Shown here one piece after another: positions 1 through 64,000 of a stretch of 64,000 nucleotides of DNA. The notes under the pieces are model-generated. The model did not search any database. It was not told the DNA's origin and saw nothing but the letters and a program-made list of their open reading frames with translations. The translations under genes were made by a program, and so were the position numbers. How positions within the stretch are numbered: position 1 is the first letter of the stretch; every line of letters begins with the position of its first letter. The stretch lies in contig JANXXU010000048.1 in assembly GCA_025350465.1 (NCBI GenBank), forward strand, positions 248,001-312,000, read 5' to 3'. Origin of the DNA: Alphaproteobacteria bacterium (GTDB lineage Bacteria > Pseudomonadota > Alphaproteobacteria > Micropepsales > Micropepsaceae).

Positions 1-1
1 T

Positions 2-382
2 TCGCTGCCTCCGGTCCTTGCGGCGGGCGCGCTCGCCAGCGTTCGTCACCTGAAGGCCAGTCAGGTGGAACGTCAGTGCCACCAAGAGCGCGCTGAAAAA
101 TTGAAGCGACTGCTGCGAGAGGCGGGCCTGCCGGTGATGCCGTCCGAGAGCCACATCGTTCCCGTCCTCGTCGGTGACCCCGCCAGTTGCAAACAAGTCT
201 CCGACATTCTGCTTCAAGAGCACGCGATCTACGCGCAGCCGATCAACTACCCGACGGTGCCCCGCGGGACCGAGCGCTTGCGCTTCACGCCGTCACCGCT
301 TCACGATGACGACAAGATGCATTCCTTGGTCAAGGCGCTTGACGATGCGTGGTCGCGGCTCAACATCCGGCGTGCCGCCTGA
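2..382 (+). CDS. hemA: 5-aminolevulinate synthase, C-terminal part (cut by window edge)
   Basis: This is the last 126 residues of a pyridoxal-phosphate enzyme that condenses glycine with succinyl-CoA to make 5-aminolevulinate, the first step of heme and bacteriochlorophyll synthesis by the C4 (Shemin) route. The reading frame is open from base 2. It begins SLPPVLAAGALASVRHLK and continues with the family's typical tail, including SESHIVPVLVGD, YAQPINYPTVPRGTERLRFTP and a short C-terminal helix. The catalytic lysine lies upstream of the window, so activity cannot be judged. The stop overlaps the following small gene. The C4 pathway is the usual one in Alphaproteobacteria. Confidence 0.95.
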   Translation, partial: SLPPVLAAGALASVRHLKASQVERQCHQERAEKLKRLLREAGLPVMPSESHIVPVLVGDPASCKQVSDILLQEHAIYAQPINYPTVPRGTERLRFTPSPLHDDDKMHSLVKALDDAWSRLNIRRAA

Positions 383-572
383 GGCAAATCAGGCCGGCAT
401 TCTCATTGAAATTGCGAGCTTTGGTTCGTCGCTGAAAGTGACGGCCGTCGATGAAGCAAGCGGCGTTGAAATCTCGTTTATCGCGCCGGCCAAGACTTCG
501 CGGGCGGACATCCGTCAATTGGCGAAGGCAAAGCTTCGCTACGTTCTCGCCAAGAAAAGCGGCGGACAATAG
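372..572 (+). CDS. Small conserved-type protein (DUF6898-like), 66 aa
   Basis: This is a short gene starting at GTG inside the end of hemA, with the two frames overlapping by 11 bases. The product has the pattern of a small alphaproteobacterial family found directly behind hemA: a beta-strand-rich core (ILIEIASFGSSLKVTAVDE, then GVEISFIAP) followed by a helix with basic residues (LAKAKLRYVLAKK). No catalytic motif is visible and the function is unknown. An in-frame ATG at 174 would give 132 residues, but that extension lies entirely inside hemA and looks non-biological, so I prefer the GTG. The family assignment is from memory of the pattern and is tentative. Confidence 0.6.
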   Translation: MPPEANQAGILIEIASFGSSLKVTAVDEASGVEISFIAPAKTSRADIRQLAKAKLRYVLAKKSGGQ

Positions 573-603
573 GCCCGCCGGCGTCAATCGCGGTCTTGGA
601 ACC

Positions 604-1059
604 TTACGCCGATTTGCGCTTGCGACCCCGTCCGCTGCTCGAGGGCACGCGACCGAGCCCGATTTTCTTCGCAAATTCAGAACGCTGGCGTGCGTATGCT
701 GGTGCGACCATCGGATAATCTGCCGGCAATCCCCACTTCGCGCGGTACTCTTCCGGCGACAAATTGTAGTTTGAACGCAGATAGCGCTTCAGCATTTTCA
801 ACTTCTTGCCGTCTTCGAGGCAGATGATGAAATCGTCACCGATCGACTTCTTGATCGGCACGGCCGGCTTCGCCGAGGTCGCCGCGTCACCGCTCGCGCC
901 GCCAAGCAGACCGGCAAGTGTCGTGTGGATGTTCTTCAGAATCGACGGTACCTCCGTCAGCGGCACCTGATTATGACTCACATAAGCGGATACGATCCCC
1001 GTTGCGAGCTGCAGAAGATGATCCGTCGACTTGCCGTTATCTTGCTTCGAGTCAGACAT
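604..1059 (-). CDS. MucR/Ros-family transcriptional regulator, zinc ligands mostly missing
   Basis: This 151-residue regulator matches MucR/Ros, small DNA-binding proteins that repress exopolysaccharide, motility and virulence genes in Alphaproteobacteria by binding AT-rich sites. The N-terminal helical part (residues 10-55, dimerisation/oligomerisation region) is followed by the recognition domain (about 75-135), including YNLSPEEYRAKWGLP, YPMVAPAYARQR and KKIGLG, then a basic tail RGRKRKS. The zinc-finger positions read C80, D83, Y93 and N97/Y98, whereas typical MucR proteins keep Cys, Asp or Cys, His and His. Either the finger folds without metal, as reported for some rhizobial homologues, or this copy is altered. 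The ATG at 1059 is chosen over an upstream extension of 40 residues with no family similarity. The promoter side is AT-rich, consistent with autoregulation. Confidence 0.88.
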   Translation of the reverse strand: MSDSKQDNGKSTDHLLQLATGIVSAYVSHNQVPLTEVPSILKNIHTTLAGLLGGASGDAATSAKPAVPIKKSIGDDFIICLEDGKKLKMLKRYLRSNYNLSPEEYRAKWGLPADYPMVAPAYARQRSEFAKKIGLGRVPSSSGRGRKRKSA

Positions 1060-1551
1060 GCGCGAACTCCCGTGTGTTCTTGTCATTACGATGTTGTTTG
1101 TTGTTGCAAATGAAAATTCTGACCAATTCTTATAAGGCTTTTCGCTTAGACTACTCAATCGCGAACGGGTCGACCCCAAAGTTATTTCTTCGTTAGGTTA
1201 AGTCGCATCAGTCTTCTTTGGGGATAATTATTCTGCTGCCGCAACAGTCAGAATTTCCGGGGCGATTGGTCGAGTTCCAAGGGCAGGACTGCGACGTCGC
1301 TCTTGGAGAGAGAATTGGGCGAACTCGCGCATTCCGGGTAACCGGCGATGTGTCAAGCCTCTCTTACGGCGTCTTCGAGCCGATTGTGTACGTCGAAACA
1401 CTTGTCCTGGCGCCTAATGGAGCGCCCATAGAATTAGCGAAGCATCTTCGCAAATGCTCAAGCCCTTGTGGAAATCACTAAATTTTGCCACCTATAGTAG
1501 GTTGGGGATGGCCCAAGAATACCGGTTGGGCTGATAAGAGCTTTAAAATCA
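1060..1551. other. mucR-nrdR intergenic region, AT-rich, no convincing gene
   Basis: About 490 bases separate the divergent mucR and nrdR genes. The mucR-proximal part (about 1080-1230) is clearly richer in A and T than its surroundings. It contains an inverted repeat, CCCCAAAG (1174-1181) with CTTTGGGG (1216-1223), whose arms are 34 bases apart. MucR proteins favour AT-rich DNA, so this is a plausible regulatory region. An open frame of 87 codons (1218-1481, plus strand) starts only with TTG, shows no recognisable domain and no clear ribosome-binding site, so I do not call it as a gene. Confidence 0.4.
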
Positions 1552-2019
1552 ATGCGTTGCCCATTTTGCCAACATGATGACACGCAGGTCAAAGACAGTC
1601 GGCCTACTGAAGACAACGCTGCGATTAGGCGACGTCGCGTGTGCCCTGCCTGTGGCGCGCGTTTTACGACGTTTGAGCGCGTTCAGTTGCGCGATCTGAT
1701 CGTCATAAAGAAGAGCGGGCGCCGGGTTCCGTTCGACCGTGACAAACTGATGCGCTCAATTCAGCACGCAATTCGCAAACGTCCAGTGGAACCGGAGCGC
1801 GTCGAGCGAATGGTCAACGGCATAGTGCGCCGGCTCGAGAGTTCCGGCGAAACGGAAATTCAATCGACTGCGATCGGCGAGTTGGTCATGCAAGGGCTAG
1901 GGAACCTCGATACCGTCGCGTACGTGCGCTTTGCGTCTGTTTATAAGAATTTCCGAGAAGCCAAAGACTTTGAAAATATTATCGGTCAACTAAACGAGCC
2001 AGACGGCAAGAGTTCGTGA
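1552..2019 (+). CDS. nrdR: Transcriptional repressor NrdR
   Basis: NrdR senses ATP/dATP and represses ribonucleotide reductase operons. The 155-residue product has the full family layout. An N-terminal zinc ribbon has cysteine pairs at MRCPFCQ (residues 3 and 6) and [13 protein letters not shown] (about 31-34). An ATP-cone domain (about 49-139) includes [16 protein letters not shown] and [13 protein letters not shown]. Length and order match the family. It heads the riboflavin operon, and its stop overlaps the GTG start of ribD. In many relatives glyA lies just upstream of nrdR; here glyA is elsewhere (40.2 kb). Confidence 0.97.
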
Positions 2020-3125
2020 GTCTGAGCGCGCCGCACGAGCGCTTCATGAAGACGGCGCTCCATCTCTCGGAGCGTGGTTATGGGGACGTTTGGCCGAACC
2101 CAACCGTTGGTTGTGTCGTCGTCGACGGCGACGGTCACATCGTAGGCCGCGGCTGGACACTGAGCGGCGGTCGGCCGCACGCCGAGACAGAAGCGCTGAA
2201 GCGCGCCGGTGCTCGCGCTAAAGGCGCCACAGCGTATGTGAGTTTGGAACCTTGCGCGCACCACGGCGCCACGCCGCCTTGTGCGCAAGCCCTAATCGAT
2301 GCCGGTGTCGGCCGCGTCGTCACATCGTGTGAAGATCCCGATCCGCGCGTCGCCGGCAAGGGCCATGCGATGCTGCGCGCGGCGGGGATCGATGTCGTGA
2401 GCAGCGTGCTCGTCAAAGAAGCGACCGCAGCGCATGCCGGGTTTTTTAGCCGCGTCAAACGCAGACGGCCGTTGATCACGTTGAAGCTGGCGACGAGTCT
2501 CGACGGCAAGATCGCACTGAAAAGCGGCGAAAGCCGTTGGATCACGTGCAAAGCAGCCCGCGGGGCAGCGCATATTTTGCGCAGTCAGCACGACGCAATC
2601 ATGGTCGGCATCGGCACCGTTCTCGCCGATGATCCTGAGCTGACGATCCGCGTCGCCGGCGTCAAAAGATCGCGGCTGGTACGAGTCATTGCCGACGCTG
2701 ACGCGCGGTTGCCGTCTGAATCGAAGCTGGCAGCCTCGGCACTCGAACACGCCGTATGGCTGTTGTGCGCAAGCGATGCGGATGTGGCGCGCCAGGCCAT
2801 GTTGGCGGCCAAAGGCGTTCGCATCCTTCATGTGCCGCGCGCGTCGGTCGGCGTCGATCTTCACCAGGCCGTCGGCAGGTTGGCGAGCGAAGGGTTGACG
2901 CGTGTCTTGGTCGAAGGCGGTGCCAGCCTTGCCGCCAGTATTCTGCAAGCCCGGCTTGTCGATCGGCTCGCTTGGTTCAGATCGCCTGCGGCAATCGGCG
3001 GCGATGGCGTGAGCGCGCTTGGCGCTCTTAACCTCACCACACTACAAGGAATGCCGCGCTTCAAGCCCGTCGACACAATGCGTTGGGCACAGGATGTGCT
3101 GGAAACTTACGAACCGGCGACCTAA
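2016..3125 (+). CDS. ribD: Bifunctional riboflavin deaminase/reductase RibD
   Basis: RibD performs two consecutive riboflavin steps: deamination of the 2,5-diamino-6-ribosylamino-pyrimidinone 5'-phosphate and NADPH-dependent reduction of its ribose. Residues 1-145 form the zinc deaminase, with [16 protein letters not shown] and the zinc-binding [12 protein letters not shown]. Residues about 150-365 form the reductase, with [42 protein letters not shown] and [13 protein letters not shown]. The 369-residue length is normal. The start is GTG, overlapping the nrdR stop (GTGA), which indicates translational coupling. It is followed after nine bases by ribE. Confidence 0.97.
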
Positions 3126-3134
3126 AACGTTCCC

Positions 3135-3734
3135 ATGTTCACGGGCATCATCTCTGACGTCGGCACGGTCCAACTGGTCACGCAGCGCGGCGACAAGAGT
3201 TTCAAGATTGCGACCGCTTACGATCCGGCGACGGTGGGCATCGGCGCGTCGGTCGCGTGCTCCGGTCCATGTTTGACCGTCGTTGCCAAAGGCGGTCGCG
3301 CCGGCGAGGCATGGTTCTCGGTGGACGTTTCGCCAGAGACCCTGGCGAAAACGACCGCCGATACCTGGGTCTTAGGCACGCGCCTTAATCTCGAGCGTCC
3401 ATTGAAAGTGGGCGAGGAAATCGGCGGACACATCGTGAGCGGTCACGTCGACGGCGTTGGCGAGGTTCTGCACGTCAAACCGGACGGCGACCACACTCGC
3501 ATCACGGTGCGCGCGCCCAAACAACTCGCAAAATTCGTTGCGCCAAAGGGAGCGATCACGCTCGACGGTATTTCGCTGACCGTGAACGAAGTCGAGCGTG
3601 ACACGTTCGGCGTCAGCATTATTCCGCACACCGCCAAGGTCACGACCTGGGGTTCGTTGAAGGCGGGCGACAAGGTCAACATCGAGATCGACATGCTCGC
3701 GCGTTACTTGGCGCGGCTGAAGGAGTTCGCATGA
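3135..3734 (+). CDS. ribE: Riboflavin synthase alpha chain RibE
   Basis: This enzyme dismutates two 6,7-dimethyl-8-ribityllumazine molecules into riboflavin and a pyrimidine that is recycled. The 199-residue protein consists of two tandem lumazine-binding barrels. The first begins MFTGIISDVGTV and contains ACSGPCLTVV. The second contains VSGHVDGVGEV, LDGISLTVNEV and GVSIIPHTAKVT. Active-site features at the N-terminus (Met-Phe-Thr-Gly) are intact. It lies between ribD and ribB(X), overlapping the latter's start by four bases. Confidence 0.97.
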   Translation: MFTGIISDVGTVQLVTQRGDKSFKIATAYDPATVGIGASVACSGPCLTVVAKGGRAGEAWFSVDVSPETLAKTTADTWVLGTRLNLERPLKVGEEIGGHIVSGHVDGVGEVLHVKPDGDHTRITVRAPKQLAKFVAPKGAITLDGISLTVNEVERDTFGVSIIPHTAKVTTWGSLKAGDKVNIEIDMLARYLARLKEFA

Positions 3735-4867
3735 AGAGCGAATTCCACGACTTCCTGTCGACACCCGAAGAAATCATAGAGGATGCGCGCAACGGACGCA
3801 TGTTCATCCTGGTGGACGCCGAGGAGCGCGAGAACGAGGGCGACGTCATCATCCCCGCTCAAATGGCGACGCCCGAAGTGATCAACTTCATGGCGAAACA
3901 TGCGCGTGGACTCGTATGTCTCGCACTCACGCACGATCGCGCCGAAGCCCTACATTTGCCGATGATGACGCCGCACAACGGTACCGCGCACCGCACCGCC
4001 TTCACTGTTTCGATCGAAGCGAAAGAGGGTGTGACGACAGGCATCTCAGCTCATGATCGCGCGCGCACCGTTTCGGTTGCCATCGACCCAACGAAGGGTC
4101 CTGGTGACATCGTCATGCCGGGCCACGTGTTCCCGTTGGTGGCACGCAAGGGCGGCGTGCTCGTGCGCGCCGGACATACCGAGGCCGCCGTCGATGTGCC
4201 GCGCCTCGCAGGCCTTTATCCCGCAGGCGTCATCTGCGAGATCATGAACGACGACGGCACCATGGCGCGGTTGCCGGACCTTGTGAAATTCGCTCAACTT
4301 CATGGGATGAAAGTCGGCACGATCGCCGACCTGATCGCCTACCGCCGTCGTCACGACCACTTCATCACTCGCTCGGTCGAGACGGACATCGACAGCCATC
4401 ACGGCGGCCGTTTCAAGATGATGCTCTACATCAACACGCTCGAATACGCCGAGCACATAGCATTGGTGAAAGGCGACATCAGCGGTCCGGAACCCGTGCT
4501 CGTTCGCATGCACGCCATCAATCTCATGGACGACCTTCTCGCTGTGCGCGGCGGTAAGGACGACATCTTGGCGCGTTCGATGGAATTGATCGGCAAGGAG
4601 GGGAGGGGCGTCGTCGTCCTGATCCGCGAAACACGATCGACCTACATCTCCGACCTTCTGCTGCGTACCGAGCCGCAATCGGATTCTGCGCCGCGCCGCC
4701 TGAAGGAGTATGGCGTCGGCGCGCAAATCCTGCTGGATCTCGGCGTACGCAACATGATCTTGCTGACAAACACGGCGACCAAGAGGATTGTCGGCTTGGA
4801 AGGTTACGGCCTGCGAGTCGTCGGACATCGCATCGTTCCCTCCGGCTTTGAAGAGACGCAACGATGA
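3731..4867 (+). CDS. ribB: 3,4-dihydroxy-2-butanone 4-phosphate synthase with degenerate GTP cyclohydrolase II domain (RibBX type)
   Basis: Residues 1-205 are an intact dihydroxybutanone-phosphate synthase, which converts ribulose 5-phosphate to the four-carbon riboflavin precursor. [43 protein letters not shown] and [17 protein letters not shown] are all present. Residues about 225-378 align with GTP cyclohydrolase II ([42 protein letters not shown]). However, the zinc-binding cysteine cluster and the catalytic QEGRGIGL-type segment are absent, replaced by [15 protein letters not shown] and [10 protein letters not shown]. The second domain should therefore be catalytically dead. A separate RibA must exist elsewhere if the cell makes riboflavin. 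Fusions of this type are known in rhizobia. Confidence 0.95.
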
Positions 4868-5313
4868 CCAGGATTTTGATTGTCGAGGCCCGCTTCTATG
4901 ACGACCTTGCCGACGCCTTGCTCGCCGGAGCCACCGCAGCTTTGAAGGCCGAGGGCGCGGAGTTCGACAAGATAACAGTGCCCGGCGCGCTTGAGATCCC
5001 CGGCGCAATTGCGATGGCGTGTGCGTCGGGCCACGCGGCTGGGCGCGCCTATGATGGGTACGTTGCGCTGGGTTGCGTGATTCGCGGTGAGACCGCCCAT
5101 TTCGATATCGTCGCTCGGGAATCTGCGCGCGGCTTGATGGATTTGGCGATCAATCAGCACGTTGCGCTCGGCAACGGCATTCTGACCGTGGAGAACGAGG
5201 AGCAGGCCTGGGAACGCGCCCGCGCGGACCGGCAAGACAAAGGCGGCGGCGCCGCGAAGGCAGCATTGGTCATGACGCGCCTTCGACGCCAAATGGGTCT
5301 CGGCCCGAGATGA
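4864..5313 (+). CDS. ribH: 6,7-dimethyl-8-ribityllumazine synthase RibH
   Basis: Lumazine synthase joins the products of the RibD and RibB branches to form the direct riboflavin precursor. It normally forms pentamers or 60-subunit capsids. The 149-residue sequence has the substrate-binding segment [13 protein letters not shown] and the catalytic region [18 protein letters not shown] with its conserved histidine, followed by [15 protein letters not shown]. The ATG overlaps the ribB(X) stop by four bases, and its own stop overlaps nusB by four. Confidence 0.96.
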
Positions 5314-5810
5314 CATCGCGTGCACGCCGCAAGCCCCGACCGTCGCGCAAAGCACGTAGCGCCGCGCGTCTTGGTGCCGTGCAGGCACTCTATCAAATGG
5401 AAGTGTCGGACCAAGGTTCCGAGGCGGCCTTGCGGGAATTTCTGGACCATCGCCTTGGCGCTGTCGTCGAAGGCGCACACTATGCCGAGCCGGACGAAAA
5501 GTTTTTTGCAGCGTTGGTTCGCGGTGTCGTCGAGCGCCAAAGCGAAATCGATCAGGCGCTTGCAAACTGCCTGATCAAAGGCTGGGAGTTGGAGCGGCTC
5601 GATACGACGCTCCGCGCAGCGCTGCGAGCTGCAACTTATGAGTTGATCGCCCGCAACGACGTTCCGGCGAAAGTGGTAATCGACGAATATGTGGAGATCG
5701 CGCGCGCCTTTTTTGAGGGCGGCGAGGAGCCGGCATTCTTGAACGGCGTGCTTCATCATTTGGCGAGTACATATCGCGCAGGCGACATGGATACTGTGGC
5801 GGAGCGTTGA
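5310..5810 (+). CDS. nusB: Transcription antitermination factor NusB
   Basis: NusB binds boxA RNA with ribosomal protein S10 and supports rRNA antitermination. The 166-residue all-helical product has an extended basic N-terminus ([26 protein letters not shown]). The family motifs [30 protein letters not shown] and [10 protein letters not shown] lie in the C-terminal half. The ribH-nusB-thiL order is widely conserved. The ATG overlaps the ribH stop. Confidence 0.96.
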
Positions 5811-5814
5811 GCCG

Positions 5815-6807
5815 ATGACGCGCCGAGGCACCCGCTCGGGCGAATTCGAGATTATCGCGCGATATTTTGCGCCATTGGCGAGCGGTGCACCTCTCGCGTT
5901 CGGCCTGACGGACGACGTGGCGCTCTTGCGCGTGCGTCCGGGCCGTGAGCTTGTAATCACGACCGATACGATCGTCGCCGGCGTGCACTTCCTATCGGAT
6001 GATCCGCCACGAACTGTCGCGCAAAAACTTCTGCGCGTGAATCTCTCGGATTTGGCAGCCAAGGGCGCGACGCCGCGCGCCTATTTGATGAATTGCTCGT
6101 TTCCGAGAGACATAACGGAGGATTGGCTTGCGGCGTTCGCCGGCGGCTTAGCTGCCGATCAGGCCGAATACGGGATTGTGTTGATCGGCGGGGATACTAC
6201 CGCAACGCCTGGACCCCTGACACTCAGCTTGACGGCAATCGGCGACGTGCCGCAAGGCGGGCTTCTCCGTCGGAAGGGCGCCAAGGTCGGCGACGGCATC
6301 TGGGTCAGCGGCAACATCGGCGACGCGGGTTTGGGCTTGCGAGGGCTAAAGGGTGAAGAGCTAGGGCTTAGCGTGTCGCTTGCGGCACATACTGTCGAGC
6401 GTTATCGCATCCCGCAGCCACGTCTTGCTCTTGGGATAAAATTGAAGGGCATTGCGCATGCCGGCTTGGACGTGTCCGATGGTCTCGTCGCTGATCTCGG
6501 TCACATGTGCGAAGCGTCGAATGTGGGCGCCGAAATATTCGCCGATGGCGTGCCGCTCTCGGCTGCTTCCCGGCGTGCTCTCGCTGCGGGGAAGGCAACG
6601 ATCGGCGAGTTGTTAACGGCTGGTGACGATTATGAATTGATCTTTGCCGTGGCCGCCAAAGACGAGCCGAGACTTGGGCGCATCGTCAGTCGCTGTAACG
6701 TCAAGGCAACGAAGATCGGCCAGATCATCCGCGGCCGAGGCGTTGCAGTGCGCGACCTCCAGGGAAATGAACTCAAGCTAGCGCGCCGCGGCTACGTGCA
6801 TTTCTGA
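5815..6807 (+). CDS. thiL: Thiamine-monophosphate kinase ThiL
   Basis: ThiL phosphorylates thiamine monophosphate to the active cofactor thiamine diphosphate, using ATP and magnesium. The 330-residue protein shows the PurM-like kinase fold signatures: GEFEIIARYFAP, LTDDVALL, TTDTIVAGVHF, RVNLSDLAAKGATP, VLIGGDTTATPG, WVSGNIGDAGLGL and GLDVSDGLVADLGHM. The conserved acidic metal ligands (Asp pairs) are kept. It closes the riboflavin operon, four bases behind nusB. Confidence 0.96.
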   Translation: MTRRGTRSGEFEIIARYFAPLASGAPLAFGLTDDVALLRVRPGRELVITTDTIVAGVHFLSDDPPRTVAQKLLRVNLSDLAAKGATPRAYLMNCSFPRDITEDWLAAFAGGLAADQAEYGIVLIGGDTTATPGPLTLSLTAIGDVPQGGLLRRKGAKVGDGIWVSGNIGDAGLGLRGLKGEELGLSVSLAAHTVERYRIPQPRLALGIKLKGIAHAGLDVSDGLVADLGHMCEASNVGAEIFADGVPLSAASRRALAAGKATIGELLTAGDDYELIFAVAAKDEPRLGRIVSRCNVKATKIGQIIRGRGVAVRDLQGNELKLARRGYVHF

Positions 6808-6875
6808 CGCGACTTCACGCACCCTTAAGGTGACCGGCGCATTATGTAAGGCGGGCCAGGATAGGAGAGCCTGCC

Positions 6876-7331
6876 ATGCGACTTCTGATCGCCTTGATCA
6901 TGATGGCCATCTTTCTGGGCTCGGGTTCGTCCCAAGCCGCAGAGGCAGCCAATCAGGCAGCGGCCCCACCGACCACGACCGAAACGTTGGCCGGCGGCCC
7001 GCTGGCCGGCTCCGGTAAATCGGGTATCGACATGCCGTCGCTGATGGCGCCGGTCACGGTCGACGGCGAACTTCGATATTACGTGTATCTCGCGATCCGC
7101 CTCAATTTGAGCAGCGATGGTCAAAAGGATCTCGTGCTTGAGCGCATTCCCTACGTGCAAGACGCGTTTTTACGCGAAGTTCATCGCGCATCGCTCGCGC
7201 TGGGCGCCGACGCCGAGACCGTGGATGCGCACGCCCTGAGCGAGCGCCTGATTGCCGTTGCGGCAAAGGTTCTGGGGCCTGGAGTTGTCACCGGCATCGA
7301 GTTCCGCAACATCGTTCGGCGCGGCGGTTGA
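6876..7331 (+). CDS. Secreted or membrane-anchored FliL-like small protein, function unknown
   Basis: The 151-residue product starts with a signal peptide or membrane anchor (MRLLIALIMMAIFLGSGSS, then an Ala-rich linker to about residue 35). A compact domain follows: RYYVYLAIRLNLSS, IPYVQDAFLREVHR and LGPGVVTGIEFRNIV. This strand-helix-strand layout, with P-x(3)-DAFL near the middle and a closing strand after LGPG, resembles the periplasmic domain of the flagellar basal-body protein FliL. The similarity is distant and no flagellar genes are nearby. A ribosome-binding site (GGATAGGAGAG) precedes the ATG. It sits between thiL and hppA, perhaps as its own unit. Confidence 0.65.
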   Translation: MRLLIALIMMAIFLGSGSSQAAEAANQAAAPPTTTETLAGGPLAGSGKSGIDMPSLMAPVTVDGELRYYVYLAIRLNLSSDGQKDLVLERIPYVQDAFLREVHRASLALGADAETVDAHALSERLIAVAAKVLGPGVVTGIEFRNIVRRGG

Positions 7332-7511
7332 ACCAAACCGACCGCCTACGGACGATCTGACCTACCCATAATCGTCTGCAGCCGCTTGCCTTGGCCGATG
7401 CGCTTTGGCATATGATCCGCCGTCTTTTTGCTGGGGGACCGACGCGAGTCGGCAGTCCTGCGCGCGATAGTTGCGCGCTGCTCCTCGGCGCTCCTCCAAA
7501 AGGTCTCTAAG

Positions 7512-9659
7512 ATGACAACGCCTCTACTTCTCGTGTTGGCATGCAGTGTGATTGGGCTCGCCTACGGCGGGTGGGCAATCCAGTCGGTCTTGGCGGCACC
7601 CACCGGCAACGATCGGATGCGCGAGATCGCGGCTGCGATTCAAGAAGGCGCGTGGGCGTATTTGACGCGCCAATACACGACGATTGCAATCGTTGCGGCG
7701 GTCGTCACGATCATAATCGGGGGCGTTTTCCAGAGCGTCATTGTCGCCCTGGGCTTCGTGATCGGTGCATTTTTGTCGGGCTCGGCCGGCTTCGTCGGCA
7801 TGTATGTGTCCGTACGTGCCAACGTGCGCACCACCGAAGCGTCGCGCAAGGGATTGGCTGAAGGCCTGGCGATCGCCTTCAGGTCGGGCGCATCGACCGG
7901 CATGCTTGTCGTGGGCCTGGCTCTGTTGGCCATCGCCGGCTATTTCTTTCTGCTGGTCGGACCCTTCGGCTACGACCTCAACGACATGAAGCAAAGCCGT
8001 TTCGTGGTTGAGGCACTGATAGCGCTGGCGTTAGGCGCGTCGACGATTTCGATCTTTGCCCGGTTAGGCGGCGGCATCTTCACCAAGGGCGCCGACGTCG
8101 GCGGCGACATGGTCGGCAAGGTCGAGGCCGGCATCCCCGAAGACGATCCACGCAACCCGGCGACGATTGCCGACAATGTCGGCGACAATGTCGGCGATTG
8201 CGCCGGTATGGCCGCCGACCTCTTCGAAACCTATGTCGTGACTATCAGCGCGACGATGGTGCTCGCGTCGATCTATTTCCAAAATGTTGCCAACGGCTTG
8301 AACTATAAGAGCATCATGATGACGTACCCGCTCGTCGTCGCGGGCGTTTGCGTCATCACATCGGTGATCGGTACATTCTTCGTTCGCTTGGGCCCTTCAC
8401 GCAACATCATGGGGGCGCTCTATAAGGGCTTTGTGGCAACCGCGGTCCTGTCGCTCATCGCGATCGGTGCCGCAACGCATTACTTCGTCGGCTTCGGTAC
8501 GGAATTGAGCGCCGGCGGCTTCACCTTTACGGGTCTGACACTTTACCTTTGCGGTATCGCCGGTCTCGCGGTGACCGGGCTCATCGTCTGGATCACCGAA
8601 TACTATACCGGCGTGAACTACCGTCCCGTGCGCTCGATCGCCAAGGCCTCAATCACCGGCCACGGCACGAACGTCATCCAAGGTCTTGCCATTTCGATGG
8701 AGTCTACGGCGCTTCCGGCCCTCGTGATCGTGTGGGGCATCGTCGTCACCTACACCCTCGCAGGTCTTTTCGGCATCGCCATCGCCACGACCACAATGCT
8801 AGCGCTTGCAGGCTTCGTCGTCGCACTCGATGCGTTTGGCCCGGTAACCGACAACGCCGGCGGTATTGCCCAGATGGCGGGTCTCGACAAGGAAGTGCGC
8901 AAGACGACCGACGCTCTCGACGCGGTCGGCAATACGACGAAGGCGGTGACCAAGGGTTATGCCATCGGCTCGGCCGGCTTGGGTGCGCTCGTTCTCTTCG
9001 CGGCTTATACCCAAGATCTGGTGTTCTTCGCCTCCAACCCACAGGACTTTCCGTTCTTCAAAGACATCCACGTCAACTTCGGCCTCTCCAATCCGTGGGT
9101 TGTCGTCGGCCTCTTCCTGGGTGGTCTCCTGCCGTATTTGTTCGGTGCTCTAGCCATGACGGCCGTCGGCCGTGCGGCCAGCGCAGTCGTCGAGGAGGTC
9201 CGCCGGCAATTTAAGGAAAAGCCGGGGATCATGAAGGGAACCGAAAAGCCCGACTACGGTCGCGCCGTCGACATGCTGACGCGCGCTGCCATTCGGGAAA
9301 TGATCGTACCGTCGCTGCTGCCGGTGTTGTCGCCAATCGTCCTTTTCTTTGCTGTTTGGCTGATTGCCGACCGCGCCTTTGCGCTCTCCGCCGTCGGCGC
9401 GATGCTCATGGGCGTGATCGTAACGGGTCTCTTCGTCGCGATATCGATGACGTCGGGCGGCGGCGCGTGGGACAACGCAAAGAAGTACATTGAAGACGGA
9501 CACTTTGGCGGCAAGGGGTCGGAAGCTCACAAGGCGGCCGTGACCGGAGACACCGTCGGTGATCCCTACAAGGACACGGCCGGTCCCGCGATCAACCCAA
9601 TGATCAAGATCACGAACATCGTTGCGCTCTTGCTCCTGGCGGCGCTGGCCCACCTTTAG
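7512..9659 (+). CDS. hppA: Membrane-bound proton-translocating pyrophosphatase, K+-independent type
   Basis: This 715-residue enzyme couples hydrolysis of pyrophosphate to proton export across the membrane. About sixteen hydrophobic segments are visible. The catalytic core is intact: [15 protein letters not shown] and [19 protein letters not shown] (191-239), [16 protein letters not shown] (440-455), and the C-terminal [14 protein letters not shown] and [18 protein letters not shown]. The diagnostic stretch is [10 protein letters not shown], with Lys477 and Thr480. This pair marks the K+-independent subfamily, while K+-dependent enzymes carry Ala and Gly or Ala there. The ATG at 7512 fits the family start; an upstream in-frame ATG (7428) would add 28 non-conserved residues. 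A candidate -10 box TATGAT lies near 7411. A strong terminator follows. Confidence 0.97.
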
Positions 9660-9680
9660 GGACACGCCGAGTACCAACGG

Positions 9681-9708
9681 AAAAAGCCCCGACACTCCGG
9701 GGCTTTTT
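9681..9708. terminator. Bidirectional rho-independent terminator between hppA and bamE
   Basis: A perfect 11-bp stem AAAAAGCCCCG (9681-9691) pairs with CGGGGCTTTTT (9698-9708) around a six-base loop. The A-run on one side and T-run on the other let it work in both directions. It lies between convergent hppA and bamE, 21 bases after one stop and 17 before the other. Confidence 0.93.
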
Positions 9709-9724
9709 TGTTGGAAGGCGACCC

Positions 9725-10195
9725 TTACTGACCGCCGCCCGGCCGCCCTGGGCCGGACGGAGCGCCGGATGCCGACGGGCCGCCGATATTGCCGAAGACC
9801 TGCTGCAAGAAGCTGAGCTCTTTGCCGCGGCTGGGCGTTTCGCGGTCGACCAGTGCGATCACTTGGCCATCTTCGATGCCATAGTTGCGAAGCTCGGCGA
9901 CTTTGCCGTTGTCGGCAAACTGCACCGCCAGAATTTCTCGCTTCGTCACGTCAGGGTTAAAGAATGCGTAGCGCTCCTGCTCGATTGAGATGTAATACCA
10001 TGTCGGATCCCCGAACGAGGCGGTGCTCGACGGCGTGCCAAGCTTTTGCTGCACGGTTTGCTTCGTGTCCTGTCCAACTTTGATGTCGGCAACCTTCTCT
10101 GCGTCCGGCACATACCCGCGGACATCCTTGATAGGTGCGCACGCGCTCAAACCGGCAGCCACGAAAACTGCGCTAAAAAGCCAACGCGACCTCAT
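9725..10195 (-). CDS. bamE: Outer-membrane assembly lipoprotein BamE (SmpA/OmlA)
   Basis: BamE is a lipoprotein subunit of the BAM complex that inserts beta-barrel proteins in the outer membrane. The 156-residue precursor has a lipoprotein signal ending in lipobox LSAC, with acylated Cys19. A SmpA/OmlA domain follows: IKVGQDTKQTVQQKLGTPS, the Tyr/Phe-rich strand TWYYISIEQERYAFF and VTKREILAVQFADNGKV. A Gly/Pro-rich tail (from about 135) is usual in alphaproteobacterial forms. It is transcribed convergently to hppA and divergently from the cytochrome chaperone gene. Confidence 0.93.
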   Translation of the reverse strand: MRSRWLFSAVFVAAGLSACAPIKDVRGYVPDAEKVADIKVGQDTKQTVQQKLGTPSSTASFGDPTWYYISIEQERYAFFNPDVTKREILAVQFADNGKVAELRNYGIEDGQVIALVDRETPSRGKELSFLQQVFGNIGGPSASGAPSGPGRPGGGQ

Positions 10196-10290
10196 ATCCC
10201 GAACTCCTACTGAGCCTGCCAGCGGCTTTGTAGCCTGTTGACCTACCCCCGGCCCCCCGTAATTTCAAGAGCGACGATGAGAGGTGGTGT

Positions 10291-10866
10291 TTGACCCGCG
10301 TGCGTACACTATTTGAGTATTTTACGAGACCCCAAGAAAGGGCTCGGCTCGCGGCCGAGCACTACGCGGCGCTTGTGGCTCAAGCGCGCCAGCGCGACTT
10401 CTATGAGTCGCTCGGCGTGCCCGACACATTGGACGGTCGCTTCGATTTGATCGTACTGCACGCGAGCCTGTACCTGAAGCGGCTGCGCGCAACAGGACGC
10501 GAAGGGCGCGCGCTCGCCCAGGCCGTGTTCGATCAGATGTTCTTCAATCTCGATCAATCGTTACGCGAACTGGGCGTCGGCGATATTTCGCTCCCGAAAA
10601 AGATACGCAAGATGGTGTCGGCGTTCTATGGTCGCGCTGCCGCTTACGACAAGGCGCTCAACGAGACGGACGACGAAGCCCTTGCCGAGGCGCTCGTCAG
10701 AAATATATATGCGGGAACGCCTCCGCTGGGGACTGCCATCGGATCTTTTTGCGCATATCTGCGAGAGACCTCGAAGGTGCTGGCGGCGACGCCTGATGAA
10801 GTCGTGCTAGCGAACAAATTCCATTGGCCGGCGTCAGCTGAGCACCGATCCCGAATGATTGCCTGA
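10291..10866 (+). CDS. Ubiquinol-cytochrome c chaperone family protein (CBP3/UQCC1-like)
   Basis: The 191-residue product fits the bacterial counterpart of CBP3/UQCC1, which helps assemble the cytochrome bc1 complex. Recognisable parts are the helical AEHYAALVAQARQRDFYESL, then DTLDGRFDLIVLHASLYLKRL, the motif AVFDQMFFNLDQSLRELGVGD and VSAFYGRAAAYDKAL. The only suitable start is TTG at 10291; in-frame ATG codons occur too deep in the domain. The gene immediately precedes the DUF177/YceD gene, an arrangement common in Alphaproteobacteria. Confidence 0.88.
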   Translation: MTRVRTLFEYFTRPQERARLAAEHYAALVAQARQRDFYESLGVPDTLDGRFDLIVLHASLYLKRLRATGREGRALAQAVFDQMFFNLDQSLRELGVGDISLPKKIRKMVSAFYGRAAAYDKALNETDDEALAEALVRNIYAGTPPLGTAIGSFCAYLRETSKVLAATPDEVVLANKFHWPASAEHRSRMIA

Positions 10867-10870
10867 AGCG

Positions 10871-11449
10871 ATGTCGAAACAAGGGGACACGCCACCAGTA
10901 CCGCCCGCGCACGGCTTCACACGCCTCGTGCCTGCAGCCAGAATAGGCGAGGGAGGCCTATCGATAACTCTTGTGACATCTCCCGAGGAGTTGCGCAAAA
11001 TCGCGGACTACCTTGAGCTTGTGTCGCTGAAGTGTCTCAAGGCTGAGGTCGATCTCTCCAGATGGCGCGGCAGGGGCGTCCTGGTCGACGGCCGTTTTAC
11101 CGCCGAGGTTACGCAATCCTGCGTCGTCACGCTTGAGCCTGTCGATGCCCGAGTCGAGGGTCGTTTCGAACGGCGCTATTTGCCGAACGCTGAACTCAAG
11201 GGCGAGGAAGCCGCCACCGACGAAATTCACGTGGATCCCGACGGCGAGGATCCTGCGGAGGTCCTGTGTCGCGAGATCGATCTGGGCGAGGCCCTGGTTG
11301 AGGAACTCAGCCTGGCTCTCGATCCCTATCCACGCAAACCGGGCGTCGAATTTGCTCCGGAGCAAGATATGGTCGTTAAGCCGGACAATCCCTTCGCCGT
11401 TCTTGCAAAATTGAAGGGCAAGGGCAGAACGAGCAAGCCCAAACGCTAG
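10871..11449 (+). CDS. DUF177 (YceD) family protein
   Basis: YceD-family proteins are associated with 23S rRNA processing or accumulation and are nearly always encoded beside rpmF. This 192-residue product carries the alphaproteobacterial pattern: RLVPAARIGEGGLSITLVTS near the start, FTAEVTQSCVVTLEPVDARVEG in the middle, and an acidic region ending LVEELSLALDPYPRKPG before a basic tail. The ATG at 10871 is preferred to a TTG four codons upstream because it lies just after the previous stop. The direct neighbour rpmF supports the call. Confidence 0.88.
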   Translation: MSKQGDTPPVPPAHGFTRLVPAARIGEGGLSITLVTSPEELRKIADYLELVSLKCLKAEVDLSRWRGRGVLVDGRFTAEVTQSCVVTLEPVDARVEGRFERRYLPNAELKGEEAATDEIHVDPDGEDPAEVLCREIDLGEALVEELSLALDPYPRKPGVEFAPEQDMVVKPDNPFAVLAKLKGKGRTSKPKR

Positions 11450-11576
11450 ACGTTTCAAGGGCTTGAAGTTTCGAGGGGTTTCGGGTTCTATCCGCGCCTC
11501 ATTCGGCCAGGGGTAGCCAGCAAGGGCGCGGTCAAGCGTCGGGCGGTGCCGTTGCCACCAAAGTGAAGGACAGCCT

Positions 11577-11756
11577 ATGGCCGTGCCAAAGAGAAAAACG
11601 AGCCCCTCAAAGCGCAATATGCGCCGCTCCCACCATGCCTTGGCGAGGCCGGGTTATGGCGAATGCGCCAACTGCGGTGAGCTGAAACGGCCCCACCATG
11701 TCTGCGCCAAATGCGGCCACTACGATGGCCGTGAGGTCGAAAAGAAGGCGAGCTAG
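11577..11756 (+). CDS. rpmF: 50S ribosomal protein L32
   Basis: This is a 59-residue ribosomal protein of the large subunit. It begins [20 protein letters not shown], the almost invariant L32 N-terminus, and has a zinc-ribbon with cysteines at 30, 33, 43 and 46 (ECANCGELK and HVCAKCGHY). A GGA element lies upstream (AAGTGAAGGACAGCCT). It sits in the conserved DUF177-rpmF-plsX-fabH order, which couples ribosome and fatty-acid synthesis genes. Confidence 0.97.
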
Positions 11757-11818
11757 ACGCTGGGGCGTGGCGCCCTCTACTGTCGCCCCCGCTGCTTCGC
11801 TTCAAGGATCGCTCTGGA

Positions 11819-12901
11819 TTGGCCCGCGAACTCGTTGTTTCGATTGATGCCATGGGGGGCGACCATGCTCCGCAAGCCATCATCGACGGGGTGGCCTATG
11901 CGCATGTGCGCCACCCAAAGGTGCGCTTCCTGCTGCATGGCGACCACGCACGGCTTCAGCCCGTTCTCTTAAGCAAGCCCTCGATCAAAGCCGTCGTTCA
12001 GGTCGAGCATTGCGACGACACGGTCGCGATGGAAGACAAGCCGTCTCAGGCGCTGCGCCGCGGGCGCAATACATCGATGTGGCGCTCGATCGACTCGGTG
12101 CGCAAGAAAGAAGCGCAAGTTGCCGTCAGTGCCGGCAACACAGGCGCGCTGATGGCGATGGCGATGTTTCAATTGCGAACCGTCGAAGGAATTTCGCGCC
12201 CCGCGATCGCTGCTATCTGGCCGACGATTCGCGGCCAGACGGTGGTTCTTGATGTCGGGGCCAACGTGGATACCGACGCGCGACAACTCGTGGATTTTGC
12301 AATTCTGGGCGAAGCGTATGCGCGCGTGGTCCTTGGCCTTGAGCGGCCGAGCGTCGGCTTGCTCAACATCGGCGCTGAAGAGATGAAGGGGAATGACGCG
12401 GTGAAATCCGCGGCCCAGGCGCTGAAGGAATCCGGAATACCGTTGCGCTTCCACGGCTTCGTTGAGGGTGACGACATTTCGAAGGGAACAGTCGACGTTG
12501 TCGTGACCTCGGGCTTTACGGGGAACGTGGCGCTGAAGACCGCCGAAGGTACAGCGCGCCTCATCGGTCACTACATTCGTTCGGCAATGGCGCGGTCGCT
12601 CTTTTCGAGAATAGGCTACCTGTTCGCCAGCAGTGCCTTCCGCGTGTTGAAGGACAAGATGGATCCGCGCGCTGTGAACGGCGGCGTGTTCTTGGGACTC
12701 AACGGCGTAGTCGTGAAGAGCCATGGCGGCACCGACGGTTTGGGCTTTGCCAGCGCCATAGATCTGGCCGTGGATATGGCGGAGAGCGATTTTCCGGCAC
12801 GCATCGTCGACGCCGTTGCGCACTTGCCGCAAGCGTTGACGGCACTTGGCGCGCCGGCACCAAATCCAGCTCCAGGGGGCGCGGAGGCTGCCGCACAGTA
12901 A
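11819..12901 (+). CDS. plsX: Phosphate acyltransferase PlsX
   Basis: PlsX makes acyl-phosphate from acyl-ACP for the PlsY route of phospholipid synthesis. The 360-residue protein begins [15 protein letters not shown], the family hallmark, and contains [47 protein letters not shown] and [17 protein letters not shown]. The start is TTG at 11819; no ATG is available before the conserved N-terminus. The stop overlaps the fabH start by one base (TAATG), so the two are co-translated. Confidence 0.96.
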
Positions 12902-13878
12902 TGCGTATCATCAGGTCAGTTGTGGCAGGTGTTGGCGCGTTTTTGCCGGAGCGCATTGTTACGAATGCGGAGCTCGCCCGCCGTCTCGACACGAGCGACG
13001 AGTGGATTCGCGAGCGTACCGGCATTCGTCAGCGCCACATCGTCGCCGAGGGCGAATGCACGTCCGATCTGGCGATCGCCGCGTCGCAGGCCGCGCTGAA
13101 AGCAGCGCACATGAGTCCAAAGGACATCGACCTGATCATCCTTGCGACGGCAACGCCCGACGAAACGTTTCCTGCTACGGCGACGACGGTGCAAGCAAAG
13201 CTCGGCATAAGGCACGGCGCCGCCTTCGATATTCAAGCCGTGTGTTCGGGCTTCATTTATGCCGTCGCAACGGCCGACAATTTCATCAAGGCCGGCCAAT
13301 CGAAGAACTGCCTCGTGATCGGCGCAGAAACGTTCTCTCGCATCCTCGATTGGAAAGACCGCGCGACGGCCGTCTTATTCGGCGACGGTGCCGGCGCGAT
13401 GGTGCTGACCGCCGGCGAGGGCCAAGGCAAATCATCCGATCGCGGCGTCTTGACGACGCATTTGTTTGCTGATGGGCGTCACCACGATCTGCTTTATGTC
13501 GACGGCGGGCCATCTAAGACCAAGACGGTTGGTCATTTGCGCATGGAGGGCAAAGAGGTCTTCCGCCACGCCGTCACTAATATTTCGGACGCCATCGAAA
13601 AGGCGATCAAGACGGTCGACCTGACACCGGACGACATCGATTGGTTCGTGCCACATCAGGCCAATCAACGCATCCTCGACGGCACGGCACGACGGGTCGG
13701 CATCTCGCCATCGCGCGTCGTCTCAACGGTCGCCAAGCATGCCAACACCTCGGCGGCGTCCGTCCCTCTCGCGCTTGCCGAAGCCGTCAACGACGGGCGC
13801 ATCAAGCGCAATCAGCTTGTGCTGCTTGAAGCGATGGGCGGCGGCTTTACGTGGGGATCGGCGCTTATTAGGTGGTGA
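12901..13878 (+). CDS. fabH: Beta-ketoacyl-ACP synthase III
   Basis: FabH starts fatty-acid chains by condensing acetyl-CoA with malonyl-ACP. The 325-residue thiolase-fold protein has the complete catalytic triad: Cys115 (AVCSGFIY), His252 (VPHQANQRI) and Asn282 ([13 protein letters not shown]). The N-terminal [16 protein letters not shown] and C-terminal [14 protein letters not shown] are typical. It follows plsX with a one-base overlap and precedes ihfA. Confidence 0.97.
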
Positions 13879-13992
13879 CGCTATCCCTCTGATATTGACG
13901 GCTTTTCCGCCGCGCCTTACGGTTTTCAAGTGAGTCGGCCCAGTATCCCTTTTTGGGTGCGGTGACCGCCGCACGCGGAGAACGCGCGACGC

Positions 13993-14304
13993 ATGAGCGA
14001 GACTCTGACCCGGCAGCATTTGGCGGAGGCGGTCTACGCGCAAGTCGGGCTGTCGCGTAATGAGTCCGCCGATCTCGTGGACCGGGTCCTCGAAGAAGTC
14101 GCAGCCCGCCTGGTGCGTGGTGAGACTGTGAAGCTCTCGTCGTTTGGGACCTTCGCCGTGCGTGCCAAGGGCGGACGCATGGGGCGCAATCCGAAGACCG
14201 GCGAGGAAGTACCCATCAATCCGAGGCGAGTGCTGGTCTTTCGGGCCAGTCACGTGCTTAAGGCGATGATCAACGACGGCCCGGCAGTCAAGGGTAAGGA
14301 ATAG
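13993..14304 (+). CDS. ihfA: Integration host factor alpha subunit
   Basis: IHF is a sequence-specific DNA-bending heterodimer used in recombination and transcription control. The 103-residue product shows the HU/IHF fold: an N-terminal helical pair ([21 protein letters not shown]), the strand motif [12 protein letters not shown], the beta-arm with [12 protein letters not shown] and the intercalating proline region [14 protein letters not shown]. The alpha-subunit pattern fits better than HU because of this arm and the following MerR gene, the usual neighbour of ihfA. The gap to the next gene is four bases. Confidence 0.93.
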
Positions 14305-14308
14305 CGTC

Positions 14309-14827
14309 ATGAGCGAACCAAGCCGCATCGCCAAATCACCGGATGCCTTCCGTACCATCAGCGAAGTCTCCGAGCAGCTTGACGTACCGCAACATGTGTT
14401 GCGTTTTTGGGAAGCCAAGTTCACGCAGGTTCGACCGCTCAAACGCGCGGGCGGGCGACGCTACTACCGCCCCGACGATATCGATCTGTTGAAAGGCGTT
14501 CGTGCCCTTCTTTACAACGAGGGTCTCACGATCAAGGGCGTGCAGAAGGTGTTGCGCGAGCAAGGCGCAAAGCACGTCGCCGAAGTCGGCCGGGTCGGCG
14601 CAAAAACTGCGCGCAAGTCGGCGGAAACGCTGACGCCACGAGATATCGGGCCGCTGCCGGCTCTGTTGCCCATTCCGTCGTCCGAGCATGTGAACCTCGC
14701 CGTGGAAGAACCCAGCGAGACCATGGTCGCCGAGCAACGCGAGCGGCTTGAAGTCGTATTGCAAGATCTTCTGCGCTTGCGCGAGATGCTGAACTTGCGC
14801 CGGAAGAAAGTTGCCGCAGCGGAGTAG
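14309..14827 (+). CDS. MerR-family transcriptional regulator
   Basis: The 172-residue protein has an N-terminal MerR winged helix (residues about 11-80): [50 protein letters not shown] and [15 protein letters not shown]. The middle is a low-complexity linker, and the C-terminus (about 135-170) is a leucine-rich coiled coil ([18 protein letters not shown]). No effector-binding cysteines are visible, so it does not look like a metal sensor. The ihfA-merR pair is conserved in Alphaproteobacteria, but the regulon is unknown to me. Confidence 0.92.
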
Positions 14828-15069
14828 ACCTTATTGGTCACACATTTTCTGCAATCGCAGGTGACGTTCGTCGCGACGTCGTTTGGCGCACCAAATCCCA
14901 TCTGACGCGCTGCAATTGCGAGAAGCGATGCAGCATCTTTCGCACGTGCGAACGAGCGTGAAGAATCCTTAAGACAGCGTTGTGGATTGATTGCGAGCGA
15001 TCAAAGAATCGGGGCAATAAGCTCCTATGTTGTTTGTGCGGTGGGGACTTGGGAAGGAACGCCAAGAAG

Positions 15070-15627
15070 ATGATGACCCTCTTCACGGATCGCGCCGAAG
15101 CCGGACGACATCTCGCTTCGAAACTAAAACGGTTCAACGGTGCCGACACGGTTGTCTATGCCTTGCCGCGGGGCGGCGTTTCCGTCGGCGCCGAAATCGC
15201 GGAGAGCCTCGGCGTTCCGATGGACGTGACGTTTGCAGGCAAAGTTTGCGCGCCGTGGAAAACGTCGGGAGCGACGAGCCGCGCGGCGACAAGCGAGGTG
15301 CCATCGTGGCGACGCGCGGGCAGAGCGCCCTCACGACCAATTCTGCCGGCAGGTCGCGTCGCAATCGTGGTCGATGACGGATTTGCCTCCAGCGTCAAAC
15401 TGCAGACCGTCGTGAAGGCGCTACGCTGGCATGGTGCGAAGGCCGTCGTTGTCGCGCAACCCATCGCTTCGCGGGCGACGATCAAAGACTTCGAAGGCCT
15501 TGTCGATGACGTGATCTGCGTCGAACTCGCAGACGACGCCGAAAATGTCTGGCGGTCTTACGTGAACTTGCCGCGCATCATGGATGACGATGTCGAGGAC
15601 GTGGTCTATCGGCTGACCAGCCACTGA
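15070..15627 (+). CDS. Phosphoribosyltransferase-like protein, internally shortened
   Basis: The 185-residue product resembles type I phosphoribosyltransferases of the group that accompanies stand-alone hydrolases. It has FTDRAEAGRHLASKL at the N-terminus, then YALPRGGVSVGAEIAESLGVPMDV and the PRPP-loop position VAIVVDDGFASSVKL (about 97-111). Relatives are longer: the stretch between the first half and the PRPP loop (residues about 58-95) is much reduced here and reads as low-complexity and basic. The PRPP loop also lacks the usual Thr-Gly after the acidic pair (Ser-Ser instead). It may be inactive or altered. The start at 15070 (ATGATG) follows a GGGAAGGAA element. Confidence 0.65.
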   Translation: MMTLFTDRAEAGRHLASKLKRFNGADTVVYALPRGGVSVGAEIAESLGVPMDVTFAGKVCAPWKTSGATSRAATSEVPSWRRAGRAPSRPILPAGRVAIVVDDGFASSVKLQTVVKALRWHGAKAVVVAQPIASRATIKDFEGLVDDVICVELADDAENVWRSYVNLPRIMDDDVEDVVYRLTSH

Positions 15628-15759
15628 CAGAATCCCATTGGCGCTGGCGACGCCGGCAGTGAGCAATGGCGCGCCGAAGCGCACTGATTGCATTGCCGCG
15701 TCCCGCGCGCCATAGTGCCGTCCCCAAATCGGCCGCAGCACGGTCCGGTTCATCGGTGT

Positions 15760-15836
15760 CGGAGCGTAGCGCAGCCTGGTAGCGCATCAGTCTGGGGGAC
15801 TGGGGGTCGCGGGTTCAAATCCCGCCGCTCCGACCA
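15760..15836 (+). tRNA. tRNA-Pro(GGG)
   Basis: This 77-base sequence folds as a complete tRNA. The acceptor stem CGGAGCG pairs with CGCTCCG, D stem GCGC/GCGC, anticodon stem TCAGT/ACTGG and T arm GCGGG-TTCAAAT-CCCGC, with an encoded CCA end. The anticodon loop CTGGGGG gives anticodon GGG, reading proline CCC/CCU codons. It stands alone between two protein genes. Confidence 0.96.
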
Positions 15837-15856
15837 ACAAAATCAAATCGTTCAGT

Positions 15857-18070
15857 CTACGATCCGCGATGCGAGACCGCCTTTGCCCGGCCGCGGACGA
15901 CGGTAATCGAATATGCCGGAAGGTCGAATGGTTCGTCGCCGCTGAGCTGAAGAACGGTGTGTGCTGCGGCGTCAGCTTTTATCGGCTGGGGCAGGGTGTC
16001 TTCGCCGAGAACGTATTGTTGCGGGGAGAATTGGAAGATGTCGACCGGACCGCTGAAGGGCGATGCCGTCGCCGTGTGCGCATTTTGAAAATGCACGCTT
16101 ACATGGCTTGAGCGAGTGGGGTCGCGATTGATGAGCAGCAGGGACCAAAGACCATCTTTTCGTCTGATGGGATAGGCGCTCACCAGGTGCCGGTCCGACG
16201 TAGACCGGTCGTTGACCGCTGCTCTGAAGAGTTCGACCTCGCCGTCTGAGGGTTGCGCCCAGATCTGGCTCAACATTTGTGCCGCGAAATAGGTCGCAAA
16301 TTTATGCGCTATGCCGCCGCTATCGTCGGACGCGAACATCAGATTGTTGCCGACCGAGCAGGGTTGATCCATATCCGGATGGCCCGGCGTGTAACCATAG
16401 ATGAAGGCCTGATCTCCGCCCAAGCTCAGGAACTGGCCGGCGACATCGGCATCGAGGAGAGCACCCTCAAGGCCCAACTCGGCGCGCGCGGCATAAGCGG
16501 AGTAGCCGTATTCGGAAATGATCCAGGGAAGGCGATGCGTTAGGCCACGTCGTTGCATCTCTTTCAAAGCACCTCCCAACAATCGATGCGCCTCGACAAG
16601 CTTGGGGGCCGGCGGCGCGCAAACGTCATCGACGGGATACCACTCGAACGAATAGAAGTTGTAGTCGCCATCGCGTCCGCGCCGATGCAGATAGGCCTTG
16701 AAGCGCTTAAACCAGGCGCTGTTTCCGAGGCGCCGCGGCGCCGGCCCGCCATCGGGAAGGATCTCCTGAAAACTCGGACCGCCCAATTGAAGCGCCGGAT
16801 CGACGGCGTGAATAGCGTCGGCAAATTGCAGGTAGAGCGCGCCATAGTCTTCGGGTGTCGCGTATTGACCGTCCGGTTCCTCGCCGAGCTCTATGCGACC
16901 AATTGGAAAATGGCGCGATTTGAGGTAGCGGATCTCGGCTGCGGCGTTGTCGGGCGTGTCGTACAACAATCCTGTCGCGACGAGCGTGGGCAAACCATGG
17001 GTAAGTCCGGTCTCCATAATGCGGTCGAAGCCAGGCTCCTCGACGCGGTCGTCAAGATCGGCGGCGCTGTGCCACGGATCGGTCGACGACACGAAGATCG
17101 TCGTTTGCGCTTGAGCGACGCTTGCGTGGCGAACGACATCGTGAAATTCGCCGGTCTTGTCTATGGAGCCGAGATATAGTTCGCGCATCGCGTAGCCCAG
17201 GGCATCGCGAATATCGGTCGACCCGCTCGGGCTTGCATGCGAACTCCGTCGAAGCAGAATACGCAGGTAGCGTGTTGCAATCGGCGTGGGAGCAAGAATT
17301 CTAAAATCGTCGCCTCCAGTTCCACTGCGCACCTTGCCGCGCGGAAATGTCTTCCACATGCCCTGGGGGTTTAGCGAAATGGCGCTGATATCGGTGATCG
17401 TCGCGTATTGAATCTCATACCGCCGGGCGAACGGAACGCCCCAGAGTAGACGCGCCGCGTTGATCTCCTCGGTCTCGCCAAAATCGACGACGATCCACTG
17501 GTCGTGGCGCGCGTTGGAGTCGTGCGTGAAATGGACATCGAGAAACGGGTTACTCTTCCAAAAGCTGCTTTCATCGGCGTCGTCGAGGCGCGAATAGCCA
17601 GAGTTGCTTGCCTGGTCGATGGTGCTGCCGCGCCGGGGAAGCGCGTACCCATAGCTGGCCGCGATCGGCGCATTTGCCGCGCTGTCGGACGTCCAATACC
17701 CTTCCGCTCTGGCCGGGTCGCTCCAGCTGCCGGACGGATTCCAATGCCATGCATCGATTGCCAATTCTGTGCGTAGTCGCAACGTTAGCGATTTGAGGCC
17801 AGCCGACTCCATTGCCGCCACGTTTGGAGGCGTAAGTAGGCGTTCAGACTCGCCCTTGTCGCTTCCATCGATGCCAGCGCCGAGCGCGTGCTCGGGGTGA
17901 AACCGATTGAGGGCGTGTCCAGGCGAATAGTGAATGGAGACGTCGGTCGCAAACGAAACCGGGGCGACGGGATCCGCCCAGACACTGCGAGCGGCCAGCG
18001 CAATCACGAGCGGGACGACAGTCAGCCGGGACGCGGCGCCGGCGGGTCGTGGCACGTTTACCCCCGCCAC
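15857..18070 (-). CDS. Secreted glycoside-hydrolase-like protein with discoidin-like region
   Basis: The 737-residue protein has a signal peptide (hydrophobic LTVVPLVIALAARSVWA, cleavage near residue 32). Residues about 185-275 look like an F5/8C (discoidin) module (DQWIVVDFGETEEINAARLLW, then RYLRILLRRS). Residues about 320-610 look like a TIM-barrel glycosidase of clan GH-A, with a putative acid/base Glu398 in IELGEEPDGQY and a putative nucleophile Glu520 in WIISEYGYSAY. Clan GH-A enzymes usually have Asn-Glu-Pro where this protein has Glu-Glu-Pro. The C-terminal part (about 620-737) is beta-rich, as expected for an accessory sandwich. The substrate is unknown. Its start overlaps the end of the upstream enoyl-CoA hydratase gene by 13 bases. 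Confidence 0.7.
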   Translation of the reverse strand: MAGVNVPRPAGAASRLTVVPLVIALAARSVWADPVAPVSFATDVSIHYSPGHALNRFHPEHALGAGIDGSDKGESERLLTPPNVAAMESAGLKSLTLRLRTELAIDAWHWNPSGSWSDPARAEGYWTSDSAANAPIAASYGYALPRRGSTIDQASNSGYSRLDDADESSFWKSNPFLDVHFTHDSNARHDQWIVVDFGETEEINAARLLWGVPFARRYEIQYATITDISAISLNPQGMWKTFPRGKVRSGTGGDDFRILAPTPIATRYLRILLRRSSHASPSGSTDIRDALGYAMRELYLGSIDKTGEFHDVVRHASVAQAQTTIFVSSTDPWHSAADLDDRVEEPGFDRIMETGLTHGLPTLVATGLLYDTPDNAAAEIRYLKSRHFPIGRIELGEEPDGQYATPEDYGALYLQFADAIHAVDPALQLGGPSFQEILPDGGPAPRRLGNSAWFKRFKAYLHRRGRDGDYNFYSFEWYPVDDVCAPPAPKLVEAHRLLGGALKEMQRRGLTHRLPWIISEYGYSAYAARAELGLEGALLDADVAGQFLSLGGDQAFIYGYTPGHPDMDQPCSVGNNLMFASDDSGGIAHKFATYFAAQMLSQIWAQPSDGEVELFRAAVNDRSTSDRHLVSAYPIRRKDGLWSLLLINRDPTRSSHVSVHFQNAHTATASPFSGPVDIFQFSPQQYVLGEDTLPQPIKADAAAHTVLQLSGDEPFDLPAYSITVVRGRAKAVSHRGS

Positions 18071-18882
18071 TCGGCGGCGCGCTTTTGCATCCAGGCCTTC
18101 ACGCCCTCGCCGTAGTCGGGGTGGCGGATCATGTTTTCGAGCAGGCGCTCAGCCGCGGTGACCGCACTCGCGGCGTCCCGATGCAGGTCGCGATAGATTT
18201 GGTGCTTGGTCTCGCGCGCCGATCCGGGGGCGACATTCGCGGCAAGCGTCTTTGCGTAAGCCCTGACGTGGGGGATCAATTCGTCGACTGGCAGGACCTT
18301 GTTTAAGAAGCCCATCGCCACTGCCTCTTCAGCGGTGAAGATGCGACTCGAGAGCAAAAGGTCGTTGGCGTGCGTCAGACCGACTATCCGCGGCAATACC
18401 CAGGACAAACCGAACTCCGCCGGAAAGTTGAAGCGCCCATGCGCAGTCGTGAACTTGGCGCCGCTTGCGGCGAATCTGAGGTCTGCGAACGCCGCAAGCA
18501 CCAGGCCCACGCCCGCCGCTGCGCCGTTGATGGCGGCTATCACCGGTTTGCTGAGACCGAAATGATAAGCAAAGCTTGCGTCGAAGTGCGGATCGACGCC
18601 GTATCCGGGTCGAGCGATGTCGTCACCGATGCCCGCATCGTAGCGGCCTTTCTCGGCGTGACCTTCCAACGCCTCCAAATCCGCGCCGGCGCAAAACGCA
18701 TTGCCTCCCGGATCGCCCGTGACGACGATGACGCGCACGCCCTGGTCGCGATCGGCCTCATTCAAGCACCAGCGATATTCGCTGTGCATGCGCCCAGTCC
18801 ACGCATTGCGCCGCTTGGGCCGCGCCAGCGTGATGGTCGCGATCCGGTCGGTGACGTCATAGCGGGTGGCTTTCAGTTCCAA
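18058..18882 (-). CDS. Enoyl-CoA hydratase/isomerase family protein
   Basis: The 274-residue crotonase-fold protein carries IATITLARPKRRNAW, the oxyanion-hole segment NAFCAGADLEALEG and the second oxyanion region KPVIAAINGAAAGVGLVLAAFADLR. EFGLSWVLPRIVG, GLSWVLPR-type family text and FTAEEAVAMGFLNKVLP follow. In this family it hydrates enoyl-CoA or acts on related acyl-CoA substrates; which one cannot be told. The gene order (ku, ligD, this gene, glycosidase-like) gives no pathway clue. It overlaps the downstream gene by 13 bases. Confidence 0.92.
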   Translation of the reverse strand: MELKATRYDVTDRIATITLARPKRRNAWTGRMHSEYRWCLNEADRDQGVRVIVVTGDPGGNAFCAGADLEALEGHAEKGRYDAGIGDDIARPGYGVDPHFDASFAYHFGLSKPVIAAINGAAAGVGLVLAAFADLRFAASGAKFTTAHGRFNFPAEFGLSWVLPRIVGLTHANDLLLSSRIFTAEEAVAMGFLNKVLPVDELIPHVRAYAKTLAANVAPGSARETKHQIYRDLHRDAASAVTAAERLLENMIRHPDYGEGVKAWMQKRAAEWRG

Positions 18883-18921
18883 TCAGTTCCCCTCGATGCG
18901 GATCGGCAGAGCGCGCCGAAT

Positions 18922-21546
18922 TCAGGTGCGCTTCTTCGCGAGCGCCTTCGCGGCCGCGTGAAACGGCCGGGCGTTCTTGGCATAGTCCTCCCACGGCCAT
19001 TTGGCCATGAGCTTCGGCACGCTGCGAAGGGTATAGCGGGAAGGGTCGAGGCCGGTGCGCACTTGGCGCCATTCGACCGGCATCGACACCGGTGCGCCAG
19101 GTCGTGCTCGCGGCGACAGCGTTGCAACGGCCGTAGCCGTGCGGTCGTTGCGCAAATAATCGAGAAAGATGCGCCCGGTGCGTTCCTGTTTCGCCATGTT
19201 GATGAGATAGCGTTCGGGCGAATCCGCCGCCATCCGGCGGCAAATCTCCATGGCGAAAGCCTTTGCCTCCGGCCACTTAAGCTCCTTCGATTTGGAGGGC
19301 GCCAGCGGTGTGATGACGTGCAGGCCCTTGCCGCCGGTGGTCTTGCAAAAACTCTCGAGCCCGACCTTCGCCAACCGATCGCGCAATTCCCGCGCGGCCT
19401 CCACGACCTGGTCAAACGCAACGTCCGGCGCCGGGTCCAGATCAAAGACAAAACGCCCAGGCGTTTCCGGTTTGCCGGGCTGACAATTCCACGGATGAAG
19501 TTCGACGGCGGAAATTTGCGCCGCGGCGATCAACGCTTCGACGCTGTCCAGCTGCAGATAGGGCGCCTTGTCTCCGGCGATCTTGACGAAGGTGAACCGA
19601 TCGGATGCACCCTTCATCGCATGACGCTGAAAAAACAGCTCGCTGCCGATGCCGTCCGGTGCGCGAATGATAGAGCACGGCCGCCCTCCAATATGTTCCA
19701 GCAGTCGATCGCCGACGGCCTCGTAGTAGGCGGCGAGTTCCAGCTTTGTGATGGGCGCGTTGCCGTTTGCGGCCGGCCACAAAACTTTGTCTGGATGCGA
19801 GATCGCGATGCCCCGAACCGTTTCGCTTGCGTTCTTGCGCGGCATGGTCGTCACCGTTCGCTTGGGCGCGGTCTCGGCCGCCGGCGTTTCGAGCACCACC
19901 TCCTTGGCGTCCTTGTCTTCGCGCAAACCCTTGAACGCGGTCTGCCGAAGAATGCCGTCGCTGGTGAAGCCGGCCGTTTCGACTTCGGCGATCAGTACCG
20001 GTCGAGCCCAGCGGATGCCAACCGCTTTCTCCGGTGCGTTGGAGCCGGCGAATGGACTTGCATGGATTTCGAGCGGTTTCAGACGGCCGATCAGATTGTC
20101 GAGCGTCTTGCGGTCGAAGCCGGTGCCTACCTTGCCGACATAGCGCAGGTGGGCGCCCTTGTAGACACCCGCAAGAAGTGAGCGGAATCGACCGTTCGTT
20201 TCGTCCCAGCCACCGATGACGATTTCCTGGCCGCCCCGGCATTTCGTCTTGGTCCAGGTGTCAGTGCGGCCGGAGCGGTAAGGCGAATCGAGCCGCTTGG
20301 AGACGATACCCTCGAGCGACATTTTGCGTGCGGCTTCGAAGACCGCGTCGCCCGACCCTTCGATGTGGGACACCAATCGTATGCGCGATGATCCCTTTTG
20401 CACTTGAGCCCGGAGCTCATTCTTGCGCGAGCTTAGCGGCAGGTGCCGCAAATCTCGTCCGCCTAGAAAGAGCAGATCAAAAACAAAGTAGATGAGGTCT
20501 GCGGTTTTTCTTTCCGAAAGCGCCGCCTGCAACGCGGAGAAGTTCGGAAATCCCTTGTCATCGACGGCGGCGACCTCACCGTCAATGATGCAGTCCGGTA
20601 ATTTAGCGCCGGCCTTGGCAATCTCCGGAAACTTTTCGGTCCAGACAAGGCCCTTGCGCGTGCGCAGTTCGCACTTGCCGCGCTCGACGCGCATCTGGAC
20701 GCGATATCCGTCGATCTTGATCTCATGCGCCCAACCGCTGCCCGGTGGAGCTCGGTCGACGAGGCGCGTCAGCTGCGGCTCAACGAAGTCGGGCATCCGC
20801 TCGACGGGCCTCCCGAGAGGTCCTTCCATGCGAGTGCGCATCGGCGCGACCTTCTTCGCGCCATCGTCATCGACGCGATTGGAGTGCCACACGGCATCGG
20901 CGGCGAAATTGTTTGCAAGCATGAAGGACTTGGGTTTGCGTCCCTTTCCGTCGGCGATTTGGGGCATTGATCGGCCTGAGGCGACAGATTTGTCGTCGGC
21001 GAGAACGCCCTCGCCGTTACCGTCGACCGAATACTCATCGCGATGCTTGATCAGCAGCCAGTTGTCGTGTTTGTCGTGCTCGCGTCGGCGCATGCGAACG
21101 AGTGCCCAACTGCCTTTCAGTTTCTGGCCGTGCAGGGTGAATTTTATGTCACCCTTCTTCAGCGACTCCTGTGCGGTCTTTCCGCCCTCGGGCTCCCAAT
21201 AACCGCGATCCCAGAGCTGGACGGTGCCGCCGCCATATTGGCCTTTGGGAATAGTGCCCTCAAAATCACCGTAGTCGAGCGGGTGATCCTCGACCTCGAC
21301 GGCGAGCCGCTTGTCGTGCGGATTAAGCGACGGACCGCGTGTCACAGCCCACGATTTGAAAACACCGTCGAGTTCCAAGCGAAAATCGTAGTGGAGCCGC
21401 GTCGCCGCATGCTTCTGCACGACAAACCGTGAGCGAGCCGAAGGCCTAACGGCGCGCTTGCCGCTCGGCTCATTGGTTTTGGAAAAGTCACGTTTGGCCC
21501 GGTAAGTCTTGAGCTTTCCCGGGGTGTGCGCTTCGACGCGAGCCAC
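18922..21546 (-). CDS. ligD: Multifunctional DNA ligase D for non-homologous end joining
   Basis: LigD repairs double-strand breaks with Ku. The 874-residue protein has all three usual modules in the order phosphoesterase, ligase, polymerase. The 3'-phosphoesterase (about 35-170) has [20 protein letters not shown] (His46, Asp54) and [12 protein letters not shown] (His88). The ATP-dependent ligase (about 240-540) has nucleophile Lys277 in HEIKIDGYR plus [16 protein letters not shown] and WTKTKC. The primase-polymerase (about 575-860) has Asp702/Asp704 in FDLDPAPD and [12 protein letters not shown]. No module looks broken. The start is GTG at 21546, 14 bases behind the ku stop, so ku and ligD form one operon. 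Confidence 0.97.
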
Positions 21547-21560
21547 AGCCGTTCACTCTT

Positions 21561-22424
21561 CTATCGGCGCTTCGCGGGCTTTTTGCCGGCCGAACGCGTG
21601 GCAGGAGCAGGTTTGGACCGCGCGTGACTCTCGCCTCGCTTGTTGGCCGACGGCGAGGAAAGGCTCTTCTTGAGCGCATCCATCAGATTGATGACGTTGC
21701 TGGGCTCCGCCGCTTCTTTGCGGATGATCTTGTGGCCCTTCTGTTTCTCCGCAATCAGCTCCTTAAGCGCGTCTTCATAGCGGTCGTCGAACTTCGTCGG
21801 ATCGAAGTTTTCTTCCTTCTGCGCGATGATTTTCTCTGCGATGGCAATCATGTCGCGATCCGGCTTGATGTCGGGAATGTCTGAGAAGAACTGCTTCATG
21901 TCGCGCACCTCTTCGTGGCTGCGCAATGTCGTCACGACAATCCCATTGTCGCGCGGCTCCAGCGCCACCAGCCGCTCGCGCTGCGACATCACCAGGCGAC
22001 CGAGTGCGACTTGACCCGCGCGCGTCATCGCTTCGCGAATGACGGTGAAGGGTTCGGCGGCCATCTTGCCGTCGGGCACGAGGTAGTAGGGATTGTCCCA
22101 ATAGAGCCGGTCGATTTCGTCGGCCGGTACAAAGGCTTCGATGTCGATTGTCTTCGTACTCTCCAGGCGGACGGATTCGATCTCCTCGGGCGTGATCTGG
22201 ATGTATTCGCCTTTGGCGACCTCGAAGCCCTTCACCAGATCCTTGCGCTCGAGCGGCTCCTCTGTTCCCGCGTCGACCGTAATCATGCGGATGCGATTGC
22301 CGGTCTTGGGGTTGAGCAGGTTGAAATGGACCTCACCGCGCGGGCTCACGGCGTTGTAGAGCGAGACCGGGCAGGTCACGAGTGAAAGCTTGAGATGCCC
22401 CTGCCAAGACGGACGCGCAGCCAT
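21561..22424 (-). CDS. ku: Ku protein, end-binding factor of NHEJ
   Basis: Bacterial Ku forms a homodimeric ring that threads onto broken DNA ends and recruits LigD. The 287-residue protein has WQGHLKLSLVTCPVSLYNAV at the N-terminus, then FNLLNPKTGNRIRMITVD, VAKGEYIQITPEEIESVRLEST and DNPYYLVPDG in the core. A lysine-rich C-terminal tail (from about 255, SPSANKRGESHARSKP onward) is the variable part that contacts LigD or DNA. It is the first gene of the ku-ligD operon. Confidence 0.96.
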   Translation of the reverse strand: MAARPSWQGHLKLSLVTCPVSLYNAVSPRGEVHFNLLNPKTGNRIRMITVDAGTEEPLERKDLVKGFEVAKGEYIQITPEEIESVRLESTKTIDIEAFVPADEIDRLYWDNPYYLVPDGKMAAEPFTVIREAMTRAGQVALGRLVMSQRERLVALEPRDNGIVVTTLRSHEEVRDMKQFFSDIPDIKPDRDMIAIAEKIIAQKEENFDPTKFDDRYEDALKELIAEKQKGHKIIRKEAAEPSNVINLMDALKKSLSSPSANKRGESHARSKPAPATRSAGKKPAKRR

Positions 22425-22527
22425 GTACCCATACCTTCGATAGCGACCGTTAATCGTCGCCTCGGACGGGAATTAACGCAATGGCTTGCCGCCGGGTTGC
22501 TTAACCCGGTCTTGACGGGGTTTCGCT

Positions 22528-22827
22528 TCAGAAATCCAGACTGAAATGTTGGGACGCGCCGGTTTCGCAGTCCGTCACACAGACCTTGAAATGGCTCGTG
22601 CCCAAGGGGGCGGCGGCGCTGGCGGCAAAGATCATCGCAGCATCGTCGAAGTCGCCGGCACCGTCGATCGCCAGGATAGGCCCTCCGTCCGTCAGCCGTG
22701 CCGTGAAGCGCCGCTGAACCGGCTTGGTTTTGGGTTTGGCATGGCGCCGGGTGGCAACCTCCCGCAAGGCCTGGGCGAAAATGTTAGGCTCGTCGTCGAT
22801 CAGGATTTTGGGTTGGGCGCGTGACAT
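22528..22827 (-). CDS. Hypothetical protein beside ku, 99 aa
   Basis: The product has an N-terminal helical, basic half (KILIDDEPNIFAQALREVAT, then RRHAKPKTKPVQRR). The C-terminal half (about 45-99) reads as beta-rich: FTARLTDGGPILAIDG, DDAAMIFAAS, FKVCVTDCETG. I do not recognise a family. It lies 103 bases upstream of ku on the same strand, preceded by an AAAGAG element, and its start faces the divergent 196-aa gene. Location suggests, but does not prove, a tie to the NHEJ locus. A hairpin CCGGGTT/AACCCGG (22492-22509) lies between it and ku. Confidence 0.65.
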   Translation of the reverse strand: MSRAQPKILIDDEPNIFAQALREVATRRHAKPKTKPVQRRFTARLTDGGPILAIDGAGDFDDAAMIFAASAAAPLGTSHFKVCVTDCETGASQHFSLDF

Positions 22828-22902
22828 GGACAACTCTTTCACCGTGAGGGACCGAGCCGGTGACCGCCGCCCGGACCAGCCGCAGCAAAGGGCCGCGCGT
22901 TG

Positions 22903-23493
22903 ATGGCAAAGGAGCGAATCACTCGACGTTTGAAAGTTTACACCACGCGAATCGGCATTCGTGATTGGGCCGTCGCTGTCCCCAGCCAAAAGGAAGCGCT
23001 GAAAGCTTGGGATGTGCGCGAGAATCTGTTCGCCTCGGGCGCGGCAAAGCCTGTGGATGATCCGGCGGTTATTGCCGCCGCATTGAAGACACCCGGGGTG
23101 CCGGTTGCGGCACCCGGCCAGGTGAAACCTCAGGTGCCCGAAGGCAAACCTCACGAAGCAAAATCGAATGTGGTTCGCCTAGACGATCGGCGAAGGGCGA
23201 AAACCGCAACCGATCCGCATAAGGCGAACGCCATCGAGCGCCGCGCTGAACCGAAGAGGCCGGAGCGCCGCGCAGCCCTGCCGCCAGACCGTTCGAAATT
23301 GGATGCGGCCGAGAACGGGCTTCGCGAACTCGATCTTGAGGCGAAAGTGCGTCGCAAGGATCTTGTCCGGCGCAAGCAGGACCTCGAGCGTGAAGCCGAC
23401 TCCTTGGAGACGGACATTGCGACAAGGCGGCGCCGGCTGGAGCGAGAATTGGAACGCGCACGCGCCGCGTATCAGCGGGCAAAATCCTCGTGA
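22903..23493 (+). CDS. Hypothetical protein with basic coiled-coil C-terminus, near ku-ligD
   Basis: The 196-residue protein has an N-terminal segment (about 5-60, RRLKVYTTRIGIRDWAVAVP then SQKEALKAWDVRENLFASG) that looks conserved. A Pro/Ala-rich linker follows, then a long Arg/Lys/Glu-rich coiled coil (about 125-195, EADSLETDIATRRRRLEREL). Similar proteins near ku in related bacteria are often loosely labelled TolA-like because of the low-complexity coil; I see no signal peptide or membrane segment supporting TolA. It is divergent from the ku side, and its stop overlaps the hydrolase start. Confidence 0.68.
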   Translation: MAKERITRRLKVYTTRIGIRDWAVAVPSQKEALKAWDVRENLFASGAAKPVDDPAVIAAALKTPGVPVAAPGQVKPQVPEGKPHEAKSNVVRLDDRRRAKTATDPHKANAIERRAEPKRPERRAALPPDRSKLDAAENGLRELDLEAKVRRKDLVRRKQDLEREADSLETDIATRRRRLERELERARAAYQRAKSS

Positions 23494-24176
23494 GCGATGA
23501 CGGTCAGAAGGCGACGATCGTCGTCGACGAGGCGCATAGCGTCTCCGCGTTGCTGATGGCGCCGCCACATGCGCGTGCCTGCTACGTTCTGGCGCACGGC
23601 GCGGGGGCGGGGATGCACCACCCCTTCATGCACACGATCGCCGTCGAACTTGCTGAACGCGGCGTTGCTACCTTGCGCTATCAATTCCCGTATATGGAGG
23701 AGCGCAAGAAACGCCCCGACGTGCCAAAACTCGCCCAAGCGACCGTGCGCGCAGCCGTGTTGGAAGCCGCGCGTCTAGTGCCCAAGCTGCCGCTCATCGC
23801 CGGCGGCAAGTCCTTCGGCGGGCGTATGACATCGCAAGCGCAAGCCGGATCACCGCTGCCGAACGTGCGTGGCCTCGCATTCTTGGGTTTCCCTTTGCAC
23901 CCGCCAGGCGCGCCGTCCGACGAGCGCGCCGAACATCTTGGCCTCGTAGATGTCCCGATGCTCTTCCTGCAAGGCACGCGCGACGAGTTTGCCGATCTCG
24001 ATTTGCTGCGTCCGTTGGTAAAGCGGCTTGGCCCGCGCGCAACGCTGAGCCTCTTCGACGACGCGGACCACTCCTTTCACGTCCCCGCTCGCACCGGCAA
24101 AAGAGACGCCGACATTCGGCGCGACATGTTGGATTTGCTTTCCGCTTGGATTGAACGGGCGGGTTCTTTGGCATAG
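23490..24176 (+). CDS. Alpha/beta-hydrolase family protein (KANL3/Tex30-like)
   Basis: The 228-residue protein has the alpha/beta-hydrolase layout. The oxyanion strand is ARACYVLAHGAGAGMHHPFM, the nucleophile elbow is GGKSFGGRM (Ser near residue 108), PMLFLQGTRDEF carries a likely acidic residue, and DADHSFHVP carries the catalytic His. AHGAG near the start is typical of the small KANL3/Tex30-like group. The substrate is unknown. The GTG start overlaps the stop of the preceding coiled-coil gene (GTGA), so the two are probably co-translated. Confidence 0.85.
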   Translation: MSDDGQKATIVVDEAHSVSALLMAPPHARACYVLAHGAGAGMHHPFMHTIAVELAERGVATLRYQFPYMEERKKRPDVPKLAQATVRAAVLEAARLVPKLPLIAGGKSFGGRMTSQAQAGSPLPNVRGLAFLGFPLHPPGAPSDERAEHLGLVDVPMLFLQGTRDEFADLDLLRPLVKRLGPRATLSLFDDADHSFHVPARTGKRDADIRRDMLDLLSAWIERAGSLA

Positions 24177-24303
24177 TCACGCGACGGTGATGTTGCGGGC
24201 CCCGCTCCGTACTGGAAGGCGATCGATATCGTGAGTATCCATTGTTTCACGCAATCGCGCCGTGGGGGCGCCATCTGCGCGCGACAGAGCGGGTGGGCAT
24301 GCA

Positions 24304-26394
24304 ATGCGGATTCAAGTCATCGCTTCGGCGGGACTGCTTCTTGTGGTCGGGGCTTGCGCTGAAATGACGAACGACCAGGATCCCAATATCTGGCTTGAGG
24401 ACGTTCACAGCCGGGACGCGCTCGCTTGGGTAGAAGCGGAGAACGCAAAATCCGCAGCGCGGCTCGAAGCCGATCCTCGCTATGAGACCTATCGCAAGGA
24501 GGCGCTGGCGATCTTCACCGCGCAGGATCGCATCGCGCTCCCCGAGTTTCGCGGGGCGGGTATCGACAATCTCTGGCAAGACGAAACGCATACGCACGGC
24601 ATTTGGCGTCATTCGACGGCGGCCGCCTATCGTGCCGGCAAGCCCGATTGGCAAATGCTACTCGACCTCGATGCGCTCTCCAAAGCCGAAAACAAGAATT
24701 GGATTTGGAAGGGCGCGACCTGTCTTCAACCACAGGAGCGCTATTGCTTGATCCGCCTGTCGGACGGCGGCGGCGATGCGGTTGAGATCCGCGAGTTCGA
24801 CGCTGTCGGGCGAAATTTCGTCCAGGGCGGATTCCGCTTCGAGCGCGCCAAGCAGACCGTCGATTGGATCGATCGCGACACGCTTATCGTTGCGCGCGAC
24901 TGGGGCGCGAACGAGCTGACGGACTCCGGTTATCCCTACGTCGTGAAAATGGTCAACCGCGGCGCGCCGCTCAGCGAGGCCAAGGAAGTATTTCGCGGCG
25001 AACGCGCCGACAGTTTCGTAAACCCTCGCGTGCTGCGCGATCCCGATGGTCAAGTTCGGGCAATGTTCGCCGAGCGCCGCATCGGTTTCTTCGAGTCGGA
25101 GATCTACCTTCTTGGCGGTGCCGCGCCGGTAAAGCTGCCGCTACCTCAGAAGACCAATTTCCAGGCCTTCGTCGACGGCGCCGTCATATTGACCATTGAG
25201 CAGGACTGGAACGGCTATAAGTCCGGCGCGCTCATTGCCTACGATCTCGAGGCGATGAAGCGCGATCCGGCCGCGTTGCCGTCGCTAACGCATCTGATCC
25301 TGCAGCCGGCGGCGAACCAGACCGTCGACAACGTCGATGCGACGCGCTCGAGCGTCATCGTACAATTGCTCAACGATGTGACCGGCGCGATCGATATCTA
25401 TCGCCGTCATGGCGAGTCTTGGCATTCGAAGCGCCTGCCGCTGCCGCACGGCTCGGACCTGATCGTGCGCGCCGCATCGAAAGAGACCGAGGAGCTTTTC
25501 GTAACCTCCGAGAGCTTCCTGGAGCCTACTGCTCTCTGGGCCGCAGATGCACGCAGCGTCGAGGTGCGACGCATCGCTCATCTGCCGCCGCGCTTCAACG
25601 CGTCGACTCACAGGGTCGAACAGCATTGGGCGAGTTCCAACGACGGTACCAAGATTCCCTATTTCCTTGTTCGCCCGAAGCATATGAAGCTCGACGGCTC
25701 GACGCCCGTTCTCATGTACGGCTATGGCGGCTTTCAAATCTCAAAGCCGCCCGTCTACTTGCCGGAGATGGGCAAACTGTGGCTTGAGCATGGTGGGGCA
25801 TTCGTCATTGCTAACATCCGCGGCGGTGGCGAGTTCGGCCCGGCTTGGCATCAATCGGCCTTGCGCGAACACCGTCAGCGCGCCTTCGATGACTTTGCGT
25901 CTGTCGCCAAGGATTTGATCGAGCGGCATGTTACGAGCGCGCGCCATCTCGGCATTTATGGGCGCTCCAACGGCGGCGTCTTGACCAGTGTTTCGATGAC
26001 GCAGCATCCCGAACTCTTCAACGCGGTCGTCATCGAGAGCCCCCTGATCGACATGCTGCGCTACAACCGCCTCTCCGCTGGCGCGTCATGGATGAGCGAG
26101 TACGGCAACCCCGATGTCGAAGGCGATCGCGCGTTTATCGCGGACTACTCGGCGTATCAGAAGGTGGCACGAGGCGTGCCATATCCCGAGCCCTACATAA
26201 CCACGAACACAGAGGACGATCGCGTACATCCGGGCCATGCACGCAAATTCGCCGCGCGGTTGTCGCAAATTGGCTCGCCCTATCTCTATTACGAGAACAC
26301 CTTCGGCGGTCATGCCAACGACGCCGACCCCGAGCTGAACGCGCGGCGCTGGGCCCGCCACTACGTCTACCTGGCGCAGAAGCTGATGGATTGA
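24304..26394 (+). CDS. Prolyl-oligopeptidase family (S9) serine peptidase, putative lipoprotein
   Basis: The 696-residue protein begins with a lipoprotein-like signal (lipobox VGAC, Cys18). An early DPNIWLEDVHSRDALAWVE segment typical of S9 peptidases follows, then a beta-propeller region (about 60-420) and a C-terminal alpha/beta-hydrolase. The catalytic triad is visible: Ser555 in YGRSNGGVL, the acidic pair 638-639 in TEDDRVHPGHA and His670 in FGGHAND. Family members cleave short peptides. The ATG at 24304 is chosen because the upstream in-frame ATG (24262) would spoil the signal peptide. Confidence 0.92.
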   Translation: MRIQVIASAGLLLVVGACAEMTNDQDPNIWLEDVHSRDALAWVEAENAKSAARLEADPRYETYRKEALAIFTAQDRIALPEFRGAGIDNLWQDETHTHGIWRHSTAAAYRAGKPDWQMLLDLDALSKAENKNWIWKGATCLQPQERYCLIRLSDGGGDAVEIREFDAVGRNFVQGGFRFERAKQTVDWIDRDTLIVARDWGANELTDSGYPYVVKMVNRGAPLSEAKEVFRGERADSFVNPRVLRDPDGQVRAMFAERRIGFFESEIYLLGGAAPVKLPLPQKTNFQAFVDGAVILTIEQDWNGYKSGALIAYDLEAMKRDPAALPSLTHLILQPAANQTVDNVDATRSSVIVQLLNDVTGAIDIYRRHGESWHSKRLPLPHGSDLIVRAASKETEELFVTSESFLEPTALWAADARSVEVRRIAHLPPRFNASTHRVEQHWASSNDGTKIPYFLVRPKHMKLDGSTPVLMYGYGGFQISKPPVYLPEMGKLWLEHGGAFVIANIRGGGEFGPAWHQSALREHRQRAFDDFASVAKDLIERHVTSARHLGIYGRSNGGVLTSVSMTQHPELFNAVVIESPLIDMLRYNRLSAGASWMSEYGNPDVEGDRAFIADYSAYQKVARGVPYPEPYITTNTEDDRVHPGHARKFAARLSQIGSPYLYYENTFGGHANDADPELNARRWARHYVYLAQKLMD

Positions 26395-26415
26395 GCTTGG
26401 ACAAACTCACTGCCT

Positions 26416-27774
26416 TCACTTCACCCTGAGCTTCAGCAGCATCAATTCTTCGGCCGCGCTCGGGTGCAGTGCCATGGTCGCGTCGAAGTCGGCTTTCGTC
26501 GCGTTCATCTTCACGGCAACAGCTACGCATTGGATCATTTCCGCCGCCGCTTCGCCGACGATGTGACAGCCAAGCACGCGGTCCGTTTCAGCGTCGATCA
26601 CAAGCTTCATGAAGACCTGCGTGTCGCGCCCCGTCATCGTCGCCTTCATCGGCCGAAAGGCTGTGCGATAGACATCGACTTTCGGGTAGAGCGCGCATGC
26701 GCGCTCCTCCGTGAGTCCGACCACGCCGATCTCGGGCGTGCCGAAGACGGCGGTCGCGATGTTGGTGTGGTCGACGATCGTCGGTTTGTTGTTGTAGAGG
26801 CTCTCGGCGAAGGCCGCGCCCTCGCGGATCGCGACCGGCGTCAGGTTGACACGGTCGGTGACATCGCCCACCGCATAGATATTCGCCTGGGAGGAGCGCG
26901 AGGTCGCGTCCACCTTCACGGCGCGCCGCTCGGTCATCTCAACGCCGCAATGTTCAAGGCCGAGCGCGCTGGTATTGGGCCGCCGGCCGACTGCGAACAT
27001 GATTTCGTCGACGAGATGCTCGGTTCCGTCGGCCATGCGCACCCGCTTGCGCGGACCGTCACGCCGAATCGAGACGACTGAGGATTTGATCAAGACGTCG
27101 ACGCCGCGCTTTTGCAGCTCGTGACGCATCTGCGCGCGCACTTCATGATCGAAGCCGCGCAATATCTCGTCGCCGTGATGGACGAGAATGGTCTTCGAGC
27201 CGAGGCCGCAAAAGATGCCGGCGAACTCGACCGCGATGTAGCCGCCGCCGACGATCATCACGCTGTGCGGCAGATCGGGCAGGAGGAACGCCTCGTTCGA
27301 GGTGATGGCGAGATCACCGCCGTCGACGCTGTCGGGAATCCAAGCACGGCCCCCGGTTGCGATTAGGATGGTTTCGGCGGTGATTGTTTTGTCCGCCTTG
27401 AGAAGATGAACGGTGTGCGGGTCACGAAGCACCGCGCGGTCTTCGAAGAGCTCCGCGCCTGCGCTGGCCATATTCTTGGTATAGGCGGCTTCGAGACGAG
27501 CGATCTCCCTGTCCTTGTTCGCAATCAGCGTCGACCATTTGAACTCGTGGTGCGGCACGTGCCAGCCAAACGCCGCCGCATCCTCGAAGTCTTCCGAGAA
27601 GCGGCTCGCATAGACCAGGAGCTTCTTTGGGATACACCCGCGGATCACGCAGGTGCCGCCGACGCGGTACTCCTCGACTACGGCCGCACGTGCGCCGTAG
27701 CTCGCGGCGAGCCGCGTCGCGCGCGTGCCGCCCGAGCCCGCGCCAATCGTCACCAAATCGAAATCGTAAGCCAT
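26416..27774 (-). CDS. gor: Glutathione-disulfide reductase
   Basis: The 452-residue flavoprotein reduces oxidised glutathione. It has FAD-binding VTIGAGSGGTRATRLAA, the redox-active pair Cys42/Cys47 in GGTCVIRGCIPKKL, the NAD(P)-binding GGGYIAVEFAGIF followed by EILRGFDHEVR, and the second FAD site IYAVGDVTDRVNLTPVA. It ends with the catalytic LHPSAAEELM. The GGYIAVEF and RGFD pattern points to glutathione reductase rather than dihydrolipoamide dehydrogenase. Some relatives use other thiols, which cannot be excluded. It is convergent with the S9 peptidase, 21 bases away. Confidence 0.93.
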   Translation of the reverse strand: MAYDFDLVTIGAGSGGTRATRLAASYGARAAVVEEYRVGGTCVIRGCIPKKLLVYASRFSEDFEDAAAFGWHVPHHEFKWSTLIANKDREIARLEAAYTKNMASAGAELFEDRAVLRDPHTVHLLKADKTITAETILIATGGRAWIPDSVDGGDLAITSNEAFLLPDLPHSVMIVGGGYIAVEFAGIFCGLGSKTILVHHGDEILRGFDHEVRAQMRHELQKRGVDVLIKSSVVSIRRDGPRKRVRMADGTEHLVDEIMFAVGRRPNTSALGLEHCGVEMTERRAVKVDATSRSSQANIYAVGDVTDRVNLTPVAIREGAAFAESLYNNKPTIVDHTNIATAVFGTPEIGVVGLTEERACALYPKVDVYRTAFRPMKATMTGRDTQVFMKLVIDAETDRVLGCHIVGEAAAEMIQCVAVAVKMNATKADFDATMALHPSAAEELMLLKLRVK

Positions 27775-27923
27775 CAGGTCACCTCAAACGCGTGTGTATA
27801 TATGGAGGTCGCGAGGCCGGGCAAAGGTGTGGCCAAATTTGCGATGGGATGGTCCACGCGCCAAGTCGCCTCGGCCGCTTGGGAAGAGGCGGGCGTTTGG
27901 AGATGACAGGCGTGGGGCGCGGC

Positions 27924-29129
27924 TTAGGCTTTCCCTTTGAACTTGGCTGCTTCGTCCGAGCCCCGGGTCGCGTTGCCGGCGCTATAGGAGTGGGCGCCGG
28001 TACCGGCGAGCTTGCCGCCTTGCACGATCAGATATTCCTCGCGGATGGGGCGGCCCTCGAAAAAGCATTCGAGAATCTCGCGCGTGCCCGCCGCATAGCG
28101 CGCCTGTGCGGAAAGACTTGTGCCGGAGATGTGCGGCGTCATTCCCTCGTGCGGCATCGTGCGCCAGACGTGGTCGCGCGGCGGCGGTTGGGGAAACCAA
28201 ACGTCGCCGGCATAGCCCGCAATCTGGCCGTTTTCGAGAGCTCGCGCGATCGCCTCGCGATTGACGATTTTGCCGCGCGCCGTGTTCACGACATAGGCCC
28301 CGCGCTTCATCTTTGCGATCAGCTTGTCATCGAACATGTTTTCGGTCTCCGGATGCAGCGGACAGTTGATCGTCACCACGTCACAGATGCGCACCATGTC
28401 CTCGACGTTGGCGTGGTAGGTCACGTTTAGCTCGCGCTCGACCGCCTCGGACAGGCGATGGCGATCGGTGTAGTGGAGCTTTACGTCGAACGGTTTGAGC
28501 CGGCGGAGCACCGCAAGTCCGATGCGCCCTGCGGCAACTGTTCCCACATGCATGCCCTCCACGTCGTAAGAGCGCGCTACGCAATCGGCGATATTCCAGC
28601 CGCCCTTGCGCACCCAATCGTGGCTCGGCAGATAGTTGCGTATGAGCGAGAGGATCATCATGACCACGTGCTCGGCAACGCTGATCGAATTGCAATAGGT
28701 GACCTCGGCGACGGTAATGCCGCGCTCGATCGCGGCCGCGAGGTCAACGTGGTCTGAGCCGATGCCGGCCGTAAGCGCAAGCTTCAGCTTCTTGGCCTTG
28801 GCGATGCGCTCGGCGGTCAGATAGGCCGGCCAGAAGGGTTGCGAGATCACGACGTCTGCATCGACAATCTCGCGGTCCAAGACGGAGTCGGCCCCGTCTT
28901 TGCTCGACGTGACGACGAGCGTGTGGCCGTTGCTCTCGAGATATTTTCGTAAACCGAGTGCGCCCGAGACCGAACCCAGAAGTGCGCCCGGTTTGAAATC
29001 AATCGCCTTGGGCGTTGGCATCGTTTGCCCACCCGGATAGCGCTCAAGCACCGGGATACCATCGCGCGGATAGGCTTTGGGATAACCGTCGACGGGATCG
29101 TCGTAGAGAACGCAAACAACTTTGGCCAT
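27924..29129 (-). CDS. fdh: NAD-dependent formate dehydrogenase
   Basis: The enzyme oxidises formate to CO2 with NAD+, needing no metal. At 401 residues the sequence aligns colinearly with the well-known 400-residue pseudomonad enzyme. Matching positions, counting Met as 1, are Ile123 and Asn147 (formate contact), Asp222 in YTDRHRL (selects NAD over NADP), Arg285 in NTARGK, Gln314 in WFPQP and catalytic His333 in MTPHISG. The C-terminal EYLIVQGGKLAGTGAHSYS is also as expected. It stands alone, between emrB-like and gor genes on the same strand. It may supply NADH from C1 compounds or detoxify formate. Confidence 0.96.
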   Translation of the reverse strand: MAKVVCVLYDDPVDGYPKAYPRDGIPVLERYPGGQTMPTPKAIDFKPGALLGSVSGALGLRKYLESNGHTLVVTSSKDGADSVLDREIVDADVVISQPFWPAYLTAERIAKAKKLKLALTAGIGSDHVDLAAAIERGITVAEVTYCNSISVAEHVVMMILSLIRNYLPSHDWVRKGGWNIADCVARSYDVEGMHVGTVAAGRIGLAVLRRLKPFDVKLHYTDRHRLSEAVERELNVTYHANVEDMVRICDVVTINCPLHPETENMFDDKLIAKMKRGAYVVNTARGKIVNREAIARALENGQIAGYAGDVWFPQPPPRDHVWRTMPHEGMTPHISGTSLSAQARYAAGTREILECFFEGRPIREEYLIVQGGKLAGTGAHSYSAGNATRGSDEAAKFKGKA

Positions 29130-29257
29130 GGGTTGTGCTCCTGAGGTTTGCTTGGGTCACTGTACGCTTGAATGGGCCCCAGCGCCCCATGGAACCAGAG
29201 GTCGGACAACGCACCGCGATCCTTGGGCGGCCCGCGCAAAGTGCGGCTCTAATGCGC

Positions 29258-30850
29258 CTAGGCCGCCACTGGCAATGGTGCGGGCTTCCGACAGAACGGT
29301 ACCAGGACCAGCGCGAAGACAAAGAGCAGCGCCATCAGTTTGAAGACGTCGTCGAAGGCGAGCGTCAGCGCCTCTCGTGCGATGATGCGGGTCATCTCGC
29401 CTTGCGCGGTGAGTTGCGCCAGCGCCGGATCGGTGATGCCTGCGCTGGTGATCAAATTGGTTAGGCTTGTGAGAGCTGCCTCTGCGTGCTCGCGGCTTGA
29501 CGACATCCCCTCGCTGAGCCTGAGCACGTGGACACGCGAGAAATCCTGCAGCCACGTGGTGACGAGCGCAATGCCGACCGCACCCCCAAGATTGCGGCAG
29601 AGATTGAACAGACCGCTCGCCGACTTTAACTGGTGCTGAGGTACGGTCGAGAGCGACAGGCTTGTCGCCGGCACGATGCACAAGAGAACGGCAAAGCCGC
29701 GCACACCTTGCGGAAGGAAGAGTTCGTCGAAGCCCCAGACCGACGAAACGCCTGAGAGGAGATAGAGCCCAAGGGCAAAGAGCGTGAAGCCGGCGGCGAT
29801 GACATAGCGCTGATCGATCAGGTTCGAGAGTCGGGCTGCGATCGGTGCGCCGAAGAACATGAAGCAACCCGAGACAAAGACGGTCGTCCCGATGTCAAGA
29901 CTCGAGTAACCGCGAACTCGCCCCAGAAAGATCGGCACGAGATAGGTCGCGGCGTAAAGGCCGAAGCCGGTGACGAAGTTGAGTACGCAAGCCAAGGCGA
30001 AAGTCGGATTTCGGAACGGCGTAAGCTCGACAATGGGTCCCGTCGAGAAGAACGCCCGCTCGAAGAAGACAACGCCGCCGACCAGCGAAAGCCATGCTGC
30101 GCTGGCGACACCGACATCGCTGAACCACTCATGCCGCGGCCCTTCCTCCAGCACGTATTGAAAGGCGCCAAGAAACACCGCGAGACCCAAGAGATGCAGC
30201 CAATCGATCCGCCGCAGCATCGAGGGTTTCGCCTCGTCGATCTTGCCCAGGATCGGCACAAGGATGGTGATGAGGACGCCCGGCACGACATTCATGAAGA
30301 AGAGCCAGCGCCAGCTCGAGGCATCCGTGATCCAGCCGCCGACAGTCGGGCCCAACGTAGGCGCCAGTGTCGAGACGATACCGAGGATCGCGGGGATCAT
30401 GGCCTGGCGCGGTCCTGAGAAGATCGAGAATCCCGTCGCGAAGACCGTTGGGATCATTGCGCCGCCGACAAATCCCTGGATCGCGCGAAAGACGATCATC
30501 GACTCGATATTCCACGCCGTGCCGCAGGCGAGGCTCGAGAGCGTGAAGAGTCCGGCCGAGAGCGCGAAGAGCCAACGCGTCGAGATCGCTTGCGACAGGA
30601 AGCCCGAAAGCGGAATCATGACGATCTCAGCCATCAGGTACGCGGTCTGGACCCAGGCGATTTCGTCCGGTCCAGCCAAGAGCCCGGCTTGAATGGAATT
30701 GAGCGAAGCGGCGACGATCTGGATATCGAGGAGGGCCATGAATTGGCCGAACGCCATGACCGCGAAGAGCAAGATTTTGCGCCCTTCGCTGAGCTGCGCG
30801 GCGGGGTGGGTGTAGACCGCCCGATCGATCTCGAGTTCCGCGATGCTCAC
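29258..30850 (-). CDS. emrB: EmrB/QacA-type drug-proton antiporter (MFS, DHA2, 14 TM)
   Basis: This 530-residue inner-membrane exporter of the DHA2 group shows about fourteen hydrophobic helices. Signature segments are VMAFGQFMALLDIQIVAASL, the motif-C-like GPTVGGWITDASSWRWLFFMN and QGFVGGAMIPTVFATGF. DHA2 pumps pair with a membrane-fusion protein to expel hydrophobic drugs. The matching EmrA partner is encoded 1.1 kb away on the other strand. Its promoter region is shared with the tetR gene and carries a perfect palindrome just 28 bases upstream of the start. Confidence 0.93.
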   Translation of the reverse strand: MSIAELEIDRAVYTHPAAQLSEGRKILLFAVMAFGQFMALLDIQIVAASLNSIQAGLLAGPDEIAWVQTAYLMAEIVMIPLSGFLSQAISTRWLFALSAGLFTLSSLACGTAWNIESMIVFRAIQGFVGGAMIPTVFATGFSIFSGPRQAMIPAILGIVSTLAPTLGPTVGGWITDASSWRWLFFMNVVPGVLITILVPILGKIDEAKPSMLRRIDWLHLLGLAVFLGAFQYVLEEGPRHEWFSDVGVASAAWLSLVGGVVFFERAFFSTGPIVELTPFRNPTFALACVLNFVTGFGLYAATYLVPIFLGRVRGYSSLDIGTTVFVSGCFMFFGAPIAARLSNLIDQRYVIAAGFTLFALGLYLLSGVSSVWGFDELFLPQGVRGFAVLLCIVPATSLSLSTVPQHQLKSASGLFNLCRNLGGAVGIALVTTWLQDFSRVHVLRLSEGMSSSREHAEAALTSLTNLITSAGITDPALAQLTAQGEMTRIIAREALTLAFDDVFKLMALLFVFALVLVPFCRKPAPLPVAA

Positions 30851-30877
30851 GTGGCCTTGCCTTTGCGCGTGCCAGCA

Positions 30878-30899
30878 TTATATGATGTTCGTCATATAA
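30878..30899. promoter_or_regulatory. Palindromic operator between emrB and tetR
   Basis: A perfect 8-bp inverted repeat TTATATGA (30878-30885) / TCATATAA (30892-30899) flanks a six-base centre, TGTTCG. It lies in the 70-base divergent promoter region. TetR regulators usually bind such palindromes beside their own gene, so this is the likely operator controlling both the pump and the regulator operon. Confidence 0.8.
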
Positions 30900-30920
30900 A
30901 ACGTCAATGAGAAAACGGCA

Positions 30921-31532
30921 ATGCGCTACGGTCCAGAACAGGCGGAAAAAACAAAGGAACGGGTGGTGAAGATCGCGGCCGCCCAGATGCGCAAGCGCGG
31001 GCCCGAGCAGGTCGGCGTCGCCGACGTCATGAATCGCGCGGGGCTCACCCACGGGGGGTTTTACGCGCATTTCGCGTCGAAGGACGATCTGATCGCCGCC
31101 GCGGTCCACCGCATGTTCGAGGAAGCGCAGGATATGTTTCGCGGCGCTACCGAGGATAAGGAGAGGCATGAGGCGTTGAGGAGCTACATCAACGCCTATG
31201 TCTCGAAGAGCCATCGCGATCGGCCGGAACGAGGCTGCGCGATAGCTGCACTCTCCAGCGACATACACCGCCAGGGCCGCAAGGCGCGCGCCGCCTATGA
31301 CAAAGGCATCGCAAGCCTCCTCGGCAAGATCACAGCGTTGCTGCCTGAACAAGAAGGCGTTGATCGGCGCGCGCTCGCCGTTTCGATGATGGCCGAGATG
31401 ACTGGCGCTGTCGCTGCCGCGCGCGCGGTCTCCGATACTGCCCTTTCCGACGAAATCCTCGCCAGCGCCCGCCGCTCGCTCCGAGCGCGCGCCGGCTTGC
31501 CGCCATCGCAACCCGAAAGGCAATCCAGATGA
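30921..31532 (+). CDS. TetR-family transcriptional repressor of the efflux locus
   Basis: The 203-residue regulator has an N-terminal TetR helix-turn-helix (about 15-60). It reads VKIAAAQMRKRGPEQVGVAD, then VMNRAGLTHGGFYAHFASKD and DDLIAAAVHRMF. The C-terminal ligand-binding domain includes RGCAIAALSSDIHRQG, matching the TetR_C subgroup that regulates MFS and HlyD genes. It is the first gene of a plus-strand operon with a thioesterase and emrA, and overlaps the thioesterase start by four bases. It probably represses emrB and itself through the palindrome at 30878. Confidence 0.92.
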   Translation: MRYGPEQAEKTKERVVKIAAAQMRKRGPEQVGVADVMNRAGLTHGGFYAHFASKDDLIAAAVHRMFEEAQDMFRGATEDKERHEALRSYINAYVSKSHRDRPERGCAIAALSSDIHRQGRKARAAYDKGIASLLGKITALLPEQEGVDRRALAVSMMAEMTGAVAAARAVSDTALSDEILASARRSLRARAGLPPSQPERQSR

Positions 31533-31987
31533 CCACCTATGTGAAGGACATCGATACCGGCGAACAAACCGGCCTCGACCAGATCCGCTTTTTTCAATCG
31601 GGCGGTTTGAACTACCAGGGCATCGGCCGGAAGCTCGGCTTCGATCTGACCGAAGTCGAGGAAGGCCGCGTCGTCTTCGCCGCCACACCGACTGAAGATG
31701 CTTACAATCCGCTGGGCAGCGTGCACGGCGGCTACATCGCGACGTTGCTCGATAGCGCGCTAGGCTGTGCAGTGCATACGACGTTGAAGCCGCGACGCGG
31801 CTACACAACGCTCGAGCTCAAGATTAACTATCTGCACGCCATTTCGGCGTCGACCGGGCGTATCGAGGCGGAGGGCAGGGTGGTTCAAACTGGCCGCCGC
31901 GCCGCTTTCGCCGAGGGCAAAGTTACCGACGCCAAAGGTCGTGTTTACGCCACCGCAACAACAACCTGCTTGGTATTTGACAAATGA
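31529..31987 (+). CDS. PaaI-type hotdog thioesterase
   Basis: The 152-residue hotdog-fold protein has the PaaI pattern: NPLGSVHGGYIATLLDSALGC, with the catalytic-region HGG, then TTLELKINYLHAI and GRRAAFAEGKVTDAKGRVYA. PaaI enzymes hydrolyse aryl- or acyl-CoA thioesters. Its place between a TetR regulator and emrA, with four-base overlaps on both sides, suggests that the ligand or substrate of the efflux system is a CoA-linked aromatic or fatty acid. This is an inference from context. Confidence 0.9.
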   Translation: MTTYVKDIDTGEQTGLDQIRFFQSGGLNYQGIGRKLGFDLTEVEEGRVVFAATPTEDAYNPLGSVHGGYIATLLDSALGCAVHTTLKPRRGYTTLELKINYLHAISASTGRIEAEGRVVQTGRRAAFAEGKVTDAKGRVYATATTTCLVFDK

Positions 31988-33105
31988 GCACCCTCGCTCG
32001 CCGCATCCGTCAGCTGCCGCGCCGCGCCTGGATCGTATTCGCCGCAGCGCTAATCGCCGCGGCAGGCGGCGTCGCATGGCTGACCTCCGCGCCGACGCAA
32101 GTCTCTACGGACAATGCCTACCTGAAGGCCGACATCAGTTACGTCGCGCCGCGTATTCGCGGCCTCGTTGCGCAGGTTCTGGTCAAGGATAACCAAATAG
32201 TCCAGGCGGGCGATCCCCTCGTTCGGCTCGACGATACCGAATATCTTTCGCGCGTCCGCTCGGCTGAAGCCGACATGGCGCAAGCCGATGCGGCGATTGC
32301 CGCGGCGAAGGCGGCGCTCGATCGTTCCGATGCAGAGGAATCGCTCGCCCGCGCCTCGCTCGGCGAAGCACAGACCGCAATAGCATCCGCCGAGGCCGAG
32401 CGCGACCGCGCTGCGAGCGACCGTACGCGCTATGAGGCACTCGTCGGCCAGGGCTGGGTGCCACGGCAGAAGTTCGAGTCCGTATCCGCGACCGCCGTCA
32501 CCGCGAACTCCAACGTCGGCAAAGTGCGCGCTGCCGCGCTCGTCGCCCAGAACCAGGTCAGCGTCGTTCAGCACCGCCGCGCCGAGCTTCAAGCCCAGAT
32601 AAAGAGCGCCGAGGCAACGAAAGCGCACGCTGACGCTACCCTCGCGCTAGCCAAGCAAGATGAAGGCGATGCGATCATCCGCGCGCCGATCTCCGGGATT
32701 GTCGGCGATCGCCAAATCGAGTCCGGCGAATTCGTTCAGCCGGGCACACGCCTCATGGCGATCGTTCGCCTGGACGCGCTCTATGTCGTCGCGAACTTCA
32801 AGGAGACGCAGACCGAGCGCATGCTGGCCGGCGAGAAGGCCGAGATTTATGTCGACGCGCTGCCGGGCACCGTGATCCGCGGCACCGTCGAAAGTCTCTC
32901 CCCGGCCTCCGGCTCGGAATTTTCGCTGCTGCCCTTCGAGCCGGGCACCGGCAACTTCACCAAGATCGTGCAGCGCGTGCCCGTACGCATCAAATTGACG
33001 CCGGGGCAGAGCGGGCTCGCGCGGCTGCGTCCGGGCCTCTCGGTCTCCGCAACAGTGACGCTCGACGCTGGCGCGCCGCAAAGCCGCTTGGCTGCGGCGC
33101 GGTGA
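31984..33105 (+). CDS. emrA: EmrA-type membrane-fusion protein (HlyD family)
   Basis: The 373-residue protein has one N-terminal membrane helix (about 17-35, WIVFAAALIAAAGGVAWL). A barrel-sandwich region starts at TDNAYLKADISYVAPRIRG, followed by a long coiled-coil hairpin (about 100-220), the return lipoyl half IIRAPISGIVGDRQIESGEF and a beta-barrel. It should bridge the EmrB pump to an outer-membrane channel. No TolC-like gene is in the window. It ends the TetR-thioesterase operon, which is closed by a terminator. Confidence 0.94.
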   Translation: MSTLARRIRQLPRRAWIVFAAALIAAAGGVAWLTSAPTQVSTDNAYLKADISYVAPRIRGLVAQVLVKDNQIVQAGDPLVRLDDTEYLSRVRSAEADMAQADAAIAAAKAALDRSDAEESLARASLGEAQTAIASAEAERDRAASDRTRYEALVGQGWVPRQKFESVSATAVTANSNVGKVRAAALVAQNQVSVVQHRRAELQAQIKSAEATKAHADATLALAKQDEGDAIIRAPISGIVGDRQIESGEFVQPGTRLMAIVRLDALYVVANFKETQTERMLAGEKAEIYVDALPGTVIRGTVESLSPASGSEFSLLPFEPGTGNFTKIVQRVPVRIKLTPGQSGLARLRPGLSVSATVTLDAGAPQSRLAAAR

Positions 33106-33113
33106 GGTATCTC

Positions 33114-33154
33114 AATACCGCAGCATTCTGATCTGCGGTATTCCTGTTTATTTT
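33114..33154 (+). terminator. Rho-independent terminator after emrA
   Basis: A perfect 10-bp stem AATACCGCAG (33114-33123) / CTGCGGTATT (33133-33142), with a nine-base loop, is followed by CCTGTTTATTTT. It lies nine bases after the emrA stop and separates the efflux operon from rplM-rpsI. Confidence 0.9.
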
Positions 33155-33166
33155 GGCTAGCTATAG

Positions 33167-33195
33167 TTGACATTCGAGCAGGGTGCCCGTATCAC
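33167..33195 (+). promoter_or_regulatory. Candidate sigma-70-type promoter for rplM-rpsI
   Basis: A TTGACA -35 box (33167-33172) is followed by a 17-base spacer and TATCAC (33190-33195), four of six matches to the -10 consensus. It sits about 50 bases before the rplM start and just behind the emrA terminator, where a ribosomal-protein promoter is expected. Confidence 0.55.
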
Positions 33196-33245
33196 CCGCG
33201 CCTTCGAATTGGCGCTTCGCGCGTCCTCAAAGCCAAGAACCAACC

Positions 33246-33707
33246 ATGTCCACCTATTCGGCAAAGTTGTCCGAGATCAAGAAGAACTGGGTGCTGATCG
33301 ACGGCGATGGCCTCATTGTCGGCCGCCTAGCCTCGCTGGTCGCGATGCGCTTGCGCGGCAAGCACAAGCCCGAGTTCACCCCGCACATGGATTGCGGCGA
33401 CAACATCGTCATCGTCAACGCAGGCAAGGTTGTGTTGACCGGCGACAAGGTCAACAAGAAGATCTTCTATTATCACACGGGTTATCCGGGCGGCATCAAA
33501 GAGCGTGTCGTCGGAAAAATCCTCTATGGCAAACATCCTGAGCGGGTCGTCGAAAAGGCGGTTCAGCGCATGCTGCCGAAGGGCCCTCTGGGCAAGAAGC
33601 AGCTTAGCAACCTCTATGTCTACGCCGGGCCCGAGCATCGCCATGCTGCACAGCAGCCCAAACCGCTCGACGTCAAAACCTTGAACGTTAAGAACAGCAG
33701 GCGCTGA
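33246..33707 (+). CDS. rplM: 50S ribosomal protein L13
   Basis: L13 is an early-assembling 23S rRNA-binding protein. The 153-residue product contains [53 protein letters not shown] and [20 protein letters not shown], all L13 hallmarks. The ATG at 33246 is preferred to the longer in-frame extension (33183), because the conserved N-terminus MSTYSAK begins there. It precedes rpsI by four bases, the universal pairing. Confidence 0.98.
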
Positions 33708-33711
33708 TCCC

Positions 33712-34203
33712 ATGGCCGAAGAAGTTCGCTCCTTTGCCGAAGTGAAGTCGACGCTGATCAAGCGGCCGACACAAGACGCCGTGCCGCAAGGCGAGCAGGT
33801 GCGCAAGCTCGACGCCAAAGGCCGCGCTTACGCGACCGGCCGTCGTAAGAACGCCGTCGCCCGCGTTTGGATCAAGCCGGGTGCCGGGCGCGTCACGGTC
33901 AACGGCAAGGATGAGAAGATTTATTTCGCGCGGCCGGTACTGCGCATGATCTTGCGTCAACCGTTGGTCGTCTCAAACCGCGAGACCCAGTTCGACGTGG
34001 TTGCGACGGTAAAGGGCGGCGGTCTTTCCGGTCAGGCCGGCGCCGTGCGCCACGCGATATCGCGCGCACTTGTCGTCTACGAGCCCGAGCTGAAACCGGC
34101 GTTGAAGCAAAAGGGCTTCATGACGCGCGACAGCCGCATGGTCGAGCGCAAGAAATACGGCCGCGCCAAGGCCCGCCGGAGCTTCCAGTTCTCGAAACGA
34201 TAA
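33712..34203 (+). CDS. rpsI: 30S ribosomal protein S9
   Basis: S9 contacts the P-site tRNA with its basic C-terminal tail. The 163-residue protein has an alphaproteobacterial N-terminal extension of about 35 residues. The core follows: [54 protein letters not shown] and the tail [17 protein letters not shown]. It ends exactly in Lys-Arg, as in the family. A strong terminator follows. Confidence 0.98.
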
Positions 34204-34250
34204 CCGCTGTCAAAAGAACATAGTACCGCGCCACGCGGTAAGCGGTGGGG

Positions 34251-34286
34251 AAGGGCGTCTCGTTCAATCGAGGCGCCCTTTTGTTT
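34251..34286 (+). terminator. Rho-independent terminator after rpsI
   Basis: The stem AAGGGCGTCTCG (34251-34262) / CGAGGCGCCCTT (34269-34280) has one G-T wobble and a six-base loop, and is followed by TTGTTT. It lies 47 bases after the rpsI stop. Confidence 0.9.
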
Positions 34287-34392
34287 GCGTCTGTGCGGTG
34301 GCGGGCAAGGCGTTTACCCTCGCGCCAAGTGAAGATCTGCTCACGGCGCCGACCATGCCAAAATGTCACCGGTCTCGGTCCGAGAGGTCCCA

Positions 34393-35952
34393 ATGCGGCG
34401 AATGATATTGGCCTCTGCACTCTGCCTCTTCTCCGCCGCAACGGGTGTCGCGGAGGCTTCGACGTGTAAGCCGGGTGACATCACCGGCCTTTACAAAGGC
34501 GTGGCGCACGGCTCAGACGGAAGCGGCGCTGAGGTCACATTGAATCTGTTGTGTGCCGATGGCGAGTACGTCGTGCAACTCTTTACATCGCAAGGTGACT
34601 TCAAGGTGACCGACGCCAGCGGCGGCAGCGGACACGTCAAGTTCAACTTCGACACAGGCGCGTCGTTGGCCGCCACCGATTTGACCCTCGCCGGCAGCAA
34701 GTTGAGCGGCGCCTACATCGTCGCCGGCGACCACGGGACAATGACCTTGAGCCGGGTAGGCCCGGCTCTCGCTCGTGACGCCATGGTCGCGCGCCTCGAC
34801 CTGACGCGAGCGCAATGGCGCGAAGATATCGACACCTTCGCGCGCGAGTTGCCGCGCCGCCATGCGAACGCCTTCTTCAGCCTGTCGCGCATTGCTTTCG
34901 ATGCGCAGGTCGCTGCTTTGAAAGGCGCCGTTGGCCGCCTTCACAGTGACGAGATGTTCGTCGCCCTCCTACGCATCGCCAATGCGATCGGCGACGGCCA
35001 CACAGGCCTTGTCACACCATTAGATCGCAAATCCCTGCCGATCGAGATTGGCAAGTTCGGTGATGACTTCCGCATCACGGCAGTGGGGCCGGGCCTCGAT
35101 GGAGCGTTGGGTGCGCGCATCGTCAGGATAGCCGACATGCCGATCGCTGAAGCTTGGACGCGTGCCCTCACGATCACGCCCCAAAGCGAGATGATGGAAC
35201 TGCGCGAAGGCCGCGCGGTCATCTACCTGACCCGCGGTATCACCTTGCATGGGTTGGGGATCGTGCGCGATCGCAACCAGGTGACCTTCACTTTGGCTAC
35301 GGATACCGGCCGACTGTTTCCGATGAAGATTAACGGCGCGCTCGTCGGCGGGAACCCCACATTGCATTCGATCGCCGCCGGCCCGACGCCGTTGTGGAAG
35401 CAGAATCCGGAGCAGCCGTTATGGTGCCGCGAGGTGAGCGAAAGGCGCGCCTTGTATTGTGCCTTCCATTCCTATCAAGGGCTGGAAGAGCATGCCGCGC
35501 TGATGCTTGCCATGATCGACAAGTCGCATCCTACGAAACTCATCATCGACATGCGTGACAACGGCGGGGGCGACAATGCCGAAGGCTACAAATGGCTGAT
35601 CAAACCGCTCAAGGCGCGCGCCGACCTGAACGTCAAAGGCCGCCTCTTCGTTCTCATCGGGCCGCTCACTTTCTCGGCCGCCATGAACAACGCGGCCCAG
35701 TTCGCCGACGAAACGAAGGCGACGCTCGTGGGGCAGACCATCGGCGAGAAGCCAAACTCATATCAGGAGCCACGCCAGTTTCGCTTGCCGAACTCGCATT
35801 TGATCGTGCGCGCCTCGACGTTGTTCTACTCTTTCCGCAAGACGGGTGAGAACGCCGTGCGGCCGCACAAGGAAATCGTGCCGACTTGGCATGACTTCGT
35901 ATCCGGCCGGGACCCTGTGCTGGACTGGGTTTTGGCGCAACCGACGCGCTAG
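34393..35952 (+). CDS. Secreted S41-family (TSPc) peptidase-like protein
   Basis: The 519-residue protein has a signal peptide (ILASALCLFSAATGVAEA, cleavage near residue 22). Residues about 25-130 are beta-rich without a family I recognise. The C-terminal half is a tail-specific-protease (TSPc) domain with LIIDMRDNGGGDNAEGYKWL and the likely nucleophile Ser in GPLTFSAAMNNAAQF, followed by TLVGQTIGEKPNSY. No PDZ domain is evident between the two. It could be an active periplasmic serine peptidase or a TSPc-fold binding protein. The ATG at 34393 keeps a basic n-region (MRRM). Confidence 0.82.
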   Translation: MRRMILASALCLFSAATGVAEASTCKPGDITGLYKGVAHGSDGSGAEVTLNLLCADGEYVVQLFTSQGDFKVTDASGGSGHVKFNFDTGASLAATDLTLAGSKLSGAYIVAGDHGTMTLSRVGPALARDAMVARLDLTRAQWREDIDTFARELPRRHANAFFSLSRIAFDAQVAALKGAVGRLHSDEMFVALLRIANAIGDGHTGLVTPLDRKSLPIEIGKFGDDFRITAVGPGLDGALGARIVRIADMPIAEAWTRALTITPQSEMMELREGRAVIYLTRGITLHGLGIVRDRNQVTFTLATDTGRLFPMKINGALVGGNPTLHSIAAGPTPLWKQNPEQPLWCREVSERRALYCAFHSYQGLEEHAALMLAMIDKSHPTKLIIDMRDNGGGDNAEGYKWLIKPLKARADLNVKGRLFVLIGPLTFSAAMNNAAQFADETKATLVGQTIGEKPNSYQEPRQFRLPNSHLIVRASTLFYSFRKTGENAVRPHKEIVPTWHDFVSGRDPVLDWVLAQPTR

Positions 35953-36015
35953 CGTCCGCGCATTGTGTTGTGTGAAGAGCTGGCTATCCTGTCCGAAAGG
36001 AACGAGCGCGCCCAC

Positions 36016-36708
36016 ATGACTGACTTCAAAGGCTTTCCCAAGGATTTCTTCCAGTTCTTCAAAGAGCTCGCCAAGAACAACGAGCGACCGTGGTTCGAAG
36101 AGAACAAGGAGCGCTACAAGGCCGTCGTCGTGGCCCCGATGTCGGACTTCATTACGGCGATGTCGCCCCGCTTGGCAAAGATATCGAAGCACTTCGTCGC
36201 CGATCCGCGACCGAACGGCGGCTCGATGTTTCGCATCTACCGCGACGTGCGCTTCGCCAAGGACAAGCGCCCCTACAAGGAGCACGCGTCGTGCCATTTT
36301 CGCCAGGCCGGCGGCAAGGACGTGCACGCGCCAGGCTTCTATATGCACTTCGCGCCGGACGAGGTGCTCTTCGGCGGCGGCATGTGGATGCCGGAACCGG
36401 AGTCGCTGAACAAAATCCGCCAGTCGATCGCGGGCGACGCGAAGGCCTGGCGCAAAGTCGTCGAGGACAAGGGCTTCAAGGCGGCGTTCAAAGAGGTCCA
36501 CGGCGATGCGCTCTCGCGGCCGCCACGCGGCTTTGACCCGGCGCACCCCTACATTGAAGACATCAAGCGCAAGAGCTTCTTCGCAATGCACGAGTCGACG
36601 CCCAAGGCCACGCAATCGGCGACGCTGCTCGATGACGTGGAGGCGACGTTTCGCGCCGCCAAGCCTTTGATGAAATTTCTCTGCGCCGCCGTCGGCGCGC
36701 CATATTGA
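36016..36708 (+). CDS. DUF2461 family protein
   Basis: The 230-residue product matches DUF2461, a widespread family of unknown function. It begins FKGFPKDFFQFFKELAKNNE and contains RPWFEENKERYKAVVVAPM, the conserved MFRIYRDVRFAKDKRPYKEH, PGFYMHFAPDEVLFGGGMW and LKRPPRGFD-like text (LSRPPRGFDPAHPYIEDIKR). The RDVRFSKDK-type motif is the family signature. The ATG at 36016 gives the usual length. It neighbours an esterase with no obvious link. Confidence 0.92.
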   Translation: MTDFKGFPKDFFQFFKELAKNNERPWFEENKERYKAVVVAPMSDFITAMSPRLAKISKHFVADPRPNGGSMFRIYRDVRFAKDKRPYKEHASCHFRQAGGKDVHAPGFYMHFAPDEVLFGGGMWMPEPESLNKIRQSIAGDAKAWRKVVEDKGFKAAFKEVHGDALSRPPRGFDPAHPYIEDIKRKSFFAMHESTPKATQSATLLDDVEATFRAAKPLMKFLCAAVGAPY

Positions 36709-36761
36709 AGTTTGCGCCGGAATCACTGAAGCCCAACGTTGAACGGGCAAGGAGCGCCACC

Positions 36762-37676
36762 ATGCGCAATGTAGCCTTGATGCTCGCCATCATCGTTTGC
36801 TCGGTGCCAATGGCCAGTGCCGCGGAACGTGAGCGCGCACTTGAGATCGGCGGTAAGCAGCGCAACTACATCCTGGTCACCCCCGACAAGCAGTCGGTGC
36901 CGGCGCCGCTCTTGATCGTCTATCACGGGGGCGGGGACTCGCCGCGCCGCGCGCTCAGCTATACGCGCTTCGATAGGTTGGCCGGTCAGGAAAACGTCGC
37001 CGTTGTTTTTCCGCAGGGCATCGACGGCAATTGGAACGACGGCCGGCAGACGACCGATATCCGCCAGCGGGCTTCGTCGAACGCCGATGACGTCACATTC
37101 ACGCTGGCGATCATCGACCAGCTGGCGGGTGAGCATATCGTCGATCCTGCTCGCGTCTTCCTGACGGGCGCGTCGAACGGGGGCATGATGACGTTGCGCA
37201 CGGCCTGCGACGCGGCCGATCGCATCGCCGGTATCGCGCCCGTCGTCGCCAACCAGCCGACCGACTGGCAATGCGCTCCGTCGCGCGCCATCCCCGCGAT
37301 GTTCTTCAACGGCACCGAGGACGAATTTATGCCGTTCAATGGGGGACGCATTGCCGAGCACAAAACGCGCAAGGATTTGGGCGCGGTCGAGAGCGTTGAA
37401 GATACGATCGCCGCGTTTCGCCGCATCGACGGCTGCTCCGGCATCAAGAAAACCGAGACGCGCGACGAACATGATAGCGACCAAACGCGTGCCATCGTAA
37501 CCGACTACGAATGCTCGAAGGCGCCGCTGCGCCAAGTCGTCATCGAAGGCGGTGGCCACACTTGGCCGGGCGCCCGTACCAACATCATCGCCAACATGGT
37601 CCTCGGCCGCACGACGCCCGAAATCGATGCGACCAAGGAGATTTGGGATTTTTTCAAGAGCCTGCCGGGCCGTTAG
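36762..37676 (+). CDS. Secreted LpqC/PHB-depolymerase-type esterase
   Basis: The 304-residue protein has a signal peptide (VALMLAIIVCSVPMASA, cleavage near residue 22). An alpha/beta-hydrolase of the LpqC or poly(3-hydroxybutyrate) depolymerase family follows: PLLIVYHGGGDSPRRAL, FPQGIDGNWNDGRQ, the nucleophile elbow LTGASNGGMMTL, FFNGTEDEFMPFNGG with the likely acid, and GGGHTWPGA with the catalytic His. Members include feruloyl esterases and depolymerases, so the substrate is open. The ATG at 36762 follows an AAGGAG site. Its stop overlaps the convergent acyl-CoA dehydrogenase stop by four bases. Confidence 0.88.
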   Translation: MRNVALMLAIIVCSVPMASAAERERALEIGGKQRNYILVTPDKQSVPAPLLIVYHGGGDSPRRALSYTRFDRLAGQENVAVVFPQGIDGNWNDGRQTTDIRQRASSNADDVTFTLAIIDQLAGEHIVDPARVFLTGASNGGMMTLRTACDAADRIAGIAPVVANQPTDWQCAPSRAIPAMFFNGTEDEFMPFNGGRIAEHKTRKDLGAVESVEDTIAAFRRIDGCSGIKKTETRDEHDSDQTRAIVTDYECSKAPLRQVVIEGGGHTWPGARTNIIANMVLGRTTPEIDATKEIWDFFKSLPGR

Positions 37677-39325
37677 CGCGGCATCGCCCGCTCGATGATT
37701 TTGGCCGTGTCGATCGACGCGGGGCCTGCGCCGTAAGCGACGCCCGCGTCCTCGCCGAAGCGCAGCGCGCAGAACGCATCGCCAATTGCCTGCGGCTCGT
37801 GACGCACGAGGAGCGAGCCTTGCAGTGCCAATGCAGCGTTTTCGACGAAAGAGCGGGCCGTGGTCTCCGCCGCCTTGCCGGCGCCGAGGCGTGCTTTGAC
37901 TTCGTTGATCGCATGATCGAGCAGCGAATTTGCGCCCCTGGCTAACTCAAGCTCACCAACCAATGCTTCGGCGGTTTCGGGCTCGCGCGTCAGTGCGCGT
38001 AGCACATCGAGACAGATAACGTTGCCGGAGCCTTCCCAAATGGAATTCAGCGGCGATTGACGGAAGAGGCGTGGCATCACCAACTCCTCCACGTAGCCCG
38101 CACCTCCATGACATTCCATCGCCTCGTAGACATGCCCGACGACGCGCTTGTTGAGCCAATATTTTCCGATCGGCGTCGCGAGGCGCGAGAAGAGTGCGGC
38201 CTTCGGATCGCGCGCGGCCTCGTCGAACGAGCGTGCGATACGGAAGGTGAGTGCGGTCGCGGCTTCGGACTCGATCACAAGATCGGCGAGCACTTGGCGC
38301 ATCAAGGGTTGATCGATCAGCCTGCGCTGAAAGGCTGTACGATGCGCGGTGTGCCACAATGCGTTCGCTGCCGCTTGGCGCATGTACGCGGCGGGCGCGA
38401 TGATGCAATCGAGGCGCGTGTGATGCACCATTTCGATGATTGTGCGAACGCCGCGGCCCTCTTCGCCGACAAGATAGCCTTCGGCGCCGTGATACTCGAT
38501 CTCCGACGATGCGTTGGCGCGATCGCCGAGCTTGTCCTTGAGCCGCATGATCTGGATCGTGTTGCGTTCGCCGTCGCGGCGCCAACGCGGCACTAAGAAG
38601 CACGACAGCCCGCCTTCGGCGTAAGCGAGTGTTAGGAAAGCGTCGCACATGGGTGCCGAGCAGAACCATTTGTGCCCAGTGAGCTCATAGACACCATTCG
38701 CGCCGGCGCGTGTGGCTCGCGTGGTGTTGGCGCGAACGTCCGAACCGCCCTGCTTCTCCGTCATCGCCATGCCGATGGTCGCGGCCTTCTTCTTCGACGC
38801 TGGTGCCGATGTCGGGTCGTAGGCGAGCGTGGTGACACGCGGAATCCATTCCGCCGCGAGATCGGGCTGGTGGCGCAGCGCCGGGACCGCGGCATAGGTC
38901 ATCGTCATCGGACAACAGACACCGGGCTCTGCCTGGCTCATCATGAACTCGAGCGCGGCGTGCGCGACGTGGCCGGCTTCTTTTTCCGTCCATGCAATTC
39001 CTGATACGCCGCCACTAAGCCCTAGCTCCATCAGTTTGTGGTAGCTCGGGTGAAACGTCACTTCGTCGAGGCGTCGGCCGTAGCGGTCGAACGAGCGCAG
39101 CTGCGGAACGTTCCGGTTTGCCTCGAACGCCCACTCGGCGACCTCCGCCGATCCGGCGCGCGCGCCGAATGCCGCGAGCCGCGTTTCATGCGAGCCTCCG
39201 CCTTCGCGGCGCACGGCATCGGTGAGCGCGATGTCGGATTTGTAAAGATTGACGTCCTCGAACGGCGGCGGCTGGTTCGTGACTTCGTGCGTTTCGAGGG
39301 TCGCGCGGGGATTGAGCGAAGGCAT
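37673..39325 (-). CDS. Acyl-CoA dehydrogenase family protein, AidB-like
   Basis: The 550-residue flavoprotein resembles AidB, the adaptive-response member of the acyl-CoA dehydrogenases, with an extra N-terminal region. It has QPPPFEDVNLYKSDIALTDA at the start, then CPMTMTYAAVPALRHQPD, the FAD-binding GMAMTEKQGGSDVRANTTRA and YELTGHKWFCSAPMCDAFL. The C-terminal ECHGGAGYVEELVMPRLFRQ and SIWEGSGNVICLD follow. AidB binds DNA and protects against alkylation in E. coli; whether this one does is unknown. The ATG at 39325 follows a GAGGAG element. The gene is convergent with the esterase. Confidence 0.92.
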   Translation of the reverse strand: MPSLNPRATLETHEVTNQPPPFEDVNLYKSDIALTDAVRREGGGSHETRLAAFGARAGSAEVAEWAFEANRNVPQLRSFDRYGRRLDEVTFHPSYHKLMELGLSGGVSGIAWTEKEAGHVAHAALEFMMSQAEPGVCCPMTMTYAAVPALRHQPDLAAEWIPRVTTLAYDPTSAPASKKKAATIGMAMTEKQGGSDVRANTTRATRAGANGVYELTGHKWFCSAPMCDAFLTLAYAEGGLSCFLVPRWRRDGERNTIQIMRLKDKLGDRANASSEIEYHGAEGYLVGEEGRGVRTIIEMVHHTRLDCIIAPAAYMRQAAANALWHTAHRTAFQRRLIDQPLMRQVLADLVIESEAATALTFRIARSFDEAARDPKAALFSRLATPIGKYWLNKRVVGHVYEAMECHGGAGYVEELVMPRLFRQSPLNSIWEGSGNVICLDVLRALTREPETAEALVGELELARGANSLLDHAINEVKARLGAGKAAETTARSFVENAALALQGSLLVRHEPQAIGDAFCALRFGEDAGVAYGAGPASIDTAKIIERAMPR

Positions 39326-39348
39326 CAATCAAAACTCCTCGGCGGAAA

Positions 39349-39927
39349 TTACTTCGCTGTCGCGGTCAGCTCCGCGAAGTTGAGCGGAATGTCGAAGCCG
39401 CCGGCCTCGGTCGCCGTCAAGACGCGGCCGTGGATGGTCAGCTTGTCGCCGGTGCTCAGGCGGCCGGTGTTGCAATGAAAGGTGGCGCCAAAGGTCAGTC
39501 GCGACAAGGCCTGGATCTGCGTCATCGTTCGAACCGTCGTTTCGCCTTCGGAGGCTACGACTTTGATGTCGGTGATCTCATTCTCCTTGGCGTCACACTT
39601 GGCGCCCGCCGCACTCGTCAGTTCAAGTCCGATCCCATTTCGCGCCGCAGCCATCGAGGCTAAAACGACTCGCGCCACGGAATGGCTCAGGTTCTCGATC
39701 GACAGTTTCGCCTTCGCGCCGAGGGAACCGTCGAGTGCCAACGCCTCGACGCGAAAGCGCAGCGGCCCATGAGTGAAGTCGTTGTGCGACTCCGCCGCTG
39801 CGGCAGGCGCGGGCGCCGGCGCTGGACCGGATGCAGCGACGGCAAGGGGAAACCTACCGGCCACGAGCACGGTGGCGCAAATCAATATGCGCACAGCGTT
39901 GCGCCCGAAGTTCGATGAAAGCATCAT
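39349..39927 (-). CDS. Secreted hypothetical protein, 192 aa
   Basis: The product has a signal peptide (ILICATVLVAGRFPLAVAA, cleavage near 33), an Ala/Pro linker (about 34-47) and a beta-rich domain (about 50-190). That domain includes FTHGPLRFRVEALALDG, KAKLSIENLSHSVARVVLA and LTFGATFHCNTGRLSTGD, with two cysteines that could form a disulfide. I recognise no family. It sits 23 bases upstream of the AidB-like gene on the same strand, so the two may be co-transcribed. Two adjacent ATG codons could start it; an AGGGGA element precedes both. Confidence 0.7.
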   Translation of the reverse strand: MMLSSNFGRNAVRILICATVLVAGRFPLAVAASGPAPAPAPAAAAESHNDFTHGPLRFRVEALALDGSLGAKAKLSIENLSHSVARVVLASMAAARNGIGLELTSAAGAKCDAKENEITDIKVVASEGETTVRTMTQIQALSRLTFGATFHCNTGRLSTGDKLTIHGRVLTATEAGGFDIPLNFAELTATAK

Positions 39928-40078
39928 GCTGGTCCCCTTAGCGTTGTGGACATGTTAGGGGTCGACGCGGAATACCTCAAACGGCCCAACAATTCAGCCG
40001 CGCCGCGTCGCACCATCGGCTCTTGACTTGCGGCGCCCCCTCGCGCCACTTCTTGGCACAAGACCGGCCGCAAGCCGT

Positions 40079-40160
40079 CCTTTCGTGACTGGCGTATTCA
40101 ACGTGGGCTTGAGCCACGGGGAAGCGAAAGGGCGGGGTCCTCATGCCGCACGCCTGGGCA
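40079..40160 (+). promoter_or_regulatory. ZTP (pfl) riboswitch upstream of glyA
   Basis: The sequence matches the pfl/ZTP aptamer. P1 forms between CCTTTCG (40079-40085) and CGAAAGG (40125-40131). The conserved GTGACTGGCG follows P1's 5' strand. A hairpin CGTGG/CCACG (40102-40106 / 40114-40118) leads into CGGGGAAGCG. The 3' domain ends CCGCACGCCTGGGCA (40146-40160), whose CGCC can pair with the GGCG at 40091-40094 as the known pseudoknot. ZTP signals low 10-formyl-tetrahydrofolate and turns on one-carbon genes, and glyA is a classic target. The region 40162-40187 contains a TCCGC/GCGGA stem before the Shine-Dalgarno site (GAGGAGG, 40194-40200), a possible expression platform. Confidence 0.9.
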
Positions 40161-40211
40161 ATCCGCTTGCAAGACGTTTGACGCGGACAAATTGAGGAGG
40201 CGAGCAATCCC

Positions 40212-41468
40212 ATGATCGACTATCGAGCGGCCTTGAAGGCCACCGACCCCGACGTATTCGAAGCTCTCATCGGCGAGGAGCGGCGCCAACGCGACGGCGT
40301 CGAAATGATTCCGTCCGAGAACTATGCGTTCCCCGAAGTGCTGGCGGCACTGGGCACGGTCTTTACTAACAAATATTCCGAAGGCTATCCGGGCCGGCGG
40401 TATTACGGCGGCACCGAGTTCGTCGACGTGATCGAGAATTTGGCGCGTGATCGCGCCAAGGCGCTCTTCCGCGGCGAGCACGCGAACGTGCAGCCGCTCT
40501 CGGGCTCGCCGATGAATCAGGCCGTGTATCTCGGCTTCATCGAGCCCGGCGCCACGATCCTGGCGATGGACTTGAGCCACGGCGGACACCTGACGCACGG
40601 CGCCCCAGTCTCGCATATGGGCAAAATCTATCGCTTCGTACGCTACAAGACGAACCCGCAGGACGGCTCGATTGACTTCGATCATCTGCGCGACATGGCG
40701 GTGAAGGAAAAGCCGAAACTCGTGGTCTGCGGCTATTCCTCATATCCGCGCGACTATGATTACAAACCTTTCAAGCAGATCGCGGATGAAGTCGGCGCCT
40801 TGACGATGGCCGATGTCAGTCACATCGGCGGGTTGATCGCCGGCGGCGCGATGCGCAATCCGATGGATGCGGGCTTCGATTTCTTGACCACGACGACGCA
40901 CAAATCGCTGCGCGGTCCGCGCGGCGGTTTGATCGTGTGCAAGAAAGAACATGCGAAGGCGATCGATCAATCCGTGTTTCCCGGCCTGCAAGGCGGGCCG
41001 CATATGAATCAGGTGGCCGCGACCGCCGTGGCGCTGAAACTCGCGAGCCAACCGTCGTTTCAAACTTATGCCACGCAAGTGCTGAAGAATGCGAAAGCCT
41101 TGGCGGCGGCGCTTGACAATCAAGGCGCCTATCTCGTGACCGGCGGCACGGACAATCATTTGATGGTCATCGATGTCGTGAAGAGCTTCGGCATGAACGG
41201 TGCAGAAGCGGAGAAAGCGCTTGATCACGCCGGCATCACGACCAACAAGCAGGTGATCCCCGACGATCCCAATCCGCCGCTGAAGCCCTCAGGCGTTCGT
41301 CTCGGCACACCTGCGGCGACGACGCGCGGCATGAAGGAAGGCGAGATGAAGGCGCTGGCCCGCGTCATGGTCGAAGCGTTGAAGAATCACAAGGAGCCAC
41401 GCCGGTTGGAAGCGTTGCGCCAAGAAACGCGCGTGCTCTGTTCGCGCTTTCCCGTTCCGGGTCTGTGA
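40212..41468 (+). CDS. glyA: Serine hydroxymethyltransferase
   Basis: SHMT interconverts serine and glycine while charging tetrahydrofolate with a one-carbon unit. The 418-residue PLP enzyme has EMIPSENYAFPEVLAALG, NKYSEGYPGRRYYGGTE, NVQPLSGSPMNQAVY, MDLSHGGHLTHG, MADVSHIGGLIAGG and the Schiff-base Lys231 in TTTTHKSLRGPRGG. These are family motifs with slight changes (Ser for Ala in ADVSHI). It is controlled by a ZTP riboswitch, is separate from nrdR, and is followed by an overlapping acetyltransferase gene. A strong GAGGAGG site precedes the ATG. Confidence 0.96.
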   Translation: MIDYRAALKATDPDVFEALIGEERRQRDGVEMIPSENYAFPEVLAALGTVFTNKYSEGYPGRRYYGGTEFVDVIENLARDRAKALFRGEHANVQPLSGSPMNQAVYLGFIEPGATILAMDLSHGGHLTHGAPVSHMGKIYRFVRYKTNPQDGSIDFDHLRDMAVKEKPKLVVCGYSSYPRDYDYKPFKQIADEVGALTMADVSHIGGLIAGGAMRNPMDAGFDFLTTTTHKSLRGPRGGLIVCKKEHAKAIDQSVFPGLQGGPHMNQVAATAVALKLASQPSFQTYATQVLKNAKALAAALDNQGAYLVTGGTDNHLMVIDVVKSFGMNGAEAEKALDHAGITTNKQVIPDDPNPPLKPSGVRLGTPAATTRGMKEGEMKALARVMVEALKNHKEPRRLEALRQETRVLCSRFPVPGL

Positions 41469-41992
41469 GCGGCAAAGCGAAAATCGAGACCGAGCGGCTC
41501 ATCCTCGTGCCGCTCGATCGTTCCTGGCGCCAAGATCTCATTCGCCTGCATCGCGACCCGGTGGTGGTCAACTGGCTCTTTGGCGGCAAGGTGCCTCCCG
41601 ACAAGGATGACGACAAGCGCATCGCGCATTACGAAGAATTATGGAAGGAGCGCGGCTACGGCGCTTTTGCCGTCACTGACAAGATCACCGGCGCCTTCCT
41701 CGGCCGCGCCGGTCCGGTGGTCACGCCCGAAACCGACCGCATCGAGATCGTCTGGTCGATGCTCTCGACCGTCCACGGTCGAGGCATCGCCACGGAATCG
41801 GCGCGCGCCGCGATTGATTTCACCTTTGCGCAAAGCGATCTCGCCGTGCTCGATGCTTACGTACGGCCCGACAACGTTGCTTCTCAACGCGTCGCGGGGA
41901 AGCTTGGTTTCCAATTGATCGACCAGCGTTTGCTTTACGCCATGACGCTCAACTACTACCGGCTCGAACGCCGGGGTGGCGGAACTTGCTAG
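41465..41992 (+). CDS. GNAT-family N-acetyltransferase (RimJ/RimL type)
   Basis: The 175-residue protein begins IETERLILVPLDRSWRQDLI, the pattern of RimJ/RimL-like acetyltransferases. It has GYGAFAVTDKITGAFLGRAG, IEIVWSMLSTVHGRGIATES (the acetyl-CoA loop Gly-Arg-Gly-Ile-Ala) and AYVRPDNVASQRVAGKLGFQ. The acceptor (protein N-terminus, antibiotic or metabolite) is unknown. The GTG start overlaps the glyA stop (GTGA), so the gene is probably co-regulated with glyA by the riboswitch. Confidence 0.9.
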   Translation: MSGKAKIETERLILVPLDRSWRQDLIRLHRDPVVVNWLFGGKVPPDKDDDKRIAHYEELWKERGYGAFAVTDKITGAFLGRAGPVVTPETDRIEIVWSMLSTVHGRGIATESARAAIDFTFAQSDLAVLDAYVRPDNVASQRVAGKLGFQLIDQRLLYAMTLNYYRLERRGGGTC

Positions 41993-42336
41993 CAGTGCCT
42001 CGCGTTATCAGCGAGGCCTCAGCCACTCGGGTTGCGGCCCGTGTAAGGGCCCAGTCTAGGTCTCCAGAAATCCCTCAATTCGCCCAAGGCATCCCACTGT
42101 TATTCGCTGTAAATTACCAAAATTTACAGCGACAATAATATTGCCACACTTACGAAGCCTGCTTCCGGGCACACGCCTCTAGGCACTCATCGCACTTTTG
42201 GCTGCGACAACCCTCAAATTCAGATCGACGATGTCAATGATCGGAGAGCCCGCGTCGGGCATCAAACTCACTAGAACATACATAGAACAAAATTGCGCTC
42301 GGCGCAATGCCGCCCCGCCGTTAGTTGGTTGTGAGG
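41993..42336. other. Gene-free intergenic region with two hairpins
   Basis: About 340 bases separate the acetyltransferase and the next minus-strand gene. A stem GCCTCGC (41997-42003) / GCGAGGC (42011-42017), with a seven-base loop, could be a weak terminator for the glyA operon; it lacks a T-run. The stretch from about 42060 to 42330 is richer in A and T. It holds the palindrome described separately and no open frame that looks coding. Confidence 0.5.
42104..42132. repeat. Perfect 12-bp inverted repeat in AT-rich intergenic DNA
   Basis: TCGCTGTAAATT (42104-42115) and AATTTACAGCGA (42121-42132) are exact reverse complements around a five-base centre ACCAA. No T-run follows, so an operator or cruciform-forming site is as likely as a terminator. 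No regulator gene lies directly beside it. Confidence 0.7.
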
Positions 42337-42720
42337 TCACTGGATATCCGGGCGCACGATTGTCCAAAACGTACCGGCCGCGACGATGCCTGAACCCACT
42401 GCAAGCGCAGGGAAAAACATCGATCTCGAGAGTTCAGCCAACAGGTCGTTTGGCCCAAGAAAGACGTACACCATTGAACCCATGGCGGCTCCGGCGAGCA
42501 GATAGACACCGAGGCCGTCGAGCTTAAAAAATCGCAGCGCCACAAACGCCGGGACACCGAGGATCAATGTCGTTGGATAAGCGATCATGGCGCCAAGTAT
42601 GAAGACCCCAACAGCCTCTCCGGAATTGCCAAAGAAGGCGCCGAGGATCATGAACACGAAGCCTGGGACAGCCGGCGCGACAAGAAATCCGATCAAAGTC
42701 CTTCGTCGCCTCGACCACAT
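42337..42720 (-). CDS. Small four-helix membrane protein, unknown function
   Basis: The 127-residue product has a basic start (MWSRRRRTLIG) and four predicted membrane segments, including LVAPAVPGFVFMILGAFFG, VGVFILGAMIAYPTTLILGV and YLLAGAAMGSMVYVFLG. No catalytic motif or family is recognisable. It stands alone, preceded by a short gap to a lipoprotein gene on the same strand. Confidence 0.65.
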   Translation of the reverse strand: MWSRRRRTLIGFLVAPAVPGFVFMILGAFFGNSGEAVGVFILGAMIAYPTTLILGVPAFVALRFFKLDGLGVYLLAGAAMGSMVYVFLGPNDLLAELSRSMFFPALAVGSGIVAAGTFWTIVRPDIQ

Positions 42721-42762
42721 GCGCGTTCACCTCAACGTCTCATGTGCCAGCCAAACGCCCGA

Positions 42763-43332
42763 TCAGCGGTCGTGCTTGAACACGCCGTCGAGCCACGTCG
42801 CCAGCGCCTCGGCGGCGGGCGAGGGGTTGGTGCGTTCGAAATCGCCCTTCTGATCGATCAGCACCTGGCGATAGGTGGCGTAAGGAACATGGCGCGCGAG
42901 ACAATAGAGCGTGGTCTCGCCCATATCGGCGCCGGCGTTCCGGCCTTCCATCGACGCCACCGTCGCCGCTTCTCGGATCAGCGGCATGTGCTGGGCGATG
43001 TCATCGGCGGTGACGCTCCGACCGGTATCGACCGCGCCGTTGTAGCGAACCTTGAGTTCGTCTTCGCTCATGTTGTTTAAGTCTTTGGCGTGCCACGGAT
43101 TGGGCAAGCTCGCGGGCGTGCCCTTGATATCGTAGCGCCACACGCGCCCCTCACCATCGAGCACGACGCCGTGGCGCTGATAACCCCATGCGTAGTTCTC
43201 GTATTCCTGCCCGCAGATCCACGATTGCGCCGTCGGTTCGGGTGTGGGCGTTTGACCAGCAGGTCCTGTACTCGCGGTGTTGCAGCCGCAGAGCGCAAGA
43301 GCAGTAAGCGACGCGATAACGAAGCGCTTCAT
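42763..43332 (-). CDS. Putative lipoprotein, 189 aa
   Basis: The protein has a lipoprotein signal (VIASLTALALCGCNTAS, lipobox LCGC near residue 16). A Pro/Thr linker and a domain with CGQEYENYAWGYQRHGVVLD follow, then GEGRVWRYDIKGTPASLPN and MGETTLYCLARHVPYATYRQ. Two cysteines in the mature part may form a disulfide. I recognise no family. The ATG at 43332 is chosen because the upstream in-frame extension (to 43422) would place 30 arginine-rich residues ahead of the signal peptide. Confidence 0.72.
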   Translation of the reverse strand: MKRFVIASLTALALCGCNTASTGPAGQTPTPEPTAQSWICGQEYENYAWGYQRHGVVLDGEGRVWRYDIKGTPASLPNPWHAKDLNNMSEDELKVRYNGAVDTGRSVTADDIAQHMPLIREAATVASMEGRNAGADMGETTLYCLARHVPYATYRQVLIDQKGDFERTNPSPAAEALATWLDGVFKHDR

Positions 43333-43431
43333 GTTCAGCTCTCGCAATGCGATCCGGCGTAGCAATGACGCCCGATTGTGGCGGGATCGCGTCAGTTCAC
43401 ACGAGAGTCGGATGCGAAGCAATACCGCAGC

Positions 43432-43833
43432 TCACCTCCATCGATCTCCAAGCTTGTTCACATAATTTGCAAACACATAGCGCCAGGGAATGACAAGAGG
43501 AACAATAACGCCCATCAAGCAATTTTGGGTCGTCTCCCAGTTGTCCGCGTCCATTTGATGAGCGGACCAGAGCGGGATCGCAACAACGGTCAGCCATATC
43601 GACTTCCAGATCAGTTCGAAGAAAAACACAGGCAACATTTTCAGCGGATATCGTATTCCTAAAGCCGCCAAAATCGCCATTGCTCCCAGCAAGCTGCAGC
43701 CGACTCCATGCCAGAGAGGCCACGGTGTCGGGTGGTGGAGTAATTGAGGCCATATGGTGAATGCGAGCCCCACGGCTATAAGAAGGTAGGTGGCCCTCAT
43801 CAAATACAGACGGAACAGTGACACCTCGGTCAT
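43432..43833 (-). CDS. Small membrane protein, unknown function
   Basis: The 133-residue product has about four hydrophobic segments: MRATYLLIAVGLAFTIWPQL, WHGVGCSLLGAMAILAALG, MLPVFFFELIWKSIWLTVVA and MGVIVPLVIPWRYVFANYV. The charged motif ELIWKSIW and Pro residues inside helices are conserved-looking, but I cannot name the family. It is a single gene between a lipoprotein and an esterase on the same strand. Confidence 0.65.
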   Translation of the reverse strand: MTEVSLFRLYLMRATYLLIAVGLAFTIWPQLLHHPTPWPLWHGVGCSLLGAMAILAALGIRYPLKMLPVFFFELIWKSIWLTVVAIPLWSAHQMDADNWETTQNCLMGVIVPLVIPWRYVFANYVNKLGDRWR

Positions 43834-43900
43834 CGCGATGATTCCCTCTCTTCGCTCATTTGTGCGGAGCGAGTGAATTCGTGTTGAAGAATCCGCATAG

Positions 43901-44887
43901 CTATCTTGGTCGCTGCCGCTCGAAAAAGTTCCAGATTACTTCCGGTCCATTCGGCTCCGTGGGCGACGGGCCCAACAATCGCGGATGGCGCCGGTAGGGC
44001 TGCGGGATGCCATGTCCACCGCCGTGAACGGCAACCAGCTCCACCTCAACTTTCGAGTCGTTTCGCCAGAGCACCCGCTCGACGCGAACGCCCTCAGCCG
44101 CTTCGGTCTGGCTCGTTACGGGCGGAGCGGCGATGTTATTGAGGTCGGCAAAATACTGACCTGATGCCCGCGACGACCGGACCTTGCCGTTCCTCAGGAA
44201 TAGGCCGAAGAGATTGACGTCTCCGCCGTCGAACGGGACGATGGGGTCCTCGGTACCGTTCATGATCATGACGGACGACGTGCCGGGTCCCGCGGCCTTG
44301 CATTTGAAATTGTCCGGCGTCGGCACGTTCGCCGATACGGCCGCAACAGCGCGGAAGCGCGAAGGCGCTTCGAGTGCTAGGCGAAACGCCATAAAACCAC
44401 CGCGAGAACTGCCGGCGGCGAACACCCTGGCCGGGTCGACACCCAAGTCAGCAATGAGCTTGTCTGCCAGCGCAGCCAGGAATCCTACATCGTCGGTCTC
44501 GAGCCCGTCCGCGTCGCCGCCGCCAACGATGCCGCAGGCGTTCCAATAGCCCTCATACGCATCGGGATAGACGACCGCGAAGCCATTCTTGTCGGCCAGG
44601 CGCTCGAAGCCGTACCCGGTCTCGACGCGCATCCGCGCGCCGTTCTCTCCCGCGCCGTGCATCACCAGCACGAGCGGCGCGCCTTTCGAAAGCCCTTTGG
44701 GCACATAGACCCTGTAAATCCGATTGAGGCCACCGACTTCGATCGTTCCGCGAGTGAGCGTGCCGGACAGTTGCGGCACCTCGGGCGCGGGCGTGTAGAC
44801 GAAGATGGCGAACAGAGCACCGAGCACGCCAGCCAACGCAACGACGGCTATCGAGCCGTAAAGGAACACGCGCAGAACTCTTCTCAC
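43901..44887 (-). CDS. LpqC/PHB-depolymerase-type esterase, membrane-anchored
   Basis: The 328-residue protein starts with an uncleaved anchor or signal (VFLYGSIAVVALAGVLGALF, about 7-30). A domain of the same family as the esterase at 36.8 kb follows. It has PLVLVMHGAGENGARMRVET, YPDAYEGYWNACG, the nucleophile elbow AAGSSRGGFMAF, IMNGTEDPIVPFDGGD and VHGGGHGIPQPYRRHP. The two paralogues share the order of motifs but differ in loops. Substrate is unknown. The presence of phaC at 47 kb makes hydroxyalkanoate chemistry possible but unproven. Confidence 0.85.
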   Translation of the reverse strand: MRRVLRVFLYGSIAVVALAGVLGALFAIFVYTPAPEVPQLSGTLTRGTIEVGGLNRIYRVYVPKGLSKGAPLVLVMHGAGENGARMRVETGYGFERLADKNGFAVVYPDAYEGYWNACGIVGGGDADGLETDDVGFLAALADKLIADLGVDPARVFAAGSSRGGFMAFRLALEAPSRFRAVAAVSANVPTPDNFKCKAAGPGTSSVMIMNGTEDPIVPFDGGDVNLFGLFLRNGKVRSSRASGQYFADLNNIAAPPVTSQTEAAEGVRVERVLWRNDSKVEVELVAVHGGGHGIPQPYRRHPRLLGPSPTEPNGPEVIWNFFERQRPR

Positions 44888-44906
44888 GGCGATATTTCCT
44901 TGTCCG

Positions 44907-45638
44907 TCACGATGCCGTCGCGGCAGGCTTGAGCCAGTGCGTGAACTTGACCCGGATCAACCAGAAGATCATCAAGCCGATCACGGCGAGTTCCGGCAAG
45001 AAGAGCAGGGACGAGCCGCGCACATAGGCGGGCATGACTTGCTGCTGGCCAAGAAAAAACGAACCGGCGGCAATGAAGAGCGCCATGCACATGCGCCAAA
45101 GATGCCGGGCGATACGTGGTGCGCCGGCGATGCCGCCACGCAAGATCACCTTGAGGTCGCACGCGGCGGCGAGGCCCCCGAAAAACATAAAGGCATAGAA
45201 CAATTGCGCCGGCTCCCCGTCGATCTTGCCCGTCGGACTGTTCCGGGCTTGCAGCATGAAGAGGGAGCCGGCAGCAACGACGCTCAACGCGACTATGAAT
45301 CCGCCGACCTCCAGACGCCCGATACTGCCCTCCTTGCGCTTGACCGTCGCCCATCCGGTGACGATCAGATAGAGGGCCAAGACCGCAGCAACAGAATTTG
45401 GCCTTTGACCGTCCGTCAAAAAAGGCGAGACGACGGCGGCGATTGCAGTCGCCATCAGCATGGAGAGAAAGAACACCGTCCCCGCGACGCGATGCACGCG
45501 GTCGCCTTTGCGCGATAGCAGGGCCACGGCGCCTGAGGCCATGGCGAGGCTTGCTCCAGCGATGTGAAGAAACAAGATTGTGTCTGCGCCGGCCGACATC
45601 CAGAAAGGGCTCTCCGGAGGTACATGCAGGATTGTCAT
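44907..45638 (-). CDS. DUF2306-type multi-spanning membrane protein
   Basis: The 243-residue protein has about seven membrane segments. It begins with an early His-containing helix (ADTILFLHIAGASLAMASG, ALLSRKGDRVHRVAGTVFF), the pattern of DUF2306. RHLWRMCMALFIAAGSFFLG and LAVIGLMIFWLIRVKFTHW come near the end. Conserved histidines in the first two helices are suggestive of heme or metal binding but this is not established. It lies 19 bases upstream of the esterase gene, so the two may be one operon. Confidence 0.75.
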   Translation of the reverse strand: MTILHVPPESPFWMSAGADTILFLHIAGASLAMASGAVALLSRKGDRVHRVAGTVFFLSMLMATAIAAVVSPFLTDGQRPNSVAAVLALYLIVTGWATVKRKEGSIGRLEVGGFIVALSVVAAGSLFMLQARNSPTGKIDGEPAQLFYAFMFFGGLAAACDLKVILRGGIAGAPRIARHLWRMCMALFIAAGSFFLGQQQVMPAYVRGSSLLFLPELAVIGLMIFWLIRVKFTHWLKPAATAS

Positions 45639-45852
45639 GATGCGTCTGCCCGGGGCCTACGTTGCGTTCAGGGCAACCTAGCCACCAGCGCTCCAATGGC
45701 CATGACACCAGCGATCATAAACATGACAGTGGGGGTCATATCTGCTGTTTGCCGTCTTGTGCTCCGGAATGAACAGAATTGGCAGGCGCAGCAGAACAAG
45801 ACGAAGGCCGACATTGTCACCTACATCAAAGGGTTCGATAAGCGCTGAGCCA

Positions 45853-46038
45853 ACAACGTCGGGAGGTTTTGCGCGGGCATTGATGGAACTAGCGGTGACG
45901 AAGGGTGCCAGTCGAAAGGCGTTGCTCAAGGGGCCGGCGATTGATCCTGAGGATTTGGAAGACCAGGACAACCGTGTTCCGTTCGCGAAATACCTTGCGC
46001 TGATGAGGGCGAACAATATCTCGCCCTTACAGCGCTAG
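45853..46038 (+). pseudogene. Broken copy of an AraC-type regulator N-terminus
   Basis: The frame encodes TTSGGFARALMELAVTKGAS, then RKALLKGPAIDPEDLEDQDN and RVPFAKYLALMRAN before a stop. This lines up with residues about 20-75 of the intact AraC regulator on the opposite strand (YAKGLLSFAVAKGASREKLL, LDDLDNRIPLARYDALMRAG). Upstream in-frame sequence is not family-like and no good start is present. The fragment ends tail to tail with the intact gene, overlapping its stop by four bases. It looks like a remnant of a duplicated and inverted regulator. Confidence 0.75.
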
Positions 46039-47114
46039 ATCGCGCGTTTGCGCGGACTTGTGCCAGTCCAGCGGCGGAAGGCGCGGGAGAAGGCGCTGGG
46101 TTCGGAGAAGCCGACGAGATAGGCGGTTTCGTTCACCGATACTTTTTTGCCGTTCAGATAATGCAACGCCATTTTGTGGCGCAGTTCGTCTAGCAGTTTT
46201 TCGAAGGTCACGCCCTCGGCCTTGAGCTTGCGATAGAGCGTCGGGCGGCTTAAGGCCATCTTCTCGGCGACGCGCTCGATGTTCGGGTCGCCCGTGTGCA
46301 GGATCGGGATCAACAAGCTTTCGACGTGGCCGCGCGTGGTCTTTGCGCTTTCGAGGCCATTGAGAAGTGCCTGCGCGCGCTCGCTCAAGACGCCGAACAC
46401 ATAGCGGCTTATCGGGGGTTGCTTGAGCGAGAGGAATCCTTCATCGATGCGTATCGCGTTCCACTTGGTTCCGAAGACTATTGGCGCCTGGAATATGCGA
46501 TCGTACTCGGCGAGGTAGCTGGGCGCTTCATGGGTGAAGTGAACCGCCAGCGGAAACGGTTTGCGTTGAAAGTCGGGATTTGCTCCGAACATCGCCCGCG
46601 CATTACCGACAAGGCGCGCAAACTCCGATTCTGTCGCATGTGGATTGCCGATGAAGATGGGGTTCGTGGCCTCTATCCAGAACTGGCCGTCGTTGTGGAC
46701 GAGCCGAACCGTGTCGGAGGCTATGCCGCTGCCTTCGTCGAACACCAGGCGCCAATAGCGGTTCAGCTGCGCGCCCACATCCAGCGTCGTTTCGCAGGCT
46801 TCGCAGATCAATCCGACGATCGAGACTTCCTGCATACGAACCGCCTCGCCGAACTGCAGCGCAAGCGCCGGTTCGCCGGTGAGTTCGGTGCCTGCTCTCA
46901 TCAACGCGTCATAACGCGCCAAGGGAATGCGGTTGTCCAAATCATCAAGGTCGGCGCCTGAGATTTGCGAGCGCTCAAGCAGCTTTTCGCGGCTCGCGCC
47001 CTTCGCGACGGCGAAACTCAACAACCCCTTCGCATAGCCCGCGCCGATGGTAGGCCCGGCCGGCGCTCTTCCCGCCTTGAGACCAGGAGTCACGTTTTTG
47101 GGCACTGCGGTCAT
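46035..47114 (-). CDS. AraC-family transcriptional regulator
   Basis: The 359-residue regulator has an N-terminal arabinose-binding-type domain (PF12625-like, about 25-210; AVRMQEVSIVGLICEACETT and FYLAEYDRIFQAPIVFGTKW-like text). A C-terminal AraC double helix-turn-helix (about 265-357) carries VAEKMALSRPTLYRKLKAEG and NETAYLVGFSEPSAFSRAFR followed by WTGTSPRKR. The regulon is unknown. It is adjacent to phaC on the same strand, 170 bases apart, which is compatible with but not evidence for control of PHA genes. Confidence 0.92.
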   Translation of the reverse strand: MTAVPKNVTPGLKAGRAPAGPTIGAGYAKGLLSFAVAKGASREKLLERSQISGADLDDLDNRIPLARYDALMRAGTELTGEPALALQFGEAVRMQEVSIVGLICEACETTLDVGAQLNRYWRLVFDEGSGIASDTVRLVHNDGQFWIEATNPIFIGNPHATESEFARLVGNARAMFGANPDFQRKPFPLAVHFTHEAPSYLAEYDRIFQAPIVFGTKWNAIRIDEGFLSLKQPPISRYVFGVLSERAQALLNGLESAKTTRGHVESLLIPILHTGDPNIERVAEKMALSRPTLYRKLKAEGVTFEKLLDELRHKMALHYLNGKKVSVNETAYLVGFSEPSAFSRAFRRWTGTSPRKRAI

Positions 47115-47284
47115 GTCCGGTTGGCGTCATCGGAAATAGGTTTGAGCCCGCGCACGAAAACCCTAAGGGAACAGCCGTGGTACCTGCAACGCCCGAGGTG
47201 GTTGCGTGCCTTACCCGCGTCTCCGAGGTGAGTCCTCTGCTCGTTGTGGCCTTCGCCACCACGATACCGCCCATTGGGCTAATA

Positions 47285-49081
47285 TCACTTCATCTTGGCG
47301 TAGGTGCCGGGCGCGTCCTCGATGACCTTGAGTTTGCGGTCGCCGGGCGTTCGCGAGAGAACTTTCTCGCCGGAGAGTTTGGCGAGCCATTTGTCCCAAT
47401 AGGGCCACCATGAGCCGGGATGTTCGGTCGAGGTCGCGATCCACTCTTCGACGCGCTCGGGCACTTTGTCGTTAATCCAGTGCTGATATTTTTTCGCGTC
47501 CGGATGATTGATGACGCCGGCGATGTGGCCGGATCCCGCCATCATGAACGTCACCGGTCCCTTGAAGAGCTTCGACGATTTGTAAACCGATTTATAGGGC
47601 GCGATGTGATCTTCCTTGGATGATTGCAGGAAGATCGGAATTTTCACTTTGCCGAGATCGAGCTTCTCGCCGGCCATCATCAGCTTGCCCTTCGCGAGAT
47701 TGTTCTCGCGATAGAACTCACGCAGATAGAACATGTGCATGTGGATGGGCATGCGCGTCGTATCCGCATTCCAGTAAAGCAGGTCGAAGCGCATCGGGTC
47801 GCGGCCGAGCAGATAATTGTTGATCACGAAGCTCCAGATCAAATCGTTGGAGCGCAGCATGTTGAATGTCGTCGCCATCTTGGCGCCGTCCAAATAGCCG
47901 CCGGCCGCGGTCATCTGGTCTTCCATGTTCTTCAGCTGATCGTCGTCGATGAAGACCTGCAGATCGCCGGCTTCCGAGAAATCCGCTTGCGCCGCGAAAA
48001 ACGTCGCCGAACTGATCCGCTTGTCGCCTTTGGCCGCCATGTAAGCGAGCGTTGCCGAGAGCAGCGTGCCGCCGATGCAATATCCGATCGTGTTGATCTC
48101 TTTGACACCGGTTGCTTTTTCGACCGCGTCGAGCGCTTCGAAAATGCCTTGGCGCATATAGTCTTCGAATGTCTTTTGCGCGAGCTTGGCGTCGGGATTG
48201 ACCCACGAGACCACAAACACCGTGTAGCCGCGCGACGTCGCCCACTTCACGAACGAGTTCTTCTCGCCGAGATCGAGGATGTAGTATTTGTTGATCCAGG
48301 GCGGAAAGATCAGCAGCGGCTTTTCGTACTGCTCTTCGGTCGTCGGCATGTATTGGATGAGCTGCATCAGCTCGTTCTGATAGACGATCTTCGCAGGCGT
48401 GAGCGCCAGATTGCGGCCGACCTCGAAATATTCCATGTCGGTCTGGCGGATCGCGAGTTGGCCCTTGCCGCGCTCGAGGTCGATAAGGAGGTTGTTCAGC
48501 CCCTTGACGAGATTCTCACCGTTCGATTGCAGCGTCGTGCGCAGCACTTCGGGGTTGGTGAACAGGAAGTTCGATGGCGACAGCGCGTCGGCGAATTGCT
48601 TTGTGTAGAACTCGACCTTCTTGCGCGTGTGGTCGTCGACGCCTTTGACGTCTGCCACGGTTTCCTGCATCCAGCGCGCGGTCAGCAGATAAGACTGCTT
48701 GATGAAGTCGAAAATTTGATTTTCCGACCAGTCCTTATCTTTGAAGCGCTTGTCGCTCGACGAGGGCTCGATCACCGGATCGGTTTGCTGCCCCAGCATG
48801 CGCTGCGTGGTGTGGTGCCAGAGGTTCATGTAGCTCTGCCACAGCTTGAAATTCGCCTCGACCAAATGCCCAGGATTGCGCATCGCGTGGCCGAGGAAGT
48901 CGACGAAGGTTTGGCCAAGACCCAGCGGGTCCGTTGGTCCGTTGCTGCCGCTCTTTGCTTGGTTCTTGAGGAAGTCGGTGATCAGCCGTTGGCTTTGGCC
49001 GGCCACCTTCATCATGTTGCGGGAGAATTCGGTCGGGTCGGCGATTGAATAAGCGTTGTTACTCTTCAGTGGTTCTGACAT
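47285..49081 (-). CDS. phaC: Class I poly(3-hydroxyalkanoate) synthase
   Basis: PhaC polymerises hydroxyacyl-CoA into storage polyester granules. The 598-residue protein has the class I N-terminal region (about 50-250) and the alpha/beta-hydrolase core. The modified lipase box GYCIGG holds nucleophile Cys335, SKEDHIAPYKSVY holds the catalytic Asp, and AGSGHIAGVINHP holds the His. PLLIFPPWINKYYILDLGEK is a strong family marker. The ATG at 49081 (MSEPLKSNN) is preferred to a 50-residue upstream extension. No phaA, phaB or phasin gene is in the window. Confidence 0.97.
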   Translation of the reverse strand: MSEPLKSNNAYSIADPTEFSRNMMKVAGQSQRLITDFLKNQAKSGSNGPTDPLGLGQTFVDFLGHAMRNPGHLVEANFKLWQSYMNLWHHTTQRMLGQQTDPVIEPSSSDKRFKDKDWSENQIFDFIKQSYLLTARWMQETVADVKGVDDHTRKKVEFYTKQFADALSPSNFLFTNPEVLRTTLQSNGENLVKGLNNLLIDLERGKGQLAIRQTDMEYFEVGRNLALTPAKIVYQNELMQLIQYMPTTEEQYEKPLLIFPPWINKYYILDLGEKNSFVKWATSRGYTVFVVSWVNPDAKLAQKTFEDYMRQGIFEALDAVEKATGVKEINTIGYCIGGTLLSATLAYMAAKGDKRISSATFFAAQADFSEAGDLQVFIDDDQLKNMEDQMTAAGGYLDGAKMATTFNMLRSNDLIWSFVINNYLLGRDPMRFDLLYWNADTTRMPIHMHMFYLREFYRENNLAKGKLMMAGEKLDLGKVKIPIFLQSSKEDHIAPYKSVYKSSKLFKGPVTFMMAGSGHIAGVINHPDAKKYQHWINDKVPERVEEWIATSTEHPGSWWPYWDKWLAKLSGEKVLSRTPGDRKLKVIEDAPGTYAKMK

Positions 49082-49261
49082 GTCCCTCGTTTCTCCGGCA
49101 CGGCTGGGTTTCGCCAGTCTGCCGTGAATCCCCTTAATTTGCTGCTTTGCAACAGGGATAACCCCCAGGGATAGGGCGGAGCAAGCCTGGCGCCGCAGGA
49201 AGCCCTGGAGTTTCCCGCGCGATTCGCGCAAACTGCGCCTCCCCCGATAGGAGAATTAAGA

Positions 49262-49825
49262 ATGCTCCGCCTGCTTCCGCGTGCGTTTGCGATGGCTGGA
49301 CTGGCCGCGCTCATCAGCGCCTGTTCGTCAGCGCCCGATTGGACAAAGCCTGGGACCTGGATCGATAACGCGGCCGGCGGCGGCGCGGAGAGCGGCTCGG
49401 AGGCCAAGACGGCGGCGCCGCCCCCGCCCTCGGCGGGCGACAGGCCGACGGTGCCGCCGGCCACGCAAACAGCCGGTACCGCGACAACCGACGAGACCAG
49501 CCAACCCGTCGAAAATCCGCTTGATCCGGCCTCCGCCAAGCCGAAACCGAAAGTTCTGCCCAGCCAACAGGCAGCCGGACGGCCGACCGAATTCCCGAAT
49601 CTAGCCAATCAGCAGGATGTGCAGACGGTAGGCACAAGCGAATCCCAGCGCCGCGAAATTCGCGACAGCCTGGTCGCCGATCGTGACAAGGCGCAGCACT
49701 CCGCCGACGTGCTGCGCGGCGGGACGGCGACGCCGGCGGCACCACCGGCGCCAGCGACGCCGGCTAAACCCGCAGACGACAAGCCGGCCGAGGGAAGTGC
49801 TAGCACTCCCGCGCCCACGAATTGA
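49262..49825 (+). CDS. Pro/Ala-rich lipoprotein, unknown function
   Basis: The 187-residue product has a lipoprotein signal (AMAGLAALISACSS, lipobox ISAC with Cys near 21). A short WTKPGTWID segment, a long Pro/Ala/Lys low-complexity stretch (about 35-115), a conserved-looking FPNLANQQDVQTVGTSESQR with a following charged helix, and a Pro/Ala tail complete it. The pattern suggests an envelope anchor spanning the periplasm. No enzyme motif is seen. A GATAGGAGAA site precedes the ATG. Confidence 0.7.
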   Translation: MLRLLPRAFAMAGLAALISACSSAPDWTKPGTWIDNAAGGGAESGSEAKTAAPPPPSAGDRPTVPPATQTAGTATTDETSQPVENPLDPASAKPKPKVLPSQQAAGRPTEFPNLANQQDVQTVGTSESQRREIRDSLVADRDKAQHSADVLRGGTATPAAPPAPATPAKPADDKPAEGSASTPAPTN

Positions 49826-49884
49826 CGGCCAAGAGTTAAGGGCTTGAGTCGCGAGGCCGCACGCCGGCAGGGTCGAGGACCGCA

Positions 49885-51096
49885 TTGACCACCGAGTTTC
49901 ACCGCATCAAGCGGCTCCCGCCATATGTCTTTGAGGAAGTCAATCGCCTCAAGGCCAAAGCGCGCGCCGTCGGCGACGACATCATCGATTTCGGAATGGG
50001 CAACCCCGACATGCCCACGCCCAAGCATATCGTCGACAAATTGATCGAGACGGTGCGCGATCCGCGCACCAATCGCTATTCCGCCTCGCGCGGCATTCCC
50101 GGTTTGCGCAAGGCGATGGCGAGCTACTACGGGCGTCGCTTCGGCGTAAAGCTCGATCCCGATCGCGAAGTGATCGCAACTTTGGGCTCGAAGGAAGGCT
50201 TCGCCAATTTGGCGCAGGCGATTACCGCGCCGGGCGATACGATCCTGGTTCCCAACCCCGCTTACCCGATTCATGCCTTCGGTTTCATTTTGGCCGGCGC
50301 GTCGATCCGGCACGTCGAAGCGTCGAGCCCCGAGAAATTCTTCCAAGGGCTCGAGCGGGCCGTGCGCCACGCCGTACCGCCGCCGACGGCCGTCGTCGTC
50401 TCGTATCCGTCGAACCCGACGGCGCAAATCGTGCACCTCGACTTCTACAAGGACATCGTTAAGTTTGCGAAGGAGAAGAGCCTCTGGGTGCTCTCCGACC
50501 TGGCTTACGCCGAAATCTATTTCGATGGCGATCCGCCGCCGTCGATGTTGCAGGTGCCGGGCGCCAAGGACATTGTCGTCGAATTCAACTCGCTATCGAA
50601 GACTTACGCCATGCCGGGCTGGCGCATGGGCTTCGCGGCCGGCAACGAACGCATGATCCACGCTTTGGGCCGCATCAAATCCTACCTCGACTACGGCGCC
50701 TTTACGCCGATCCAGGTCGCCGCCGCCGCCGCGTTGAGCGGACCGCAGACCTGCGTCGATGAGATGCGCGCGATCTACAAGGGCCGCCGCGACGCGTTGA
50801 TCGATAGTTTCGCGCGCGCCGGCTGGCAGATTCCGGCACCCGCCGCGTCGATGTTCGCGTGGGCACCGATCCCGGAAGCGTTTCGGTCGCTGGGCTCGCT
50901 CGAATTCTCGAAGCTTCTGTTGGAGCACGCCAAGGTCGCTGTCGCGCCTGGCGCGGGCTTCGGCGAATACGGTGACGGGCATGTCCGCATTGCGCTGGTC
51001 GAAAACGAACAACGCATCCGCCAAGCTGCGCGCAACGTGCGCAAATTCTTGAGCAACGGCCCGGGCATCCGTGAGGCCAAGGACGCCGCGCAATGA
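49885..51096 (+). CDS. Class I/II aminotransferase (AlaC or LL-DAP aminotransferase-like)
   Basis: The 403-residue PLP enzyme has DIIDFGMGNPDMPTPKHIVD, RYSASRGIPGLRKAMASYY, NPAYPIHAFGFILAGAS, YPSNPTAQIV, SDLAYAEIYFDG and the Schiff-base Lys239 in FNSLSKTYAMPGWRMGFAAG. The family includes alanine transaminase AlaC and diaminopimelate aminotransferases. Position in front of hom, with overlap of four bases, suggests a role in aspartate-family or alanine metabolism. The start is TTG at 49885, since no ATG precedes the conserved N-terminus (FHRIKRLPPYVF). Confidence 0.92.
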   Translation: MTTEFHRIKRLPPYVFEEVNRLKAKARAVGDDIIDFGMGNPDMPTPKHIVDKLIETVRDPRTNRYSASRGIPGLRKAMASYYGRRFGVKLDPDREVIATLGSKEGFANLAQAITAPGDTILVPNPAYPIHAFGFILAGASIRHVEASSPEKFFQGLERAVRHAVPPPTAVVVSYPSNPTAQIVHLDFYKDIVKFAKEKSLWVLSDLAYAEIYFDGDPPPSMLQVPGAKDIVVEFNSLSKTYAMPGWRMGFAAGNERMIHALGRIKSYLDYGAFTPIQVAAAAALSGPQTCVDEMRAIYKGRRDALIDSFARAGWQIPAPAASMFAWAPIPEAFRSLGSLEFSKLLLEHAKVAVAPGAGFGEYGDGHVRIALVENEQRIRQAARNVRKFLSNGPGIREAKDAAQ

Positions 51097-52385
51097 CCTC
51101 GCCACTGCGCATAGGGATCGCCGGGCTCGGCACCGTCGGCGCGGCGGTGGCGCGCATTGTCGTTGAGCAAGGAGAGGCGCTCGCCTCGCGTTGCGGCCGG
51201 CCGCTGGTTCTTGCCGCCGTCAGCTCCCGGGATCACGCGAAAGATCGCGGTGTTTCGCTCGAAGGCGCCGTTTGGTTTCCCGACCTGGTAAAGCTCGCGC
51301 GATCCGCGTCGATCGATGTGTTCGTCGAGTTGATCGGCGGCGAAGGAGATCCGGCGCGGGCGGCCGTATCCGCCGCGCTCGGCCGCGCCTTGCCCGTGGT
51401 TACCGCGAACAAGGCTCTGCTCGCGCACCACGGCGTCGAGTTGGCATTGATGGCCGAGGAGCAGCGCGTCTCATTGAATTTTGAAGGCGCCGTTGCGGGC
51501 GGTATCCCGATCATCAAGGCGCTGCGCGAAGGGCTCGCCGCCAACAAGTTGGCGCGCGTCTACGGGATCCTGAACGGCACCTGCAATTACATCCTGACGA
51601 CGATGGAAGCGTCGGGCCGCAAGTTTGCCGACGTCCTCGCCGAGGCGCAAAGATTGGGCTACGCCGAAGCCGATCCGACCTTCGATATCGGCGGCATGGA
51701 CACGGCGCACAAGCTTGCGCTGCTCGCCGCTGTTGCCTTCGGCAACGCGCCGGCGCTCGACGGGATTCATGTCGAGGGCATCGCACGCATTACGCCCCAC
51801 GATATCGTCTTCGCGCGCGAGTTCGGCTTTCGCATCAAACTGCTTGGTGTCGCGACGAGATCCGACGGCGGCATAGAATTGCGCGTTCATCCGGCGATGG
51901 TGCCGCTCGGCACGCCGCTGGCCGATGTCGACGGCGTCTACAACGCTGTCGTCGCCGAAGGCGACCTCGTGGGCAAATCGGTCTACGAGGGCCGCGGCGC
52001 CGGGGCAGGGCCGACCGCTTCGGCGGTGATCTCCGACATTCTCGATATTGCGCGCGGCCAACAGCTGTCGACCTTCGGCACGCCGGCAGTCAAATTGAAA
52101 CGGCCCGTTATCGTACCGATGGGCGATCACCTGGGTCCCTGTTACTTGCGCTTCACCGTGATCGATAGACCTGGCGTCATTGCCGTGATTTCGCGTTGTT
52201 TGGCCGACCAGGCCATCTCGATCGAAAGCATGCTGCAACGAAGCCGCGCGCCCGGCGAAGCCGTGCCGGTCGTCTTCATCACGCACGAAGCGCGCGAAGC
52301 CGAACTTGCCAAAGCGCTCCAAGCCATCGTCGCCGCCGGCGTCGTCACCGAAGAACCGTGCATGATCCGCATGGAGCGATTTTAG
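51093..52385 (+). CDS. hom: Homoserine dehydrogenase
   Basis: This enzyme reduces aspartate semialdehyde to homoserine, leading to threonine and methionine. The 430-residue protein has the NAD(P)-binding start IGIAGLGTVGAAVARIV, VTANKALLAHHG, FEGAVAGGIPIIKALREGLA, the catalytic GILNGTCNYILTTME and YAEADPTFDIGGMDTAHKLA. A C-terminal ACT domain (about 350-428; YLRFTVIDRPGVIAVISR) gives feedback control by threonine in relatives. The ATG overlaps the aminotransferase stop. Confidence 0.96.
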   Translation: MTSPLRIGIAGLGTVGAAVARIVVEQGEALASRCGRPLVLAAVSSRDHAKDRGVSLEGAVWFPDLVKLARSASIDVFVELIGGEGDPARAAVSAALGRALPVVTANKALLAHHGVELALMAEEQRVSLNFEGAVAGGIPIIKALREGLAANKLARVYGILNGTCNYILTTMEASGRKFADVLAEAQRLGYAEADPTFDIGGMDTAHKLALLAAVAFGNAPALDGIHVEGIARITPHDIVFAREFGFRIKLLGVATRSDGGIELRVHPAMVPLGTPLADVDGVYNAVVAEGDLVGKSVYEGRGAGAGPTASAVISDILDIARGQQLSTFGTPAVKLKRPVIVPMGDHLGPCYLRFTVIDRPGVIAVISRCLADQAISIESMLQRSRAPGEAVPVVFITHEAREAELAKALQAIVAAGVVTEEPCMIRMERF

Positions 52386-52405
52386 TAAACGAACGGGGAA
52401 ATGCA

Positions 52406-53401
52406 GTGGAAGAAGACAAGAACCACCACCATCATCAAGAACGCACGCACCAGCATCTCGAACGCATTCTGACGCTGGAGCTAGCGCGCGTCACCGAAGC
52501 GGCGGCGATTGCCGCCTCGCTTCAAGCGGGCAGGGGCGACGAGCATTCCGCCGACCAAGCAGCAGTCGACGCGATGCGCAAAGCGCTCAATACGCTCGAT
52601 ATCGACGGTACGGTGGTGATCGGCGAAGGTGAGCGCGACGAAGCGCCGATGCTCTATATCGGCGAGAAGGTGGGCACGGGCAAAGGGCCGCGCGTCGATA
52701 TCGCACTCGATCCGCTCGAAGGTACGACGCTCACGGCGAAAGCGATGGCCGATGCGCTGGCCGTCGTTGCGATCGCCGAGGGTGGGTCGCTGCTGCACGC
52801 GCCCGACACCTATATGGACAAGATCGCCATCGGCGGCGGCTACCCCGACGACATCGTCGACCTCGATGCCGACCCACGCGACAACATCATGGCGCTGGCG
52901 CGAGCCAAAGGCGTCAAGACGCGCGAGATTACGGCCTGCATCCTCGATCGCCCACGCCATACGCAGCTCATCGAAAAAGTGCGCGAGGCGGGCGCCGCCG
53001 TAAAGTTGATCTCAGACGGCGACATCGCCGGCGTCATGCACACGGCCGATCCCGACACGGGCATCGACATCTATATCGGCCAGGGCGGTGCGCCTGAGGG
53101 CGTTCTTGCGGCGGCGGCGCTGCGCTGTATCGGCGGACAGATCCAGGGCCGCCTCGTGTTTCGCACGGAAGACGAGCGCAAGCGTGCGCACCGCATCGGC
53201 ATCAGGGATCTCGCGCGCAAATATAAAACGCTCGATCTCGCCTCGGGCGACGTGATGTTTGCCGCGACGGGCGTGACCACGGGCTCCATGCTCGAGGGCA
53301 TCCGCCGGTTCGGCGATTATGTGTCGAGCCACACCATCGTCATGCGGTCGAAGACCGGAACGGTGCGCTGGATCAAAGCGCGTCACCGTGCCAAGCATTA
53401 G
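52406..53401 (+). CDS. glpX: Class II fructose-1,6-bisphosphatase GlpX with histidine-rich N-terminus
   Basis: GlpX removes the 1-phosphate of fructose 1,6-bisphosphate in gluconeogenesis. The 331-residue protein has LELARVTEAAAIAASLQAGR, VVIGEGERDEAPMLYIGEKV, the metal-binding DIALDPLEGTTLTAKAM, LKISDGDIAGV-like text (LISDGDIAGVMHT) and GGAPEGVLAAAALRCIGGQI. The start is GTG at 52406, eight bases behind a GGGGAA element. The resulting N-terminus is unusual, with six histidines in the first 17 residues (NHHHHQERTHQH). It lies between hom and recJ, as in several relatives. Confidence 0.94.
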   Translation: MEEDKNHHHHQERTHQHLERILTLELARVTEAAAIAASLQAGRGDEHSADQAAVDAMRKALNTLDIDGTVVIGEGERDEAPMLYIGEKVGTGKGPRVDIALDPLEGTTLTAKAMADALAVVAIAEGGSLLHAPDTYMDKIAIGGGYPDDIVDLDADPRDNIMALARAKGVKTREITACILDRPRHTQLIEKVREAGAAVKLISDGDIAGVMHTADPDTGIDIYIGQGGAPEGVLAAAALRCIGGQIQGRLVFRTEDERKRAHRIGIRDLARKYKTLDLASGDVMFAATGVTTGSMLEGIRRFGDYVSSHTIVMRSKTGTVRWIKARHRAKH

Positions 53402-53403
53402 GC

Positions 53404-55197
53404 ATGGCGCAACCGGCCGAGTCTCTGCCGCAGTCGCAATCGTTCCTGGGCGTCGTACGCTCGTTGACGGGACGTAATTGGATCGAGCGCGAGCATGATG
53501 CGCGCGACGCCATTGCCATTGCGCAACGGCTCGCGGCACCTGAAATCGTCGGTCGGCTGCTTGCGGCGCGGGGCGTGACCGCCGATGGGGCGCAGTCGTA
53601 TCTGGTCCCTTCCTTCAAGACCGACCTGCCGGATCCAAGCACCTTCCTGGACATGGACCGCGCGGCCGAGCGCCTCGCCGACGCCGTCGCCAATGGTGAA
53701 AACATCGCGGTCTTCGGCGACTACGACGTCGACGGCGCGACATCGTCGGCGCTGCTGATCCGTTTTTTTCGTGCGCTTGGTTGCGAGGCGCGCCTCTACA
53801 TCCCCGACCGCCTGAGTGAAGGATACGGGCCGACCGTCGCTGCTATGCGCAAGCTGGCAGACGAGGGAATGAAGGTCGTCATTACCGTCGATTGCGGGAC
53901 GCAGGCGCACGCGGCTCTTGGCGCGGCACGCGATGCGGGTCTCGACGTCATTGTGGCCGATCATCATCTGCCGGGTGAAACGCTTCCGCAAGCTTATGCG
54001 ATCGTCAATCCCAACCGCCTCGACGACCGTTCGGGCGCGGCTCAACTCGCGGCCGTGGGTGTCGCCTTTCTCCTCGCCATCGCCGTCAACCGCACCTTGC
54101 GCGGGCGCGGCTGGTTCGCGACGCGGGGCGAGCCCGATCTGCGCCAGTGGTTGGGCATCGTCGCGCTCGGCACGGTCGCCGACGTGGTGCCGCTCACCGG
54201 CGTCAACCGGCTTCTGGTTTGGCGTGGGATCGAAGCAATCGAAACGCATCCCCTCGCCGGCATCGCGGCATTAAAGCAAGTGGCGAATCTGAGCGCCAAG
54301 ATCGAGCCCTATCATCTGGGCTTCGTGTTGGGCCCGCGCGTGAATGCGGGTGGCCGCGTCGGGCAATGCGACCTGGGCGCGCGGTTGCTCTCGACCGACG
54401 ACCCGGGTGAGGCGCAAGCGATTGCCGTCGACCTTGATGCTCTGAACAAGCAGCGCCAAGAGATCGAAAAAGCGATCTGCGAAGAGGCGATCGCGCTCGT
54501 CGAAGGCGACGCGCGAATGCGCGAGGCACCGGTTCTTGTCGTCGCGCGCGAGGGCTGGCACCCCGGCGTCATCGGCATCGTCGCCAGCCGCCTAAAGGAT
54601 CGCTACCATCGCCCCACAATTGTCATCGCGCTCAATGACGGCGTCGGTAAGGGCTCGGGCCGTTCGGTGACGGGCGTCGATTTGGGCTCGGTCATCGTCG
54701 CCGCACGCGAACAAGACTTACTCGTCAACGGCGGCGGTCACGCCATGGCGGCTGGTTTGACCATCGCGCCCGAAAAGGTCGAGGCCTTCGCCGCCTTCAT
54801 GAGCGAGCGCATCGGCGCCAGCGGTTTGAATTCGCCGGAGGGTCGCGTCCTTGCTCTCGAAGGCGCGCTGCGTCTGGACGGCGCGACTGCGGAGCTTTGC
54901 GCGCTCGTGGCGAAGGTCGGCCCGTTCGGCGCCGGCAACCGTGAGCCGGTGTTCGTTTTTCCGGGCGTGCGTATCGTTCACGCGGCGACCGTGGGCGAGG
55001 GCCACGTGCGTTGCGTTCTCGGCGATGGCGTGGCGCGGCTCAACGGCATCGCGTTTCGTGCGCTCCAATCGCCTCTCGGCAAAGCCTTGCTCGAGGCCAA
55101 GGGTCGTCCGCTCCATGTCGCCGCCACACTCAAAACCGACGAATGGCAGGGCCAAACACGCGTCCAAGCGCAGATCGTCGATGCCGTGTTCGTCTAA
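53404..55197 (+). CDS. recJ: Single-stranded-DNA-specific exonuclease RecJ
   Basis: RecJ is a 5'-3' exonuclease in recombination and mismatch repair. The 597-residue protein contains the DHH phosphoesterase motifs NIAVFGDYDVDGATSSALLI, VITVDCGTQAHAAL, the DHH-type VIVADHHLPGE and IVNPNRLDD. The DHHA1 region has GSGRSVTGVDLGSVIVAARE with NGGGHAMAAGLTI, and the C-terminal OB fold has GPFGAGNREPVFVF. It starts two bases after glpX and ends the plus-strand block with a stem-loop behind it. Confidence 0.96.
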   Translation: MAQPAESLPQSQSFLGVVRSLTGRNWIEREHDARDAIAIAQRLAAPEIVGRLLAARGVTADGAQSYLVPSFKTDLPDPSTFLDMDRAAERLADAVANGENIAVFGDYDVDGATSSALLIRFFRALGCEARLYIPDRLSEGYGPTVAAMRKLADEGMKVVITVDCGTQAHAALGAARDAGLDVIVADHHLPGETLPQAYAIVNPNRLDDRSGAAQLAAVGVAFLLAIAVNRTLRGRGWFATRGEPDLRQWLGIVALGTVADVVPLTGVNRLLVWRGIEAIETHPLAGIAALKQVANLSAKIEPYHLGFVLGPRVNAGGRVGQCDLGARLLSTDDPGEAQAIAVDLDALNKQRQEIEKAICEEAIALVEGDARMREAPVLVVAREGWHPGVIGIVASRLKDRYHRPTIVIALNDGVGKGSGRSVTGVDLGSVIVAAREQDLLVNGGGHAMAAGLTIAPEKVEAFAAFMSERIGASGLNSPEGRVLALEGALRLDGATAELCALVAKVGPFGAGNREPVFVFPGVRIVHAATVGEGHVRCVLGDGVARLNGIAFRALQSPLGKALLEAKGRPLHVAATLKTDEWQGQTRVQAQIVDAVFV

Positions 55198-55212
55198 GCG
55201 GTGACAAAAATT

Positions 55213-55238
55213 GCCCCGCGCGTGGGTGCGCGCGGGGC
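55213..55238 (-). terminator. Terminator for the porin gene (also behind recJ)
   Basis: A perfect 10-bp stem GCCCCGCGCG (55213-55222) / CGCGCGGGGC (55229-55238) has a six-base loop. On the minus strand it is followed by AATTTTTGTC, a proper T-run, so it terminates the porin transcript. On the plus strand only weak support follows. Confidence 0.85.
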
Positions 55239-55270
55239 TGGTAGGGAGAGGTCACTCTCGTCAGGCACTG

Positions 55271-56821
55271 CTACAAAGCAAACGCGACCCGGGTTCCGAA
55301 GATGTTGAGCGTCTGGCCGGCCTGGTTGTTCACACCGGCGCTCGTCTTCAACACGTCAAAATCGACATGGGAGTAGTCGAACTGCATTTTCAAATTGTTG
55401 TTGAGGTACCAGTTCACACCGAGAGTGGCGATCTGCTGGTCCCCGCCACGAATGCCCCAAGCAGGCGCATCACACGCCGGACTGGCCCCCACGCAACCGT
55501 CCTGCCAATTCAGGTCGAGTTCGCTGTATCGGGCTGCAACTTCCCAGGCGCCCCAACCGCCGCCCCACGCGAAGGGATGATCGGGCTTTGGCGAGCCCCA
55601 CGAGCCATGACCCGCGTCATACCCTTTGCTTTCGCCGGTGATGACCCAACTGCCGTTCACATACCAGCCATGGAAATTTGGGTTGTGCCCGACAAAACCG
55701 CCGAAGCCGCCGTCGGAGGCGTGCACCGTCCAATTGTAGTATTCGCCGGAGACGAAGAAGTTCTTCCAATTCGCGCCGCCTTCCACACCCCACAGGTTGG
55801 CAGAGTCAGCTTTGATGCTTGGGGTAGCGGCCAGCTTCGTGCTGTCCATCCGGGCCTCAGGGAAATCACTAAAGCTGATTGACTCGCTTCCTGGCGCACT
55901 TTGTTGGAAACGGAAGTCGTGCGAGGCGTCAACGCCCACTTGGACATTGGTGTCGGGGTCCGAATAGACGCGATCGACGAGGCGGCCCAGAATTTGAGTC
56001 TGTTCGTCGTTACGACCGCCGGCCGTGCCGTGGTCTATGCCGGTGCGTCCGCCGGTAAAGGCACTCGTCGCGATGAGATTGTCGCCCGAATAAAACATGC
56101 CGGCTTTCTGGAACGTCGCTTCAATCCCGTGACGCGCATCATCGCCACCGAAGCTGCCGATCGTGACGACATCCACCGAGGCGCGCTCGAGGAACAGCAA
56201 ATCCGCCGACGATGTTGAGTCTTCCAAGGTAAAGAGTGGTTCGATTGCACCGACGTTGAGCCTAAAATTGGGAATGCCGCGATAGGCGATGCGAGCGATG
56301 TTGATCAGACGATTGCCACCTGTCGTCGAGTTCGCATTGGCGTTCTCGACGCCGTCACCGCCGAGCTGAATGCGCAGTTCGTACTCGAAGTCGGTGAAGA
56401 ACTTGCCTTCCAGGCCAAAATAGACGCGCCGGAACGACGAGCCGTTGCCCCAATCGTGCGTCGAACCCAATGGATCGTGGTCGCCGACTTTTTGGAAATA
56501 GTTGATGTCGTCGAAGTGCACGCGAGCGCGCAGGCACGCCTGAAATGAATTGTCCGCCGTGTTGAAGCATGGCCGACCATTCGCCAAGGTGACCGGCGTC
56601 TTTTCTAGTTTGAGCAGGCGGGATTGTTCCTGCACGGCAGCGTCCTGATTGGCGCGCTGCTCATCGGCCGACTGCTGCTCGAGGCGATCGAGGCGCGCCT
56701 TCAGCTCTTGAATTTCCGCATCCCGCGAATCCTTCGCGGTGCGTCCGCCGGCTTCCGCCGTCCCCGCGAACGCAAAAACCGCGACCACGGCTGTGGTCGC
56801 CAAGAGAATCTTCTTCCGCAT
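55271..56821 (-). CDS. Phosphate-selective porin (OprP/OprO type)
   Basis: The 516-residue outer-membrane protein has a signal peptide (KKILLATTAVVAVFAFAG, cleavage near Ala24). A short coiled coil (about 33-60, DAEIQELKARLDRLEQQSAD) and a beta-barrel with alternating strands follow, ending in the aromatic-hydrophobic FGTRVAFAL. RVYFGLEGKFFTDFEYELRI, GAIEPLFTLEDSTSSADLLF and WYLNNNLKMQFDYSHVDFD are typical of the OprP/OprO group. A Pho box lies 126 bases upstream of the start and pst genes are 5 kb away, supporting phosphate or pyrophosphate uptake. The ATG at 56821 gives the signal peptide. Confidence 0.9.
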   Translation of the reverse strand: MRKKILLATTAVVAVFAFAGTAEAGGRTAKDSRDAEIQELKARLDRLEQQSADEQRANQDAAVQEQSRLLKLEKTPVTLANGRPCFNTADNSFQACLRARVHFDDINYFQKVGDHDPLGSTHDWGNGSSFRRVYFGLEGKFFTDFEYELRIQLGGDGVENANANSTTGGNRLINIARIAYRGIPNFRLNVGAIEPLFTLEDSTSSADLLFLERASVDVVTIGSFGGDDARHGIEATFQKAGMFYSGDNLIATSAFTGGRTGIDHGTAGGRNDEQTQILGRLVDRVYSDPDTNVQVGVDASHDFRFQQSAPGSESISFSDFPEARMDSTKLAATPSIKADSANLWGVEGGANWKNFFVSGEYYNWTVHASDGGFGGFVGHNPNFHGWYVNGSWVITGESKGYDAGHGSWGSPKPDHPFAWGGGWGAWEVAARYSELDLNWQDGCVGASPACDAPAWGIRGGDQQIATLGVNWYLNNNLKMQFDYSHVDFDVLKTSAGVNNQAGQTLNIFGTRVAFAL

Positions 56822-56946
56822 GATTTCTACCCCTGAGTTATCCAAACTCAGGGAGCACGCCCGCACTCGTGACGATCTGCTGTTCCAGCAGCGGTCCCCA
56901 GTCCAAGCGGCCCCCAAGCCATCGCGGCGCATCCTGGGCGGGCCTT

Positions 56947-56964
56947 ATGACAGGTAGATGACGA
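56947..56964 (-). promoter_or_regulatory. Pho box in front of the porin gene
   Basis: On the minus strand the sequence reads TCGTCAT-CTAC-CTGTCAT. The PhoB consensus is two CTGTCAT direct repeats separated by four bases: the first repeat matches in five of seven positions and the second in all seven. Spacing to the porin ATG (126 bases) is reasonable for an upstream activator site. No other convincing Pho box was found in the window. Confidence 0.8.
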
Positions 56965-57105
56965 TGCTGTGTCGCTTAAGTGTCCGGGCTGTCCTGTTGC
57001 GGCATGACAACATGAGGATCCAGCGCGTCATCTTGGAGTCCGACATCTTGTCTCAAGCCGCGCGCCAAAATCTTGCGAGGCTGCATAAGGCGTCGCCCGA
57101 AAAAT

Positions 57106-57453
57106 TCATCCACAGATCAGTCTTCGCAGCGGGTCGTCCGAGCCTAGGTCAGGCAGGTGACGGGTTTGATTGTCGAGCATCGGCAGCATCATGACGCGCT
57201 TGCCGCTGACGCAATTGAGAAGTTCGATCGCGAGATCGTCGGTTGCTGTGGAAGCCGCACCACTATCGGTGTCGGTGCCGAGGCTGACGTCGAAGCGAAC
57301 AACGTCATCGTCGTGTTTGCGGCTGGAGAGATCGATCCATTGATTGGGCTGATCGGGATTGCGCACCCACTCGGCGGCCCACAGTGAAGTAGGGATCAGC
57401 GCGCCGACGACAGAAGCAAAGACAATTCGATGCAGAGTGCGCGCGTTCACCAA
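57106..57453 (-). CDS. Secreted surface-adhesin-E-like protein, 115 aa
   Basis: The product has a signal peptide (IVFASVVGALIPTSLWAA, cleavage near Ala27). A small beta-rich domain follows: EWVRNPDQPNQWIDLSSRKH, then DDVVRFDVSLGTD, a lone LLNCVSGKRVMMLPM, and a second Cys near the end (RRLICG). The Trp/Asp-rich strand pattern followed by a Cys resembles the surface-adhesin protein E domain. It lies upstream of the porin on the same strand but the Pho box separates them. Function is unknown. Confidence 0.65.
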   Translation of the reverse strand: MVNARTLHRIVFASVVGALIPTSLWAAEWVRNPDQPNQWIDLSSRKHDDDVVRFDVSLGTDTDSGAASTATDDLAIELLNCVSGKRVMMLPMLDNQTRHLPDLGSDDPLRRLICG

Positions 57454-57543
57454 GTGTTTTTTCCTATATGTTGAATTTTCAATCCGCCCGACAGGTTAAA
57501 GCGTAACCGTGCGGGCTGAAAAGCCACGCATGACGACAGTTTT

Positions 57544-58980
57544 GTGTCGTTTACGATGGTGCGTGCTGGCGGATCGTCGGGCGTGATGCTATCGCGATTG
57601 CCGCCGAATTCGGTGGGGTGGGTGAGAATCTTGGAACTGGACCAAAGCGAACGGCGAAGCGTGTTTCTGGCGCTCGCCGCCCTCTTCGCGAATGCCTATC
57701 TGATTGCGTTCGCGGCTGACGCCGGTGTGTCGCTGGCTGACGAGTTTCTCAAGCTCGGAGGGGCTAGCTCCCTCGGCGACTTTCGGGAAGCCATCGCCGG
57801 GCTCGTCGTGCTCGACTCGCTGGCGATGCTGTTCGTTTGCGCCTTCGTCCCCCATTTGCCCAAGTACATCTTCCTGCCGCTCGTCTTCTTCGACTTTTGG
57901 GTGTCGTTCGGTGCCCCGCCACTTACTTTTTCCGATCCCTCGACTTCCCTTGGCCTTTCGGCCGCACAAGCGGCACTCATCGCAAGCGCATTCGCGATCA
58001 ACAGATTCGCGTTCGGAAGCTGGTTCCTGACTGCGCGCGCGTTGCCGCGCAAACATCGGCTGGTGCTGCGCACGATCATTTCGCTTGCCGTCGTCGGGTT
58101 GGTGATGCCCGTTCTTGGCGTGGGTTTGCTGCTCTACGCCTTCGGTTCGATGGTCGAAAAGCAGACCGGCGGCTATTTGCAATTCACCTCAGCCGGCATC
58201 GAGGTTCGCGAAACGATCCTGCGCAAGGGCGATAAGACCGTGCGGCTCATCGGCATGGTGCACGTCGGCGAGCCGAGCTTCTACGAAGCGCTCAACAACA
58301 GCTTTCCGCCTGACGGCCTCGTCCTGGCGGAAGGCGTCACCGATCGCGAAGGCCGGCTCGCCGGCAGTTTTTCATACAAGGGCCTTGCAGAGGTACTGGG
58401 GCTGAAAGTGCAGCCGCAATTCGGGCAACCGGCGAACGGCGCGGCCGACAGAAAGCCGCCGACCGTCCCGGCCAAACCCGAACAACCCGCGCCGAGCAAG
58501 CAAGAGGCGCATGAGAGTATCTCAATCCCGGCGACACCAGGACATCCGCGGATAATTTATGCAGATGCAGACGTATCCGACTTCTCGCCGACAACAATTC
58601 GATTTCTCGGGAAGGTCGGCGAACTCTACGGCAGCTCGAGCTTCAGCGAGCTGCTCGCCCGCCTCAACGCTATCGGCAAGGCGTTTACCGACGCCGATCT
58701 GAAAGCCGTGTTCGAGGACATTCTCTACAAACGCAATACGCGCGTGCTCGCCGAATTCGACAAGCGCATTCTTGAATACGACACGATTGTCATGCCGTGG
58801 GGCGCTCAGCATTTGCCGGGCCTCGAAGCCGCGATGCGCGCGCGGGGATTCAACATCGAGTCCCAGCGGATGCTGCCGCTGGCGCGCTATCAAACGATCA
58901 TCGATCGGCTGATGCAGCTGACGCGCAGGCCTCAATCGGGTACTTCTTTTTGGTATCGCCAGAAGATATGGATCGGCTGA
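57544..58980 (+). CDS. Membrane-anchored TraB/TIKI-family protein
   Basis: The 478-residue product joins an N-terminal membrane region (about 40-205, four to five hydrophobic segments such as VFLALAALFANAYLIAFAAD and IFLPLVFFDFWVSFGAPPL) to a soluble TraB/TIKI domain. The hallmark GxxH motifs are present: RLIGMVHVGEPSFYEALN (Gly237, His240) with Glu263 in LVLAEGV, the RN position KRNTRVLAEFDKRI (397-398), and the second GxxH, MPWGAQHLPGL (Gly420, His423). A Pro-rich insertion (about 295-335) separates the halves. TIKI relatives are metalloproteases; TraB/PrgY are pheromone inhibitors. Activity here is unproven. The start is uncertain: 57544, 57583 (ATG) or 57622 (GTG). Confidence 0.82.
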   Translation: MSFTMVRAGGSSGVMLSRLPPNSVGWVRILELDQSERRSVFLALAALFANAYLIAFAADAGVSLADEFLKLGGASSLGDFREAIAGLVVLDSLAMLFVCAFVPHLPKYIFLPLVFFDFWVSFGAPPLTFSDPSTSLGLSAAQAALIASAFAINRFAFGSWFLTARALPRKHRLVLRTIISLAVVGLVMPVLGVGLLLYAFGSMVEKQTGGYLQFTSAGIEVRETILRKGDKTVRLIGMVHVGEPSFYEALNNSFPPDGLVLAEGVTDREGRLAGSFSYKGLAEVLGLKVQPQFGQPANGAADRKPPTVPAKPEQPAPSKQEAHESISIPATPGHPRIIYADADVSDFSPTTIRFLGKVGELYGSSSFSELLARLNAIGKAFTDADLKAVFEDILYKRNTRVLAEFDKRILEYDTIVMPWGAQHLPGLEAAMRARGFNIESQRMLPLARYQTIIDRLMQLTRRPQSGTSFWYRQKIWIG

Positions 58981-59183
58981 GACGCCGTCCTGCGCCCGAC
59001 AAAGGCGAGATAGGCGCCATAGAGCGTGATGGCCGCCGACGTGTAATTGTGAAAAGTCTGCAAGGCGCCGCACGGCAGTGCTGTCGCGTACAATCCGTAA
59101 ATTGTGCCCGCCGCAGCGAGGATCGAACCCCACACGCCGCGCGACCGGTACCAAGCCTTTGTCCAGACGAGTTTCGTCGACAC
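58932..59183 (-). CDS. Small two-helix membrane protein, 83 aa, antisense overlap with TraB/TIKI gene
   Basis: A GTG start (59183) after a GGGAG element gives STKLVWTKAWYRSRGVWGSI, then LAAAGTIYGLYATALPC, SAAITLYGAYLAFVGRRTAS and a short tail. The two hydrophobic helices and the closing YGAYLAFVGRRTASQPI resemble the small holin-like or DUF-type membrane proteins that have a G-R-x-x-A/T-K/Q-P-I end. The 3' part overlaps the end of the opposite TraB/TIKI gene by 49 bases. It is easily missed because the frame is open far upstream. Function is unknown. Confidence 0.65.
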   Translation of the reverse strand: MSTKLVWTKAWYRSRGVWGSILAAAGTIYGLYATALPCGALQTFHNYTSAAITLYGAYLAFVGRRTASQPIHIFWRYQKEVPD

Positions 59184-59379
59184 GCGTTGCTCCCTCGGGC
59201 CACCGGGCCGGTATGCCTTAAGTGGGGAGGCGTTGTGACGCTTTCGCTTCACCAACGTGGCGCGTTTCCAACGGCCGTGCGCCAGTGATTGCCGCCATCT
59301 TGCGAATGCGGGTGCGGAGTGGGACAAGGCGGCTCGCGCGTTCTGAGCCAAACCGCGACGCCGATCCGGAGATACCAGC

Positions 59380-60102
59380 ATGAACGATGTCGGAAACACG
59401 CCTCGGCGGCGGTTGATTGTTCCACAGCCGATCGGCCAGCTTGGCCGTGACCTGCCGGATGAAGAGAACGCGCTGTTCGCGCAGCTTGGCGGCGAAACGG
59501 TCTTCATGATGGGTGACAATCCGGCGCTGCCGACAATGCCCGAGAAGCCGCAACTGATGGATTTCTACCGCTTGCGCTTTCGCGCTATGGCGCGAAACCA
59601 TTTGTTGCAGAGCGCCAAGCTCGCGCTTGATGCCGGCCTCGACGAGAAAGTCGTTCTTGCTTGCCTGCTTCACGACATCGCCATGGGCGCGCTCATTCGC
59701 ACCGATCACGGCTATTGGGGGGCGCAGTTGATCGCGCCCTATGTCGACGAAGAGATCGCTTGGGCGGTTCGATATCATCAGGCGTTGCGCTTCTATCCGG
59801 ATGCGTCCGTCGGCTACGCATATCCCGATGCCTATGTTCGCTTCTTCGGCCCCGACTACGTGCCGCCGGCCTACATTCGCGCGGCTTATGAGGAGGCGCG
59901 CAGCCATCGCTGGTACATGACGTCGCGGCTTGTCACGCTCAACGATCTCTATTCCTTCGAGGACGGCGTCGTCGTCGATCCGGAGCTCTTCACGGATATT
60001 GTCGGCCGCCATTTTAGGCAGCCGCGCGAAGGGCTCGGCTTCGACAATTCACCGGTTGCGCATATGTGGCGCAGCATGATCTGGCCGAACAATCCGCTGT
60101 GA
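59380..60102 (+). CDS. HD-domain protein
   Basis: The 240-residue protein has an HD metal-dependent phosphohydrolase core: His74 in ARNHLLQSAKLAL, the HD doublet His98-Asp99 in ACLLHDIAMG, His110 in RTDHGYWGAQL and His133 in AVRYHQALRFYP. These histidines and aspartate are spaced as in HD nucleotide phosphatases. The rest includes PDAYVRFFGPDYVPPAYIRA and YMTSRLVTLNDLYSFEDGV. The substrate (a nucleotide or a phosphonate-like compound) cannot be told. It stands alone, convergent with the next gene. Confidence 0.85.
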   Translation: MNDVGNTPRRRLIVPQPIGQLGRDLPDEENALFAQLGGETVFMMGDNPALPTMPEKPQLMDFYRLRFRAMARNHLLQSAKLALDAGLDEKVVLACLLHDIAMGALIRTDHGYWGAQLIAPYVDEEIAWAVRYHQALRFYPDASVGYAYPDAYVRFFGPDYVPPAYIRAAYEEARSHRWYMTSRLVTLNDLYSFEDGVVVDPELFTDIVGRHFRQPREGLGFDNSPVAHMWRSMIWPNNPL

Positions 60103-60234
60103 ATTGAAGTCATGGTGCTTGAAGTCAGAATTCTGCGAGCCGGCGACTAGTACATGTTGGACAGCGTCGCCGACGGAGTCTTCGAGCACGGTGCCTGACT
60201 CAGACCTGACATCCACCGGCGGAAGAGTGCTCCG

Positions 60235-61002
60235 CTAGCGCCTCGCCTGCGCCAGCGAGTCCGCCACGACCCAGGCGGCGCCGATCAGAGCGAGATTCAG
60301 CGCGTTCTCGCTCCACTCCATATGGCTGGACGGGTCGGCGAGCAGCATCGGCAGGTGTACCAGCAGTGTGAAGGACGCGAACATCACGGTTAGCAGGATA
60401 GCGGCGAGGCGGGCTTGCACGTTCGTCAGGATCGCAACGCCCGCCGCGATGTGGCCGATCCCGGTGGCATAAGCCCAGAATTCTTGGCTGGGCGGCAGCC
60501 ATGTGGGGACGAGCGGCGCGGTCAAGTTCACATAGAAGAAATGCGCGCCGCCGAACAACAGCGCGCAAACCCCGAACGCGAGTTGGCCCACGCGTGTGAG
60601 CCGCGCGGCGAGCGCCGCATCGATCGGGGTGGCGGCGGCGAAGACGATCAGCCCGCCCGCAGCGATTGCGAGCTGCTCGGCAGCGTTACTGTAGGCGCCG
60701 AATTCGGTGTAGTGGGCAAGCACCCCGCGCCCGTCCATCAGGACGACGACGATGAGCGTGTAGTAAGCGGTGAGCGCCGCGGCGCCCCAGGCCGCGGTGC
60801 TGCGGCGCCACGCGACGGCCGCGCCGGCGACGAGCATGAACGCAGCTGCGGCATAGGCGAGCACCGCCCGGTCGGGAAAGGCCTTGGGCACGGGCTGCCC
60901 CGGGTCGAAGTCCCCCCACGCCAGGCAGACCATGCCCAACGCCATCACACCCAGCCCGTAGACGCGCCAACCGAACGCCATCGTCGTTTTTTCTACGGCC
61001 AT
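60235..61002 (-). CDS. DoxX-like multi-spanning membrane protein
   Basis: The 255-residue protein has about seven to eight membrane segments, among them VYGLGVMALGMVCLAWGDF, LTRVGQLAFGVCALLFGGAH and YATGIGHIAAGVAILTNVQA. It ends with FASFTLLVHLPMLLADPSSH and NLALIGAAWVVADSLAQ. The helix with Gly-His and the later HLPML-containing helix are typical of DoxX-like and related families. Function is unknown. A possible TTG/ATG choice near 61002 exists; the ATG at 61002 gives the full set of helices. Confidence 0.75.
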   Translation of the reverse strand: MAVEKTTMAFGWRVYGLGVMALGMVCLAWGDFDPGQPVPKAFPDRAVLAYAAAAFMLVAGAAVAWRRSTAAWGAAALTAYYTLIVVVLMDGRGVLAHYTEFGAYSNAAEQLAIAAGGLIVFAAATPIDAALAARLTRVGQLAFGVCALLFGGAHFFYVNLTAPLVPTWLPPSQEFWAYATGIGHIAAGVAILTNVQARLAAILLTVMFASFTLLVHLPMLLADPSSHMEWSENALNLALIGAAWVVADSLAQARR

Positions 61003-61157
61003 GGCTCCCCACCGTCGATTGCGAGCGCACCGCTTCCCGAGAGTGACGGTAGCAGAGGTAACGTATCCAAGTGGCGGGTCATTGAGGCTAGCTGCGACGA
61101 GGACGCGTCATGACCAATGCGCCAAGAGACGACACTGTCAGACTAAAGCGAAAAACC

Positions 61158-61232
61158 TGGCGCGCCCTAGGGGAGTCGAACCCCTCTTGCAAGATTGAAA
61201 ATCTTGAGTCCTAACCGATAGACGAAGGGCGC
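61158..61232 (-). tRNA. tRNA-Glu(TTC)
   Basis: On the minus strand the acceptor GCGCCCT pairs with AGGGCGC, with an encoded G-CCA end. The anticodon stem CAAGA/TCTTG encloses loop TTTTCAA, giving anticodon TTC for glutamate, and the T arm is AGGGG-TTCGACT-CCCCT. The D arm GTC...GAC is short, as usual for this tRNA. It lies alone between the DoxX-like and pstB genes. Confidence 0.95.
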
Positions 61233-61313
61233 CTGCCGGAAGCCGGGCTTTTTAGAGGGGGCGCCCCCGCCATGCAAGGCCAAGGCCCAGGGCAGGGCCC
61301 GCGGCCCAAACCC

Positions 61314-62078
61314 TCAGCCGAAGCGGCCCGTGACGTAGTCCTTCGTTTTTTCCTGGCCCGGGTTCTCGAAAATCTTCGCCGTATCCTCGTATTCGATGAG
61401 TTCACCCAGGAACATGAACGCCGTCTTCTGGGACACGCGCGCGGCCTGTTGCAGATTGTGGGTGACGATGGCGATGGTGTAGTCGGTGCGCAGCTCTTCG
61501 ATCAGCTCCTCGACGCGCGCGGTGGAAATCGGATCGAGGGCCGAGCAAGGCTCGTCGAGCAGGATCACTTCCGGGTTGGTCGCGATGCTGCGCGCAATGC
61601 AGAGCCGCTGTTGCTGCCCCCCGGAAAGGCTCAACCCGCTGGCCCTGAGCTTGTCCTTGACCTCGTTCCACAGCGCGGCCTTTTCCAACGCCGCGTAGAC
61701 GCGGTCGCGCAGATCGGCCTGGGACAAATTCTCGTAAAGCCTGATGCCGAAGGCGATGTTGTCGAAAATCGTCATCGGAAACGGCGTCGGCTTTTGGAAG
61801 ACCATGCCGACCTTGGCGCGCAGAAGGTTGAGATCCGTTCCCCCGACCAGGATGTCCCGGCCGTCGAGCAGCACTTTTCCGACGGCCTTTTGGTTGGGGT
61901 AGAGTTCGTAGATGCGGTTGATGACGCGCAACAATGTCGACTTGCCGCAGCCGGAGGGTCCGATGAACGCGGTCACGCTTTTTTCCGGAATATCCAACGA
62001 AACGCTCTTCAGCGCTTTGAATTTGCCGTAGTAGAAATCGAGATTCTGAATTGAAATCTTCGTCGGCGCTTCGTTCAT
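61314..62078 (-). CDS. pstB: Phosphate ABC transporter ATP-binding protein PstB
   Basis: PstB powers high-affinity phosphate import. The 254-residue ATPase has Walker [19 protein letters not shown], the Q loop [17 protein letters not shown], the signature [20 protein letters not shown], Walker [15 protein letters not shown] and the H loop [13 protein letters not shown]. The PTPFPMTI segment is specific for PstB. The start overlaps the pstA stop by four bases, so the genes are co-translated. The end of the usual operon (phoU, phoB) is not seen downstream; a tRNA-Glu follows. Confidence 0.97.
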
Positions 62079-62926
62079 CGTTTTGCTTCCGGATTCCTAA
62101 ACAAGCGGGCGACGATGTTGAGAAGAAGTACCGCGGTCGTGATGATCAGAGCTCCGGCCCACGCGAGGTCTTTCCAATTTTCGTACGGACTGCCGGCGAA
62201 CTGAAAAATTGTGACCGGCAAGCTTGCCATGGGCGCGTTGGGGTCGGCGCTCCAATTGTTATTGCCGAGCGACGTGAACAACAGCGGCGCCGTTTCACCG
62301 CTGATGCGCGCGATCGCCAAGAGAATGCCGGTAATGATACCGGCGCGCGCCGCCTGAAAAGCGACTTTTGAGATGACGTGCCAGCGCGGGGCGCCAAGCG
62401 CGGTCGCCGCCTCGCGAAGAGGATCGGGGATCAGGCGGAGCATGTCCTCGGTCGTGCGCACGATCACGGGGACGGCAATGATGGCCAATGCCATCGCGCC
62501 CGCCCAGCCCGAGAAATGGCCCATCTGTTTGACCATCACCTCGTAAATGAAGAGGCCGATGACGATGGAGGGCGCGCTGAGCAAAACGTCGTTGACGAGG
62601 CGGATCAGCACGGCGACGCGCGCGTCGCGCCCGTACTCCGCGAGATATGTTCCGGCCAATACGCCGAGGGGCATGGCGACCACAACCGCCAAGCCGGTCA
62701 TGAACAGACTTCCGTAAATCGAATTCAACAAGCCGCCTTCGGCCCCCGGTGGCGGCGTTACTTCAGTGAAGACGTGCGCGTTGATACCGGCAAAGCCGCG
62801 CTGAAACAGGGTGGTGAGAATGATCGCGAGAGCCAGTATGCCGATAACGGCGGAGATCAACGACAACGCCATCATGATCCTGCTCAGCCACAGGCGGCGG
62901 TCATATTTCGCGGTTGAAACGGTCAT
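62075..62926 (-). CDS. pstA: Phosphate ABC transporter permease PstA
   Basis: PstA is one of the two membrane subunits of the phosphate importer. The 283-residue protein has about six helices (for example [20 protein letters not shown] and [20 protein letters not shown]). The permease loop with the EAA-type sequence [20 protein letters not shown] is conserved. [20 protein letters not shown] is also typical. It overlaps both pstC and pstB by four bases. Confidence 0.96.
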
Positions 62927-63900
62927 CGTCCCGATCTCTGTTCGGCGCGGTAGAGCATGTATCGAGCCGTGAGAAGCACGACGAAGGTTATGGCGAACAA
63001 GATGAGGCCGAGCTCAATGAGCGCGGAGACGTGCATATCTCCGACAGCTTCGGCAAACTCGTTGGCGATCGTCGCCGAAATCGTTGTGCCTGGAGCAAAC
63101 AGCGACGGAGAAATCTTGTGCGAGTTGCCGATGATGAAAGTCACCGCCATCGTCTCGCCAAGAGCGCGGCCAAGGGCCAGCATGATGCCGCCCGTGACGC
63201 CGACGCGCGCATATGGCAAGACCACGTTCCACAACACTTCCCAGCGGGTGCAGCCCAGTCCGTAGGCGGCCTCTTTCAACACAGGCGGCACGCCGTCGAA
63301 GACGTCGCGCGTAATCGAGGCGATGAACGGCAGGATCATTATGGCGAGTATCACGCCGGCCGTGCCCATACCGATGCCAAACGGCGGCCCGGCAAAGAGA
63401 TCTTGTAAAATGGGAACGCCGGCGAACGTATCGATGATGTAAGGCTGGACCATCGTCTGCAGGACCGGGGCAAAGATGAAAAGGCCCCACATGCCGTAGA
63501 TGATGCTGGGTATGCCGGCGAGCAACTCAATGGCGATGCCGACCGGCCGCTTGATGAACCACGGACTGAGTTCGGTCAGAAAAATGGCGATGCCGATGCC
63601 GATGGGCACGGCCAACAACATCGCGAGCGCCGATGAGACGAACGTGCCGTAGATCTGGGCGAGAGCGCCAAACTTCTCTGTGACGGGATTCCACGCGTTG
63701 GTCCACAGAAAGGCGAGGCCGAATTTGTCGATCGAGGGAAGCGCGCCGAGATAGAGGGAGGCGATCACGCCGATAAGAACGCCGAATACCGCGAAGGCGG
63801 CGAAGCGTGTGATGTTGTGAAAAGACGAATCGATGCGCGCGAAGCGGCGCGACACGGCATTCATCGGCGCTGTCGGCGGTGCTTCGTCCGCGACGCTCAT
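62923..63900 (-). CDS. pstC: Phosphate ABC transporter permease PstC
   Basis: PstC is the partner membrane subunit. The 325-residue protein has about six helices and the typical [40 protein letters not shown] with the permease coupling loop, and [20 protein letters not shown]. The ATG at 63900 is preferred to a TTG four codons upstream because a GGGGGA element lies before it. It is the first pst gene seen; pstS would be expected upstream, beyond the window edge. Confidence 0.96.
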
Positions 63901-63947
63901 GCAGTCCCCCAATCACCAACGCCCCAGGCTACTACATTAACAAAGGA

Positions 63948-63973
63948 GGGAGACACCGATCATGGTGCCTCCC
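63948..63973 (-). terminator. Stem-loop before pstC, possibly the end of an upstream transcript
   Basis: GGGAGACACC (63948-63957) pairs with GGTGCCTCCC (63964-63973) with one A-C mismatch and a six-base loop. On the minus strand it is followed by TCCTTTGTTAATG. It could terminate or attenuate a pstS transcript coming from outside the window while letting some read-through into pstC. The T-run is weak. Confidence 0.5.
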
Positions 63974-64000
63974 ACAATTCCTGACACTGTCGTTTTCGTG

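Follow-up and report, generated by a model that had tools for sequence, protein, structure and literature searches.

What does a ZTP riboswitch control in a genome where only one serine hydroxymethyltransferase (SHMT) can be found, and how did the two come to stand together? The question is raised by a 64,000-nt stretch of contig JANXXU010000048.1 (assembly GCA_025350465.1, Alphaproteobacteria, Micropepsaceae), here called the window, in which a ZTP-type leader, the gene glyA and a gene for a GNAT acetyltransferase follow one another on the forward strand. The pairing of such a riboswitch with glyA is an already known kind of unit: excerpts of an earlier survey name glyA among the five genes most common with the pfl motif (Weinberg 2010, PMC2864571), and excerpts of another report describe the glyA of Herbaspirillum seropedicae as preceded by such a switch (PMC7011215). 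The new point is evolutionary, namely that a housekeeping enzyme was seemingly replaced by a relative bringing its own RNA switch. The reading defended here, which we hold to be very probable, is that the ZTP riboswitch controls the cell's sole SHMT, that this SHMT was gained together with the riboswitch and the native one lost, and that the GNAT gene is an addition made in the genus.

The riboswitch and its target gene

A covariance search of the window (cmscan) matched RF01750 (ZMP-ZTP) over its full length, model positions 1-86 of 86, at 40075..40166 on the + strand, with 57.2 bits against a gathering cut-off of 39 and an E value of 1.2e-6; the match comprises P1, P2 and P3. A preliminary description of this DNA had named a pfl/ZTP aptamer ahead of glyA, and had proposed a search with the Rfam pfl model as a check: the full-length match above gathering and the genome comparison given below bear the aptamer out, and the interval first assigned to it (40079-40160) was correctly placed and a few bases short at either end. 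The pseudoknot of the same description was also recovered, as the letters GGCG at 40091..40094 and CGCC at 40151..40154 (both +); that these two halves pair is an assumption taken over from the known ZTP family. Genome-wide (4.06 Mb, 98% complete), the window's own match is the only one to RF01750 at E ≤0.001 (E 1.7e-8; 150 of 669 first-look candidates scored), and within the window the only other RNA families to reach gathering in the Rfam cmscan are two tRNAs. Judged by its sequence, the RNA is a textbook ZTP riboswitch ahead of glyA, ordinary as such, and would be expected to bind the usual ligand.

The proposed target, glyA, is borne out as well: a purine/one-carbon gene lies directly after the aptamer (40212..41468, +; ATG at 40212, stop at 41468), and its product scores as an SHMT above the cut-offs of both PF00464 (478.3 bits) and NCBIfam PRK00011 (535.4 bits; cut-off, 335). 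The translation contains TTTTHKSLRGPRGG, which we take to be the PLP lysine motif and whose THK is invariant in 11 aligned SHMT rows. This glyA, of the ZTP-linked clade described below, is the only PF00464 SHMT match in the window's genome. Alpha/beta hydrolase genes flank the locus on opposite strands (36705-37676 and 43901-44887), one matching Abhydrolase_2 and the other Esterase_PHB; two minus-strand frames nearby (39349-39927 and 42763-43422) have no Pfam match, and the second of them has a lipoprotein-like start as judged by eye.

The metabolic setting gives this single enzyme some weight. Formate-THF ligase (Fhs) had no match in the window's genome or in that of one congener, G002 (four of the six genus genomes tested have one), and a glycine decarboxylase match is present in the window's genome. 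Because one SHMT and no Fhs were found, GlyA should be a main one-carbon entry, which would fit a ZTP signal; if so, its uninduced level could hardly be nil. The proposed sequence of events is as follows. A shortage of 10-formyl-THF would cause AICAR nucleotides (ZMP/ZTP) to rise and occupy the aptamer, and the ligand-bound aptamer would then give more GlyA, an ON direction assumed from the known family and not from folding. GlyA would convert serine and THF into glycine and methylene-THF, a source of formyl-THF, and switching would take place at translation rather than at termination. The locus could thereby serve as a natural case of how a cell lives with its sole SHMT under folate-stress control.

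Mode and direction of switching

The leader between aptamer and glyA (40167..40211, +) has GAGGAGG ahead of the ATG and no T run of four or more. Translation control is the likeliest mode, perhaps with Rho, because this T run is missing, no terminator-like site was found on the + strand in 39900-42400 and GAGGAGG precedes the start codon. A sigma-70 scan of the same interval found no promoter; a TTGACTT block upstream of the aptamer is invariant in ten leaders and resembles a consensus -35 element.

The direction of switching was modelled with ViennaRNA in 14 leaders, each folded both freely and with the aptamer core imposed, in a model that has neither pseudoknot nor ligand energy. The SD site was found by script in ten of them (it was missed in G002, G005, G016 and G044, partly from the start codon chosen). 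With this crude folding, SD access in the modelled bound state went down in seven of the ten, up in two (G010 and G014) and stayed the same in one (G035). It fell from 0.43 to 0.05 in the window's genome (G000), from 0.43 to 0.20 in G001, from 0.50 to 0.23 in G004 and from 0.50 to 0.29 in G020, and by at most 0.07 in the other three falling leaders. Start-codon access in the same model rose in 11 of the 14 leaders and fell in three. Such folding lends no support to the presumed ON switch, and the SD figure alone would point to OFF. The corresponding alternative is an OFF switch in which formation of the aptamer hides the SD, TCCTCA in the linker before P3 pairing with TGAGGA at the ribosome site. 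The seven falling leaders speak for it, as does a tandem ZTP pair before moeA that is predicted to be OFF in excerpts of PMC9481103, but the model that lowers SD access raises start-codon access in most leaders, its fold carries neither pseudoknot nor ligand energy, the linker complement is by eye not kept in most genus members, and the same excerpts describe ZTP switches before folate genes as typically turning expression on (PMC9481103). We consider an OFF switch quite improbable, and an ON switch acting on translation is retained as the preferred reading. A conserved anti-SD drawn from the linker was considered separately and rejected: by eye, G000 and G001 have the pairing, G005 has it with a wobble, and the other genus members lack it.

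Two further helices were counted in ten leaders (nine of the genus and G016), in which the pattern was spotted by eye first and the percentages are biased towards it. GCAAGC (40070-40075) and GCTTGC (40165-40170) flank the aptamer and are conserved in the genus, and in all ten leaders the blocks CAAG and GCTTG immediately flanking the aptamer are conserved. As an outer helix, GCAAGC/GCTTGC pairs in 95.7% of cells, compared with 15.7-47.1% for slid versions; its covariation is not above shuffles (there is one two-sided change, which 149 of 500 shuffles reach, and the score is reached by 471 of 500). A competing hairpin upstream of the ribosome site, TTGCG/CGCAA, pairs in 89.8% of cells (slid versions, 22.4-44.0%), with no pair changed on both sides and covariation again not above shuffles. 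An outer helix around the aptamer could form from the CAAG/GCTTG blocks; it and the hairpin are kept as leads only.

Distribution of the riboswitch-glyA link

How constant is the link between this riboswitch and this glyA? The window's genome was compared with 60 relatives, giving a set of 61 genomes. A glyA at least 65% identical occurs in 14 of the 61, and all 14 have a ZTP match just upstream. In a fifteenth ZTP genome, G017, the ZTP match and the SHMT are on separate contigs. None of the 15 ZTP matches in the set stands before a native-type glyA. The riboswitch of G017 (L087, G017:C2:139574-139653) has no glyA, and a short GNAT-like frame, recognised by eye, starts 157 nt downstream of it.

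Within the genus the switch is present in nine of 11 genomes, and in all six whose completeness is 90% or more and whose contamination does not exceed 5%. All nine carriers have ZTP before glyA and GNAT behind it, and each has exactly one SHMT, three of them being 82-86% complete, so that a second SHMT could be absent from their assemblies. The two switch-less genomes, G003 and G006 (64% and 88% complete), gave no SHMT match at all. Across the family, ZTP matches were found in 19 of 96 genomes, and among five further family loci four precede a glyA of the ZTP-linked clade and one, in G100, another gene. The G100 riboswitch (L180 1874-1958, G100:C301) lies 30 nt upstream of a non-glyA frame of 154 aa that looks phosphatase- or sulfur-transferase-like by eye. 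Beyond the family, cmscan placed ZTP before glyA at two loci, L096 and L097; the glyA of a third, L098, gave no ZTP hit when the threshold was relaxed to E 5, and the 12 other loci scanned with L096 and L097 gave none either.

An empty slot and an apparently replaced enzyme

Where, then, is the native gene? Relatives share the gene order hemA-mucR-(glyA)-nrdR-ribD-ribE, and the window contains the same neighbourhood some 38 kb from the riboswitch. Gene content of this kind (MucR/Ros, the glyA-nrdR-rib order) would by itself suggest an alphaproteobacterium. Here the place of glyA between mucR and nrdR is empty (about 1180..1551, no strand assigned; the slot is defined by gene order against relatives, and its left edge, the mucR start, is approximate), and nrdR follows at 1552..2019 on the + strand (TIGR00244; Pfam Zn_ribbon_NrdR and ATP-cone). 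nrdR was located in 12 genomes for the comparison. All seven owners of a native glyA have it directly before nrdR (G014, G020, G031, G033, G035, G044 and G105; G033, G020 and G105 were compared side by side), and the order hemA-mucR-nrdR-ribD-ribE without glyA is found in G000, G001, G002, G004 and G016. A search of the window's slot with one native query found no glyA remnant (best E 8.7). Since the slot is empty here and filled in relatives, the native SHMT of this genome was apparently displaced by the ZTP-linked enzyme.

Displacement requires that the native gene is really gone. It might instead exist and have been lost in assembly gaps, leaving the ZTP-linked glyA a mere second copy: the genomes are drafts, and the two copies do coexist in other genera. 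Yet a single SHMT is found in all six good genus genomes, and the nrdR locus is assembled through, free of glyA, in the four genus genomes inspected, and a missed native gene is in our judgement hardly credible. The simplest reading is that an additional SHMT under riboswitch control was acquired first and that the native enzyme was lost afterwards. Both SHMTs are found together in G014, G020, G035, G044, G091, G104 and G105 and in a Parvibaculum genome, and such relatives may represent the intermediate state of the replacement. One ZTP-glyA carrier, G103, has a native glyA (G103:C2:759570-760705) matched in three pieces, perhaps from decay or sequencing error. No report of xenologous displacement of glyA was found in the open-licence literature.

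A tree of 67 SHMT sequences (midpoint root, author-chosen sampling) separates the two enzymes. The ZTP-linked clade contains 21 rows (support 100/100), and the native SHMTs of the class form a clade of their own with 16 rows (100/99). One Parvibaculum and two Gammaproteobacteria sequences (L096-L098) also fall in the ZTP-linked clade, which sits in a group with eight others (next sister 97/93): named Patescibacteria lineages and one labelled merely bacterium. The nearest kin of the ZTP-linked SHMT are Patescibacteria-type enzymes, and it is nested among them; on a tree with a midpoint root and author-chosen sampling, this can only hint at a transfer of the SHMT from Patescibacteria. The genomes of L096 and L098 have one SHMT each, of the ZTP-linked clade (completeness not given).

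The proposed history combines these observations. glyA would have arrived with its riboswitch, adding to the native enzyme another SHMT from a separate clade, and the nrdR-linked native glyA would then have been lost in the genus. A wider version of this history, which we favour with some reserve, is that a non-native ZTP-SHMT moved between Proteobacteria together with its riboswitch. It would initially have been an extra copy beside the native glyA and later have supplanted it in this genus, in G016, which belongs to a different genus of the family, and perhaps independently in Gammaproteobacteria. The whole SHMT supply would thereby have come under alarmone control.

The acetyltransferase behind glyA

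The third gene of the locus, for a GNAT acetyltransferase (Acetyltransf_3; PF13302, 83.8 bits, above the cut-off), lies at 41465..41992 (+; GTG at 41465, stop at 41992). In the window it shares 4 nt with the end of glyA, and by this overlap its translation is probably coupled to that of glyA. The preliminary description had treated it as a passenger switched on with glyA and had suggested surveying the adjacency in relatives. Within the genus the idea holds: GNAT lies behind glyA on the same strand in nine of nine carriers, and in six of them the distance from the glyA end to the start of GNAT homology is -4, 8, 9, 12, 13 or 58 nt. As a general unit it does not, since the distance is 417, 606 and 977 nt in the other three, with a MipA gene inserted in the 977-nt carrier, and in 12 carriers from beyond the genus tblastn (E 0.001) placed no relative of this GNAT beside glyA. 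Among these, G020 has a GNAT of 31% identity about 2.5 kb further on from glyA, G016 has a gene for an FMN_bind_2 protein next after glyA, and in G091 the search reached just about 1.3 kb past glyA. GNAT is a genus-level companion of glyA. It would have been added in this genus only, probably shares a transcript with glyA where the two stand close together, and is a candidate for a new component of the ZTP response, confined to a single genus in the present sample; no report of a ZTP riboswitch with an acetyltransferase was found in the open-licence literature.

What the protein may do can be approached through its fold. The AlphaFold model (8-row alignment) is a confident GNAT fold with a pLDDT of 91.7, its best structure matches in Foldseek are GNAT structures, and its nearest solved relative is PA3944 (profile E 7.5e-13; Foldseek E 4.0e-11). 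PA3944 is described, in excerpts of its report, as a GNAT with a catalytic serine, for which polymyxin B and an amine analogue serve as substrates (PMC8072286). N137, S140 and E94 of the window's GNAT align with PA3944 N145, S148 and E102, by a hand count in which chain numbers are shifted by two, and are invariant in eight aligned GNATs. The window's GNAT has the fold of a functional acetyltransferase, with matching residues in the active site, and is likely active as one; there is no ground to claim the same substrate as that of PA3944.

Whether this likely activity is tied to the switch can be argued in two ways. GNAT may be a real pathway partner, selected for being switched together with glyA; its substrate could then be, for example, a compound derived from ZMP or folate, an amino-acid compound, or SHMT itself. 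Its constancy behind glyA in all nine genus carriers, where most genes further on lack equivalents at the other loci examined, would fit such a role, as would the 4-nt overlap in the window and the invariant active-site residues. However, the adjacency is missing from every carrier outside the genus, GNAT has drifted faster than glyA (47-69% against 82-94% identity), and the nearest solved relative acts, in those excerpts, on polymyxin B and its amine analogue (PMC8072286); a partnership is rather unlikely. Alternatively, GNAT may stand behind glyA by chance, passed on within the genus and functionally unconnected with ZTP signalling. We give this about even chances: the confinement to one genus and the long gaps in three of the nine carriers, one with an inserted gene, speak for it, and its unvarying strand and position in all nine, together with its closeness to glyA in six, speak against it.

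Comparison with known systems

Three known systems bear comparison with the locus. First, the leader is like the pfl motif of RF01750 in its full-length match above gathering, its pseudoknot letters and its common target glyA; it differs in having no visible intrinsic terminator and in its conserved CAAG/GCTTG flanks. Second, the acetyltransferase shares with PA3944 the fold, a profile match and the equivalents of N145, S148 and E102, but it is only 26% identical and, by hand count, does not keep PA3944 T141. Third, the window's GlyA belongs to the same Pfam family as the native GlyA encoded beside nrdR and is about 50% identical to it, but it comes from another clade and lies at another locus, away from nrdR and behind a riboswitch.
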